From the NCBI GenBank assembly GCA_013359445.1, contig JABWBV010000002.1, forward strand, positions 1 to 45,883: a stretch of DNA of 45,883 nucleotides, written 5' to 3'. Position 1 is the stretch's first letter. The number at the start of each line of letters is the position of its first letter. Both the position numbers and the translations under genes were made by a program. A model generated the notes under the pieces. It was not told the DNA's origin and did not search any database. It saw nothing but the letters and a program-made list of their open reading frames with translations. Of this stretch, positions 1-45,883 are shown in pieces. Source of the DNA: Anaerolineales bacterium (GTDB lineage Bacteria > Chloroflexota > Anaerolineae > Anaerolineales > JABWBV01).

Positions 1-533
1 GCATAGCTTTGTAGTTCATAGGGCATGGTGTTTTTGTCGTCGGTGCGGCTCCGGGAGCCGCGAATATATTCTCCGACTTCAAGGCGATCTACGGTCCAGC
101 CCCAGTAGGAGAGGGTGGTGGCGAGGGTGGAGGGGCCGCAGTAGTTCCATAGGCCGTGTTGGTGTTGGTATTTGAAACCGGATAGCCGAACGGTTTCCGG
201 GAGGGGGGTGGGGGTCAGGGTGGGAGGGGGCGTGAGGGTTGGGGTGAAGGTTGGCCCCGGTTGGGTGGCGGTGGGGGTGCTGGTAGGGGAGGGGGTGGGG
301 GTGTTGGTGGGGGCGAGGAGCACCTGCAGGGTTTGGGTTACGGAGAGGTCAATGGCGTCGATTTGTTCCTGTGGAATAAATACAACTTCTTCGGGCGGGT
401 TGAGTTTGTAGCGGATTTCTGCCACCCACAAATCCAGGCGGTTCCGCACCGGGGGGAGAAATGATCCTGCGACGCCCAAAAATATGAGCACGGGCAGGAT
501 GATCATGAGGGGTTTTGCGAATTTTCGAGACAT
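1..533 (-). CDS. C39-like cysteine peptidase, membrane-anchored, 3' end cut by window edge
   Basis: The reading frame opens at the ATG whose complement is 531-533 and stays open for 177 codons to the window edge, so only the N-terminal part is present. A hydrophobic segment at residues 8-26 looks like a signal anchor. It is followed by a Thr/Pro-rich linker (about 76-112), typical of exported Chloroflexota proteins. The motif NYCGPSTLATTLSYWG at 130-145 matches the nucleophile region of the papain-like C39 family, with Cys132 as the likely nucleophile and Gln123 or Gln125 as oxyanion candidate. The catalytic His and Asp would lie beyond the edge. C39-like domains in extracytoplasmic proteins are thought to be proteases; the substrate is unknown. 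It is the last gene of the run glgA, DUF3592, this gene. Confidence 0.75.
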   Translation of the reverse strand, partial: MSRKFAKPLMIILPVLIFLGVAGSFLPPVRNRLDLWVAEIRYKLNPPEEVVFIPQEQIDAIDLSVTQTLQVLLAPTNTPTPSPTSTPTATQPGPTFTPTLTPPPTLTPTPLPETVRLSGFKYQHQHGLWNYCGPSTLATTLSYWGWTVDRLEVGEYIRGSRSRTDDKNTMPYELQSY

Positions 534-629
534 AATGGGCATTGTATCAAGGCTTGATTAAGAGGGGATGTGTCTCCCTTTGGGCATGAGTCCCCATGTG
601 TTTCTGGCGTGGTGTCAGGGGGTGAACTT

Positions 630-1088
630 TTAGGGTAAGTTTACAAGAATGGTCCACAAGCCTGCCCCCACTAAAAAACTTGCCCATGCAAAACAGAAAC
701 TTAAAAACAGGAGATCGAACTTTGGCAGTCCGGGTTTAAGCACGGAAATGCCCGGACTACCCGGGTGATAAAACACGACGACGAGCGCGTAGGCTTCGTA
801 TTTCTCGATCATTTCGACGGTATTGGGACGCGCCAGGGCAAAGGTAATATTTTTCGATGTGTACCATTTTCCATTCACCAGATATTGGTAAACGATGTCT
901 GGGTATTGGTCGTTCTTGCCCAAAAAGCTCCATTTTCGGAGCCTGGAACGGAGAATTTTGCCTGAGACGCGGAGCCACTTTTTGCTGGCCAGACCACCAT
1001 AAAGGCGGAATGCTAACCATCCCCAGACCCCCAAGATAAAGAGATAGGTCAGGCTCCAGACGAGAATAAGGCGTAGGTCGTCAAACAT
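630..1088 (-). CDS. DUF3592 membrane protein
   Basis: This 152-residue protein has a hydrophobic helix at about 7-30 and a second at about 127-150, flanking a soluble beta-rich middle. The middle shows the DUF3592 pattern: a G-K-I-L strand, a Y-x-Y-x-V-N-G-K-W-Y segment and a late V-x-F-Y-H-P-G-S-P-G turn. The family is widespread and has no proven biochemical role. The gene lies 36 bases after glgA on the same strand and about 100 bases before the peptidase gene, so cotranscription is possible. An AGAGGAG lies upstream of the ATG but at about 15 bases, which is far. No glycogen-related function can be inferred from position alone. Confidence 0.7.
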   Translation of the reverse strand: MFDDLRLILVWSLTYLFILGVWGWLAFRLYGGLASKKWLRVSGKILRSRLRKWSFLGKNDQYPDIVYQYLVNGKWYTSKNITFALARPNTVEMIEKYEAYALVVVFYHPGSPGISVLKPGLPKFDLLFLSFCFAWASFLVGAGLWTILVNLP

Positions 1089-1124
1089 TACGTGGGCAAA
1101 GACTCCTCTGAGATGTGCGAAAAA

Positions 1125-2576
1125 TTACCACCCGCGTGCCCGTGCAATGGCCCAGGCGAAAATTTCCGCATATCTTTTCGCGGAGGTTTCCCAAGATAAA
1201 TCCTGGTTCATGGCATTTTTTTGGATAGTTTGCCAATGGGGGCGGTTGTGATAATACGTTTGTAACGCCCGATACATGGCGTTCCAAAACGCGTCGATGG
1301 TGTAATCGAAAAAGGTAAACCCTGTAGACCCATCGTAGACGGTATCGGCCAGGCCCCCTGTCATCCGTACAATGGGCACGGTGCCGTAACGCATGGCGAT
1401 CATTTGCCCCAGGCCGCACGGCTCAAACCGGGAGGGCATCAAAAACATGTCTGCGCCGGCATAAATCAACTGAGATAACATTGCATCATACGTCAGGTAC
1501 GCGCGCATTTTGTCTTTGTGATAATGCGCCAGACGCGTGAACATCTGCTCGTATTCATCCGCACCCGTCCCCAGCACAATAAACTGCGCCTCCCCGCCCC
1601 CAAAGCCGTTGAGAAGCATGTGTAGGGGGTGCCCCATCAAGTCTAGTCCCTTTTGGAAGTCCAAACGAGAGACCAGGGCCAGGAGGGGGACATCATCCCG
1701 TTGGGGGAGGCCCGCCCGCGCCTGGAGTTCCCGTTTGTTGAAAATTTTGGCTTCCAACGAATTCGTGTCAAATTTATGAGCGATGTAAGTATCCGTGGCA
1801 GGGTTCCAGACATCCGTATCAATGCCATTCAAAATCCCGTGGACGTCGAACGCACGGCTGTGCAGGAGTTTATCCAGGTGGGCGCCGTATTCGGGGGTCA
1901 TGATCTCGCGCGCATAGGTCGGGCTGACGGTGTTGATCATGGTTGCATGGTGAATGCCGCGGGCCATAAAGTTGACTTCGTCATAATTTTCTTCTGCTAA
2001 GCCATAGGTTTGCACCCCCATGTAGTCGAAAATTTTCCAATGGGTCCGCCCCTGGTGCGCCAGATTGTGGATTGTGAAAACGGTCGGAATGTTGCGGAAC
2101 CGGTCATCCTGTGTCCCCGCGGTCGCCAACCAGGTAATGAGCGGGGCGGCGTGCCAATCGTGGGCATGGATGACATCGGGCCGCCAATCCAGCGCGGCAA
2201 GCAATTCGACTGCCGCTTTACAAAAGAAGGCGAACCGGTAAGCATCGTCGCTGTACCCGTAAATTTCAGGCCGCCCAAACAAATTCCACTCGGCAATGAA
2301 ATAAATCGGCACATCCGATCCCGGCAGGGTTCCCCGAAACCCCCCAGCCGGACTCACCCCTACACCCGTCGGAACCCATAACTGACCGGGGAGGGCTGAT
2401 AGGCCATATTTGTTGGTCGTGTGATATTCATGTTCCACCTTTTGATAGGCTGGCATCACCACGCGCACATCATGTCCAAGTTTTTGGAGATATTTGGGCA
2501 AGGCCCCACACACATCGGCTAGACCGCCGGTTTTGGCAAAGGGGGCAACTTCCGCGGAAATAGAAAGAATTTTCAT
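1125..2576 (-). CDS. glgA: glycogen synthase, ADP-glucose type (GT5)
   Basis: This 483-residue protein has the normal length and architecture of bacterial GlgA, which transfers glucose from ADP-glucose to the non-reducing end of alpha-1,4-glucan in the cytoplasm. The N-terminal half starts with the GT5 signature KTGGLADV (residues 15-22), where the Lys contacts the sugar nucleotide. A second signature, R-F-E-P-C-G-L around 383-389, contains Glu385 in the C-terminal Rossmann domain, followed by the T-G-G-L-A-D-T loop. The HDWHAA segment is also typical. No other glycogen genes are in the window. No clear Shine-Dalgarno precedes the ATG, but the signature requires this start or one very close. 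Confidence 0.93.
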   Translation of the reverse strand: MKILSISAEVAPFAKTGGLADVCGALPKYLQKLGHDVRVVMPAYQKVEHEYHTTNKYGLSALPGQLWVPTGVGVSPAGGFRGTLPGSDVPIYFIAEWNLFGRPEIYGYSDDAYRFAFFCKAAVELLAALDWRPDVIHAHDWHAAPLITWLATAGTQDDRFRNIPTVFTIHNLAHQGRTHWKIFDYMGVQTYGLAEENYDEVNFMARGIHHATMINTVSPTYAREIMTPEYGAHLDKLLHSRAFDVHGILNGIDTDVWNPATDTYIAHKFDTNSLEAKIFNKRELQARAGLPQRDDVPLLALVSRLDFQKGLDLMGHPLHMLLNGFGGGEAQFIVLGTGADEYEQMFTRLAHYHKDKMRAYLTYDAMLSQLIYAGADMFLMPSRFEPCGLGQMIAMRYGTVPIVRMTGGLADTVYDGSTGFTFFDYTIDAFWNAMYRALQTYYHNRPHWQTIQKNAMNQDLSWETSAKRYAEIFAWAIARARGW

Positions 2577-2798
2577 AGGATCAAGTGCAAAGAATAAGTT
2601 AAAGCCATAATGAAGGAGACATTCACATATGAATTTTACTTTATTTTATAAAGTCTGTTGGGGCAGAGACCACAATTCTCGAGGTGGATATGAACGGACG
2701 AACGACTTTCCTAAAAAAAACGCGCGGAAATCAACAGATCTGCATAAAGATTGCCGTTCGTTGAAACGGAGAATTGTTTGGGTGGAGAAACGAAGCGA

Positions 2799-2826
2799 TT
2801 GTCGCACCTGATCGAGGTGGTATAAT
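2799..2826 (+). promoter_or_regulatory. probable sigma70-type promoter of the prfA operon
   Basis: TTGTCG at 2799-2804 and a perfect TATAAT at 2821-2826 are separated by 16 bases, with TGG directly before the -10 (extended -10 form). It lies about 130 bases upstream of prfA, leaving a leader of about 120 bases. The 2577-2958 gap between the divergent glgA and prfA genes otherwise shows only short low-quality open frames and no RNA gene that I can recognise. Confidence 0.65.
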
Positions 2827-2958
2827 GCCACGCGCACAGCATCACGCACAGAAAACAACCAATCTGGCGTGTGACCTTCACAGCTCATCCCAACGTACTC
2901 TGCATGAGTACAAGAAATCATCCACCAGGTTCGCGCTCAACCTAAAGAAACTAAATTT

Positions 2959-4026
2959 ATGCTCGACAAAATCAATATCATCGAAACGCGTCTGCACGAA
3001 ATAGACGAAGAACTTGCCAGTGTTGGGGGCGACTACGAACGGATCGCCCAATTGGGGAAAGAACGTGCCGAAATTGAACCCCTCGTGACCAAAGGCCGAG
3101 AATATCGTCAGGCCCTGGAAAATTTAGCCCAGGCGCGCGACCTCATCAACGGAAATGATGCCGAAATGGCCGAACTGGCCGCCCTCGAAATCGAAGACCT
3201 AGAACCGACCATTGCCACGCTGGAAAAAGAAATCCGGTCGATGCTCCTGCCCAAAGACCCCCGCGACGAACGCAACGTCATCGTCGAGATCCGGGCCGGC
3301 GCGGGCGGCGATGAAGCGGGCATTTTCGCCGCCGATCTCTTCCGCATGTACACTCGCTATGCCGAACGCCTGCGCTGGAAAATCGAACTACTCGACGAAA
3401 ACGAAACCGGTGTGGGGGGGTACAAAGAAGTCATCTTTATGATCAAAGGCAACGGCGCCTTCTCCCGCCTCAAATACGAATCCGGCGTTCACCGGGTCCA
3501 ACGCGTGCCCGTGACCGAGTCGCAAGGCCGCATCCACACCTCCACCGCCACCGTCGCTGTCCTGGCCGAAGTGGACGAAGTGGAAGTCGATATTCCCGCC
3601 AACGACATTCGGATTGACGTATTCAAATCCGCTGGTGCAGGCGGACAAAACGTGCAAAAGAACGCCACCGCCATCCGCATTACCCATCTCCCCACCGGCA
3701 TGGTCGTCACCTGCCAGGATGAACGTTCCCAAACCCAAAACCGGCTCCGTGCGATGGGCATTCTCCGCGCCCGCTTGTTCGAAATGGAAGATGAAAAACG
3801 TCGCCTCGAAATCGAATCGGAACGCCGTTCCCAGGTGGGCAGTGGCGACCGCTCCGAAAAAATCCGCACCTACAATTACCCCCAATCCCGCGTCACCGAT
3901 CACCGCATCAACGTCTCCTCCTACAACCTACCCGTCGTCATGGACGGCGACCTGGACACCTTCATCGACGAACTCGCCACCCGCAACGAAGCCGAACGCC
4001 TCGCCGCGGCCGGGCTGGACAATTGA
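2959..4026 (+). CDS. prfA: peptide chain release factor 1
   Basis: RF1 reads UAA and UAG stop codons in the ribosomal A site and triggers peptidyl-tRNA hydrolysis. The 355-residue protein has the full family layout: N-terminal helical domain 1, then the class I core. The codon-reading P-x-T motif is P184-V185-T186, inside the typical [14 protein letters not shown] context. The catalytic G-G-Q is 228-230. The P-x-T motif, rather than S-P-F, marks RF1 and not RF2. The stretch after GGQ (N-V-Q-K-N-A-T-A) differs from the enterobacterial H-V-N-T-T-D-S-A. prmC, which methylates the GGQ glutamine, follows immediately; this pairing is common in bacteria. Confidence 0.96.
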
Positions 4027-4027
4027 A

Positions 4028-4115
4028 AATAGTGAAAGATGAATAGTGAATTCTTAATGGTTAATGACCTCCCTCATTCACAATTGACCATTCATCATTC
4101 ACTATTGACCATTAA
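4028..4115 (+). repeat. imperfect palindromic intergenic repeat overlapping the 5' end of prmC
   Basis: The segment is built from repeated short words such as AATAGTGAA, TTAATGGT, GACCATT and TTCACTATTG. Its left half resembles the reverse complement of its right half, so it can fold imperfectly on itself. The open reading frame of prmC runs into it, which makes the first ~22 predicted residues a translated repeat. Similar word-built palindromes recur elsewhere in the window. Confidence 0.6.
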
Positions 4116-4986
4116 ATCCCGCCTCGCCCCGTACACGGACACCCCCTCCCTGGACGCGCAAGTTCTCCTTGCCCATCTCACCAAGCAACCTCGCGCGTGG
4201 CTCCTCGCCCATCCCGAAGCCCCCCTCAGCCCCCCCCAACGCCAACACCTCGAAGACGCCCTCCAGCAACTCGAAGGTGGCCTTCCCCTCCCCTATCTCC
4301 TCGGTGCGTGGGAATTTTTCGGCCTCACCTTCAAAGTTACCCCCGCCGTCCTCATCCCCCGCCCGGAAACCGAACTACTCGTCGAAACAGCTTTAGAATG
4401 GCTAAAGCCTTCCTCCTCTCCTGCCGGAAAAGGGGCGCGTTTGTCTTTCGAACGCCGGGGTGAGGGATTCCACGCCGCCGATGTGGGCACCGGCTCTGGG
4501 TGCATCGCCATCTCCCTCGCTGTCCACTGCCCCCGACTCCACCTCCTCGCCACCGACCTCTCCCCCGCCGCGCTCAACATCGCCCGCCACAACGCCCAAA
4601 CCCACCAGGTCTCCGACCGCATCACCTTCCTCGAAACCGACCTGCTACCGCCCAACCTTCCCCCTTCCACCTTCCACCTGATCTGCGCCAACCTCCCCTA
4701 CATCCCCACCGCCACCCTCCACACCCTTACCATCTACGGGCGCGAACCCACCCTCGCCCTGGATGGTGGCCCGGACGGACTAGCCCTGATTGAACGCTTC
4801 CTGACTCAAGCCGCAACCTCCCTTGCCCCCGGCGGGTTAATGCTCTTGGAAATCGAAACCACTCACGGCGAATCGGCCCCTACTCTCGCCCGCCAACATT
4901 TTCCCACCGCCGACATAAAAGTCAAACCCGACCTCGCCGGACACCCACGCCTGCTTTGCATCCAAACATCCTCTGATGCAGGTTAG
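4039..4986 (+). CDS. prmC: peptide chain release factor N5-glutamine methyltransferase
   Basis: PrmC (HemK) methylates the GGQ glutamine of class I release factors using S-adenosylmethionine. The SAM-binding loop D-V-G-T-G-S-G begins at residue 148 counted from the first ATG. The substrate-glutamine motif is N-L-P-Y (218-221), a variant of the canonical N-P-P-Y. An N-terminal helical region (L-D-A-Q-V-L-L-A-H-L onward) matches the family. The first ATG (4039) and a second at 4057 lie in a palindromic repeat, so the true start may be the TTG at 4105, which would give about 293 residues. An insert-like segment rich in P, G and R sits just before the SAM loop (about 125-145). The gene lies 12 bases after prfA. 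Confidence 0.9.
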   Translation: MNSEFLMVNDLPHSQLTIHHSLLTIKSRLAPYTDTPSLDAQVLLAHLTKQPRAWLLAHPEAPLSPPQRQHLEDALQQLEGGLPLPYLLGAWEFFGLTFKVTPAVLIPRPETELLVETALEWLKPSSSPAGKGARLSFERRGEGFHAADVGTGSGCIAISLAVHCPRLHLLATDLSPAALNIARHNAQTHQVSDRITFLETDLLPPNLPPSTFHLICANLPYIPTATLHTLTIYGREPTLALDGGPDGLALIERFLTQAATSLAPGGLMLLEIETTHGESAPTLARQHFPTADIKVKPDLAGHPRLLCIQTSSDAG

Positions 4987-5028
4987 TTTGCTGGTTTGAT
5001 GAATCGCTGAATTGCTGAATCGCCCCGT

Positions 5029-5655
5029 ATGAAAACCACCCTCCTCTCCGCCAATGATCCCTATTCGCTTCGCCACGCCGTAGATGTCCTGCGGAATGGT
5101 GGCATGGTTGCCTTCCCCACCGACACTGTCTACGGCCTGGGTTCTTTAGCCTTTGACGCCATGAGCGTAGATCGGTTGTACATCGCCAAAGGGCGGAGTC
5201 ATGAAAAAGCCATCGCGATTCTCCTCAATGGCGCAGACCAACTCTCACAAATCGCCCAAAACCTCAGCGAAGCCAGTCTAAAACTAGCCGAAACATTTTG
5301 GCCAGGGCCACTCACCCTAGTTGTCCAAAAACACCCCAGCGTGCCCGACGCCCTTTCCCCCCTGCCCACTGTGGGCGTGCGCGTGCCCGATCACCTCGTG
5401 GCGCTCAAACTGCTTGCCATGGCAGGCCCCCTCGCGGTGACCTCCGCCAACGTATCTGGCGAAAAAAACACCAACTCCGCCAAAGAAGTCATGGATCAAT
5501 TGGGCGGACGGATTCACCTGATTTTAGACGGGGGCCGTTCCCCCGGCGGAATCCCCTCCACCGTCGTCGATTGCACCACCCCTAGCCCCACCGTTCTCCG
5601 CCCCGGCCCGATCTCCATTCGCGACATCGAAAAAGTTCTGGAAAACCCCGGATAA
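5029..5655 (+). CDS. tsaC: L-threonylcarbamoyladenylate synthase (Sua5/YrdC family)
   Basis: This enzyme makes threonylcarbamoyl-AMP from threonine, bicarbonate and ATP, the first step of t6A modification at position 37 of ANN-decoding tRNAs. The 208-residue protein is a single YrdC domain without the C-terminal Sua5 domain. Motifs seen: FPTDTVYGLG (29-38), the K-G-R nucleotide/threonine-binding motif (54-56), P-G-P-L-T at 92-96 and T-S-A-N at 138-141. It follows prmC by about 40 bases of short repeated words (GAATCGCTGAATTGCTGAATCG), so it is probably the last gene of the prfA unit; prfA-prmC-sua5 order is common. Its pathway partner tsaD lies at 6673-7701 on the other strand. Confidence 0.9.
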   Translation: MKTTLLSANDPYSLRHAVDVLRNGGMVAFPTDTVYGLGSLAFDAMSVDRLYIAKGRSHEKAIAILLNGADQLSQIAQNLSEASLKLAETFWPGPLTLVVQKHPSVPDALSPLPTVGVRVPDHLVALKLLAMAGPLAVTSANVSGEKNTNSAKEVMDQLGGRIHLILDGGRSPGGIPSTVVDCTTPSPTVLRPGPISIRDIEKVLENPG

Positions 5656-5848
5656 TCCCCCGCCTCCCTTTCAATCACAGCATACTTCCGAAGGTTCAAC
5701 CCAACGTGCTTTCAGAATGGTCTCAAACTTCAAAAATTTTATCGTTGTCAATCTTTGGAAGCCTGCCGTCCCTCTCACCAAACCTTTAACTCTGATTCAT
5801 ACGATGTTTAAGTCCCCGAGGATAATAGAGATACATCCTCCTCCCCAA

Positions 5849-5885
5849 AAAAGCCGCACTCAGGAAAACCTGATGTGCGGCTTTT
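5849..5885 (+). terminator. Rho-independent terminator after the prfA-prmC-tsaC unit
   Basis: AAAAGCCGCAC plus TCAGG pairs with CCTGA plus GTGCGGCTTTT across an AAAA loop, with one bulged T. It lies about 190 bases after the tsaC stop and just before the promoter of the next gene. Bases 5656-5848 contain nothing else that I can identify. Confidence 0.75.
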
Positions 5886-5899
5886 AGGTTAAAAGGGTT

Positions 5900-5908
5900 T
5901 GGTATAAT
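5900..5908 (+). promoter_or_regulatory. extended -10 element upstream of the Uma2-family gene
   Basis: TGGTATAAT (TATAAT at 5903-5908) lies 22 bases before the ATG, with no convincing -35; the T-run of the terminator occupies that place. An AGGAG at 5918-5922, seven bases before the ATG at 5930, fixes the gene start. Confidence 0.5.
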
Positions 5909-5929
5909 TCGGCAAATAGGAGTTTTCCA

Positions 5930-6640
5930 ATGGTTACATTTGTTGCCCCACAAGAATTATCCGCCTCCGACCGCACCCCAAAGCGGATCAAGATGAGCTA
6001 CGAAGAATATCTCCAATTCACTACCGATGCCCAAATCGTAGAATGGGTAGAAGGGGAGGCGATTGTCTACATGCCGCCAATTCATTTACATCAACGCATT
6101 GCGAATTTTTTGAATCTCTTAATTAGTTTCTTTGTTGAGCGTCTTGATTTAGGGGTAGTTATCATTCCCCCCTTTGAAGTCAAACTTTGGCCCGGCGGCC
6201 CCTCCCGCGAACCAGACCTGATCTTCATCAGCGCCAGCAACAAAACCTCTCTCACGCGGGAAAGATTTAAAGGTGCGCCTGATCTGGCTATCGAAATCGT
6301 CTCTCAGGGCAGTGCCACCGAAGACCGTGTCCGCAAATTCACCGAATATGAAAAAGCAGGCGTCCGCGAATATTGGCTGATTGACCCACGCCCACGGAAG
6401 CAACAGGCCGATTTTTATGTCTTGGGCGAAGACGGGTTCTTTCACTCCCAACCGATTGAAGACGACGGCGTTTATCGTTCGACCGTTATCCCCGATTTCT
6501 GGTTCAACGTAGATTGGCTTTTTGGCGAGGAACTACCCCCCGCCCAATCTGCCCTCGCCGAAATCATGCTCACCCACCCAAACGTATCCCCGGAAGAAAA
6601 AACGGCCTACGAAATTCTCCTCAAAGCCAAACGAAAATAA
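5930..6640 (+). CDS. Uma2-family (DUF820) restriction endonuclease-like protein
   Basis: The Uma2 family has a PD-(D/E)xK nuclease fold and is often expanded in cyanobacteria and Chloroflexota; its cellular role is unsettled. The 236-residue protein shows the family order: E-E-Y-L near 25-28, F-E-V-K-L (82-86), the R-E-P-D-L-I-F strand with Asp96, A-P-D-L-A-I-E-I-V-S with Glu122, then D-R-x-x-K and E-Y-E-K-A-G-V-R-E-Y-W-L-I-D-P (about 139-153). All acidic residues expected for the active site are present, so it looks intact. It is a single gene with its own promoter and terminator. No partner gene such as a methylase lies beside it. Confidence 0.87.
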   Translation: MVTFVAPQELSASDRTPKRIKMSYEEYLQFTTDAQIVEWVEGEAIVYMPPIHLHQRIANFLNLLISFFVERLDLGVVIIPPFEVKLWPGGPSREPDLIFISASNKTSLTRERFKGAPDLAIEIVSQGSATEDRVRKFTEYEKAGVREYWLIDPRPRKQQADFYVLGEDGFFHSQPIEDDGVYRSTVIPDFWFNVDWLFGEELPPAQSALAEIMLTHPNVSPEEKTAYEILLKAKRK

Positions 6641-6665
6641 AAAAAGCCCGAAAGGGCTTTTTTTT
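6638..6665. terminator. bidirectional terminator between convergent genes
   Basis: A-rich GCCC, a GAAA loop and GGGC followed by eight T form a compact hairpin with A-tract and T-tract. It sits between the end of the Uma2 gene and the end of tsaD, so it can serve both strands. Confidence 0.85.
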
Positions 6666-6672
6666 ATCAACA

Positions 6673-7701
6673 TCAAACTTCCGTCAACGGCCAGTTCGGT
6701 AACGCATCAAAATCCAACCCATCCCGCTGTCCCTTCATAAACCGAAAATGTCCTGCCCCGGCAATCATCGCCGCGTTATCCGTACACAAAAACAACGGGG
6801 GAATATGCACCGGGAGCAGAGTCCGCATCCCAAACGCCTTCCGTAACTCAGAATTTGCCGACACCCCGCCTGCCACAATAATCCCCTTCGCCCCAAACTT
6901 CTTCGCCGCCTCGATGGTTTTGACGACCAATACTTCTACCACCGCCGTTTGAAAACTCGCCGCCATATCCGCGGCGGGAATCGCCTTCCCTTTTTCTTCC
7001 AACCCGCGGACTTCTCGCAGAACTGCCGTTTTCAGGCCGCTGAAGGAGAAATCCCAACCGCCTTCCAGCCACGCGCGGGGGAACTTAAATGTGAGGGGGT
7101 TGCCACCCTGCGCGGATTTCTGAATCGCGGGGCCGCCCGGATAGCCCAGGTCGAGCAGGCGCGCCACTTTGTCAAACGCCTCCCCCGCCGCATCGTCGAG
7201 CGTGCCTCCCAATCGTTCGTAGGTAAGATGATCGCGCATCAGAATCAATTCCGTATGCCCCCCGGAGACGATCAACACTACGAGCGGAAATTCCGGCTCG
7301 GGCACGGGGTCCGCCCCCGCGCGGGCGAGCCACGCCGAATACAGGTGCCCCTCCAGGTGGTTGACTCCGATCAGGGGTTTGCCACTCCCGAGCGCTAACC
7401 CCTTCGCCATGTTGATCCCCACCACGAGCGACCCCGGCAGACCCGGCCCGCGGGTGACTGCGATCGCGTCCACGTCCCCCAGGCTGAGGTGGGCTTGTTT
7501 GAGGGCTTCATCCACAATCGCGTGGATGGTGACAATGTGCTGGCGCGAGGCCACTTCCGGGAATACCCCCCCATATTTCGCGTGAATAGTCTCTTGTGAG
7601 GCAACCACGTTCGAGTGAATCACGCGCCCGTCTTCCACGATGGCCGCGGCGGTTTCATCACATGAACTTTCAATACCAAGAATACGGGTGGGAGCGCTCA
7701 T
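6673..7701 (-). CDS. tsaD: tRNA N6-adenosine threonylcarbamoyltransferase
   Basis: TsaD (Kae1/Gcp) transfers the threonylcarbamoyl group from TC-AMP to A37 of tRNA, working with TsaB and TsaE, which are not in this window. The 342-residue protein has the ASKHA-fold start G-I-E-S-S-C-D-E-T (9-17). The metal-binding histidines are H115 and H119 in N-H-L-E-G-H-L-Y-S-A-W. The glycine-rich V-S-G-G-H-T-E-L and V-A-G-G-V-S-A-N segments are also present. It is the last gene of a long minus-strand run. The 36 bases before its ATG are exactly four copies of a 9-bp repeat, so no usual Shine-Dalgarno is visible, and the repeat could affect its translation. Confidence 0.94.
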   Translation of the reverse strand: MSAPTRILGIESSCDETAAAIVEDGRVIHSNVVASQETIHAKYGGVFPEVASRQHIVTIHAIVDEALKQAHLSLGDVDAIAVTRGPGLPGSLVVGINMAKGLALGSGKPLIGVNHLEGHLYSAWLARAGADPVPEPEFPLVVLIVSGGHTELILMRDHLTYERLGGTLDDAAGEAFDKVARLLDLGYPGGPAIQKSAQGGNPLTFKFPRAWLEGGWDFSFSGLKTAVLREVRGLEEKGKAIPAADMAASFQTAVVEVLVVKTIEAAKKFGAKGIIVAGGVSANSELRKAFGMRTLLPVHIPPLFLCTDNAAMIAGAGHFRFMKGQRDGLDFDALPNWPLTEV

Positions 7702-7740
7702 TTACCTTATCTACCTTATCTACTATATTTACCGTATCTA
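7702..7740 (+). repeat. short array of a 9-bp tandem repeat (CTACCTTAT family)
   Basis: Four 9-bp units (TTACCTTAT, CTACCTTAT, CTACTATAT, TTACCGTAT) fill the gap between tsaD and the M24 peptidase gene; a fifth partial unit supplies the TAG stop of the latter (complement of CTA at 7738-7740). The same unit forms a much longer array at 43618-43771. Confidence 0.8.
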
Positions 7741-8982
7741 CCCCCGCACCGGAATCACCAAATCCAACGGATACTCCGCGAGAATTTCCATGACCCCATC
7801 CGGGCGCACCCAGACGGTGTCTTCGAGCCGGACGCCCATGCCTTTGCTGGGGTAGTACAGGCCGGGTTCCACGGTGATGACCGCGCCAGGGAAGAGAACG
7901 TCTTTGTCGGAAGCGTATTCCTTGTTGCGGAAGGAGGGGGCCTCGTGGACATGCAGACCGAGACCGTGCCCGAGCGAGTGGATGTACCCTTCTTGCAGGG
8001 TCAAATCCCCGCGGATGGTTTTGTGGCCGAGGGCTTCGAACATGTCGCAGACTTTTTCCTGGTATTGGGCACCGGGGGCGTTGAGTTTGAGTTCGCCCAT
8101 GATGGTGTCATAGGTGGAGCGCACGTCGTCGTACAGGCTCTCGACGCCATCGGGGGCATAGCCGAGGCTCCAGGTGCGGGTGAAGTCGTAGTAGTAGCCG
8201 CCACCGGCCTCACAGGGGAAGATGTCGAAGATGATGGTTTTGCCCGTTTCCAGGGCTTCGTCGGGGTTGCCCTGGCTGTGGGGGACGCCCGCGTCGCGGC
8301 CCTGGGCGAAGATGAAGCCTTCGGGGGCTTCCGCGCCGCGTTCGGCGAGCCAGAAGTTGATCTGGCGTTTCACATCGCCGATGGTGAGCGGGTTTCCGTC
8401 GGCTTTGGTCAGTTTGCCGTTTTTCGCGGGATGGCTGGATAGGAATTCGGCGGTCAGGCCGACGACTTCGGTGGTGATTTTGCCCATCTTGCGGATGCGT
8501 TCGATTTCGGTTTCATCTTTGGTGGCCATCGCTTGCAGGAGGAGGGAGTTGCCGGGGGCTTCGCCGATGATTTCGAGGTCAGGGGCAATTTTTTGCAGGC
8601 GGGTGAAGATGGCAAAGGCGTCGTTGAGTTCGGTTTTGCCGTAGAGGGCCACGCGCCCGGAAGTGATGTCGTGGTCGGCGAGCATTTGCTGGTAGCGGAG
8701 GGCGGAGGCGAGGATGCGGTCGCCGTTGGCTTTTTGGAGCAGGTTTTTATAGTTGTAGTCGCTGAGGTTTTTGAGGGTGAGGCCGGATTTGGCGGCTTCA
8801 TCCCGCTCCATCGTGCCGTGGAAGAGGACAGGGGCCGCGCCACGCGGTTTGATCAGGTCGGCGTGGGTGAGGGGCGCGCCGCCGGTGAGGTAGTACATGG
8901 CGGGGTTGTGTTGCCCCGCCCCGGTGACGAGGAGGGCGGCGAGGTCATTTTCTTGCATGAGACGGTCGAGGTCGGATTTCAT
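7738..8982 (-). CDS. M24-family metallopeptidase (Xaa-Pro peptidase type)
   Basis: M24 'pita-bread' peptidases remove N-terminal residues, often before proline, using a dinuclear metal centre. The 414-residue protein has an N-terminal creatinase-like domain (about 1-160) and a C-terminal catalytic domain. All five metal ligands are visible: D253 (F-D-I-F-P), D266 (Y-D-F-T-R-T-W), H339 (G-H-G-L-G-L-H-V-H-E), E372 (V-E-P-G-L-Y-Y) and E387 (R-L-E-D-T-V). There is no signal peptide, so it is probably cytoplasmic. It may be an aminopeptidase P or prolidase; sequence alone does not decide. selA ends 24 bases before its start and tsaD begins 36 bases after its stop, so the three are probably cotranscribed. 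Confidence 0.9.
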   Translation of the reverse strand: MKSDLDRLMQENDLAALLVTGAGQHNPAMYYLTGGAPLTHADLIKPRGAAPVLFHGTMERDEAAKSGLTLKNLSDYNYKNLLQKANGDRILASALRYQQMLADHDITSGRVALYGKTELNDAFAIFTRLQKIAPDLEIIGEAPGNSLLLQAMATKDETEIERIRKMGKITTEVVGLTAEFLSSHPAKNGKLTKADGNPLTIGDVKRQINFWLAERGAEAPEGFIFAQGRDAGVPHSQGNPDEALETGKTIIFDIFPCEAGGGYYYDFTRTWSLGYAPDGVESLYDDVRSTYDTIMGELKLNAPGAQYQEKVCDMFEALGHKTIRGDLTLQEGYIHSLGHGLGLHVHEAPSFRNKEYASDKDVLFPGAVITVEPGLYYPSKGMGVRLEDTVWVRPDGVMEILAEYPLDLVIPVRG

Positions 8983-9006
8983 GTGTGCTTCCTTTTGACA
9001 CGAATT

Positions 9007-10380
9007 TTACGAATGATACGAAGGTGTGGCATTCAAGCAGGATTTTACCGCGTGAAGAAGGTTTTCGTCTTGTTCGTCTAAAACGGTTCGCGGATCGAAT
9101 ACGACTTGATCGTTTTCGACACGGGCGATGAGGGGCGGGGTGGCTTTGCGGAGGGTGGAGAGGAATCGTTGGGGGGAGGGGACTTTGAGGGCAAGGAGGG
9201 TGGTGAGGAGGGTTTCGCCGGGGAGACTGCCACCGCCGATGGTGGATTCACCGGAGATCAGTTCGCCCGTCCCGAGGGCGTCGCGCCAGGTTTGCGCGCG
9301 GGTGCGGATCGCGTCCGGGGTCAGGCTGATCATCCGCCAGATGGGGATTTCGCGTGCGGCTTCGCCTTTCAAATAGTGGAGCAGGGTGGCGGAGAGGGCG
9401 GCGTAGGTGAGTTTGTCGGCGCGGAGGGCGCGGGCGAGGGGGTGTTTTTTGAGTTTGGCGACTAAATCGGCGCGCCCGGCGATGATGCCTGCCTGGGGGC
9501 CGCCGAGGAGTTTGTCGCCGGAGAAGGTGACGAGGTCTACGCCCGCGGCGAGGGATTCTTGGACGGTGGGTTCGTGGGTGAGCGTCGCTCCGCTTACAAG
9601 CGCGGTGTCGAGGAAGGTGCCGGAGCCGAGGTCTTCGACGTAGGGGAGGTGGTGGGCGTGGGCGAGGGTGGCGAGTTCGGCGCGGGTGGGTTCGGTGTGG
9701 AAGCCGAGGATGCGGAAGTTGGATTGGTGGGCGGAGAGGAGGAGGGCGATGGGTTGTTCGGCGAGGGCGGTTTCGTAGTCGCGGAGGTGGACGCGGTTCG
9801 TCGCGCCGATTTCGACGAGTTTGGCCCCGGATTGGGCCATCACGTCGGGGATGCGGAACCCGCCGCCGATTTCGACGAGTTGGGTGCGGGAGATGAGGAC
9901 TCGGCGACGTTTGGCGAGGGCGGAGAGGACAAGCATGACCGCGGCGGCGTTGTTGTTGACGACGAGGGCGGCCTCGGCCCCGGTGAGGCGTTTGAGCAGG
10001 TCTTCGGCGTGGTCGTAGCGGGAGCCGCGTTGGCCTTTGGGGAGGTCGTATTCGAGGTTGGTGTAGCCGAGCGCGGCGGTTTGCATGGCCTGGATGGCGG
10101 CGCGGCTGAGGGGGGCGCGGCCCAAGTTGGTGTGGATGATGACGCCGGTGGCGTTGATGACGGGTTGGAGGGTGGGGGTTGTCCAGGTGTGGAGGAGGTG
10201 GGTCGCGCGGGCGATCAAAGCATCGGGATCGGGGGCCTCGCCGCCAGAGGTTTGGAGGCGGGTGCGGGTTTCGTCGAGGGTGGCGCGGAGGGCGTCGGTG
10301 GTGAGGGGGCGTCCGAATTCGAGGAGGAGGGGTTCGGAGAGGGTGAGGAGGCGGTCTATGGAGGGGAGATTTCGGAGCAT
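9007..10380 (-). CDS. selA: L-seryl-tRNA(Sec) selenium transferase
   Basis: SelA is a PLP enzyme that converts seryl-tRNA(Sec) to selenocysteinyl-tRNA(Sec) using selenophosphate. The 457-residue protein carries the family start L-R-N-L-P-S-I-D-R-L-L, then G-V-I-I-H-T-N-L-G-R-A-P-L-S. The PLP-binding Lys290 sits in F-S-G-D-K-L-L-G-G-P-Q. I chose ATG 10380, which begins right at the conserved N-terminus. An in-frame TTG at 10413 would add 11 residues (M-A-I-N-L-P-P-P-N-L-P), overlapping the end of the upstream gene; neither has a clear Shine-Dalgarno. selB, selD, tRNA-Sec and any recognisable selenoprotein are absent from the window, although this gene implies that they exist in the genome. Some SelA-like proteins have other roles. 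Confidence 0.9.
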   Translation of the reverse strand: MLRNLPSIDRLLTLSEPLLLEFGRPLTTDALRATLDETRTRLQTSGGEAPDPDALIARATHLLHTWTTPTLQPVINATGVIIHTNLGRAPLSRAAIQAMQTAALGYTNLEYDLPKGQRGSRYDHAEDLLKRLTGAEAALVVNNNAAAVMLVLSALAKRRRVLISRTQLVEIGGGFRIPDVMAQSGAKLVEIGATNRVHLRDYETALAEQPIALLLSAHQSNFRILGFHTEPTRAELATLAHAHHLPYVEDLGSGTFLDTALVSGATLTHEPTVQESLAAGVDLVTFSGDKLLGGPQAGIIAGRADLVAKLKKHPLARALRADKLTYAALSATLLHYLKGEAAREIPIWRMISLTPDAIRTRAQTWRDALGTGELISGESTIGGGSLPGETLLTTLLALKVPSPQRFLSTLRKATPPLIARVENDQVVFDPRTVLDEQDENLLHAVKSCLNATPSYHS

Positions 10381-10403
10381 AGGAAGGTTAGGAGGAGGAA
10401 GGT

Positions 10404-10835
10404 TTATCGCCAAATCAGGATGGCGCGTTTTCGATTCATTTCCCAGGCTTGTTCAAAGGGCGCGCGAGGGGAAGATTTGCGGCCAAATATTGGATCGAGA
10501 TAATCCACCATATCTTCGTGGATATTTTCAAGCACAACGGCATGATTTACCCACAACGCATGAAGGGGGTATAAATTGAGGAGGGCGATGGGGTAAATTC
10601 CTTCCGAAAGCCAGGCTTGCAGTTTTTGCCAGGGGACATCACGTAATTCTTCTGCGGACAAATTGTATTGCCGCGCGCAAGCGACCACTTCACTTGCACG
10701 TGTCCCTTGTTGGGTGGTTTTACAACATAAGCGTAACATGGATTCGTCAGATTCAATTCCCCAATGGAAAAGCACCATTCGTAGACAGGCGACTGTACAA
10801 GAAACACGCGTTTCTTGTGGGAAAAAAGTTAACAC
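10404..10835 (-). CDS. small C39-like papain-fold cysteine protease
   Basis: This 143-residue protein keeps the elements of a C39-type protease. Gln7 lies six residues before the likely nucleophile Cys13, in C-T-V-A-C-L-R-M, which aligns with the C-G-x-A-C-L-x-M of C39 peptidases. His98 lies in N-H-A-V-V-L and Asp114-Pro115 in D-Y-L-D-P. The usual G-P after the Cys is replaced by T-V. There is no signal or membrane segment, so it would act in the cytoplasm as a stand-alone domain. It starts with GTG, whose first G is the last base of the TAG of the preceding gene, so translation is probably coupled. With the two small genes before it, it forms a compact cassette. The substrate is unknown; cleavage of one of its neighbours is possible but unproven. 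Confidence 0.7.
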   Translation of the reverse strand: MLTFFPQETRVSCTVACLRMVLFHWGIESDESMLRLCCKTTQQGTRASEVVACARQYNLSAEELRDVPWQKLQAWLSEGIYPIALLNLYPLHALWVNHAVVLENIHEDMVDYLDPIFGRKSSPRAPFEQAWEMNRKRAILIWR

Positions 10836-11176
10836 TAAACCCCCGGCAAACGTACCGATGCAAAAGCGGTTTCCAAGTTTGCCCCATTTTCTGTATTCAA
10901 GCGGTCAACATTTGCCTCAATGTCTTCCACGGTTGTCCACGCTGTGATGTGTCCAAATTCTTCGTCTACCACCAAAACCCCAACCGTGCCGACGATGCCG
11001 TAACCGGGTGAGGTGAGAACGAGTGGAACCACCCACCCAGAATGAAGAGCGGAGACCACATGCCAGGGAGAACCAATGCTAATTTGATCGCCAAGATGAT
11101 CGGCTACGAAATCTTCACCAATGCGTTGGGCGTCTTGTTGGGTAATTTGGGTAGTTTTTAATAGGGGGGTAACCAT
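10835..11176 (-). CDS. conserved small protein of unknown function (113 aa)
   Basis: The protein begins with an acidic helix (Q-D-A-Q-R-I-G-E-D-F-V-A-D-H-L). A beta-rich core follows: W-V-V-P-L-V-L-T-S-P-G-Y-G-I-V-G-T-V-G, then V-L-V-V-D-E-E-F-G-H-I-T-A-W. It ends in a helix-forming segment (V-E-D-I-E-A-N-V-D-R-L). A strand ending in V-V-D-x-x-x-G resembles PepSY-like and YrhB/Imm35-like small domains, but I cannot assign it with confidence. It starts three bases after the stop of the 52-residue gene and overlaps the start of the protease gene by one base. This tight coupling suggests a shared function, for example inhibitor, substrate or cofactor of the protease. Confidence 0.7.
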   Translation of the reverse strand: MVTPLLKTTQITQQDAQRIGEDFVADHLGDQISIGSPWHVVSALHSGWVVPLVLTSPGYGIVGTVGVLVVDEEFGHITAWTTVEDIEANVDRLNTENGANLETAFASVRLPGV

Positions 11177-11179
11177 TTT

Positions 11180-11338
11180 TTAGGCTCCAATCTCATGCTC
11201 AGAGGTAATTTCAAACTCCATATCCAATGCATTGGGATCATCAAACTCAGTGAAATCATGCGTGTCCCAAAACTCTCCCATTTCTTCGTAAGAACTGGCC
11301 TTTGAAATACTGCTGAGAGGCTTACTTTCTTCTTCCAT
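11180..11338 (-). CDS. 52-residue protein with the E-F-W-D-T-H-D motif of CopG-type antitoxins
   Basis: The frame runs from the ATG complementing 11336-11338 to TAA at 11180-11182. Residues 18-31 (Y-E-E-M-G-E-F-W-D-T-H-D-F-T) followed by E-F-D-D match the conserved N-terminal part of the CopG_antitoxin family (formerly DUF3680). In that family a ribbon-helix-helix DNA-binding segment usually follows. Here the protein ends after M-E-F-E-I-T-S-E-H-E-I-G-A, so the DNA-binding part is missing. It is very acidic. Downstream are the 113-residue protein (gap of three bases) and the C39-like protease rather than a recognisable toxin. A simple CopG antitoxin is therefore unlikely; it may be a substrate or regulatory partner of the protease. 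Confidence 0.7.
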   Translation of the reverse strand: MEEESKPLSSISKASSYEEMGEFWDTHDFTEFDDPNALDMEFEITSEHEIGA

Positions 11339-11362
11339 TTTCTTTGAGTATATCACACCCCC

Positions 11363-11713
11363 CTACCCTTGATGTTCCAACCCCAACTCCGCCGCCAACG
11401 CATAAAACCGCTTTGCCTCCTCCACCTTCCCCAACTCCTCATACGATTTCCCCATGTTGACATACAACGACGGATAAAACGCCTTCACCCGTTCGTCGTT
11501 CACGGCGTCTGCCCGGTTGAGCGCTTCCTGATTCCAACGAAAGGTCTCTTCGGGCGTGTCCTGAAAGCGGGCGACGTAATGGGCGGCGATGCAGGCTTCG
11601 TAGTCGTCGGTGGCGGAGTTCCAGGCTTGTTGGTAGAGGGCGCGGGCATCGTCGGGGCGGTGTTGGTATTCGGCTTCGGTGCCCTGGATGCAGAGTTGGA
11701 GGGCGAGACTCAC
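11363..11713 (-). CDS. tetratricopeptide-repeat protein (116 aa)
   Basis: This helical protein shows TPR-like pairs: Y-Q-H-R-P-D-D-A-R-A-L-Y-Q-Q-A-W near the start and a clear C-terminal TPR, V-N-M-G-K-S-Y-E-E-L-G-K-V-E-E-A-K-R-F-Y. Such repeats act as protein-binding scaffolds; no enzymatic role is implied. I chose GTG at 11713, which overlaps the TGA of the membrane-protein gene as GTGA and is preceded by AGAGGAG. The frame stays open for about 100 further codons upstream, but that part only reads the membrane-protein gene out of frame and is Gly/Arg/Val/His-rich, so I excluded it. It is the third gene of a coupled trio. Confidence 0.75.
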   Translation of the reverse strand: MSLALQLCIQGTEAEYQHRPDDARALYQQAWNSATDDYEACIAAHYVARFQDTPEETFRWNQEALNRADAVNDERVKAFYPSLYVNMGKSYEELGKVEEAKRFYALAAELGLEHQG

Positions 11714-12099
11714 GGCCTCCAAGCTCCTCTTTCCCTCAGCCGCAACAGCCACTCCACCAACCCCAACCCCGCGGCGATCCACAACGCGAGCGGAAACGTG
11801 ACCACGCGCCCGATCTGGAGCCAGGCCAGGATGCACCCGTACAGACCGATCCACGTCGCCTGCCGGATGATGACGGCCTGAGTAGCCGGGGCTTCGCTGG
11901 GAAAACGGCGGTTGAGAAACGCCATCACCGGCAGGGAAACCCCGGTCAGCAGGAGGAACCAGCACAAGAAAAAGAGCCACCGCGGGCCAACGGTTGGCAG
12001 GGTGTAAATCAACAGCCAACCGAGGCCCGCAAGGCCCAGGCCGCCTAACAGAATGGAGGCCGGGAGAAATTTAATGACAGGGGGAGAAGTATTTTCCAT
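11710..12099 (-). CDS. multi-pass membrane protein of unknown function (129 aa)
   Basis: Four hydrophobic segments are visible (about 10-32, 38-60, 75-95 and 100-120). Short connecting loops include F-L-N-R-R-F-P-S-E and a final R-L-R-E-R-G-A-W-R-P tail. The protein is not recognisable as a transporter or enzyme. Its ATG overlaps the TAA of the lipoprotein gene as TAATG, and its stop overlaps the GTG of the TPR gene. All three are therefore likely to be made from one mRNA and may act together at the membrane. Confidence 0.7.
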   Translation of the reverse strand: MENTSPPVIKFLPASILLGGLGLAGLGWLLIYTLPTVGPRWLFFLCWFLLLTGVSLPVMAFLNRRFPSEAPATQAVIIRQATWIGLYGCILAWLQIGRVVTFPLALWIAAGLGLVEWLLRLRERGAWRP

Positions 12100-13274
12100 T
12101 ACCCCTCAAAAATCGCCACCTGCGTCTTTCCGGTGGACGGATCAGCCGTAATCGTCACGGTGGCAGTTTTCCCATCTTTGGTGAAGGTAAGCGTCACCAG
12201 GCCGGGCAGGGTGATTTCTTCGCCCATCGTCCATCCGGCGGCAACCAGTTCGGTTTTGTAGAAAGTGGTCAGTTCTTCGACCGTTTTCCCTGAAGAATAC
12301 GTCGTGATGCCGGTCATCGAAAACAGATCGGCGGCGTCATCGGGAAGGGGGTAATCACTGCTTCCAGTGGTCACGCCTCCGCCCGCGTCCTCGGTGCATC
12401 CTGCGGGGATGGCAATGTTCACGGGTTGGTTGTAATCGGAGTAATTGATTTCGTAATGCACATCCCCGATCAAATCCGAGACTTCACTGGCCACGGTGTT
12501 TTTCCCGCGCCCATCCATCACAAGCCGCACGATGTAGCCCCCATCTTGGGCCAGATAGAGCCGCCCGAAGGTGATTTCGGTCACTTCCTGCGTGGTGGGG
12601 TCGCTGGTGTCGAGGTTGGCTGAGGTGATTTCGTACACGTACACGGGGATGCCGTTGATGGTTTCATCCGGTTGGATACGGGTGGCTTGTCCGGTCAGGA
12701 ACCCGCCCGTGTCCAGCAATTCTTCGTAAGGATTGCTCGTTTCCGCCTCGTCCACGGGCAGGGAGAAACACCCCAGATCGGGACTGGACATGTATAGATT
12801 GTTGTCCATTTGAACGATTTCGATGGTGCCTGCGGGCACGTCGGCGCTAGACGTTTGGAAGATAAAACTCAGTTGCGCCGGGTCCACGGAATAGGCGCCT
12901 TCCCCTTGAATCGAACCGTTGATGGGGGTGCCATCGGGGGCCTGCCCGGAAAAGGTGAATACCAGGTTGAGACGGTAGGAATTGACCTCGGCAGGGGCGG
13001 CAAAAAAGGTGGGATCATCCAGGTTGAGGCTATCGGCGCCCGCAGTGGTGCCCTGCCCGGAATCGCCGCCCTCGGGGGCCGGGGTGGGGTTGGTCACATC
13101 CGGGACGGTGACGGTGGGTATTTCAACCGAAGGAATTTCCACCGTGGGAATATCTACGGTGGGCACGATCACAGTCGGGATGGTGGGGTTTCCTCCTGAC
13201 AGAGTGGCACAAGCCAGGGATGCCAACATTAAAACCAATAAGGGAACAAGAAAGCGGTATATTTTTGTGTTCAT
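12099..13274 (-). CDS. secreted lipoprotein of unknown function
   Basis: The 391-residue protein starts with a lipoprotein signal peptide, M-N-T-K-I-Y-R-F then a hydrophobic core, and the lipobox L-A-S-L-A-C with Cys22 as the lipidated residue. Next comes a linker of repeated I-P-T-V / I-P-S-V units (about 30-60) and a beta-rich region of about 170 residues that contains the paired motif D-G-T-P-I-N-G-S-I-Q-G-E-G-A-Y. This resembles LolA/LppX-like lipoproteins that shield lipids, although I cannot prove the fold. The C-terminal ~80 residues (M-T-G-I-T-T-Y to T-A-T-V-T-I) form a separate small domain. I chose ATG 13274 because AGGAG lies seven bases upstream and the signal peptide begins there; a longer frame extends into the divergent promoter region. 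Confidence 0.8.
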   Translation of the reverse strand: MNTKIYRFLVPLLVLMLASLACATLSGGNPTIPTVIVPTVDIPTVEIPSVEIPTVTVPDVTNPTPAPEGGDSGQGTTAGADSLNLDDPTFFAAPAEVNSYRLNLVFTFSGQAPDGTPINGSIQGEGAYSVDPAQLSFIFQTSSADVPAGTIEIVQMDNNLYMSSPDLGCFSLPVDEAETSNPYEELLDTGGFLTGQATRIQPDETINGIPVYVYEITSANLDTSDPTTQEVTEITFGRLYLAQDGGYIVRLVMDGRGKNTVASEVSDLIGDVHYEINYSDYNQPVNIAIPAGCTEDAGGGVTTGSSDYPLPDDAADLFSMTGITTYSSGKTVEELTTFYKTELVAAGWTMGEEITLPGLVTLTFTKDGKTATVTITADPSTGKTQVAIFEG

Positions 13275-13339
13275 AAAAACTCCTGTGGATACTGTAAACC
13301 AGTATAATTGATTTTCAAATCTTTTTACGGATAAGTAAG
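13275..13339. promoter_or_regulatory. short divergent intergenic region with AT-rich promoter-like elements
   Basis: Only 65 bases separate the divergent lipoprotein and PIG-L genes. A TATAAT on the plus strand (13303-13308) overlaps a TATACT on the minus strand. No good -35 is visible for either, so the promoters are only suggested. AGGAG at the minus-strand end is the ribosome-binding site of the lipoprotein gene. Confidence 0.4.
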
Positions 13340-14209
13340 ATGACAGTTTCTGAACCCAAGACCCTCGTAGTAATTTTAGCCCATCCCGATGATGAATCTT
13401 TTGGCATGGGGGGGACTCTGGCCCTGTATGCAAGACAAGGCGCAAAAGTCTATTACATTTGCATGACCGGCGGAGAAAGTGGCACGGTGGACCCTCATTT
13501 TTTGGAGAAGTACAGTTCGATTGCCGACCTCCGTTACGACGAACTTAAATGTGCCTCAGAAAAACTCGGGTTGGCGGGCTTTCTCATGGCCGGATACCGT
13601 GACTCCGGGATGCCCGGCACGCCCGATAACGCCCACCCCGCCGCGTTGGTGAACCAGCCGGTGGAAGCCGTGGCCGCGCGGCTGGTGCATTTCATCCGGG
13701 AACTACGCCCGCAAGTGATCGTCACCCACGACCCGATCGGGGGGTACAAACACCCCGATCACATTGCCACCCACCACGCGGTCCTGCGCGCGTTTCACAC
13801 CGCCGGAGACGCCTCCGCCTACCCTGCCGAACCCTTGCCCCCGTTCGCCCCGCAGAAGTTGTACTACACCACGTTTCCCAAAATGTGGATGAGACTCCTG
13901 GTGTGGCTTATGCCTTTGTTTGGGCAAAACCCGCGTCGGTTTGGACGAAACAAAGATATTGACATCCTCTCGTTGGTAGAAGAAGGCGATTTTCCTATCC
14001 ACACCCGTGTGGATTACACCGCGGTCGCAGGCATCCGGGACGCGGCCTCTGCGTGTCATGCCAGTCAGCTGGAGGGTGGCCCGCCCAGGCGTGGCCTCGT
14101 CAGTTGGCTTTTTCGCCTGATGCGGCAAAAAGACACCTACATGCGCGCCCACCCGCCCGCAGAAAACAGCCTGCGAGAACGCGATTTGTTCGAGGGGGTC
14201 AGTGGGTAA
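13340..14209 (+). CDS. PIG-L/LmbE-family deacetylase
   Basis: PIG-L enzymes are zinc-dependent N-deacetylases that act on GlcNAc-containing glycolipids or on thiol precursors such as those of mycothiol and bacillithiol. The 289-residue protein has both zinc motifs: A-H-P-D-D-E (14-19) and H-P-D-H (138-141), the latter in G-G-Y-K-H-P-D-H-I-A-T-H-H. A 40-residue hydrophobic stretch (R-L-L-V-W-L-M-P-L-F) lies in the second half but is not a clear membrane anchor. It overlaps the following glycosyltransferase gene by eight bases. The two could act in sequence on one glycoconjugate; which one cannot be read from the sequence. Confidence 0.88.
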   Translation: MTVSEPKTLVVILAHPDDESFGMGGTLALYARQGAKVYYICMTGGESGTVDPHFLEKYSSIADLRYDELKCASEKLGLAGFLMAGYRDSGMPGTPDNAHPAALVNQPVEAVAARLVHFIRELRPQVIVTHDPIGGYKHPDHIATHHAVLRAFHTAGDASAYPAEPLPPFAPQKLYYTTFPKMWMRLLVWLMPLFGQNPRRFGRNKDIDILSLVEEGDFPIHTRVDYTAVAGIRDAASACHASQLEGGPPRRGLVSWLFRLMRQKDTYMRAHPPAENSLRERDLFEGVSG

Positions 14210-15521
14210 ATTTTTATTCACGACCCTGCCTTCCAACGATTTGGGGTTATTGACGCGTTCTCTGCCTCTCGCGCACGAACTACGCACGCGGGGCCATCAC
14301 ATTGTCTTTTGCAGTCCCGCCCCCGCGCCTTCTCGTCTCATTGCGGAGGCCGGGCTTACGAACCTGCGCCCCCGCGACCCCTTCTACGCCCTCGTCTCCG
14401 GGGATTTTCGCCCGACAACCTTCGCCCATCTGTTGCGTGCCCCACGCGCGGCATTCAAACTCGCCCTGTTGACCGGGTTCGCCCGGCAGATGTTGCGCCT
14501 CACCAGCGAAATCTGGCACATGGATCACTTTATAGCATTATTGGGGGGGCAAAATGAAAATTTTGTTCAACTCAATGTTGAGCTACTGGTCAGCCTGATC
14601 GAGGAAACCCAACCGGACGCTGTGGTAGATTTCTGGAACCCGTTCGCCTGCCTGGCCGCGCGCGTGGCGCAGAAACCCCTCATCACCGTCATCCAGGCGG
14701 ATATGCACCCCCTCAGCCAGGGGTTCATCTGGTGGAAACCCCCACCCCCCCACCTCCCCACCGCCCTCCCCGCCTTCAACCGGGTACGGCACACGTTCGG
14801 CCTCCCCCCCCTGCACGGGATCAGCGACCTGTTCCTCGGCGATCAAACCCTTCTCCTCGGCACGCCCGAAACCGATCCCCTGCCCCCCCACGCCGCAGGG
14901 ACATACATTGGCCCGATCTTGTGGCAGTCTCCTAAAGAAAACCTTCCCGCCTGGGTCGAATCCCCGCCCCCTGCCCCACCCCTGATCTGGGTTTACTCCG
15001 GCAATCCCCGGTACGCGCCCGGCGTGCGAACTGCGTTCGATTCCAGCGTCGTGCTTTCCGCGTGCATCGAGGCTTTACGGGACGAACCTGTCCGGGTGGC
15101 GCTCAGTACTGGGCATCACCTCCTGCCCCGCAAATTTCTTCCCCTGCCCGATAATTTTCACTACGCGCCCTACCTCCCTGGCCTCGCGATGGCGGAGCGC
15201 AGTGCCCTGCTTGTTCATCATGGCGGGTACGGCTCTTGCCAAACCGGGTTGTATACCGGCACTCCGGCGCTCATCCTGCCCACCTATTCCGAGCGCGAAT
15301 CCAACGCCCGCCGCGTTGCCGCCCTCGGCGCGGGCGAAATGCTCCTCCCCGAAATTGGCAACGGGGGCAAAAAGACCGTCAGCCCCCTGGAGTTTCGCGC
15401 GAAGGTACGCCAACTTCTTTCCACCCCTGCATATAAAGAAAATGCCATGAATATCCGGGAAAAACTTCGTCGTTACGGTGGCCCCGCTCAAGCCGCCGAC
15501 CTAATCCTCGCCGCCCTCTAA
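14202..15521 (+). CDS. GT1-type (MGT-like) glycosyltransferase
   Basis: This 439-residue protein begins with GTG inside the end of the PIG-L gene. It shows the GT-B layout of UDP/TDP-sugar transferases. The N-terminal acceptor domain starts K-F-L-F-T-T-L-P-S-N-D-L-G, with L-A-H-E-L-R-T-R-G-H directly after. The C-terminal donor domain has the motif H-H-G-G-Y-G-S-C-Q-T-G (339-349) followed by G-T-P-A-L-I-L-P-T-Y-S-E-R-E-S-N-A, the usual nucleotide-sugar site. It is of family-typical length, without signal peptide. The acceptor is unknown. Coupling to a PIG-L deacetylase suggests a glycolipid or thiol-glycoside pathway. Confidence 0.85.
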   Translation: MGKFLFTTLPSNDLGLLTRSLPLAHELRTRGHHIVFCSPAPAPSRLIAEAGLTNLRPRDPFYALVSGDFRPTTFAHLLRAPRAAFKLALLTGFARQMLRLTSEIWHMDHFIALLGGQNENFVQLNVELLVSLIEETQPDAVVDFWNPFACLAARVAQKPLITVIQADMHPLSQGFIWWKPPPPHLPTALPAFNRVRHTFGLPPLHGISDLFLGDQTLLLGTPETDPLPPHAAGTYIGPILWQSPKENLPAWVESPPPAPPLIWVYSGNPRYAPGVRTAFDSSVVLSACIEALRDEPVRVALSTGHHLLPRKFLPLPDNFHYAPYLPGLAMAERSALLVHHGGYGSCQTGLYTGTPALILPTYSERESNARRVAALGAGEMLLPEIGNGGKKTVSPLEFRAKVRQLLSTPAYKENAMNIREKLRRYGGPAQAADLILAAL

Positions 15522-15536
15522 CCTTACGCTCTGCGT

Positions 15537-15821
15537 TCAACACGTCTCCCCCTCGTCATCCACATAACAAAAATCGCCCTGAAACATCCGCCATTGCGCG
15601 GCGAATTTCTCAAAATCGCGGAGAAATTTCGTCAACGCCTCCTGCCCGAACGCCATCCGTTCTCCATCTCGCAAAACCGGAAGGGTCACCGTTTCCCCGA
15701 ACCGTTGCGCGGCCTCGGTCGGGGTCAGGATCACGCGGTCATATGCCACCACCATCTCTCGCAATTCTGCCTCCACCCAATCACCTGCAGGACTATTTTC
15801 TTCTCGAAAGACTTCTAACAT
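15537..15821 (-). CDS. small protein resembling a cysteine-free glutaredoxin-like fold
   Basis: This 94-residue protein is laid out like small thioredoxin/glutaredoxin proteins: a first strand (M-L-E-V-F), a loop where C-P-A-C would be expected but S-P-A-G is found (10-13), a helix (W-V-E-A-E-L-R-E-M-V), and then T-L-P-V-L-R-D-G-E-R. The last segment matches the cis-proline strand turn of the fold and is followed by a helix (E-A-L-T-K-F-L-R-D-F-E). The C-terminal ~20 residues (W-R-M-F-Q-G-D-F-C-Y-V-D-D-E-G-E-T-C) are an unusual tail with two Cys. If the fold is right, the protein cannot do classical dithiol chemistry at the first site. It lies six bases after the stop of the 134-residue gene and is convergent with the glycosyltransferase gene. 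Confidence 0.6.
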   Translation of the reverse strand: MLEVFREENSPAGDWVEAELREMVVAYDRVILTPTEAAQRFGETVTLPVLRDGERMAFGQEALTKFLRDFEKFAAQWRMFQGDFCYVDDEGETC

Positions 15822-15827
15822 CCGTTC

Positions 15828-16232
15828 TTAAGGCAAAAACTGCTCAATATAGTTCAAATACCCCTGCGGTCCACCTTCTTTTGTCCATAGGCGGAGTGAC
15901 TTTCGCAGGCGTTTCAGGCAAGCGAGAATCACTTCGTGTGACACGGGGGGAATCTCCGGGCTAGATGTACCTTCTTCGTTTTCGAGGGAGGCGCGGCCCA
16001 AACGCCATTCGCACATCGTTTGGACTTGCTCGTAAACCATACGCGTAACAGGATTTTGGGGAATCACTGCCGCCCGTCCGCGTAGCTCGCCCATATACGT
16101 GCGTTCGAGCGCTTCGAGTGCGTTATCCACATTGGCATCTGCCAACGTCTGGTTTTGGCGATACACAGAATGGATTGCCATTTCCATATTCTGCAAAATA
16201 TCCATATATTCTTCTTCAACATTTTGAATCAT
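15828..16232 (-). CDS. helical protein of unknown function (134 aa)
   Basis: The protein appears almost entirely helical: M-D-I-L-Q-N-M-E-M-A-I, then N-A-L-E-A-L-E-R-T-Y, and a C-terminal basic helix I-L-A-C-L-K-R-L-R-K-S-L-R-L-W. It ends in G-P-Q-G-Y-L-N-Y-I-E-Q-F-L-P. No signal peptide or membrane segment is seen and I do not recognise a family. The start is supported by AGGAG seven bases before the ATG. It is likely cotranscribed with the 94-residue gene after it, and upstream is a long hairpin that separates it from the Hsp70 gene. Confidence 0.65.
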   Translation of the reverse strand: MIQNVEEEYMDILQNMEMAIHSVYRQNQTLADANVDNALEALERTYMGELRGRAAVIPQNPVTRMVYEQVQTMCEWRLGRASLENEEGTSSPEIPPVSHEVILACLKRLRKSLRLWTKEGGPQGYLNYIEQFLP

Positions 16233-16564
16233 CGTTTTCTCCTGGTAATAGACGCAATTTCAGTAGACGGGCCAGAGTGACGATTTCAATCGTTCCCCTA
16301 ACGCCGGAAGTCGTCGCTACCAAATTGTGGTAATTACTCACCAGCGTAGAAGCTTCCGAAAAAAAGGATGGATGGGGGGATAGACATCCCCCCATCCATC
16401 CTTTTTTTCGAGACGACCCCTGTCAAGGGTGAGTAACGACAAAATTGTGATCGATTTTGCGGAATTTAGTACAGCGTAAAGTAAGTTTTGGTAAGTTTGT
16501 AAACGGGTAAAACTTCAGAAAACTTCCTTTACAAACCATTTAGGCGTGTTTTTCATTTTGCGTT
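16233..16564. other. gene-free region between Hsp70 and the 134-aa gene
   Basis: No coding region is convincing here. The region holds the long hairpin at 16357-16410, a TTACTCACC / GGTGAGTAA pair flanking it (16334-16342 and 16428-16436), and a GTTTGTAAA / TTTACAAAC inverted repeat at 16495-16503 and 16528-16536. Confidence 0.6.
16357..16410. terminator. very long perfect hairpin with A- and T-tracts, probable terminator
   Basis: A 25-bp perfect stem joins CG, seven A and GGATGGATGGGGGGAT to its exact complement ending in seven T and CG, around an AGAC loop. It lies about 150 bases downstream of the Hsp70 stop and upstream of the 134-residue gene. It can terminate in both directions. The stem is longer than terminators need. 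Confidence 0.7.
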
Positions 16565-17950
16565 TTATGCTTTACTTTCTAGTTCCGAGGCCTTGATCGC
16601 CAACCCGCCGACAATCGTCTCAAAGGGATTTAACGCTCGCAGGCGTTCGGCGCCAAACCGCTGGGCCAGCATTTCGATGAATGCGGGGATTTCGGCACTG
16701 CCACCAGTACGGAGAACGGCGTGAATCTGACCGGGGAGGAGACCGCTTTGGGCCAGGACCGCGTCTACCGCGTTTGCCGCCAGTTCCAATTCCTCGCGAA
16801 TCAGCCCTTCAAACTGGGCGCGGGTAATCCATTCGTCAATGTCGGTGCCATTGATCGTGAAGTGAATTTTGGTCTTCGTTTCTTTGGAAAGACGAATTTT
16901 GGCTTGTTCCAACTCCTGAAAGAGCGCGAACCCCAGGTTGGCACGCACCAGTTTTTCGAGCCGTTGAATGGCCTCGGGGTGACTGCCTTTTTTCCCCTGG
17001 ACGAACACGTTGTAGTAGCGGGGGCGACTCAGATTCACCATCATTTGCCAGCTTTCCAGCATTTCGGTGACGTGGGCGGGTAGGGGCGAGCCGTCCGCCA
17101 GGGTCGCGCCCTCGCCGAAGTATCGTTTGAGGGGGCGGATCAACGCCCGGTCCAGATCATCGCCGCCGAGCAGGACCCCGTGCGTTGCCAGAATCTCTAG
17201 GGGTTCGTTGTTGCCCACTTTCATCACGGTCAAATCCAGGGTGCCGCCGCCAAAGTCAAAAACGAGCAGGTTTTCTCGGACGGGGGTTTGATGGTGGTAC
17301 ACGTAGGCCGCGGCAACGGGTTCGAGTTCAAAGTGGATTTTTTTGAACCCGGCAAAGAGCGCCGCCTGGCGTAAGATGGCTTCTGCTTTTTCGTCCGCGC
17401 CGGGTTCGTCGGAGAATTTGACTGGGCGGCCAATGGCGACCCCTTCGACGGGGTGGCCGAGCGTTTTTTCTGCGCTGTCCCGCATGGCGCGCATGATCAG
17501 GGCGATCAGGTCTTCGACGGGGTACAGGCGGTCAAACACCTGCACGCGCGGGGAATCCGAGCGCCCGTGGGTGAAGACGTTAGGGCGGCGCAGGGTGGTT
17601 TTGATAGATTGGAGCAGGCGTCCGTAGGCGGCGGTGTCCACCTCGGCGGTGACATCGCGGATTTCGTGTATGGCTTCGCCCCCTGTGCTGGGGACCCCGG
17701 CCCACACGTTTTCAATGGTTCCCACTTTGACCGTTTCCCAATATACGGGGCGGCCTGTTTCATTGGTTAGGTATTGCTCAATCGCTTCCTTGCCCAGAAA
17801 ATGATCATAACTGCGGATCAGGTAGATAAATGAGCGCAGGAGGTGAGGGTTGATATTTTTGGGGTCAATTTCAAAAAATTGAATTTGGCCCTTATCGAAA
17901 CGGGCTATGGATGAGTTGCTCGTTCCGAAATCCATGCCGACGTAGATCAA
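16565..17950 (-). CDS. Hsp70-family protein of the YegD type
   Basis: The protein has the actin-like ATPase domain of Hsp70: phosphate-1 loop G-M-D-F-G-T-S-N-S-S at residues 5-14, phosphate-2 V-F-D-F-G-G-G-T-L-D-L-T-V, and the adenosine segment R-T-G-G-S-A-E-I-P. It lacks the full peptide-binding domain and lid of DnaK, as in the YegD group, whose function is unclear. I chose TTG at 17950, giving M-I-Y-V-G-M-D-F-G (461 residues, close to YegD length), because AGGAG lies six bases upstream. The frame extends 60 codons further, but that part is a translated repeat. No DnaJ or GrpE gene is adjacent. Confidence 0.88.
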   Translation of the reverse strand: MIYVGMDFGTSNSSIARFDKGQIQFFEIDPKNINPHLLRSFIYLIRSYDHFLGKEAIEQYLTNETGRPVYWETVKVGTIENVWAGVPSTGGEAIHEIRDVTAEVDTAAYGRLLQSIKTTLRRPNVFTHGRSDSPRVQVFDRLYPVEDLIALIMRAMRDSAEKTLGHPVEGVAIGRPVKFSDEPGADEKAEAILRQAALFAGFKKIHFELEPVAAAYVYHHQTPVRENLLVFDFGGGTLDLTVMKVGNNEPLEILATHGVLLGGDDLDRALIRPLKRYFGEGATLADGSPLPAHVTEMLESWQMMVNLSRPRYYNVFVQGKKGSHPEAIQRLEKLVRANLGFALFQELEQAKIRLSKETKTKIHFTINGTDIDEWITRAQFEGLIREELELAANAVDAVLAQSGLLPGQIHAVLRTGGSAEIPAFIEMLAQRFGAERLRALNPFETIVGGLAIKASELESKA

Positions 17951-17982
17951 GGGGAACTCCTGAAAAATGATTTGAGTGGATG

Positions 17983-18097
17983 ATGTCATTCCGAACGTAG
18001 TGAGGAATCGCTGGCGCGACGGTGGCAACAGTCTGCCCGTTGGGGGAAATTCCTCGTTCCACGTTCCAGGGATTTCTCCCGTTGGTCGAAATGACAT
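17983..18097 (+). repeat. 115-bp interspersed repeat with imperfect terminal inverted repeats
   Basis: The left end ATGTCATTCCGAAC and the right end GGTCGAAATGACAT are reverse complements apart from two mismatches. Inside are AGTGAGGAATCGCTGGCG and GGGATTTCTCCCGTT, typical of a family of REP-like elements found in many genomes. The reading frame upstream of Hsp70 passes through it. Confidence 0.7.
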
Positions 18098-18179
18098 GAA
18101 TATGTCTCGTGGACACGGTATTTTACTCAAAAGTTGAAGAATGGCGAATAGGGATATTAAGGTCTCCCTGCCAACCTTT

Positions 18180-18665
18180 TCATCCCTTCTCTAAATACGT
18201 TCGTATCCGCACCACCATCCCCTCCATTTCCTCCTCCGACAAATCCAAAACGCCCCTTTCCACGCTCAGCGCGGCGAGTTGCTGTTCTTTGAAGGGGATA
18301 CCCGGTGGGAGCGGGGCAATGTGCCAGTGAACGTGTCGGTTCCCTTGTTGGCTTCCGAGCGACAAAATGTACACCCGCTCCGGGGCAAATGCCTTTCGTA
18401 CCGCTTCCGCCACCCGGTAAACGGCCTTTTGGAGTTGCAGATATTCTTCCGGGGAAAAATCACCGGTTACTTGCTCTTTGTGCTGGATGGGGGCGACAAG
18501 GGTGTGCCCGTATAGGGTCATCCATTTACTCAAAAAAGCGATGAAATGTTCATCCTGGTAAATGATGTGATTCCCCTCCAACCGCCCGGCAATCATTTCA
18601 CAGATGAAACAGGGGCCGGTTTGAATCCTGTGGATGTAGGCGTCCTCATCGAAATTCTTCGCCAT
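18180..18665 (-). CDS. HIT-family hydrolase
   Basis: HIT proteins are nucleotide hydrolases or transferases. The 161-residue protein has the histidine triad H-V-H-W-H-I-A-P-L-P (111-120), with H113 or H115 acting in the nucleotidyl-transfer step. An N-terminal C-F-I-C pair (19-22) could bind zinc, as in several HIT proteins. A C-terminal acidic helix extends beyond the core. The substrate cannot be read from sequence (AP4A, AMP-lysine or other nucleotidyl compounds are known for the family). Its ATG lies 20 bases inside the end of the PH-domain gene, so translation is coupled. Confidence 0.87.
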   Translation of the reverse strand: MAKNFDEDAYIHRIQTGPCFICEMIAGRLEGNHIIYQDEHFIAFLSKWMTLYGHTLVAPIQHKEQVTGDFSPEEYLQLQKAVYRVAEAVRKAFAPERVYILSLGSQQGNRHVHWHIAPLPPGIPFKEQQLAALSVERGVLDLSEEEMEGMVVRIRTYLEKG

Positions 18666-19326
18666 AACGGTTCCCTCGGTTTTTAAAAATGGCCGGTTTC
18701 GCGGGGGCGGATGCCAGGGCTGGTTCGCCTTTTAGGGCCAGGAGCAGACGCGCCACCTTTTGGGGGTCGGAGATGTTAAAAAAGCCGATTTGGACGGTTT
18801 CGGTGCGGGTTCTCGAAACCATGTGCTTGCGTCCGGGACGCGTTTCGAGATAGGTAACCCGCTTGCTTCGGCGGTCAAAAATCACATCCCCTTCCGTGTC
18901 ATCCCCTTCCGTGTTGACGAACCGAATCTGGCCGGGGGCGTACGCTTGCACGCCATTGGCGGAAAGACGGTTGAGAATCAACGCGCGCTGATTCGTCACC
19001 GCATAAACGAGATTCTTCGCCTGCAAATAGCGCCAGAGCGGCATGAGGATAATCCCCACCCCGATCAGCATCATCGCGATTAAGACGGTGGAAAAGAGGA
19101 CGTCGAATGAAGTCGGCTTGCCTAAATCGCCGGGCATGATCACGGCACGCGGGGTATTCATGGTGCGGGTGTACATGAAGGCGAGCAGGCCTGTCCAGAT
19201 CACCCCGACGACGGATTCTTTGCGGGCTTTGCGGGCCGCGCTCATCGGGTTGGGAACTCCGATCCATTGCACGGTTTCGTCCGGGTCGAGAACTTTTTGT
19301 ACTTCGTTTGATAACTCACTTTCCAT
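18646..19326 (-). CDS. membrane protein with bacterial PH-like domain
   Basis: The protein (226 residues from ATG 19326) opens with L-D-P-D-E-T-V-Q-W-I-G-V-P-N-P, the typical start of bacterial PH-domain proteins. Two membrane segments follow (about 40-56 and 76-97). Next is a beta-rich region Y-A-V-T-N-Q-R-A-L-I-L-N and V-I-F-D-R-R-S-K-R-V-T-Y, then G-F-F-N-I-S-D-P-Q-K-V-A-R-L-L. Such domains may be scaffolds at the membrane. I prefer ATG 19326, with AAGGAAG upstream, over an in-frame TTG at 19347. It overlaps murI by 11 bases and the HIT gene by 20 bases. Confidence 0.8.
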   Translation of the reverse strand: MESELSNEVQKVLDPDETVQWIGVPNPMSAARKARKESVVGVIWTGLLAFMYTRTMNTPRAVIMPGDLGKPTSFDVLFSTVLIAMMLIGVGIILMPLWRYLQAKNLVYAVTNQRALILNRLSANGVQAYAPGQIRFVNTEGDDTEGDVIFDRRSKRVTYLETRPGRKHMVSRTRTETVQIGFFNISDPQKVARLLLALKGEPALASAPAKPAIFKNRGNRYGEEFR

Positions 19327-20158
19327 AAAATGAGGCTTCCTTTTCAATGAGGTTCCACGGTCGTGCTTCGACCGGGGCTTCCAGGTTGAGTAAATTTCGC
19401 AACCCCCTCTGCAATTGTTCTACCGCCCCTGTCGTCAAAAAACGGACCTCGCCCCTCGCTCCTTGCCCCTCGCCGCTTGCCTCCCCCACCATCCTCCCGA
19501 CCTGCCGCGCCACCGCGGGAGATGGATCGATCACCCGCACGTTTGGGCCTGCGATTTCTTGAATCAACGGGATGACGAACGGGTAGTGGGTACAGCCGAG
19601 AACTACGGTGTCAATCCCCTGATTCAACATCGGGTGAAGTGCGTCTTCGAGGATGTGCCGCGCCCCGTTGCCGTGGACCGCGCCCTGTTCGATTTCGTTC
19701 ACCAGGCCGGGGCAAGTGTGTTGCAGGACGTTCACCCCCTGCGCGAACCGTTCCACCACGGACGCGTACAGCTCGCCCTGAAAGGTGACGGGGGTTGCCA
19801 GGACGCCCACCACGCCCGTTTGGGTTTGTTCGGCGGCAGGTTTGACGGCAGGTTCCATCCCCACGAACGGGACCTCGGGGAATTTTTGACGGAGAAAATG
19901 GAGCGCGGCCGCGGACGCGGTGTTGCAGGGGATCACGATCATTTTCGCCCCCTGCGCGAGGAGCCAGCGGGTGATGGTTTCGGAAAGGGCGCGGACTTCT
20001 TCCAGGGTGCGCGCGCCGTAGGGGACGTGGATTTGATCGGCAAAATAAAGAATGTTTTCGTGCGGGAGTTGTTGGCGGATTTCCCGAAGAACGGAGAGAC
20101 CGCCCACGCCAGAGTCGAAGAGGCCGATGGGGGATGATGAATGGAATTGGGATGACAT
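19316..20158 (-). CDS. murI: glutamate racemase
   Basis: MurI makes D-glutamate for peptidoglycan with two cysteines acting as acid and base. The protein (280 residues from ATG 20158) has I-G-L-F-D-S-G-V-G-G (11-20), Cys78 in I-P-C-N-T-A-S and Cys189 in G-C-T-H-Y-P-F. The in-frame extension upstream of ATG 20158 comes from the terminator region and was excluded. Residues 226-238 (E-A-S-G-E-G-Q-G-A-R-G-E-V) look like a short inserted segment coded by a repeat of GCCCCTCGC words; it sits near a surface region after R-V-I-D-P-S-P-A-V-A and probably leaves the fold intact. murI heads the overlapping run with the PH-domain and HIT genes. Confidence 0.93.
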   Translation of the reverse strand: MSSQFHSSSPIGLFDSGVGGLSVLREIRQQLPHENILYFADQIHVPYGARTLEEVRALSETITRWLLAQGAKMIVIPCNTASAAALHFLRQKFPEVPFVGMEPAVKPAAEQTQTGVVGVLATPVTFQGELYASVVERFAQGVNVLQHTCPGLVNEIEQGAVHGNGARHILEDALHPMLNQGIDTVVLGCTHYPFVIPLIQEIAGPNVRVIDPSPAVARQVGRMVGEASGEGQGARGEVRFLTTGAVEQLQRGLRNLLNLEAPVEARPWNLIEKEASFYGK

Positions 20159-20174
20159 AAGGGGTATTTTAACC

Positions 20175-20223
20175 CGCAAAAAAAGGTTGTGCGGGAGACC
20201 TCCCCGCACAACCTTTTTTTGCG
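20175..20223. terminator. strong Rho-independent terminator at the end of the carboxylase operon
   Basis: A 21-bp perfect stem (CGC, seven A, GGTTGTGCGGG paired with its complement ending in seven T and GCG) surrounds the loop AGACCTC. It begins 14 bases after the biotin-carrier stop, so it ends the minus-strand acyl-CoA carboxylase transcript. It lies just before murI and isolates that gene. Confidence 0.9.
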
Positions 20224-20236
20224 GCAGTTTTATCGT

Positions 20237-20734
20237 TTATTCTACCGTTAAGAGTACCTGTTTCTGCTCCACACTCGTTCCCACGTTGACCCGAATTGCC
20301 CCGACTGTCCCTGCTTTGGGCGATTTTAGCTCGTTTTGCATCTTCATCGATTCCAAAATGACCAGCACCTCCCCCTTTTTCACTTCCTGCCCTTCACTGA
20401 CGGGAATCGCGACGACCAATCCCGGCATGGGGGCTTTGAGATTAAATTCCGCGTGTTCCTTGCCCGACCCAACCGCCGCCGCACGGAGCCGCCGTTCCCG
20501 TTCATCTTCCACCCGCACCTCGTACAGATTCCCGTGCAACATCACTTGCCACTCGTTCTGATTGGGGGACACAAACGCCTCGTACGAATGCCCGTTCACG
20601 ATGAGCGAATAAATGGGCTGTCCACTGACCGACTGATAATCCACCGTCAGTTCTGTGCCATCAATATTAACCCGCCCCTCTTCCATAATTTCGACCTGAT
20701 ATTCACGTTCGTTGATTGTGACGACATATTTCAT
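20237..20734 (-). CDS. biotin carboxyl carrier subunit of acyl-CoA carboxylase
   Basis: The C-terminal half is a biotinyl domain with the biotinylated Lys131 in E-S-M-K-M-Q (128-133), preceded by A-P-M-P-G and followed by S-P-K-A-G-T-V. The N-terminal ~90 residues form a beta-rich region, as in carriers of propionyl- or acetyl-CoA carboxylases with separate subunits. BirA attaches the biotin. It is the last gene of the operon and is followed at once by a terminator. The gap to accC is about 40 bases. Whether acetyl-CoA, propionyl-CoA or both are carboxylated cannot be told from this subunit. Confidence 0.88.
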   Translation of the reverse strand: MKYVVTINEREYQVEIMEEGRVNIDGTELTVDYQSVSGQPIYSLIVNGHSYEAFVSPNQNEWQVMLHGNLYEVRVEDERERRLRAAAVGSGKEHAEFNLKAPMPGLVVAIPVSEGQEVKKGEVLVILESMKMQNELKSPKAGTVGAIRVNVGTSVEQKQVLLTVE

Positions 20735-20776
20735 TTCGTATATCCTATTTCGTTTAACGTGCTACGCTCTGCGTTC

Positions 20777-22291
20777 CTACCGGTGCATCCGCTCCCAACG
20801 CCCCACCCACTTCCAGTTGCTCGTGTCACGCTCGTTGCGCTGGACGATTTGGGCGGCGGCTTGCGTTTGTTCGTGGGAAACCAGCGCGGCCAGAATCGCG
20901 GCAATTTCGGGGTGATCCACTTTGCCCTCTTCCGCGTCTTCCATCGAAAAACGCTCCTCGACAAACTTGGTATCGAACTGCCCAGCCATAAACCGGTGTT
21001 GGTTCAACAAATGCAGATGAAAGGGGATATTTGTCTTCACACCCAGGATCAGGTACTCTTCCAGGGCGCGGCGCATCCGCAAAATCGCTTGCGCCCGCGT
21101 CTCGCCCCACACGACCAGTTTCGAGATCATCGGATCGTAGTACGGCGAGATTTCAAACCCCGGAAACACGCCCGTGTCCACCCGCACGCCCGGGCCGGTG
21201 GGCACCAGACTCAGGTTGATCTTGCCCGTCGAAGGTAGAAAATTATTGTACGCATCCTCCGCATTGACCCGGCATTCCATCGCCCAGCCGTTCATTTTGA
21301 TGTCTTCCTGCGCGTACCGCAACTGCCGCCCGCGCGCGATGCGGATTTGCTCCTTCACAATGTCAATCCCCGTTACCATTTCCGTAATCGGATGCTCCAC
21401 CTGCAGACGGGTGTTCATTTCCAGGAAATAATAATTGCCGTCCTTGTCCACGATAAATTCAATCGTTCCGGCGTTGGAATAGTTGACTGCCTGCGCGGCC
21501 TTCACGGCCACCGCCCCCATTTGCTGGCGAAATTCTTCATTGTGATAAATGAACGGGGACGGGGCTTCTTCGAGCAGTTTTTGATGTCGCCGCTGGATCG
21601 AACATTCCCGCTCGCCGAGGTGGATCGTATTGCCCTGAGTATCCGCCAAAATTTGAAATTCGATGTGGCGGGCGTTTTCGATCATTCTTTCGAGATAGAC
21701 ATTGCCATCCCCAAACGACGCCTCCGCCTCGCGCCGCGCCGATTGCAGAAGGGCGGGCATTTCTTCCAGATTTCGCACCGCGCGCATCCCCTTCCCCCCG
21801 CCGCCCGCCGTCGCTTTGATCAACAACGGGAAACCGACGCCAGGAGCCAGGCGGAGCAAATCTTCATCCGTCAGCCCATCCGCGTCCATCGTGCCGGGGA
21901 CGACCGGAACGCCCACCGCGGCCACCGTTTTCCGGGCGACCATCTTATCCCCCATCTTCGCAATCGCGTCCGGGCGCGGGCCGATGAATGTGATGCCCTC
22001 ATCCAGGCAGGCTTGCGCGAAATCTTCCCGCTCCGCGAGGAAGCCGTACCCCGGATGAACGGCATCCGCCCCCGCGCGTTTTGCCACCTCGATGATCTTA
22101 TCCACGCGGAGATATGATTCCCGCGCGAGCGGCGGCCCGATCAAATACGCTTCGTCCGCGTACCGAACATGCAACGCCTGCCGGTCCGCCTCGGAAAATA
22201 CCGCTACCGTCTGTAACCCCACTTCCCGGCAGGCGCGAATGATGCGAACGGCGATTTCGCCGCGGTTGGCGATCAAAACTTTATTGAACAT
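20777..22291 (-). CDS. accC: biotin carboxylase subunit
   Basis: The protein carboxylates biotin on the carrier using ATP and bicarbonate. The 504-residue protein has the ATP-grasp layout: N-terminal L-I-A-N-R-G-E-I-A-V-R (7-17), the G-G-G-G-K-G-M-R loop near 165, E-R-D/E-C-S-I-Q-R-R-H-Q-K (about 225-237), the catalytic E-M-N-T-R-L-Q-V-E-H (about 288-297) and a C-terminal lid. About 55 residues follow the usual end (after F-H-L-H-L-L-N), with an acidic E-D-A-E-E-G-K-V-D and a final basic W-K-W-V-G-R-W tail. It sits between pccB-like and carrier genes on the minus strand. Confidence 0.93.
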   Translation of the reverse strand: MFNKVLIANRGEIAVRIIRACREVGLQTVAVFSEADRQALHVRYADEAYLIGPPLARESYLRVDKIIEVAKRAGADAVHPGYGFLAEREDFAQACLDEGITFIGPRPDAIAKMGDKMVARKTVAAVGVPVVPGTMDADGLTDEDLLRLAPGVGFPLLIKATAGGGGKGMRAVRNLEEMPALLQSARREAEASFGDGNVYLERMIENARHIEFQILADTQGNTIHLGERECSIQRRHQKLLEEAPSPFIYHNEEFRQQMGAVAVKAAQAVNYSNAGTIEFIVDKDGNYYFLEMNTRLQVEHPITEMVTGIDIVKEQIRIARGRQLRYAQEDIKMNGWAMECRVNAEDAYNNFLPSTGKINLSLVPTGPGVRVDTGVFPGFEISPYYDPMISKLVVWGETRAQAILRMRRALEEYLILGVKTNIPFHLHLLNQHRFMAGQFDTKFVEERFSMEDAEEGKVDHPEIAAILAALVSHEQTQAAAQIVQRNERDTSNWKWVGRWERMHR

Positions 22292-22324
22292 AGTTTTTAT
22301 ATTACCAAGAGTGTGTAAAGCCCA

Positions 22325-22372
22325 ACGAGTAATCAGTAATGAGTAAATGTTGCTTACTCGTTACTCGTTACG
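22325..22372 (+). repeat. imperfect inverted repeat of TTACTCGTTACTC words between accC and pccB
   Basis: The left arm (22325-22346) reads as repeated AGTAATGAGTAA words and the right arm (22354-22372) as TTACTCGTTACTCGTTAC, its imperfect complement. It fills most of the gap between the carboxyltransferase and biotin carboxylase genes and is probably a mobile or drifting low-complexity palindrome. Confidence 0.6.
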
Positions 22373-22374
22373 CA

Positions 22375-23928
22375 TTAGAGAGGAATATTCCCATGTTTCT
22401 TCGCCGGATTCATATCTCGCTTATTCGCGAGCATTTCCAGGGCGTTGATCAGGCGGGGGCGGGTGTCGCGGGGTTCGATCACGTCGTCAATGTACCCGCG
22501 CGAGGCGGCGACATAGGGGTTGGCGAACTTTTCGCGGTAATCGGCCACCAGTTCGGCTTTTTTCGCAACCGGGTCTTCAGCTTCTTCCAACTCTTTGCGG
22601 AAGATGATGTTTACCGCTCCATCCGGGCCCATGACGGCGATCTCGGCGGTGGGCCACGCGAGGTTCACGTCGCCCCGGATGTGTTTGCTACTCATCACGC
22701 AGTACGCGCCCCCGTAGGCTTTCCGGGTGATGACGGTCAGTTTGGGTACGGTGGCCTCACAATAGGCGTAGAGCAGTTTCGCCCCGGAGCGGATGATCCC
22801 GCCGTGTTCCTGAATCGTGCCGGGCAAAAAGCCGGGGACATCTTCAAACGTCAGGATGGGGATGTTGAAGGAGTCGCAAAACCGAATGAGTCGGGCGGCT
22901 TTTTCCGAGGCGTTGATGTCCAGCACACCCGCCAGCACCATCGGTTGGTTGGCGATGATGCCGATGCTGTGCCCCCCCAATCGGGCGAACCCGACGACGA
23001 TATTGGCGGCGTAATTTTCGTGAATCTCGTAAAAATCGCCATTGTCTACCACCAGCCGGATCACGTCTTTGATGTCGTAGGGTTTGCCGGGGTCAGCGGG
23101 GACGATGTCGTTGAGGGCGGCGTCGCGGCGGAGGGGGCTGTCTTCGGTTTTGGCGAAGAGGGGGTCTTCCATGTTGTTTTGGGGGAGGTAGGAGAGCAGT
23201 TTCCGCACCATGTACAGGGCGTCGGCGTCCGTTTGGGAAACGACGTGGCACACGCCGGACGTTTCGGAGTGGATGCTGGCCCCGCCCAATTGCTCAAAGG
23301 AGACATCCTCGTGTGTCACGGTTTTGACCACTTCCGGCCCGGTGACGAACATGTAGGAGGAATCTTGCACCATAAAAATGAAGTCGGTCAGGGCGGGGGA
23401 ATAGACCGCGCCGCCTGCACACGGCCCCATGATCACGCTGATTTGCGGGATGACGCCCGAGGCGAGGGTGTTGCGGAGGAAGATGTCGGAATATCCTGCC
23501 AGGGACACGACGCCCTCTTGGATACGTGCCCCGCCGGAGTCGTTTAACCCGATGATGGGCGCCCCGTTTTTCATCGCCATATCCATGATTTTGACGATTT
23601 TTTCGGCATGAACTTCGCCCAAACTGCCGCCCATGACGGTGAAATCTTGGGAAAACACGTAGACCAAGCGCCCGTCAATCGTCCCCCAGCCGGTCACGAC
23701 GCTATCGCTCATATATTTGCGCTGGTCTAGCCCAAAGTCGGTGGTGCGGTGGGTGATGAAACTGTCGATTTCGCGGAAGGAGCCGCGGTCGAGCAGGAGT
23801 TCAATCCGTTCGCGGGCGGTGAGACGGTTGTTTTTGTGTTGGCGGGCGATCCGTTCTGGCCCGCCCCCCAACGCGGATTGGATGCGAAGTTCTTGAAGGT
23901 GCTGAATTTTGGGGTTGATGTCGGTCAT
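22375..23928 (-). CDS. acyl-CoA carboxylase carboxyltransferase (beta) subunit
   Basis: This 517-residue protein is a full two-domain crotonase-fold carboxyltransferase of the propionyl/acetyl-CoA carboxylase beta type. It transfers the carboxyl group from biotin to the acyl-CoA. Oxyanion-hole glycines are seen in [12 protein letters not shown] (first domain) and [12 protein letters not shown] (second domain), with [12 protein letters not shown] and G-F-L-P-G between. The family determinant for substrate size is a residue I cannot place without an alignment. A GGAGAGG five bases before the ATG supports the start. It heads the operon with biotin carboxylase and carrier. Confidence 0.92.
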
Positions 23929-24003
23929 GTACCTCTCCGAAAGGGAATAAAATCTGACTTGAAGATGGACGGGATTTCTATCGATTTTCTGCGACTTTTT
24001 ATG

Positions 24004-24399
24004 TTATCTGCTGAAAAATGCCCTGGCTGGTTTGCGAAATAAAATCCAGGCGGTAAAGATTGTGATGAAAAGACTAATCGCAATGGCAAAGGGCGTGTTC
24101 ACCCTGGCGGTTTGTGATTGCGTCATCCATAGCCGGTCAAACCAAAAAAAGATGAGCAAAGCACTCAGGTAGGCAAAGGTATAGCGCGGACTCCAGGGCG
24201 CTCCCCGCCAGAGGCCCCAAACGGCCAGCAAGCCAGCCAGGCCAACGAGTAATCCTGTCGCGACCAAATAGCCAGGAGAAATGGTGAGCGTGTTCAAAAA
24301 AGCCCAAAGGCGAATGGCCTGGCCTGCGCGGACGAGGCCAGCCAACGCAAGGGTTAAAACACCAATTGTTAAGAGCGTTACGGAATAGGGGCGGGCCAT
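24004..24399 (-). CDS. four-helix membrane protein of unknown function
   Basis: The protein (131 residues from ATG 24399) shows four hydrophobic segments: V-T-L-L-T-I-G-V-L-T-L-A-L near the start, then about 40-60, 68-88 and 100-120, ending in F-R-K-P-A-R-A-F-F-S-R. An in-frame TTG at 24453 gives 18 extra residues rich in Pro and is less likely. No family is recognised. It lies between the carboxylase operon and the toxin-antitoxin pair, on the same strand as both, ending about 75 bases before the pccB-like start. Confidence 0.65.
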   Translation of the reverse strand: MARPYSVTLLTIGVLTLALAGLVRAGQAIRLWAFLNTLTISPGYLVATGLLVGLAGLLAVWGLWRGAPWSPRYTFAYLSALLIFFWFDRLWMTQSQTARVNTPFAIAISLFITIFTAWILFRKPARAFFSR

Positions 24400-24449
24400 A
24401 GGAATGGGAAGGGGGATTGGCGATTGAGCGCCGTGCTTTACCGTGTGAA

Positions 24450-24944
24450 TCAAGAATTCATTAGGACTTTTAGTCGTTCGATGGTGCCCCCAGTTTCCTT
24501 TCGTTTGACAAGGGTGCCAATCGCTTTTTCTGCTACGGTTTGGATGAGTTCAACAGGTTGCTTCATCCAGTCTGTTTCATTGACCCAATCCGGGAAGGCG
24601 GTTTCATTCAGCGCCATAGCCCGCCGAATACAGCGATCTACCTCAGCTAAGTCTCGGGGAGATAGTTTTCCGACTTGATGCACGACTAGAGACGCTTCTA
24701 TCGCGGCAATCTTGGGCCGAACAAAAGAAGGCTTGGGTAGCCCTGCTATTTTCCAGTCCGCTAATGAATAGTCTAACAGCGGATTTACTTTCGCCATTTG
24801 CGAGGAGACATAAGCCATTAACAATTCGGAGCGATGGCGATGATAAAGCTCGCCGCTCACGATCACGGCAGGGCGTGTTTTCGTCGCGGTTAAATTCGTA
24901 AAAGGAAAAGGAATCAGGACAATCTCACCCCGTTGAAAGGCCAT
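24450..24944 (-). CDS. MazF/PemK-family toxin-like protein
   Basis: The protein (164 residues from ATG 24944) starts with the typical M-A-F-Q-R-G-E-I-V-L-I-P-F-P-F-T-N-L of MazF/PemK endoribonucleases. Next come R-P-A-V-I-V-S and a conserved late strand region (K-P-S-F-V-R-P-K-I-A-A-I). Family members cut mRNA at short sequences and are blocked by a partner antitoxin. The C-terminal ~40 residues are an added helical tail. I chose ATG 24944 because GGAGG lies upstream within a good distance; the frame extends 19 codons further into the antitoxin gene. The antitoxin gene precedes it and overlaps by 20 bases. Confidence 0.82.
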   Translation of the reverse strand: MAFQRGEIVLIPFPFTNLTATKTRPAVIVSGELYHRHRSELLMAYVSSQMAKVNPLLDYSLADWKIAGLPKPSFVRPKIAAIEASLVVHQVGKLSPRDLAEVDRCIRRAMALNETAFPDWVNETDWMKQPVELIQTVAEKAIGTLVKRKETGGTIERLKVLMNS

Positions 24945-25161
24945 AAAGCTCCCTCCAATTATCGTAAATGGCATCTTCCTCGTTATCCCAATCTTTTTCA
25001 AACGCGGCCAGGCTCATTTTCATCCAATCCTGTTCATCTTCCTCATCCGTGAGCAAACTATCGAGTAATAATTTTGCCAGGGTCAAACGTTCCACGGGGG
25101 TAAATTGTGCGGCTGTCCCTAAAATTTTGGTTACACGAGGGGTAACGGATAAATTCATCAT
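24925..25161 (-). CDS. antitoxin-like partner of the MazF-type toxin
   Basis: This small protein (78 residues from ATG 25161) has an N-terminal segment T-P-R-V-T-K-I-L and a helix Q-F-T-P-V-E-R-L-T-L-A-K-L-L-L-D-S-L-L. An acidic region D-E-E-D-E-Q-D-W follows, and the C-terminal motif D-N-E-E-D-A-I-Y-D-N-W-R-E-L-Y is typical of uncharacterised antitoxins found next to MazF genes. The ATG at 25161 has GGAG seven bases upstream; the ATG at 25167 would be too close to it. It overlaps the toxin by 20 bases, the common antitoxin-first order, and probably regulates the pair. Confidence 0.78.
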   Translation of the reverse strand: MMNLSVTPRVTKILGTAAQFTPVERLTLAKLLLDSLLTDEEDEQDWMKMSLAAFEKDWDNEEDAIYDNWRELYGLSTG

Positions 25162-25200
25162 CGTCATACTCCGGTCTTAAATCGTTTTTTTCATCTTGTT

Positions 25201-25249
25201 GTAGTGACGACTTCAGTCGTAATGACAAACGACTGAAACCGTCACTACG
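25201..25249 (+). repeat. palindromic intergenic repeat (GTAGTGACGACTTCAGTCGT type)
   Basis: The first arm (25201-25220) and the second arm (25229-25248) are reverse complements with two mismatches around an AATGACAA loop. The same words are common as REP-like elements in Chloroflexota-like genomes. No T-run follows, so it is not a normal terminator, though it lies between the dehydrogenase and the antitoxin gene. Confidence 0.7.
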
Positions 25250-25285
25250 ATCAAAATCCGTGGCTGAATTTTACTACATCTGTCT

Positions 25286-26317
25286 CTACGGAATCGCGAG
25301 CGTGATTTTACCCAACTGTTCCCCTTTTTCCAACCGTTCGTGTGCGGCGCGGACTTCTTGCATCGGGAAGGTTTTGTCGATCACCGGGCGGAGTTTGCCC
25401 GCAAAAAGGAGCGCGAACACGTCGGCAAAGTCTTTTTTCGTCCCCATTGTGGAGCCGATGATCGAAAGCTGTTTGCCAAAGATGAACCGGTTATCAATCT
25501 CGAACTTTGGCCCACCCGTGTTACCGACGGTGAGAATGCGCCCGCCCTTGCGCGCGGCACGGAAACTGAGCGGGTACGTGGTCCCAACGTTATCCACCAC
25601 CACATCCACCCCCCGCCGGTTTGTGAGTTTGAACATCGTCTTGGACCAATCTTCCTCCTTCGTCCGATCCACCAGGACATCGGCCCCCAACACTTCCGCC
25701 AGCGCGAGTTTTTCCGCCCCCGCGCCGACGACGTACACCGTGGCCCCGACCAGTTTGGCGATTTGAATGCTCGCCGTGTTCACCCCGCCCGACGCGCCGA
25801 CGATCAGCACATTTTCGCCGGGGCGCAGGTTCGCACGCGTGATCAGGGAGTGCCACGCGGTGAGGTACACGAGTGAGGCCCCCGCCGCCGCGTGGTAGTC
25901 GAACCCGTCCGGGAGGGGGAGGACGTTTGCCGCGGGGACGGCAAGCAATTCGGCGTTGGTGCCGCGCACCGTTTCTCCGAGCAGGTGCCACGTTCGGCAG
26001 AGGTTGTCCTGCCCGGCCAGGCAGAAGTCACAGGTGCCACAGCCCAGGTTGGCGTTGATCACGACGCGCTGGCCGATTTCGATTCCGGTCACCCCCTCGC
26101 CCAACGCGGCGATTTCTCCCGCGCCGTCGGAGCCGGGAATATGGGGGTATTGCAGTTTGATGCCGGGCCAGCCGTTGCGCGTCCAGAGGTCCACGCGATT
26201 GAGCGCGGCGGCGTGCAGGCGGACAAGCACTTCGCCCCGCGCGGGTGCGGGATCAGGGAAATCGGCATATTCGAGGACTTCGGGGCCGCCGTGGGTGTGG
26301 TAGAGGATCGCTTTCAT
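25286..26317 (-). CDS. zinc-binding medium-chain dehydrogenase/reductase (quinone-oxidoreductase-like)
   Basis: This 343-residue protein is an MDR-family NAD(P)H-dependent oxidoreductase. The structural zinc site is complete: C93, C96, C99 and C107 in C-G-T-C-D-F-C-L-A-G-Q-D-N-L-C. At the place of the catalytic zinc Cys there is Asn40 (A-L-N-R-V-D), so the catalytic zinc is probably lost or altered; H59 remains in Y-P-H-I-P-G. The cofactor loop is V-G-A-S-G-G-V. Quinone oxidoreductases and acryloyl-CoA reductases of this family are options. It is a single gene with intergenic repeats on one side. Confidence 0.88.
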   Translation of the reverse strand: MKAILYHTHGGPEVLEYADFPDPAPARGEVLVRLHAAALNRVDLWTRNGWPGIKLQYPHIPGSDGAGEIAALGEGVTGIEIGQRVVINANLGCGTCDFCLAGQDNLCRTWHLLGETVRGTNAELLAVPAANVLPLPDGFDYHAAAGASLVYLTAWHSLITRANLRPGENVLIVGASGGVNTASIQIAKLVGATVYVVGAGAEKLALAEVLGADVLVDRTKEEDWSKTMFKLTNRRGVDVVVDNVGTTYPLSFRAARKGGRILTVGNTGGPKFEIDNRFIFGKQLSIIGSTMGTKKDFADVFALLFAGKLRPVIDKTFPMQEVRAAHERLEKGEQLGKITLAIP

Positions 26318-26371
26318 GGATGACTCCTGGTATGTTGGTTTGCTGATTTACTGGTTTGTTGTTTTTGTCAG

Positions 26372-28645
26372 TTACTTGAGCCGCACTTCCCAGAGGTGGA
26401 CGTGGCCGGGTTCGCCCTGGCGGAGGTCGTGAATTTCGAGGCGGAGGACGGCGATCGGCACCGTTTCGCCTAAATCCATGAGCACGCGGGGGTTGTCCAA
26501 AAAGCCTTCCAACTCCTGGGTAAAGACAAGGGGGTCTGCGCCAAATTCGGGGTAGGCGTACACCGTGACGTTGACCCGCGCGGCCCCGATCACCAGGTCT
26601 AGCGCACGCACGGGGCGGGTCTCGGGGAGGTACATTTCGATGATGAGCGGGTTGGCTTCGGCGGTGCGGATCAGGGTGTCGTCGTTGTCGTCAAAGATGT
26701 TGGGGACTTCACCCATGTCGAGTTGGGGATAACGAACGGGGATGGCGACTCCTTCAAAGTAGGCGGAGGTGTCGTACAAAAAGCGGCGGGCTTCGGCTTC
26801 CTGTGCCAAAATTTCGTCAATGTTGTCCACGTATGCGGCTTTGACGAACAAAAATCCGGGGCTACCTGTTGGATAATCGATTGTGCGCTCGATTTGGAAG
26901 TTAAGTTTGCCATTGCGCCCCAATTCGATATATTCACCGATGGTGATGACAAATAATTGGTTCGGGTCAATTTCCCGATGCTCGTATTGGTAGGGCAACA
27001 AACTGCCCAATTGGATGGGCAGAGGGTCAAACAAAAAGAAGCGGGCGAGATTTGTGGCACCGTTGGCAAAATCGGGGGTGAGGACAATTTGGACGTTGGG
27101 GTTTTCGGCTCGGAGATTTTTGATCTCGCGGAAAACCTGCCGCGCCCCGTATTGCATCCCGTTGAAAGAGTAATCGGCATAATAAAAGGGGCCGTTGACC
27201 AGTGCATCCAGGAGAAAAACCAGATTGCACAGGGCAAGGAAGATGAAGATAACTTTTGGGAGGGTGTTACCGGGGGGGGCGGGGGGCCGGTAACGGGTGT
27301 AAAGGGTTTGTGCCCAGGTCAGGGTTTGGATGAACCCCAACGTGGTGAGCAGGGTGATCGGGATGACGAAAAAGAGCGCGCGAGTGACTCCCAACCCGGC
27401 GACCGCGGCCCCCACGGGGGAGGCCAACCCCGCGAGGACGAGCGTGCGCCACGCGGGGGTGCGGAAGTGCCAAACTGCCTGCCCCAGTCCTATCGTCGCA
27501 AAGGGCAGGGTGATCCACAGCAGATTGCCATGGGTTCCCATCAAATGCCGGGGGATGTCGATGAAGTTGGGGAAGTACCAGTAAAGCGGGCTTAATCCGG
27601 TGAGGTATTGTTTGAAAAAGATTTGGGCTTTTTCGAGGGGGGTGAAATTGCCGATCAAGTAGGAGGAGGATTCCCGTAGGTTTTCTGCGACCGCGCCTGG
27701 GTGGGTGAGTTGAAACCGCACGTAGGGGAGCGCAAACAGCACGAGCATCGCCACCCCGCGCATCCCCACCTGGCGGTGTTCCCAATGATACCGAAAATCC
27801 ACGATCAGCAAACTGATCCCAAGTGTTCCCATAACCAGTTGCCCCGGTGCGTAGCTGTAAAACGTCAGCGCGCCAAAAATGAGTGCGGGGTACAAGTGGT
27901 GAGGCGCGTGTGTTCGGTAGCGCAGGTAAAAGTATAGAAACGCGGCAAAAAAGGAGGTGGCTACGGCGGTTTCGAATGCGGTGCGGGAGTGCAGGAACCA
28001 CGCGGGGGCGATGGAAAGGATGAGCGGCCCCATCCACCAGTCGGGTTTCTTAAAAATCTGTTTAAGAATCAAGCCCACACTACCTGCCGCGAGCAGGGTG
28101 AGGAAGACGGTGGTACCCCGCACCACCCACACCGATTTTCCAAAGAGAAGGGCCGGGAGGAGGCTGAGGTACACCGTCGCCCCCAGGCTGAATTTGCGAT
28201 CATTTCGGAAGTAGGTGGGCAGAAAGGTGTCGCCCTCGTAGATGAAGTTGTCCCGCACCAGATCGAGGGCGAGGAGGGTTGGGATGGCCTCGTCGGAGAA
28301 AAAGTAGATGGGGTAATCGGGCAGGGCGATGAGCCGCACGCCCAGGTAGACGATCAGTCCGAGGACAAATAGCCGGGTCGTCAGGGACCAGTTTCGGGGT
28401 AGAGACAAGCGCCAGGGGCGAGCCGGGAGGGGGGCGTCGGGCGGGAGGGGGGGGTGAAAGGCCAGGGTTTCTTCGTAGCGGCCTTGCCCGGGTGGGGCGC
28501 TCACTTCGATGGTGCCGCGCTGTTCCGGCTTGCCGGTTTCGTTGAGCAGTTCGACCGTGACGCGGACGCGCGCGCCTTCTGCCAGGCGGAGGGTCATTTC
28601 CACCGGGTTTGGGGTGGGGGCGTCGGGGGGAGGGGCGGGGGTCAT
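26372..28645 (-). CDS. GT-C fold membrane glycosyltransferase (family 39-like), first of three paralogues from the 3' side
   Basis: This 757-residue integral membrane protein has about ten to twelve hydrophobic segments. The acidic pair D118-E119 lies in the first external loop (Y-F-F-S-D-E-A-I-P-T), typical of GT39/ArnT-like transferases that use a lipid-linked sugar. An N-terminal ~90 residues with Pro-rich linker precede the first segment. The C-terminal ~200 residues are soluble and beta-rich and end with E-P-G-H-V-H-L-W-E-V; the region I-F-D-D-N-D-D-T-L-I-R-T-A-E-A-N-P resembles a discoidin/F5/8C-type sugar-binding domain. It starts five bases after the stop of the next paralogue, so it is coupled. 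ATG 28645 was preferred over an in-frame upstream start that reads the preceding gene. Confidence 0.8.
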   Translation of the reverse strand: MTPAPPPDAPTPNPVEMTLRLAEGARVRVTVELLNETGKPEQRGTIEVSAPPGQGRYEETLAFHPPLPPDAPLPARPWRLSLPRNWSLTTRLFVLGLIVYLGVRLIALPDYPIYFFSDEAIPTLLALDLVRDNFIYEGDTFLPTYFRNDRKFSLGATVYLSLLPALLFGKSVWVVRGTTVFLTLLAAGSVGLILKQIFKKPDWWMGPLILSIAPAWFLHSRTAFETAVATSFFAAFLYFYLRYRTHAPHHLYPALIFGALTFYSYAPGQLVMGTLGISLLIVDFRYHWEHRQVGMRGVAMLVLFALPYVRFQLTHPGAVAENLRESSSYLIGNFTPLEKAQIFFKQYLTGLSPLYWYFPNFIDIPRHLMGTHGNLLWITLPFATIGLGQAVWHFRTPAWRTLVLAGLASPVGAAVAGLGVTRALFFVIPITLLTTLGFIQTLTWAQTLYTRYRPPAPPGNTLPKVIFIFLALCNLVFLLDALVNGPFYYADYSFNGMQYGARQVFREIKNLRAENPNVQIVLTPDFANGATNLARFFLFDPLPIQLGSLLPYQYEHREIDPNQLFVITIGEYIELGRNGKLNFQIERTIDYPTGSPGFLFVKAAYVDNIDEILAQEAEARRFLYDTSAYFEGVAIPVRYPQLDMGEVPNIFDDNDDTLIRTAEANPLIIEMYLPETRPVRALDLVIGAARVNVTVYAYPEFGADPLVFTQELEGFLDNPRVLMDLGETVPIAVLRLEIHDLRQGEPGHVHLWEVRLK

Positions 28646-28650
28646 GGGGG

Positions 28651-31062
28651 TTAGCGCAACCAGAGGTCCCAAAGATGCACGTGTTCCGGTTCGCCGCGTT
28701 CGACGAGGAGGACTTCGAGGCGGAGCGTTTGTACGAGGTACGTCTCCCCAAAGTTTATCACTTTCTCGCGGGGGAGGTCACGTCCGTCTACGATTTGGGT
28801 GATGACCACAGGCGGTTGATCGGACGCGGTGGTGAGGGAGGTGGTGATTTGGGTTTTATCGCCGCCGATGCGGAGCGTTAACTCTTGGAGGGGGCGTGGT
28901 TCGGGAAAGATGATTTCCAGGATGAAGGGGTTCGCTTCCAGGGTGCGGATGACCGTTTGATCGTTTCCGTCAAAAAGCTCTGGGAGCGTGCCCATGTCCA
29001 ACAAGGAGTAGTGAACTTGAAGCGAGGTTCCATCCGCCAGGGTGACGGTGCCCTCCTGCAAGACGTGCCGCGCGTCCCGTTCTTCGGCCAAAATCTCTGT
29101 GATGTTGTCCACATAAACCAGGTGGACGAAATAAAAGCCTGGTTGTCCGTTGGGGTAAGGAAGCGTATACGCAACTTCGACCGATGCAAATTTGCCTGAT
29201 GCCTGGGCTTGGGCGTACTCTTCCGGGGTCAATACAATGAGATGCATGGGGGCAAGGTCTTTGACCGTGTTAAGGAACGCATCAATACTTGCGAGTTCGA
29301 TCTCTAACGGCTCATCCAAAAAAAACGCGTTCAGGACATCTGAATTATTGGCCCAATCCGAGGTGAGGGTGATCTGGATGGTGTTATAAGCATCTAGATA
29401 CGTGTCGATTTTGTCAAACAATGGTTCCGCGCCATACTGCATTCCCCCAAACCCATAATCCTGATGCCAAAATGGCCCGTTGCGAAGCGCGTCGGTGGTG
29501 AACGCCCACAACCCCAGCCCAAGCACGGCGAACAAACCGGGGGCGAAGGCAAATCGCCAGGACGGGCGGGTGGCGCGCACGTGTGTTTCCGCCCATCGCA
29601 GAAGGGTGAGCAATCCCGCGGCGGTCAAAAGCGTGATCGGGAGCACAAAGGTGAGCACGCGGGTGTTGCCAATCTCGGCGATGGTGCCGGGCAAGGGGGC
29701 AATCAACAGGGCAAGGAGAATTGTTCGGTACGTCAGGCGGATGTGCGTCTCCGCGGGGGCCTCTTCTCCCCAAAATGAACGGACTTTCTCCGGTAGGAAC
29801 GCCCTCAAGCGTTGAACCACCTTCCCCGGCAAAACGGCTTTGAGCGCCACGGCGACCCCCACCAATGCGAACGGCAGGGTGATCCCCATCAGATTCCCGT
29901 AGGTGCCCATTTGATGCCGGGGGATGTCTTTAAAATTCAAAAAAAACCAGTATCCGGGGGAAAGACCATAAAAATACAAAGAGAAAAACCGGGCCAACTT
30001 TTCCGACAAGGGCCACGGTTGAAGCCAATACGATTCCACCTCGCGCAAATGCGTCAAGACGGCGTCAGCCGCTTGCAAACGAAACCGCAGGTATGGCAGG
30101 CTCAACACGAGCAACCAGGCCAACCCGCCCACGCTGGTTTGCCAGTGTTTGAGGTGGTAAGGCAAGTCCAACAAGAGAAGCGCCGCGCCGCACGCGACGA
30201 TGACGACTTGGGCGGGGCTGTACGCGTAAAACGTGAGCGCGCCAAACGCCAACGCCGCATACAGGTGTTTGGGAGCATCCAACCGATAACGCAAATAAAA
30301 ATACAGAAACCCGGCATACATCGAAACAGATAAAACCGTCTCAAACGCCGTGCGGGAGTGCAAAAACCACACGGGGGCCAATGCCAACAACAACGTCGCC
30401 GCCCACCCATACGGCAACTTAAGAAAATCGCGAACGATCAGCGCAACGGTCAGGGCCGGAATCAAAGTCAGCAGGATAGATGTGCCCCGCGTAACCAAAA
30501 CGGACTTGCCAAATAGCAAAGTGGGGATAATTTGCACATACACAGAAAGACTCAGGTTGTACAATTGTCCGTTTTTGAAATAAGTAGGCAAGTACGTTGA
30601 GTCAACATACCCCTCATGCTCAATGAGATTTGCCGCATGGACGGTGTGGATTGCTTCGTCCCCATTGAAATACACGGGATATTGATCGAGACCCACAAAA
30701 CGGGTGAGCAGATACAGTGCCAACGCCGCGCCCAGAAGGATCACCTCCGCGCGGGGGAACCACCCTGTGTAGGCGCGCCCCACGCGCGTAAGCCCCTCCC
30801 CCGCGCGAGCCACGAAACTCCACGCGGGCGCCGGTGCCCCAACCGGGTGCAAATCCACCGTGCGGGCGGGCACCTGCGCGGGCAGTGGCGTTTCCACGCG
30901 CCGAATTTCTAACCTGGAAACACGTTTGGGACCGAAAATAGGCGGAACCCGGCGTGGCACCCCCCGATTTTTGCGTTTTCGCCAGCGCCAAAACAGGTAG
31001 CCTTCCAGCGCGAGGGTGATCGTGAGGATCACAAAAAGGGCAAAAAACGAACTGGCATTCAT
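28651..31062 (-). CDS. GT-C fold membrane glycosyltransferase (family 39-like), second of three
   Basis: This 803-residue membrane protein begins with a single helix (about 7-24) and a basic segment. A ~60-residue linker and a multi-span region follow. The catalytic-type acidic pair D135-E136 is in Y-F-N-G-D-E-A-I-H-T. A soluble C-terminal region shares with its neighbour Y-V-D-N-I-T-E-I-L-A-E-E, L-D-M-G-T-L-P-E-L-F-D-G-N-D-Q-T and a final E-P-E-H-V-H-L-W-D-L. It may add sugars to membrane lipids, proteins or wall polymers on the outer face; the acceptor is not known. It lies 11 bases after the third paralogue, so the three form a unit. Confidence 0.8.
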   Translation of the reverse strand: MNASSFFALFVILTITLALEGYLFWRWRKRKNRGVPRRVPPIFGPKRVSRLEIRRVETPLPAQVPARTVDLHPVGAPAPAWSFVARAGEGLTRVGRAYTGWFPRAEVILLGAALALYLLTRFVGLDQYPVYFNGDEAIHTVHAANLIEHEGYVDSTYLPTYFKNGQLYNLSLSVYVQIIPTLLFGKSVLVTRGTSILLTLIPALTVALIVRDFLKLPYGWAATLLLALAPVWFLHSRTAFETVLSVSMYAGFLYFYLRYRLDAPKHLYAALAFGALTFYAYSPAQVVIVACGAALLLLDLPYHLKHWQTSVGGLAWLLVLSLPYLRFRLQAADAVLTHLREVESYWLQPWPLSEKLARFFSLYFYGLSPGYWFFLNFKDIPRHQMGTYGNLMGITLPFALVGVAVALKAVLPGKVVQRLRAFLPEKVRSFWGEEAPAETHIRLTYRTILLALLIAPLPGTIAEIGNTRVLTFVLPITLLTAAGLLTLLRWAETHVRATRPSWRFAFAPGLFAVLGLGLWAFTTDALRNGPFWHQDYGFGGMQYGAEPLFDKIDTYLDAYNTIQITLTSDWANNSDVLNAFFLDEPLEIELASIDAFLNTVKDLAPMHLIVLTPEEYAQAQASGKFASVEVAYTLPYPNGQPGFYFVHLVYVDNITEILAEERDARHVLQEGTVTLADGTSLQVHYSLLDMGTLPELFDGNDQTVIRTLEANPFILEIIFPEPRPLQELTLRIGGDKTQITTSLTTASDQPPVVITQIVDGRDLPREKVINFGETYLVQTLRLEVLLVERGEPEHVHLWDLWLR

Positions 31063-31072
31063 ACCGCTTACT

Positions 31073-33070
31073 TTACCATGTCCCTTCGTAGCGCGTGTAC
31101 AACAAAACCCCCTCGTCGGTGTGCACCTCGCGCAGGGTGCCGCCCGGATAAAGTTGTTGAACCTCAGTCAGCTCGGCCTGATAAGCGGGGAGAAAGACAA
31201 ACACCACCGACCCCGTGATGGGCGGCTTCGGCGGGATCGTCACGTCGTGCCCTACCACGTGCGGGGCCAGAAAAGGCATACTGGCATGGGAATAGAACCC
31301 CATCTGAGGCGCGCCATAAAAAAAGATCTGGGTGTTTTCGGGCTGGGCGGCAAAATGATGCGCCAGATCATTGGCCACCCAGTTGGTGTCATAAAGCGCC
31401 TGCGCGCGGGGGGCAAAATCCCAAAAATAAAACCGCACATCATCGACAGCCATCCATACCACTCCGGCAAAAATCAGGCCGGTCAAAACGGTGCGGGCTT
31501 GCGGCATCAGTTCGCTCAAAATCTGTGTGAGTTCGTGCAGGGCAAACCCAATCAGTAACGCCACTGCAGGTGCCGCCGCAACAAACCGTTGTGCCGCGGT
31601 CGGTTCGTGGGTGATCCCCGTCATCATGCCAAACCCCACCAACCACAAAAAGACTAGCCATGCGCGGGTCTCGCGCGCATGGAGGCTGAGCAAGGCCAGC
31701 CCTGCCAAAAAAACGCCTCCGGCCAAAGGGCGGAGCATTGGTGTCTCCGGCAAATAAAACCCGACCAGGTTTTCCCGCACATACGCCTGCAAACCTAAAA
31801 ATATCTGGCGCAACACCACCCACCAGGCAGAGGTCCCGGTTCTTTGGGCATTGCCTGCAATCCACGCCCCATCAATCGCCACCCGACGCATCGGGGCCAA
31901 AAATTCGTTGGGATTGTTGAAATAAAACCACCCCAACGGCGCGGCGACGACAAACGCAACGGCCCCCATCCAAAACAACCCCGGCAGGGCACGGCGCAAG
32001 CGCGCCCGATCCAAAATCCCCGCCACAAACACCCACGCCGGAATCAACACAAAGAGCAAACGGGCACTGGCATAGAGATAGATACTCAGCCCCAAGGCCA
32101 CCCCCGCGATGAGAAAATAAACCCGTTTGCCATTCTGCCAACCCGCCCAAAGCCCCCCAATAACGACGATAAACACCAACCCATCCCACACATTGTTCAG
32201 CCCCAAACGGCTAAAGTGGATATGAAAATGAAACCCCACCAAAAAGAGTGCCCCCACCAACGCCGCCCGTGCCCCAAACAACATCCGCCCCACCAAATAC
32301 GTCCCCCCCACGGTCAGCGCCCCAGCCAGTGCAGAAAACACCCGCAAGGCCTCCATGTTTTGCCCCAAAAGCCACAGGGAAAAAGATTCGAGATAATAAA
32401 ATAACGCGGGAAAAGAATACCAACCGACGTTAAAAAGGTTATTGGTTTCACCTTTTACAAACGCCATCGCATTCAAACCCATGGAAGCTTCGTCCGAAGT
32501 CAAAAAAGGCGGATATTGGGCGGTAAACACCCCTCGGGTGAGCAAAGCCAACAACGTCACCCCGCCCGTGATGCCCCACACCCGGCGCGAAGGCCACCGG
32601 TTTGCCTCCTCCCGCCACCCCGCCAACCAGACGCTCCCGATGCCCAGCCCCCAAATGGAATACGTGATAAAAGGCGCACGCAATTTTGGCCCAAAATCAA
32701 TCGTCCGCGCGGCCAAAACAGCATACAACACCCCCACCACAAGAAAGATTACCTGAGATTCGTGAACCCCCAACCTCTGCCCCACCCCTTGGAGCGGGCG
32801 CGCCACCCAGGCGGGCAAACGCTTTGCATACGTTGCCTGAACCCCCACCAACACCATGATCCCCCCCAACCCCAACACCCCCGGCACCCATTGTTGTGCC
32901 GCCGGGGGAAACCCCTGAATGAACTGAGCGACAATCAAAGTCACCAACCCCAAAATCACTAAGGTGGCTTCGGGTTTATTTTGGGCTACTCCGGCAAAAA
33001 TCCCGGCGGCCCGCGGGGGAGATGTCAAAGGGGAAGGCGAAGAGGGGGGCTGGTTCGCTGAAGGTTTCAT
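31073..33070 (-). CDS. GT-C fold membrane glycosyltransferase (family 39-like), third of three
   Basis: This 665-residue protein starts at ATG 33070 with a Ser/Pro-rich tail (M-K-P-S-A-N-Q-P-P-S-S). It has about twelve hydrophobic spans and the acidic pair D193-E194 in F-L-T-S-D-E-A-S-M-G in the first large loop. Unlike its two neighbours it lacks the HVHLW-ending domain and finishes with Y-P-G-G-T-L-R-E-V-H-T-D-E. It is the first gene of the unit in the direction of transcription. An upstream in-frame extension of 12 codons was not used. The donor is probably a polyprenyl-phosphate sugar, as usual for GT-C enzymes, but this is family knowledge and not seen in the sequence. Confidence 0.8.
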   Translation of the reverse strand: MKPSANQPPSSPSPLTSPPRAAGIFAGVAQNKPEATLVILGLVTLIVAQFIQGFPPAAQQWVPGVLGLGGIMVLVGVQATYAKRLPAWVARPLQGVGQRLGVHESQVIFLVVGVLYAVLAARTIDFGPKLRAPFITYSIWGLGIGSVWLAGWREEANRWPSRRVWGITGGVTLLALLTRGVFTAQYPPFLTSDEASMGLNAMAFVKGETNNLFNVGWYSFPALFYYLESFSLWLLGQNMEALRVFSALAGALTVGGTYLVGRMLFGARAALVGALFLVGFHFHIHFSRLGLNNVWDGLVFIVVIGGLWAGWQNGKRVYFLIAGVALGLSIYLYASARLLFVLIPAWVFVAGILDRARLRRALPGLFWMGAVAFVVAAPLGWFYFNNPNEFLAPMRRVAIDGAWIAGNAQRTGTSAWWVVLRQIFLGLQAYVRENLVGFYLPETPMLRPLAGGVFLAGLALLSLHARETRAWLVFLWLVGFGMMTGITHEPTAAQRFVAAAPAVALLIGFALHELTQILSELMPQARTVLTGLIFAGVVWMAVDDVRFYFWDFAPRAQALYDTNWVANDLAHHFAAQPENTQIFFYGAPQMGFYSHASMPFLAPHVVGHDVTIPPKPPITGSVVFVFLPAYQAELTEVQQLYPGGTLREVHTDEGVLLYTRYEGTW

Positions 33071-33111
33071 AATCAAGACCCAAATATTTCGGCTTGTGCT
33101 CCCCACTGTGT

Positions 33112-33135
33112 GCCCCTCCCCGCGCGGGGAGGGGC
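33112..33135 (+). repeat. perfect GC-rich palindrome between acyl-CoA dehydrogenase and GT-C genes
   Basis: G-CCCC-T-CCCC-GCGC-GGGG-A-GGGG-C is its own reverse complement over 24 bases. It lies 16 bases downstream of the acyl-CoA dehydrogenase stop and 40 bases before the next gene on the same strand. No T-run follows, so it may slow polymerase or protect the RNA 3' end rather than be a classical terminator. Confidence 0.6.
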
Positions 33136-33151
33136 GTGGGTCAGCGAGAGG

Positions 33152-34324
33152 TTAACGTAACCCCGTTTCCGTGCGGGCAATAACCATGCGTTGAATTTCG
33201 CTGGTGCCCTCATAAATTTCGGTGATTTTGGCATCGCGGAAGTAGCGTTCGACAGGCAATTCTTTGGAATACCCCATCCCCCCGTGAATTTGCACCGCGT
33301 GGTGGGCACAAAACATCGCCGTCTCAGACGCATACAATTTCGCCATCGAAGCGGCTAACGTAAACCGCTCCCCGGTCTTTTTCCAGTGTTCTTTGGCAAA
33401 ACAAGCATTGTAAATGAGACTGCGCGCGGCCTCGATGCGGGTTTTCATATCCGCCAGTTTGAACTGGGTCCCCTGAAACGCCCCAATCGGCTGACCAAAG
33501 GCCTCCCGCTCGCGGGCATATTGCAGACTGGCCTCGTAGGCGGCTTCCGCAATGCCTAACGCTTGCGAGGCGATGCCGATCCGCCCGGCGTCCAACACCG
33601 TCATCGCGATCTTAAACCCCTCCCCTTCCTTCCCGATCCGGTTTTCTGCGGGGCACCGGTAATCCTCAAACAGAATCTCACTCGTGGCGGAGGCGCGAAT
33701 GCCCAGTTTGGGTTCCTTTTTGCCTCGGCTGAACCCCGGTTGGGTGGTATCAATCATAAACGCGGAGATGCCGTTGTGCCCCCGTTCGGGGTGGGTGGGG
33801 GTGAAGAGCAGGATCAAATCCGCGACCGGGGCAGATGTCACCCACGATTTCCGCCCGTTGATCACATAATGATCGCCGTCCAGTACCGCGCGGCTTTTCA
33901 TACTCCCCGCGTCGGACCCGGACATCGGCTCGGTCAGGGAATAGGCCCCGATCATTTCGCCGGACGCGACCGGGACGAGGTATTTCTGCTTTTGTTCCTC
34001 CGTGCCAAACATCGTCAGGGCGTTGCAGAAAAGCGAATTGTTTACGGACATGATCGTGCCGTGGGAAGCGTCCACTTTGCAGATTTCTTCGAGGGCGAGG
34101 GCATAGGCGAGCGTGTCCATGCCCGCGCCGCCGTACTGCTCGGGGACTTCGATGCCCATAAAACCCATCGCACCCATTTTTTTGATGGTGTCGTAAGGGA
34201 ATTCGCCGCTTTCGTCGTGTTCCGCGGCAATCGGGGCGATCTCTTTTTGGGCAAAGTCCCGCGCTGCGTCGCGGATCATGCGGTGCTCGTCAGTGAGCAA
34301 GTATTCAAAAGAAGGGGTAGTCAT
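33152..34324 (-). CDS. acyl-CoA dehydrogenase
   Basis: This FAD enzyme makes an alpha,beta double bond in acyl-CoA thioesters. The protein (390 residues from ATG 34324) has the N-terminal helical domain, the Y-S-L-T-E-P-x-S-G-S-D signature near residues 127-137, and the catalytic base E372 in Y-E-G-T-S-E-I-Q-R. The base in that place suits the short-chain (butyryl-CoA) group rather than the isovaleryl type. AGGAG lies upstream of the ATG. It lies downstream of no partner electron-transfer flavoprotein gene in this window. Function is likely fatty acid or branched acid oxidation, but the exact chain length is not readable. Confidence 0.92.
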   Translation of the reverse strand: MTTPSFEYLLTDEHRMIRDAARDFAQKEIAPIAAEHDESGEFPYDTIKKMGAMGFMGIEVPEQYGGAGMDTLAYALALEEICKVDASHGTIMSVNNSLFCNALTMFGTEEQKQKYLVPVASGEMIGAYSLTEPMSGSDAGSMKSRAVLDGDHYVINGRKSWVTSAPVADLILLFTPTHPERGHNGISAFMIDTTQPGFSRGKKEPKLGIRASATSEILFEDYRCPAENRIGKEGEGFKIAMTVLDAGRIGIASQALGIAEAAYEASLQYAREREAFGQPIGAFQGTQFKLADMKTRIEAARSLIYNACFAKEHWKKTGERFTLAASMAKLYASETAMFCAHHAVQIHGGMGYSKELPVERYFRDAKITEIYEGTSEIQRMVIARTETGLR

Positions 34325-34533
34325 TAAAGGGAAACTCCTGATTGAAGGGTTGTACTCAGGCCATAATGGAAGCATCCTGAGCGGTAAATGCTCAAAGTGC
34401 TGAGGTCATTTCAGGGCAATCGAAGGATGCGGGGCTGAGTGATTACTTTTGGCGATTATAGCGCGGAAAGGGAAATTCTTGGTTACACCCCACCCGATGC
34501 CTTGTCCAATAAATGCCCCCTGTCCTGAAACCG

Positions 34534-34908
34534 TTACAAATACCCCTTCACCGCATCGAACAACGCCTGCCATTCCGCAGGGGACTTCGGCTCTGCACCC
34601 CGCCGGGGGATCCGCGCCAGACGATCCACCATCTCGAAACTTAACCCTGCTTGCAGGGCAAAATCCCGCAAGGCCGGTGGGATGAGCGTATGTGCTTCTT
34701 GCGCTTCCCCGGTCAATTCTGCCGGACCCACCCCCAACGCCGCGGCCAGACTTTGTAAGACGTTCAACGACAGGTTGGCCGCTTCCGCCCGCTCGATCAG
34801 CGACACGTAATTCCGCGAAATCCCCGCGCGATCCGCCAACTCGCTTTGGCTAATGCCCAGCGCGCGGCGACGGTTGAAGACTTGATCGGCGAGAAATTGA
34901 GGAGTCAT
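34534..34908 (-). CDS. XRE-family transcriptional regulator (small)
   Basis: The protein (124 residues from ATG 34908) begins with a helix-turn-helix of the Cro/cI type: V-F-N-R-R-R-A-L-G-I-S-Q-S-E-L-A-D-R-A-G then I-S-R-N-Y-V-S-L-I-E-R-A-E. The recognition helix is S-R-N-Y-V-S-L-I-E-R (about 29-38). The C-terminal ~60 residues (A-H-T-L-I-P-P-A-L-R-D-F-A-L to the end) are helical and unclear. The frame extends upstream through the promoter region and that part was excluded. It diverges from the HEAT-repeat gene, with two promoters and two palindromes between, and probably regulates itself and that gene. Confidence 0.85.
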   Translation of the reverse strand: MTPQFLADQVFNRRRALGISQSELADRAGISRNYVSLIERAEAANLSLNVLQSLAAALGVGPAELTGEAQEAHTLIPPALRDFALQAGLSFEMVDRLARIPRRGAEPKSPAEWQALFDAVKGYL

Positions 34909-34984
34909 GGTGATGCGGAATAAGGGATACGTGATGCGTGATGAATTTTGCACAATGCTCATCACACAATATGAATTCTTCTCA

Positions 34985-35013
34985 ATTTTAACGAACCCCT
35001 CGTCCTCTGTCAA
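34985..35013 (-). promoter_or_regulatory. promoter of the XRE regulator
   Basis: On the minus strand TTGACA (35008-35013) and TAAAAT (34985-34990) are separated by 17 bases. This is a near-consensus sigma70-type promoter reading toward the regulator gene, with a leader of about 75 bases. Confidence 0.75.
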
Positions 35014-35019
35014 CTCCAA

Positions 35020-35033
35020 TGTGCAAATGCACA
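35020..35033. promoter_or_regulatory. candidate operator TGTGCA-AA-TGCACA
   Basis: A 14-bp palindrome with a two-base centre lies between the two divergent promoters, 6 bases from the -35 of the regulator promoter and 7 bases from that of the HEAT gene. A related half-site, TGCACAAT, is seen again near 34950. It is a reasonable site for the XRE protein, but binding is inferred. Confidence 0.5.
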
Positions 35034-35040
35034 ATAAATG

Positions 35041-35069
35041 TTGACAAATTAGAACGGAAGTGCTATATT
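35041..35069 (+). promoter_or_regulatory. promoter of the HEAT-repeat gene
   Basis: TTGACA (35041-35046) and TATATT (35064-35069) are separated by 17 bases, a strong sigma70-type promoter reading toward the HEAT gene. The start of transcription would be near 35076, inside the ATTGGTCA palindrome. Confidence 0.8.
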
Positions 35070-35087
35070 ATTGGTCAGTTGACCAAT
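35070..35087. promoter_or_regulatory. candidate operator ATTGGTCA-GT-TGACCAAT
   Basis: A perfect 8+8 palindrome with a two-base centre begins at the base after the -10 of the HEAT promoter and covers the likely start site. A repressor here would block transcription. An additional TTGACAA/TTGTCAA pair (35041-35047 and 35092-35098) flanks it. Confidence 0.55.
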
Positions 35088-35166
35088 AGAGTTGTCAAAT
35101 GCAAAACTGGTAAATAGGAATACTTCAAAATTGACAACCCCACACTACTTTTTTTTGGAGGTTCGG

Positions 35167-36300
35167 ATGTTGGAAAAACTAGATACTGTCAACTGGAGTG
35201 AATTAACCCATGCGTTTGGAGAGGCCAGTGATCTGCCAATTTTGATCCGTGCGCTGGCTTCGGAAAAGGCGCATATGCGAGAAGAAGCCTTGAGTGTGTT
35301 GTTTACCAACATCTGGCATCATGGCGTCGTGTTTGAGGCCAGTGCCTATGTGGTGCCTTTTTTGGCGGAACTGGCCCAAAATCCAGATGTTGCCGACCGA
35401 AATGAATTACTCGTTTTGTTGGCCCATCTCGCCACCGGGAATTCTCTGCTCGAAGTGCATGAACAAATCGATGGCCCGGAAGCGCTCGAAAACCCCGAAC
35501 TGAAAGCCCAACTTGCTCGCGAACGTCAGTGGGTTTTACGCACGCGCCAGACCGCCCACAAATTTGTCCCCGCGTATGTGCGTTTGCTGGAAGACCCCGA
35601 CCCGGATGTGCGTGCGGCTTCGGCGTACTTACTTGCCTGTTTTCGCGGCGAGGCTCGAAAAATTGCCCCGGTCATTCTCCGGCGTTTGGGCAAAGACTCG
35701 CATCCTCGTGCCCGCGCGAGTTTGGTGTTGTGCCTGGGCGCGCTCGCCAACGGCAACCCCTCCTATCTTCAAACTTTCGCCAGCATCCGAAAATCCAAAC
35801 TGCCCGAACTCGTCCGCCTCGCCGCGGCGATGGCCGAAGCCCGCAACCTGCGTGAAAACACCCCCATCGAAACGCTGGAATTTTTGGTGGATGTGATCAC
35901 GACCCTTGACCCGCTCCTCCCCGCCGAATACAAACGCCTGCCCTGGGCGGATGGGCATATCGCCGGGGATGCCAGTCTGGTCCTCTGTTATTTTGGCCCA
36001 ACCCGGGCGGCGCAAGCCATCCCCGATTTGTTCCAGGCGATCAATTATGTCGATGCCCACAGCGCGTTGCATATTGCCTACACTCTGCTCTTTGCCGCCT
36101 TTGGTGGGCGCAAGGGCCACCTCTGGCAGGTCAAAGAATTGACGGACATGCAACGTCTTGTCCTGACAGCCCTGCTGGATAACGACACCGTCTGGGAACA
36201 AAACCTGGACATGTCTGAACTCCTGCGTATGTTTGGCCTGCCCGATTGGCCGGATACGTTAGCGGAATTTGTGGGGCAGGGGGGGAGAGAAGGAAAATAA
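35167..36300 (+). CDS. HEAT-repeat protein
   Basis: The protein (377 residues from ATG 35167) opens with L-D-T-V-N-W-S-E-L-T-H-A-F-G, then L-I-R-A-L-A-S-E-K-A-H-M-R-E-E-A-L, a start seen in many uncharacterised HEAT-repeat proteins of Actinobacteria and Chloroflexota. Helical repeats follow, with typical D-P-D-V-R-A-A-S-A-Y-L-L and S-H-P-R-A-R-A-S-L-V-L-C-L-G-A-L units. HEAT solenoids bind partners; no enzymatic motif is seen. The ATG has GGAGG five bases upstream. An in-frame TTG at 35092 would begin inside the operator region and is rejected. Confidence 0.78.
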   Translation: MLEKLDTVNWSELTHAFGEASDLPILIRALASEKAHMREEALSVLFTNIWHHGVVFEASAYVVPFLAELAQNPDVADRNELLVLLAHLATGNSLLEVHEQIDGPEALENPELKAQLARERQWVLRTRQTAHKFVPAYVRLLEDPDPDVRAASAYLLACFRGEARKIAPVILRRLGKDSHPRARASLVLCLGALANGNPSYLQTFASIRKSKLPELVRLAAAMAEARNLRENTPIETLEFLVDVITTLDPLLPAEYKRLPWADGHIAGDASLVLCYFGPTRAAQAIPDLFQAINYVDAHSALHIAYTLLFAAFGGRKGHLWQVKELTDMQRLVLTALLDNDTVWEQNLDMSELLRMFGLPDWPDTLAEFVGQGGREGK

Positions 36301-36312
36301 AGAAAATAAGGT

Positions 36313-36354
36313 AAAAAAAACAGATACGGGAATGTTCCCGTATCTGTTTTTTTT
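36313..36354. terminator. bidirectional terminator between HEAT gene and acyltransferase gene
   Basis: Eight A, CAGATACGGGAA, a TG centre, and the exact complement ending in eight T form a long stem. It lies between convergent genes and can terminate both. Confidence 0.9.
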
Positions 36355-36383
36355 AAAATTACCCTGAATCCCCTAACCTATAT

Positions 36384-38012
36384 TTACCCTTCCCCGCCTC
36401 CGTGCATATGGCAATACATCGCCCCCTCCCGCGCCCGATTGCGGCACGGTTGCCCGGCTTTGGTCACCCCCTGACAGTGTCCGTTGGCGGATGGGATGGG
36501 GGCAGTTTTGGTGGCGCGGGCGGCTTTGAGCGATTCGACCGCTTGGGTCAAATTTTCTAATTGTTTGTGTAATTCGTTCACCATTTCTTTGGTGGGGGCC
36601 ACGGCTCCGGCGACAAATTTCAGGCGGGCGACTTTGGCCTTCATCCCGTTAAATTCCTCGTGGAATTCCTCGACGATGGTTTCGGGGTCGGGGACGAGGC
36701 CGGCGTCGGTTGCCACGCCCAGGAGCACTTCCCCCGCGTAACTCAGGATGCTGATGCCCAGGCCCAGCCGCCCCGATTGGGGAACCCAAAACATCAGGCG
36801 TTTGATCGGTTTACCCGCCAGATAAATGGTTTCGCGCGGGCCGGGCACGTTGGTCATTACGGCGGTGGCTTTCTTTTCAAAAATGTCAACCACGATATTT
36901 TCGATTTCGGTGGGGGTCATGCCCATGGCGGTCAGGATGCCAAATGCGACGGCGGGTTCGGTGGACCCCTTCAACGCGTCCATGCGGCGTTTGAGTTCGT
37001 AGAGACGGTCAATGCTGTCTTCGATGCCAATGGGAAGCGAAACAAATACCAGCCCAAATTTGTTCCCCAATTCGATAGGCCCTTCCAACGGGCGTAAATT
37101 GACGGGGACCGCCGCGCGGATGTTTAGCCCGTCTACCGCTTCCCCGTGGCGGACGAGATACCGGCGTAAGCCCCCGGCCATCGCGGTGAGCAAAACGTCA
37201 TTGACGGTGCCGCCCGTCGCTTTGCCGACCGCTTTGACCTCGGCGAGAGAAATCGGGGCTGACCAGGCGGCTTTTTTGGCGACGTTGAGGCGGCCTTTGA
37301 AGGCGGTTTTTGGATCGGGTGTGCGGAGGACGAGACGGGCCAACGAGACGATGCCATCGGCCCCTAATTTGGTCAGGTCTACGATTTTTTCGGGGGCGCG
37401 GATCATTTCTAGCCCTTCGTGGGCGACGGCTTCGGTTAATTTTTGGGCGGCTTGGGCAGATTTTTGGGCACGGCGTAACATGCCGGCCAGGGGGCTTCGA
37501 CGGGGGCGGTTGGCTCGGGCCGCGGCGAGACGCCAGGGGGCGGTTTCGCTATCATCCGCCAGGGATAGCAGGACGCGGATGAGGGCTACGCCATCTCCAA
37601 TGCTGTGGTGCAAACGCGAGAACAAGGCACTGTCCCCATCTCCATAATTTTCGATGAAATGGTATTCCCAAAGGGGTTTGGAGAAGTCTAATTGGGTGCT
37701 CATTAACCGGCTGGACAGGTCTTGGAGCGCGGCTTGATCGGGGACGTGGGGGGTGAATCGGTAAAGATGGTCGCGAATGTCAAAGTTGGGGACGGTTTCC
37801 CAGTAGGGCGAACTCAGTGGGTTGGTGGGTTGGACCGCGCGTTGGCGGAAGCGTTCGTATGGGAGCAGACGTTCTTCCAAAACGGCGGTGAGTTGCTCGA
37901 AATCCACTTTTCCCTCAAAAGTCATCACGCCACTGATCATCATTAAATTGGTGGGGTGTTCCATGTGTAGCCAGGCGGTATCAACGTTGGAAACTTTTTC
38001 TCGTTTGGGCAT
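36384..38012 (-). CDS. wax ester synthase/diacylglycerol acyltransferase-like protein with C-terminal Cys/His tail
   Basis: WS/DGAT enzymes join a fatty alcohol or diacylglycerol to acyl-CoA. The 542-residue protein has the active-site motif H-H-S-I-G-D-G (135-141, of the form HHxxxDG), the start D-T-A-W-L-H-M-E, and the C-terminal domain pattern N-V-P-G-P-R-E-T-I-Y-L-A-G. After about 450 residues it gains a coiled-coil-like segment (V-N-E-L-H-K-Q-L-E-N-L-T-Q) and a final Cys/His cluster: C513, C523, C534 and H537, in C-Q-G-V-T-K-A-G-Q-P-C and Y-C-H-M-H. The cluster resembles DUF5763-type zinc-binding ends. GAGGAGG upstream supports the start. It may make storage lipid; this is family inference. 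Confidence 0.87.
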   Translation of the reverse strand: MPKREKVSNVDTAWLHMEHPTNLMMISGVMTFEGKVDFEQLTAVLEERLLPYERFRQRAVQPTNPLSSPYWETVPNFDIRDHLYRFTPHVPDQAALQDLSSRLMSTQLDFSKPLWEYHFIENYGDGDSALFSRLHHSIGDGVALIRVLLSLADDSETAPWRLAAARANRPRRSPLAGMLRRAQKSAQAAQKLTEAVAHEGLEMIRAPEKIVDLTKLGADGIVSLARLVLRTPDPKTAFKGRLNVAKKAAWSAPISLAEVKAVGKATGGTVNDVLLTAMAGGLRRYLVRHGEAVDGLNIRAAVPVNLRPLEGPIELGNKFGLVFVSLPIGIEDSIDRLYELKRRMDALKGSTEPAVAFGILTAMGMTPTEIENIVVDIFEKKATAVMTNVPGPRETIYLAGKPIKRLMFWVPQSGRLGLGISILSYAGEVLLGVATDAGLVPDPETIVEEFHEEFNGMKAKVARLKFVAGAVAPTKEMVNELHKQLENLTQAVESLKAARATKTAPIPSANGHCQGVTKAGQPCRNRAREGAMYCHMHGGGEG

Positions 38013-38380
38013 AGGGCCTCCTCATGGGGATGATTAAGAGCTTGTCGGTCAGTTAGGGACGTATCTTCTTTGATCCTGAGCAGTTACCTGGTAGGAACGC
38101 CAGGAAATTTTAAGGTTACAGGAATTGTACCGCGAAGTGATAAAACTTCTGATCGGTTGGGGCTAAGTCACACGTTCGTTTTGGGAATGGTACCCAACCA
38201 GATGGGGACGCGAAAAACTGGCGCGTGTAATGGCGGCATGAGTATTTGAAATGTTTGCCGAATTGGGGGAGGAGCATTGTTATTCTGGCAATTTCTCTGA
38301 AACGAAGGCAGAATTTCTTCACAGGGGTAATTCGGCTAGAATGAGTGTGGAACCGATGTCTCGTTTTATTTTTTTAGCCA
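38013..38380. other. gene-free region between divergent acyltransferase and receiver-domain genes
   Basis: The 368 bases include the ribosome-binding site of the acyltransferase gene at the left and a weak -10-like TAGAAT at 38337-38342 for the receiver-domain gene. No convincing coding region, RNA gene or strong hairpin was seen. Confidence 0.5.
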
Positions 38381-38776
38381 ATGTCGAAACCTCTTGCTCT
38401 TGTCATTGAAGATATAAAAGAACAGGCCGTGCTGTTCAGCCAGGCGCTCGAATGGGCGGGGTATGAAACCACCCTGGCTTATGATGGGTTGGATGGGCAA
38501 AAACGCCTCTTCGAGAAAGTTCCTCATCTGATTCTGCTTGATCTGCATATTCCCAAAATTTCCGGCGAAGACTTGCTCCGCCTCATCAAAGAAACTCCTC
38601 TGCTCAAAGAGACCAAAATTGTTTTAGCCACTGGAGATTCTTCTCTGGCCGAAAAATTAAATGAAGAGGCCGATCTTGTTCTGCTCAAGCCAATTGATAT
38701 GTTTCAGTTGAGAGATTTGGCCGCGCGGTTGTTGGTGGAAAAAGCATTAAAACCCTATCCCAAAATGGCCGTTTAG
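38381..38776 (+). CDS. single-domain response regulator (receiver domain)
   Basis: The 131-residue protein is one receiver domain without an output domain. The acidic pair is E10-D11, the phospho-acceptor is D54 in L-I-L-L-D-L-H-I-P, the conserved Thr is T84 in L-A-T-G-D, and K103 in L-L-K-P-I closes the active site. Stand-alone receivers often act by contact with a kinase or another protein. No histidine kinase gene is in the window. It lies about 230 bases before the M48 gene, which is not evidently in the same operon. Confidence 0.9.
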   Translation: MSKPLALVIEDIKEQAVLFSQALEWAGYETTLAYDGLDGQKRLFEKVPHLILLDLHIPKISGEDLLRLIKETPLLKETKIVLATGDSSLAEKLNEEADLVLLKPIDMFQLRDLAARLLVEKALKPYPKMAV

Positions 38777-39007
38777 GGACCCGTGGGAGGAAAATTCAGG
38801 GCCAGGTCTGCAATGTCAGAATTTCTAAACCTGTGGGGAAATGCAAAACCTGACCCCATTCTTTTGCGTAGGTACACTGAGAATCTTAAATCCCCAAGTA
38901 CAATAGAATCCTGTATAGTAAGCTTTTCCGTACTTCCTCCTTTTGGTGAGTGGTACGTTTTTCCAGATTTACAGTATGGGTTAATCTCTGATTTTTGTGT
39001 CCCCCCT

Positions 39008-39808
39008 ATGAATACCACCGCTTACCGCTACCCAAACGAAATCCTCATTCTCACCGGCACACTCTTCCTCGTTTTTGCCGTTATCCTTCTCACTTCCACC
39101 GCTACCTTTTGTCTGAGTGGGATATTTATTGTCTTCTTTTTTGCGATGGCCTATTTCAGCGTCCGTTCCCATCACAGGGCGCTGATGCAACACGGCTACC
39201 GTGTCACCCATCAAAACGCGCCCAAACTGGCTGAAATTTTGGACGACGCGGCAAACCGGCTCAAAGTTGAACCCGTTGAAGTGTACGTCATCCGTAGCAA
39301 TGCCCTCAACGCCTACACCTTTGGTATCAGCACCCCAAAAGTCATTGTCATCACCGATAGTCTGCTCAAAGTCCTCGACGCGGACGAACTGCAATATGTC
39401 ATCGGCCACGAGATGGGGCATGTCAAACTCGGCCACACCTGGCTCAATTCCATCATCGGCGGCATGGCGGGGATTCCCAGCCCGTACCTGGCGTTTGCCG
39501 TGTTGCATCTTGCGTTTCGCTCCTGGAATCGCGCTTGTGAATTTTCCGCCGACCGCGCGGGCATCCTTGCCAACGGCAATCCCCGCAAAGCGATCACCGC
39601 GCTCATCAAAATTGGTTCCGGAGGCCGCGCCCGCACGGACGCCGAACTCGCGCGAGCCTACGCCGCCCTTGATGCCCAAGACGACACCCTCGCCGGGAAC
39701 TTGGGCGAATTATTGGGCACGCATCCGTTGATGATTAAGCGGATCGAAAAAATTAAGGGGTATGCCGGGTCGAAGCAGTATCGCGACCTCATTTCTCAGA
39801 TTAGATAA
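39008..39808 (+). CDS. M48-family membrane zinc metallopeptidase
   Basis: The protein (266 residues from ATG 39008) begins with two membrane segments (about 11-30 and 35-52). The zinc site is H-E-M-G-H (134-138) with a third ligand E178 in C-E-F-S-A-D-R-A-G, the HtpX/Ste24-type order. A third hydrophobic stretch lies between. Such proteases clear damaged membrane proteins. The frame is open for 75 codons before this ATG, but that sequence has no domain character and reads into the intergenic region, so I prefer 39008. No Shine-Dalgarno is obvious there. Confidence 0.88.
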   Translation: MNTTAYRYPNEILILTGTLFLVFAVILLTSTATFCLSGIFIVFFFAMAYFSVRSHHRALMQHGYRVTHQNAPKLAEILDDAANRLKVEPVEVYVIRSNALNAYTFGISTPKVIVITDSLLKVLDADELQYVIGHEMGHVKLGHTWLNSIIGGMAGIPSPYLAFAVLHLAFRSWNRACEFSADRAGILANGNPRKAITALIKIGSGGRARTDAELARAYAALDAQDDTLAGNLGELLGTHPLMIKRIEKIKGYAGSKQYRDLISQIR

Positions 39809-39820
39809 TCATCAAATGTC

Positions 39821-39850
39821 TTGACCCCTCCACAAACCGTATGGTAAACT
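39821..39850 (+). promoter_or_regulatory. promoter of the 33-codon ORF
   Basis: TTGACC (39821-39826) and TAAACT (39845-39850) are 18 bases apart, with TGG before the -10 (extended form). It begins 13 bases after the M48 stop and points toward the short ORF. Confidence 0.7.
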
Positions 39851-39897
39851 GACTTCACTGGCTCAAAAAGCCTGAATTTTTCAAAGGAGACGCACGC

Positions 39898-39999
39898 GTG
39901 AATTACTGCATGTTCAATAACCTCAATGCTCGCTTCACCAAATCCGCCGTTGGTTTTGGTGGATACGCGCCTTGTCGTAGTGCGTCTGTATGCCGGTAG
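39898..39999 (+). CDS. 33-residue small protein or leader peptide
   Basis: GTG at 39898 has a perfect AGGAG (39885-39889) with eight bases between, and the frame closes with TAG at 39997-39999. An internal ATG at 39910 is possible. The 33-residue product has Cys at 4, 26 and 32, an Asn-rich N-terminal part (N-N-L-N), G-F-G-G-Y in the middle and C-R-S-A-S-V-C-R at the end. Promoter, leader, ribosome-binding site, ORF and two terminators follow each other within 320 bases, which argues for an expressed unit. Two readings are open: a small functional peptide (perhaps modified), or an attenuator leader peptide. It contains no run of one rare amino acid, which weakens the attenuation idea. No family is recognised. 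Confidence 0.5.
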   Translation: MNYCMFNNLNARFTKSAVGFGGYAPCRSASVCR

Positions 40000-40019
40000 G
40001 TTAACCCCTCATCTCAACC

Positions 40020-40056
40020 AGCCACGGATGCACCAACGACGCTCCGTGGCTTTTTT
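40020..40056 (+). terminator. first of two tandem terminators (AGCCACGGA stem)
   Basis: AGCCACGGA pairs with TCCGTGGCT around a 14-base loop and ends in six T, 20 bases after the small ORF stop. The loop (ACCAACG at 40032-40038) could instead pair with CGTTGGT at 39948-39954 inside the ORF, so an alternative fold exists. Confidence 0.85.
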
Positions 40057-40064
40057 GTTTAATT

Positions 40065-40222
40065 GGGAACTTTTCGGAATTCGTAGGAATTCATAGGAAC
40101 TTCCCCAAAAGCCACGGAACCCAGAACCCCGTGGCTTTTTTCGTTAAACATTGAAGGAAGAAAAAATGGAACGCATAAAAATGGTAAGAAAGTAAAGAAA
40201 CAGGAATTTGCAGGAACTTTTG
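40065..40222 (+). repeat. dispersed GGAATTC/AGGAACTT micro-repeats
   Basis: GGAACTTTTCGGAATTCG and AGGAATTCATAGGAACTTCC occur in 40065-40104, and AGGAATTTGCAGGAACTTTT returns at 40202-40221. They lie on both sides of the second terminator, in the gap before the large fusion gene. Confidence 0.5.
40107..40141 (+). terminator. second of two tandem terminators (AAAAGCCACGG stem)
   Basis: AAAAGCCACGG pairs with CCGTGGCTTTTT around AACCCAGAACC. The core of the stem, GCCACGG, is the same as in the first terminator about 90 bases before, suggesting duplication or a shared design. Confidence 0.85.
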
Positions 40223-40313
40223 CCCCTCAATTCCCCCATTCTCACAGTGACCCTCCTCACCACTCCCCACACTTCACGAGTCACGCATCATGAATCATTA
40301 GGAACCAAAAATA

Positions 40314-43300
40314 ATGACCTCCTCCGAACAAACCTACACCCTCCACCCCTACCACCCCCGCTTCGCCGCCGGGATGGCCCAAATGTGGAACGAATCCGAT
40401 CACCAGTGGCCGGGAACCTTCACCAAAGGCGTCCCCTTCGACGAACCACGCATCCTGGAATGGATGGAACGCGTCGCCGCCATTATCAAATTTGTCATCG
40501 AAGAAGACCAGACCGGCAAAATCGTCGGCTACGGCGACCTCTGGGAAGAGACCATGCGCCCCGGCGCGTGTTACGTCGCCCTGCTCAACGTCCACCCCGA
40601 TCATCAAGGGCACAGCCTCGCTCGTCGGATGTTGCACGAAATGGTCAACTGGGCGACCGAACACGGCTACGACAAGCTGACCATCGGCACCTGGCCCTCC
40701 AACCTGAAAGCCATGCCGCTCTACAAAAAAGTCGGCTTTTTCTGGCAACCGGGCACCGGCGTCTTCATGGAAAACTACGTCCCCGCCGTGCGCCAGCTCC
40801 CCCTGGCCAAAACCTTCTTCGAGCGCCACGACTGGTACCGCGACTACCAACGCGACCTCAAACAGATCGAAGACGAAATGCGCCACCCCAAAACCGGCGA
40901 TACCAAAGTCTACACCCTCCGTTGGGCCGCCGATGGCGACCTGCTGGAAGCGGTCTTTGATCGCAACGGGCAACGCCTCGCGGGCCTCGCCACCAACGAT
41001 TTCGCCGCGTACACCCGGATCGGGGACAGCGAACCCGCGCAGGGTGTCACCTACCCGGTCGAATGGGAAGTGAGCAACACCACCACCGGAGACCGCGCCC
41101 GCACGATGTCCGTGTCCCTGTTCGCAAGCGGCGACCCCGGCATCGAAGTCACCCACCGTGCGACCTTTGACCTTGCCCCCGGGGAAACCCGTCTCCTCAA
41201 CTCCACCTACCGCGTCGCCCACGACGCCCCCAAGTTCGAGGTGGAGGACCACGAAAGGCTGGTGCCGCGCCTCAACACGCTCTTCGTCGTGGACGGGCAG
41301 GTGGTGGAGTTTGGAAGTGGTCTGCGGTATCGCCCCCCTGTCGAATTCAGCCTCGGCCCGAATGGGATCACCCTGATGCCCGGTCAGGCCAAAACCGTTC
41401 ATTTACAACTGAAAAATCGCACCCAACACCCCCTTGAAGTGGCTGTGACCGTCATCCCCGATCCCACGTTTGGGGTAAATTGGACGCGGGAGCATATCAC
41501 CGTCCCCGCGAAGGGGCAGGCGGGCCTCCCGATCACCCTCACCCCTACGCGGGGTGGCGAAATCCCCCTCACCGTACAAGCCTCGTTCACCATCGAAGGC
41601 CAGGCGATCACCACCCCCGCCAAAATCCTGCCTTTGCTTGCCCTCGAACCAGGTGGGCTGGCGGTTGGGCGGGAGGAAGACGCGTGGCTGGTGGAAAATG
41701 ACTTTTTCCGCTTGCATCTCAAACGCAAAGGGGCCTGGGCCACGCTGACGAATAAAACCACGCGCCAACGCACCGTCCTCTTTGCCGAGGAAATCGGGCC
41801 GCCGTTTGTTCCGTGGGAGTTGGAAGATACGCTCTACGACTTGCACGCGGCGCATGAAAACGGCGCGATTCGCCTGACCGCGCGCGCGGCGTCCGCTCGT
41901 TTCCCCGGCCTGGTGGTCACACGGGAAATGATCGTCACCGCGACCCCGTTGGTGGCGATTCGCCATCGCGTGGTCAACACCGGTTCGGTCTCGCACGAGT
42001 TTCAAATCCGCCCGGGCCTGGAGTTTATGCAGTACGAACACGCCCAATTGACCCTGCCCTTGCGCGAACGCCTGATCCAGGAACATGGTTCAATGTTCGG
42101 CGGTGCCCATCACGACATTCCCGAAGACCTCGCGCGCTTTGCCGAACCCTGGATTGCATATGAGGAAAACGGGCAAGTGGCGGGGGCCATCTGGCCTGCG
42201 AGCACGGAAAAAGTGACGCGAAATTGGGAATTTTTCCTCTTCACGCCCAAACAGACGCTTGCCCCCCAGGAAGTGTTTGAAAGTGATGCTTACCACATCC
42301 TGTGCGGGCCGGGAGATTGGCGCGTCGTCCGCCAGACATGGGCGCGGCTGACGGGCAAGTCCATCGAACCTGTGACTCCCAAACGGCACTTCGAGGTTGA
42401 ACTGACCCCTAACCCGTTGCTCACCCTCGCCGAGGACGTGCATGCCTGCCTCAAACTGACGAACACCCGCAAACTCCCCCTGACCGGCACCGTCAAAGTG
42501 ACCGCGCCCGAAGGGTGGCAGGTCAGTTCCAATGGCGCTTCCACGCAATCCTGCGAAGTCCCCTTCGCCGACCTGACCCACGAAACTCCGGTCGAATGGC
42601 CGGTGCGTTTCCACGGCCTGCCCCAACCCGGCGCGTTTGAAGGCCACCTGCACTTTAACACTCAACGGTTTGACCACACCCAACCCATCACGATCCTCCG
42701 GCTTGGGCGCGGCACAGACGTACATATCACCCCCTCTACGCGCGAAGGGTTCGCCCTCTGGCAGATCAACAACGGTCAAACGGCCTGGGAAATCGCCCCG
42801 GACTTTCACCGCGGCATCATCTCCTGGCGCGAAACGGGTCAAGACACCTCGCACCTCTTCACCTCCTTCCCGCAAGACGGCGAACTGAGTTGGATGAAAC
42901 CCTTCTTCGGCGGTTTGCGCCCCACCCTGTACGACCCCAAAGAGGGCCGCGGCTGGCCGGGCAAACTCCACACCGAAACGTTTACCGCCACCCCCGTGGA
43001 AGGTTCCGACATGCACGGGTTGGCCTGGAAAGGTCTCCGTCTGATCGCCGACCTGCAAAAAGAAAATTGTCGGGGTCTGCGCGCCGAACTGGATTACCTG
43101 ACCCTGCCAGGGAGCAACGTCCTCAAGTTTGTCTTCCGGCTCGTCAATTTGACCAGCACCTATCACATCATGGAACCAGGCCTCCTCATCTTCCCCAGTG
43201 TGGATGGGGATCGAGAACACACCACCCTGCACAACGCCGAACTCCATCGGAAACGCACCGACCAAACCGCCTGGGTGATCTCGGACGGATGGGCCGCCGT

Positions 43301-43511
43301 GGAAAATACCGAAACCGGACGCACCCTGGTCGCCATCCCCGCCAGTGGCAAAAAACAGTCCCAACTGATGGACTGGGGCAACGATGGTGGCAACATGCAC
43401 ATCTTTGACACCACCGAACTGGCCCCCAATGCCACGGCTGAACTCGTCGTTTACCTGGCCCTTGCCGGTTCGCTGGAAGAAGCCCGGCGATACGGCGCAT
43501 TGGCGAAGTAG
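40314..43511 (+). CDS. GNAT acetyltransferase domain fused to a large beta-sandwich protein (1065 aa)
   Basis: Residues about 10-160 form a GNAT N-acetyltransferase domain. Its acetyl-CoA motif is L-N-V-H-P-D-H-Q-G-H-S-L-A-R-R-M (91-106), and A-M-P-L-Y-K-K-V-G-F (133-142) is the late motif. The remaining ~860 residues are beta-rich. Two Ig/NEW3-like domains (about 205-310 and 350-440) are followed by a galactose-mutarotase-like region (about 450-700), another Ig-like domain, and a final ~230-residue region with V-D-G-D-R-E-H-T-T-L-H-N. There is no signal peptide, so it should be cytoplasmic despite its carbohydrate-enzyme look. No glycosidase active site can be named. The ABC exporter gene follows after the 9-bp repeat array. 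The combination is not one I recognise. Confidence 0.8.
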   Translation: MTSSEQTYTLHPYHPRFAAGMAQMWNESDHQWPGTFTKGVPFDEPRILEWMERVAAIIKFVIEEDQTGKIVGYGDLWEETMRPGACYVALLNVHPDHQGHSLARRMLHEMVNWATEHGYDKLTIGTWPSNLKAMPLYKKVGFFWQPGTGVFMENYVPAVRQLPLAKTFFERHDWYRDYQRDLKQIEDEMRHPKTGDTKVYTLRWAADGDLLEAVFDRNGQRLAGLATNDFAAYTRIGDSEPAQGVTYPVEWEVSNTTTGDRARTMSVSLFASGDPGIEVTHRATFDLAPGETRLLNSTYRVAHDAPKFEVEDHERLVPRLNTLFVVDGQVVEFGSGLRYRPPVEFSLGPNGITLMPGQAKTVHLQLKNRTQHPLEVAVTVIPDPTFGVNWTREHITVPAKGQAGLPITLTPTRGGEIPLTVQASFTIEGQAITTPAKILPLLALEPGGLAVGREEDAWLVENDFFRLHLKRKGAWATLTNKTTRQRTVLFAEEIGPPFVPWELEDTLYDLHAAHENGAIRLTARAASARFPGLVVTREMIVTATPLVAIRHRVVNTGSVSHEFQIRPGLEFMQYEHAQLTLPLRERLIQEHGSMFGGAHHDIPEDLARFAEPWIAYEENGQVAGAIWPASTEKVTRNWEFFLFTPKQTLAPQEVFESDAYHILCGPGDWRVVRQTWARLTGKSIEPVTPKRHFEVELTPNPLLTLAEDVHACLKLTNTRKLPLTGTVKVTAPEGWQVSSNGASTQSCEVPFADLTHETPVEWPVRFHGLPQPGAFEGHLHFNTQRFDHTQPITILRLGRGTDVHITPSTREGFALWQINNGQTAWEIAPDFHRGIISWRETGQDTSHLFTSFPQDGELSWMKPFFGGLRPTLYDPKEGRGWPGKLHTETFTATPVEGSDMHGLAWKGLRLIADLQKENCRGLRAELDYLTLPGSNVLKFVFRLVNLTSTYHIMEPGLLIFPSVDGDREHTTLHNAELHRKRTDQTAWVISDGWAAVENTETGRTLVAIPASGKKQSQLMDWGNDGGNMHIFDTTELAPNATAELVVYLALAGSLEEARRYGALAK

Positions 43512-43617
43512 ACCCATCCCAAAGAACACAGATAGATCAAGGAAACACCAATCCCTGATCTATCTGTGTACCCCTGTCACAAACGAACCTTTCACCCCAT
43601 TAATACTGCCTCAAAAA

Positions 43618-43771
43618 CTACTCTATCTACTCTATCTACTCTATCTACTCTATCTACTCTATCTACCTTTATCTACCTTATCTACCTTATCTACCTTATC
43701 TACCTTATCTACCTTATCTACCTTATCTACCTTATCTACCTTATCTACCTTATCTACCCTATCTACCCTGT
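43618..43771 (+). repeat. 17-unit tandem array of a 9-bp repeat
   Basis: The array has five CTACTCTAT units (43618-43662), one 10-base CTACCTTTAT, nine CTACCTTAT units (43673-43753), then CTACCCTAT and CTACCCTGT. Because 9 is a multiple of 3, all frames through it stay open as repeated tripeptides such as S-T-L or L-I-Y; these are not genes. It lies 27 bases before the ABC transporter start. The same unit forms the short array at 7702-7740. Confidence 0.95.
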
Positions 43772-43798
43772 TTACCTGTCTCTCCTACAGAAAACCTC

Positions 43799-45544
43799 AT
43801 GAAAATCCCCTTACGAGAATACTGGTCCCTCCTCGGCACCTACCTCCGCCCGCAATGGAAGCGTGCCTCGATCATGCTCGTCCTTCTCCTGGCCTCCATT
43901 GGCTTGCAGTTGTACGTTCCGCAGATCGTGCGCGCGTTCATTGACGGGGCCACGGTGGGGACACCCGTCAGCGAACTGACGCGCCTCGCGGTCCTCTTCC
44001 TTACCCTGGCGCTGATCAAAGAAATCGCCAGCGCCGCCACCACCTACGTCGGGCAGGACGTCCGCTGGCGGGCGACCAACGCGCTTCGACGCGATCTGGC
44101 CCTGCATTGTATGCGGCTGGACATGCGTTTCCACAACCTGAAAACCCCCGGCGAGATGATCGAGCGGGTGGACAGCGACGTGGACGAACTCTCCAACTTC
44201 TTCTCGCACTTTGTCGTCGAGATTATGGGCAACGCCGTCCTCCTCGTCGGGGTGTTGGTTCTGCTCTTTCAGGAAGACCTTCGGATTGGCCTAGCGTTCC
44301 TGGGATTCTGCGTCATCACCGTGCTGATTCTCATCCGCGTCATCCCCTTCGCCGTTGGGCAATGGGAAAAAGCGCGCGAAGCGAACTCCGACCTCTTCGG
44401 GTTCCTCGAAGAGCGGCTCGCCGGAACGGAAGACATCGCCGCGCTCGGCGCGGGGCCGTACATCCTCCGCCGTTTTGCCGAGGCCCTCACCGTGTTTTTG
44501 AACGACACGCGCAAAGCTTGGGTCAAAGGCAGTGTGATCTGGCTCGCCTCGCTCATCACCTTCACGTTCGGGAACATCACCGCCCTCGCGATGGGCGCGT
44601 GGCTCTTTCAACAAGGCGCCATCACCATCGGCGCGGTGTACATCATCTTCCACTATAACGAGATGTTGCGCCGCCCGCTGGAGACCATCACCCGGCAGAT
44701 GCAAGACCTGCAACGCGCGGGGGGAAGCGTTGCCCGGATCAAAGAACTGTTCAACATGGCCTCCACCACCCAAGATGGGACGGGCGAACCGCTCTCGGAC
44801 GGGGCGCTGGCCCTGGCCTTTGACGGCGTCACCTTCAGCTACAACGGCGAAGATGTCACCCTGGCGAACGTGGATTTCCGGCTCGAACCGGGGCAGGTGC
44901 TCGGGCTGTTGGGGCGGACGGGGAGCGGTAAAACGACCATCGCCCGCCTGCTCTTCCGGCTCTACGACCCCACGCAGGGGCGCATCCGCCTGAACGGGGT
45001 GGACCTCCGTGAGCCGAAACTGGATGATGTCCGCGCCCGCGTCGGCATGGTCACGCAGGATGTCCAGTTGTTCCGCGCTACTGTGCGGGACAACCTGACT
45101 TTCTTTGACCGGAGCATTCCCGATGCCCGCGTGGAAGAAGTGCTGAAAGACCTCGGCCTCTGGCACTGGGTTGAATCTCTGCCGGACGGGCTGAACACCG
45201 AACTTGAATCGGACGGCGGTGGCCTGTCGGCGGGGGAGGCCCAACTGTTGGCCTTTACCCGTGTCTTTCTCCATAATCCCGGCCTGGTGATCCTGGACGA
45301 AGCCTCGTCCCGGCTTGACCCGGCCACCGAACAACTTATCGAGCGGGCGGTGGACAAACTTTTTGACAACCGCACCGCCATCATTATCGCCCACCGTCTC
45401 GCGACGGTTCAGCGGGCGGACACCATTATGATCCTTGAAAACGGGCACATCGTCGAACACGGCTCCCGCGAATACCTTGCGACAAACGCCTCTTCCCGGT
45501 TCTTCCAGTTGATGCAAACGGGAATGCAGGAGGTGTTGGCATGA
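43799..45544 (+). CDS. ABC exporter half-transporter (membrane plus ATPase domains)
   Basis: This 581-residue protein has an N-terminal six-helix exporter domain (about 1-310) and a C-terminal ATPase. Motifs: Walker A G-R-T-G-S-G-K-T (372-379), signature L-S-A-G-E-A-Q (476-482; the usual G-G-Q is altered), Walker B L-V-I-L-D-E (496-501) with catalytic E501, and the H-loop A-H-R-L at about 523-526. Half-transporters form dimers; an altered signature often points to a heterodimer with a second half, which is not in the window. Substrate unknown. The start has no clear Shine-Dalgarno and lies 27 bases behind the repeat array. Confidence 0.9.
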   Translation: MKIPLREYWSLLGTYLRPQWKRASIMLVLLLASIGLQLYVPQIVRAFIDGATVGTPVSELTRLAVLFLTLALIKEIASAATTYVGQDVRWRATNALRRDLALHCMRLDMRFHNLKTPGEMIERVDSDVDELSNFFSHFVVEIMGNAVLLVGVLVLLFQEDLRIGLAFLGFCVITVLILIRVIPFAVGQWEKAREANSDLFGFLEERLAGTEDIAALGAGPYILRRFAEALTVFLNDTRKAWVKGSVIWLASLITFTFGNITALAMGAWLFQQGAITIGAVYIIFHYNEMLRRPLETITRQMQDLQRAGGSVARIKELFNMASTTQDGTGEPLSDGALALAFDGVTFSYNGEDVTLANVDFRLEPGQVLGLLGRTGSGKTTIARLLFRLYDPTQGRIRLNGVDLREPKLDDVRARVGMVTQDVQLFRATVRDNLTFFDRSIPDARVEEVLKDLGLWHWVESLPDGLNTELESDGGGLSAGEAQLLAFTRVFLHNPGLVILDEASSRLDPATEQLIERAVDKLFDNRTAIIIAHRLATVQRADTIMILENGHIVEHGSREYLATNASSRFFQLMQTGMQEVLA

Positions 45545-45546
45545 TA

Positions 45547-45585
45547 CGTGATGCGTGAAACGTGAAACAGAATTCACGCATCACG
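45547..45585 (+). repeat. 13-bp perfect inverted repeat of the ACGTGATGCGTGA family
   Basis: CGTGATGCGTGAA (45547-45559) and TTCACGCATCACG (45573-45585) are exact complements. Words of this family also occur near 34924-34938 and 40266-40283. It begins three bases after the ABC stop. Confidence 0.75.
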
Positions 45586-45647
45586 AGTCACAAACCGACA
45601 CCGTGTTCGGGAATCTTCGCCCTTACAAACGCCCCCGAGGTGTCACC

Positions 45648-45791
45648 ATGATTACGATTACGATGCCTGAAGAGGTGGATGAGCCGAAACCCAAAAAGCG
45701 GCCGGGCGATAAAAAGAATCGCCATTCACCCTGGTGGAAGAGATTGCTGGACAAACTCTTTCACCGTTATGAAGAAAACCCAAGTTCGTAG
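45648..45791 (+). CDS. small charged protein of unknown function (47 aa)
   Basis: From ATG 45648 the protein reads as an acidic start (M-P-E-E-V-D-E-P-K-P-K-K) turning into a basic segment K-K-N-R-H-S-P-W-W-K-R-L-L-D-K-L-F-H-R-Y, which could form an amphipathic helix. GAGG seven bases upstream supports the start. A longer frame begins at 45555 inside the palindromic repeat and is less likely. The TAG stop lies inside the next repeat element. It is a candidate small membrane-binding protein. Confidence 0.5.
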   Translation: MITITMPEEVDEPKPKKRPGDKKNRHSPWWKRLLDKLFHRYEENPSS

Positions 45792-45883
45792 TGAGGCACG
45801 CCAGTGCCGTTCTCCTGCACTCCGCAGACTGCGTGCAGAACTACGAACCTGAATCCCCCGTTCGTAGTGAGGCACGCTAGTGC
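45784..45883 (+). repeat. repeat element with GTTCGTAG ends and an adjoining direct copy at the window edge
   Basis: GTTCGTAG at 45784 and CTACGAAC at 45841-45848 are complements and bound an element of about 65 bases that holds a CTGCAC-type hairpin. The first 24 bases (45784-45807) recur with one change at 45860-45883, at the window edge. The element is cut off there. Confidence 0.7.

What the first reader, a model, noticed from the sequence alone, without database searches (positions are those of the whole stretch)
10404..11338. Three-gene cassette: FWDTHD protein, 113-residue protein and C39-like protease
Three small genes are coupled by a three-base gap and a one-base overlap. The first carries only the N-terminal FWDTHD motif of a CopG-type antitoxin family without its DNA-binding half. 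The last keeps the Cys13, His98 and Asp114 set of a papain-fold protease in just 143 residues. A protease with two tiny partners and no toxin could be a regulated-proteolysis or peptide-maturation module. The coupling is seen; the function is inferred.
Basis: partly seen in the sequence, partly recalled or inferred. Interest (0 to 1): 0.62.

Follow-up and report, generated by a model that had tools for sequence, protein, structure and literature searches.

The report
Protease–inhibitor pair resembling a toxin–antitoxin module
Two of the three genes form a portable pair, a small cysteine protease and a protein that probably blocks it, which behaves in evolution like a toxin with its antidote; the third gene is only a truncated antitoxin that happens to sit beside them.

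Summary
In detail: on the minus strand a FWDTHD gene, a 113-residue gene and a 143-residue C39 protease with Cys13/His98/Asp114 are packed together. The true unit is the last two genes. Across 396 genomes of the class, the 113-family gene lies directly upstream of a C39 protease at >100 loci. The FWDTHD gene appears upstream at none of about 100 other loci scanned; it is a truncated CopG antitoxin without its usual BrnT toxin.

The 113-residue protein is a PepSY-type domain (confident model, nearest YpeB/YpmB, cystatin-like topology). In relatives it is fused to antitoxin domains (Phd/YefM, AF2212, DUF2281, DUF433).

Linkage is asymmetric. C39 is essentially never without its partner (at most 2/139), whereas the partner often survives without an intact protease (33/136), frequently beside protease remnants, and stays under purifying selection in the one orphan pair tested. 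The cassette lies between two genes that are adjacent in relatives.

Best reading: a toxin–antitoxin-like module with a C39 cysteine protease as toxin and a PepSY-fold inhibitor as antidote. The nearest characterised relative is the secreted Cpe1/Cpi1 toxin–immunity pair. Toxicity, inhibition and target are inferred, not shown.

The parts
10404..10835 (-). Stand-alone C39 (papain-fold) cysteine protease, 143 aa, GTG start, no secretion or transporter domain; predicted toxin/effector
   Evidence: PF03412 48 bits; model pLDDT 97.8, Z about 21 to PCAT1/ComA peptidase domains, Z 17.0 to Cpe1 toxin 9l5u; Q7/C13/H98/D114 conserved
10835..11176 (-). 113-aa PepSY-fold (cystatin-like topology) partner; predicted inhibitor/antitoxin
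   Evidence: Model pLDDT 92.2, best structural matches YpeB Z 7.1 and YpmB Z 7.0; relative L096 matches PepSY over its cut-off, 7/58 relatives match PepSY; directly upstream of C39 at >100 loci
11180..11338 (-). Truncated CopG/BrnA-type antitoxin (FWDTHD half only); not a conserved member of the module
   Evidence: PF12441 sub-threshold; full-length relatives L149 and L152 carry the C-terminal half and lie next to BrnT-like genes; no FWDTHD ORF at about 100 other pair loci
11363..11709 (-). Small TPR-repeat ORF (start uncertain) lying between the membrane-protein gene and the FWDTHD gene; absent at the corresponding place in relatives, so part of the inserted stretch
   Evidence: TPR matches; empty sites
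9007..10381 (-). selA, housekeeping flank downstream of the inserted stretch
   Evidence: PF03841 E 2.1e-129; synteny in relatives
11710..12099 (-). Conserved small membrane protein, housekeeping flank upstream of the inserted stretch; adjacent to selA (about 11-52 nt) in relatives
   Evidence: tblastn to relatives' selA loci

Best explanation
A two-gene, toxin-antitoxin-like module. Gene 1 (113 aa) makes a small PepSY-fold protein that binds and inhibits the protease made from gene 2; translational coupling (overlapping genes, inhibitor first) ensures the inhibitor is made before or with the protease. Gene 2 (143 aa) is a free C39 papain-fold cysteine protease. When the inhibitor is lost, degraded or titrated, the protease cuts one or more cellular proteins and stops growth. 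In relatives the inhibitor domain is fused to known antitoxin domains (Phd/YefM, AF2212, DUF2281, DUF433), which could autoregulate the operon; the window copy lacks such a domain. Shown: gene pairing, intact catalytic residues, fold assignments, antitoxin-domain fusions, asymmetric loss, purifying selection on one orphan-partner pair, insertion into a conserved gene pair. Inferred: inhibition, toxicity, target, and trigger.
For: (1) Pairing: 102 of 150 listed 113-family hits have C39 immediately downstream on the same strand; 37 of 39 apparently partnerless C39 loci turned out to have the partner directly upstream, and the other two have a divergent AbrB-like/PepSY-like ORF there, by eye. (2) Asymmetry: partner without intact adjacent C39 in 33/136 examined, C39 without a detectable partner in at most 2/139, Fisher p 2e-9; counting remnant cases only, 17/120 vs 2/139, p 7e-5; N- or C-terminal C39 remnants follow about 17 solitary partners, none in upstream controls. 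(3) Two sister species share the same C39 deletion remnant, yet the solitary partner shows dN/dS 0.044 at dS 0.37. (4) Fusions to Phd/YefM, AF2212, DUF2281 and DUF433; in two genomes the partner-DUF433 fusion is followed by a DUF5615-type gene. (5) PepSY-type fold; PepSY is described as a regulator/inhibitor of peptidases (PMC6393860, citing Yeats 2004). (6) C39-like proteases are proven bacterial toxins with immunity partners: Cpe1-Cpi1 cleaves GyrB/ParE (PMC12136450); its structure matches the window protease at Z 17.0. (7) Patchy, multi-copy, varied surroundings: 75/396 genomes of the class, up to 11 copies per genome; the window copy sits between genes adjacent in relatives.
Against: No experiment. 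The window copy of the inhibitor has no DNA-binding domain, and antitoxin fusions are found only in a minority of relatives, several below Pfam cut-offs. The structural matches of the 113 model are middling (Z about 7, within the range of common arrangements). Docking to the protease could not be modelled. The C39 profile was built from partnered proteases, so partnerless C39 of other clades would be under-sampled. Remnants in sister species are not all independent. Proteases are not established type II TA toxins.
Confidence: 0.6

Rival explanations
1. A regulated housekeeping or stress protease with its own inhibitor or propeptide-like chaperone (PepSY acting as foldase/regulator), not a toxin.
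For: PepSY domains occur in protease propeptides and regulators (vibriolysin propeptide and YpeB among structural matches); strict pairing.
Against: Patchy distribution, up to 11 copies per genome, varied neighbours; repeated loss of the protease while the partner is kept and, in one tested pair, selected; antitoxin-domain fusions.
Confidence: 0.2
2. An orphan toxin-immunity cassette of polymorphic (contact-dependent or T6SS) systems: the C39 domain is a spare toxin tip and the 113 protein its immunity.
For: C39-like PLCP toxins of CDI/T6SS are structurally close (9l5u, 8ssm); Tox-PLC39 was reported in Chloroflexi (PMC3482391).
Against: Order is inhibitor first, protease second, whereas in Cpe1 loci immunity genes follow the toxin (PMC12136450); protease ORFs are free-standing and begin directly after the partner with no delivery domain; fusions are to intracellular antitoxin domains.
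Confidence: 0.1
3. Leader peptidase for peptide (RiPP/bacteriocin) maturation, as the first reader suggested as one option.
For: The closest C39 families are peptide-exporter peptidase domains (NHLM ABC, PCAT1, ComA).
Against: No transporter domain, precursor peptide or modification enzyme seen to recur in the loci read; partner is a folded PepSY-type domain without an evident double-glycine leader; neighbours vary.
Confidence: 0.06
4. The three genes are a true unit in which FWDTHD is a third functional component.
For: 3-base gap to the 113 gene; same apparent operon in the window.
Against: No FWDTHD ORF at about 100 other pair loci; the closest pair locus (G116, L033) lacks it; full-length relatives pair with BrnT.
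Confidence: 0.04

Closest known systems
Cpe1-Cpi1 papain-like cysteine protease toxin-immunity pair (PLoS Biol 2025, PMC12136450; PDB 9l5u) and C. rodentium CdiA-CT/CdiI (8ssm)
   Same: C39/ABC-exporter-like papain-fold protease with Cys/His/Asp triad next to a small dedicated partner gene
   Different: Those are delivered toxin tips with T6SS/CDI domains and an immunity gene after the toxin; here the protease is free-standing, the partner comes first, is of PepSY type and is fused in relatives to antitoxin domains
Type II toxin-antitoxin modules (e.g. PIN toxins with DUF433/COG2442 or AF2212/COG2880 antitoxins; Makarova 2009, PMC2701414)
   Same: Small overlapping two-gene operon, antidote gene first, multi-copy and patchy, shares antitoxin domains
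   Different: Presumed toxin is a cysteine protease rather than a nuclease, kinase or transferase
C39 peptidase domains of PCAT1/ComA/NHLM exporters (PF03412)
   Same: Fold and catalytic residues (Z about 21)
   Different: No membrane or ATPase domain and no leader-peptide partner found
PepSY domain (PF03413; YpeB, YpmB, M4-protease propeptides)
   Same: Fold; protease-regulating role proposed for the family
   Different: Partner of a predicted cytosolic cysteine protease; most members fall below Pfam's PepSY cut-off
BrnT/CopG-antitoxin (PF04365/PF12441)
   Same: FWDTHD motif of the first gene
   Different: No toxin gene and no C-terminal half in the window

Membership tests
C39 peptidase (PF03412) | Profile match over cut-off and Cys/His/Asp triad | tested here: met
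   48 bits vs 22; triad conserved in 66/67 near-complete homologues; model Z about 21 to PCAT1/ComA
PepSY (PF03413) | Profile match over curated cut-off | tested here: inconclusive
   Window protein itself below detection; one relative (L096) over cut-off 25.5/24, 7/58 relatives match at E<=0.05
PepSY (PF03413) | Fold | tested here: inconclusive
   Top matches YpeB and YpmB, Z 7.0-7.1, pLDDT 92; Z under 8 may mean only a common arrangement
Type II toxin-antitoxin | Small two-gene operon, antitoxin upstream, overlapping or adjacent genes | tested here: met
Type II toxin-antitoxin | Toxin gene not found without antitoxin; solitary antitoxins tolerated | tested here: met
   33/136 vs at most 2/139
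Type II toxin-antitoxin | Antitoxin carries a DNA-binding/autoregulatory domain | tested here: inconclusive
   Absent in the window copy; Phd/YefM, AF2212, DUF2281, DUF433 domains in some relatives
Type II toxin-antitoxin | Toxin inhibits growth; antitoxin neutralises by direct binding | not testable with these tools
   Needs expression assay
Polymorphic toxin-immunity (CDI/T6SS PLCP) | Toxin domain attached to a delivery domain, immunity gene downstream | tested here: not met
   Free-standing ORF, partner upstream
CopG/BrnA antitoxin (PF12441) | Full-length profile match over cut-off and adjacent BrnT toxin | tested here: not met
   22 vs 28 bits, profile positions 5-41 of 79; no BrnT in the inserted stretch, unlike L149 and L152
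Known defence families (PADLOC) | Match to any PADLOC model | tested here: not met
   No match for seven proteins

The most novel reading that the evidence does not exclude
A new class of intracellular toxin-antitoxin system in which the toxin is a C39 cysteine protease and the antitoxin is a PepSY (cystatin-topology) inhibitor domain that has been combined with at least four known antitoxin domain types, expanded mainly in one class of Chloroflexota.
Probability: 0.5. Interest if true: 0.8.

Novelty: new variant of a known kind. Interest (0 to 1): 0.62.

Why it matters
Established type II toxins are mostly nucleases, kinases and transferases (general knowledge); a free protease toxin held by a PepSY inhibitor would add a proteolytic mechanism and tie exporter-type C39 peptidases and secreted protease toxins (Cpe1) to intracellular TA biology. 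It would also give PepSY-type domains a concrete role as antidotes. I found no description of this pair in the papers searched.

Tried and rejected
Three-gene conserved cassette: rejected, no FWDTHD ORF elsewhere. Peptide-maturation cluster: no recurrent precursor or transporter seen. Polymorphic-toxin tip: no delivery domain. Phage or plasmid origin: no match in phages or viral contigs (close relatives only); plasmid hits of the window C39 were mostly annotated as NHLP exporter peptidases, and none for another member. PADLOC: none. Imm35, the immunity family linked to papain-like Tox-PL1, gave no Pfam match to any member and was not otherwise compared. A genome-contig scan with the 113 alignment failed (no conserved stretch); a scan with one C39 found only 4 loci. 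Apparent 'orphan' C39 hits in the genome-wide search were an artefact of the per-genome candidate limit and resolved to pairs. No natural 113-C39 fusion was found, so docking could not be modelled.

Full report
Observation. The three ORFs lie as described on the minus strand of a 45,883-base contig (whole contig 680 of a 7.04 Mb, 822-contig draft genome). The FWDTHD gene ends 3 bases before the 113-aa gene, and the 113-aa stop and the C39 GTG start share one base (TAGTG). The protease is a PF03412 member (48 bits, cut-off 22) and its closest NCBIfam model is the peptidase domain of NHLP bacteriocin exporters. The 113-aa protein had no family; FWDTHD matched PF12441 below its cut-off over the first half of the profile only.

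The real unit is a gene pair. Relatives of the 113-aa protein were searched in 396 genomes of the class and C39 relatives in the same set. Of 150 listed 113-family hits, 102 have a C39 gene immediately downstream on the same strand, usually overlapping it. Of 50 C39 hits without a listed partner, 39 were fetched; 37 have the partner directly upstream when scanned locally, so the missing partners were a search-limit artefact. The other two have an ORF there that by eye is an AbrB-like segment followed by a divergent PepSY-like domain; the one scanned has no Pfam match. Distances between pairs correlate between partner and protease (r 0.59; best of 2000 permutations 0.15), as expected for genes that travel together. 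Up to 11 hits occur in one genome and three pairs lie in tandem at one locus. The family is found in 75 of 396 genomes of the class; in a sample of the rest of the phylum only three genomes matched, two of them weakly. Records holding close relatives of one member are mostly labelled Anaerolineae/Anaerolineales or Chloroflexi.

FWDTHD is a bystander. No FWDTHD-like ORF occurs in the roughly 100 other loci scanned. Full-length relatives (e.g. L149, 81 aa; L152) carry an extra C-terminal part and lie just downstream of BrnT-like genes (the L149 neighbour matches BrnT_toxin, 28.9 bits, below its cut-off of 34.5). The window copy is cut short and has no BrnT. In relatives of the same order the small membrane-protein gene abuts selA (about 11-52 nt apart, overlapping in one); in the window about 1.3 kb with TPR, FWDTHD, 113 and C39 lies between them. 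In the one same-family genome the same interval holds a DUF2283 gene, so the site may be an insertion hot spot.

What the partner is. The model is confident (pLDDT 92.2), with a helix, an antiparallel sheet and C-terminal helices; best structural matches are YpeB's C-terminal domain (Z 7.1, rmsd 3.3, 86 residues), YpmB (Z 7.0, rmsd 3.0, 63 residues), a clostridial lipoprotein (6.9) and a designed cystatin fold (6.8). These Z values alone are not decisive. Independently, one relative matches Pfam PepSY over its cut-off (25.5 vs 24 bits) and 7 of 58 match at E<=0.05. PepSY is described as a regulator or inhibitor of peptidases (PMC6393860).

Antitoxin connections. In relatives the domain is fused to AF2212-like (3 members, best 2.8e-10), DUF433 (2 members, 1.1e-6), Phd/YefM (2, 1.4e-5, below cut-off) and DUF2281 (3, 5e-4; the one inspected is below cut-off). 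DUF433 and AF2212/DUF104 are antitoxin families of PIN toxins in Makarova 2009 (PMC2701414). In the two DUF433-fused loci the next gene is of DUF5615 type (52.6 bits for the one tested); another solitary copy is followed by a PIN-domain gene, and one pair follows an Xre/HigA-type HTH gene.

Asymmetric loss. Among examined loci, the partner lacks an intact adjacent protease in 33 of 136, whereas the protease lacks a detectable partner in at most 2 of 139 (Fisher p 2e-9; remnants only, 17/120 vs 2/139, p 7e-5). About 17 solitary partners are followed by truncated or internally deleted C39 (profile score at or above about 10; shuffled sequences 99th percentile 1.7, one maximum 9.9; no upstream control above 4.9), one by a full-length copy with Cys to Tyr. 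In two sister genomes (93% identical over 5 kb) the C39 remnant is identical, so the loss is shared, yet the partner shows dN/dS 0.044 at dS 0.37. A partner useful only for maturing the adjacent protease would not be expected to be kept this way; an antidote acting in trans against sibling copies would. Caveats: the C39 profile was built from partnered proteases; sister loci are not independent; the selection test rests on one orphan-orphan pair.

What the protease is. The model (pLDDT 97.8) matches PCAT1 and ComA peptidase domains at Z about 20-21, and two bacterial protease toxins, Cpe1 (9l5u, Z 17.0) and the Citrobacter CdiA-CT (8ssm, Z 16.8). Cpe1 is a papain-like protease related to exporter C39 domains, blocks growth by cutting GyrB and ParE and is neutralised by its immunity protein (PMC12136450; that 9l5u is this complex is inferred from its title). 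Unlike those, the present proteases have no delivery domain and their partner gene comes first.

Conclusion. The anatomy and evolution fit a toxin-antitoxin-like pair, C39 protease as toxin and PepSY-type protein as antidote (confidence 0.6). Membership in type II TA is not claimed: gene order and asymmetric loss are met, a DNA-binding domain is absent in the window copy, and toxicity and neutralisation are untested. No description of such a pair was found in the literature searched, which covers only open-licence PMC papers.

Noticed in passing
L112:4555-4947 (window genome, contig 30): A second, solitary copy of the 113 family in the same genome, with no protease remnant, preceded by a 65-aa ORF of no known family and followed by a transposase-like ORF.
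   Followed up: partly
L157:721-957: In the same-family genome G396 the interval upstream of selA holds a DUF2283 gene, suggesting an insertion hot spot for small TA-like genes at this position.
   Followed up: partly
L075: Three tandem 113-C39 pairs at one locus of G184, the third with its C39 interrupted.
   Followed up: no
L038:3070-3708 and L040:3233-3874: 113/PepSY domain fused to the DUF433 antitoxin domain and followed by a DUF5615-type gene instead of C39: possible partner swap.
   Followed up: partly
L063:4235-4774: Full-length C39 with catalytic Cys replaced by Tyr next to an intact partner.
   Followed up: no
L134: A contig filed under Lysobacterales carries a C39 gene 99% identical to that of an Anaerolineae MAG; probably a binning error.
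   Followed up: no
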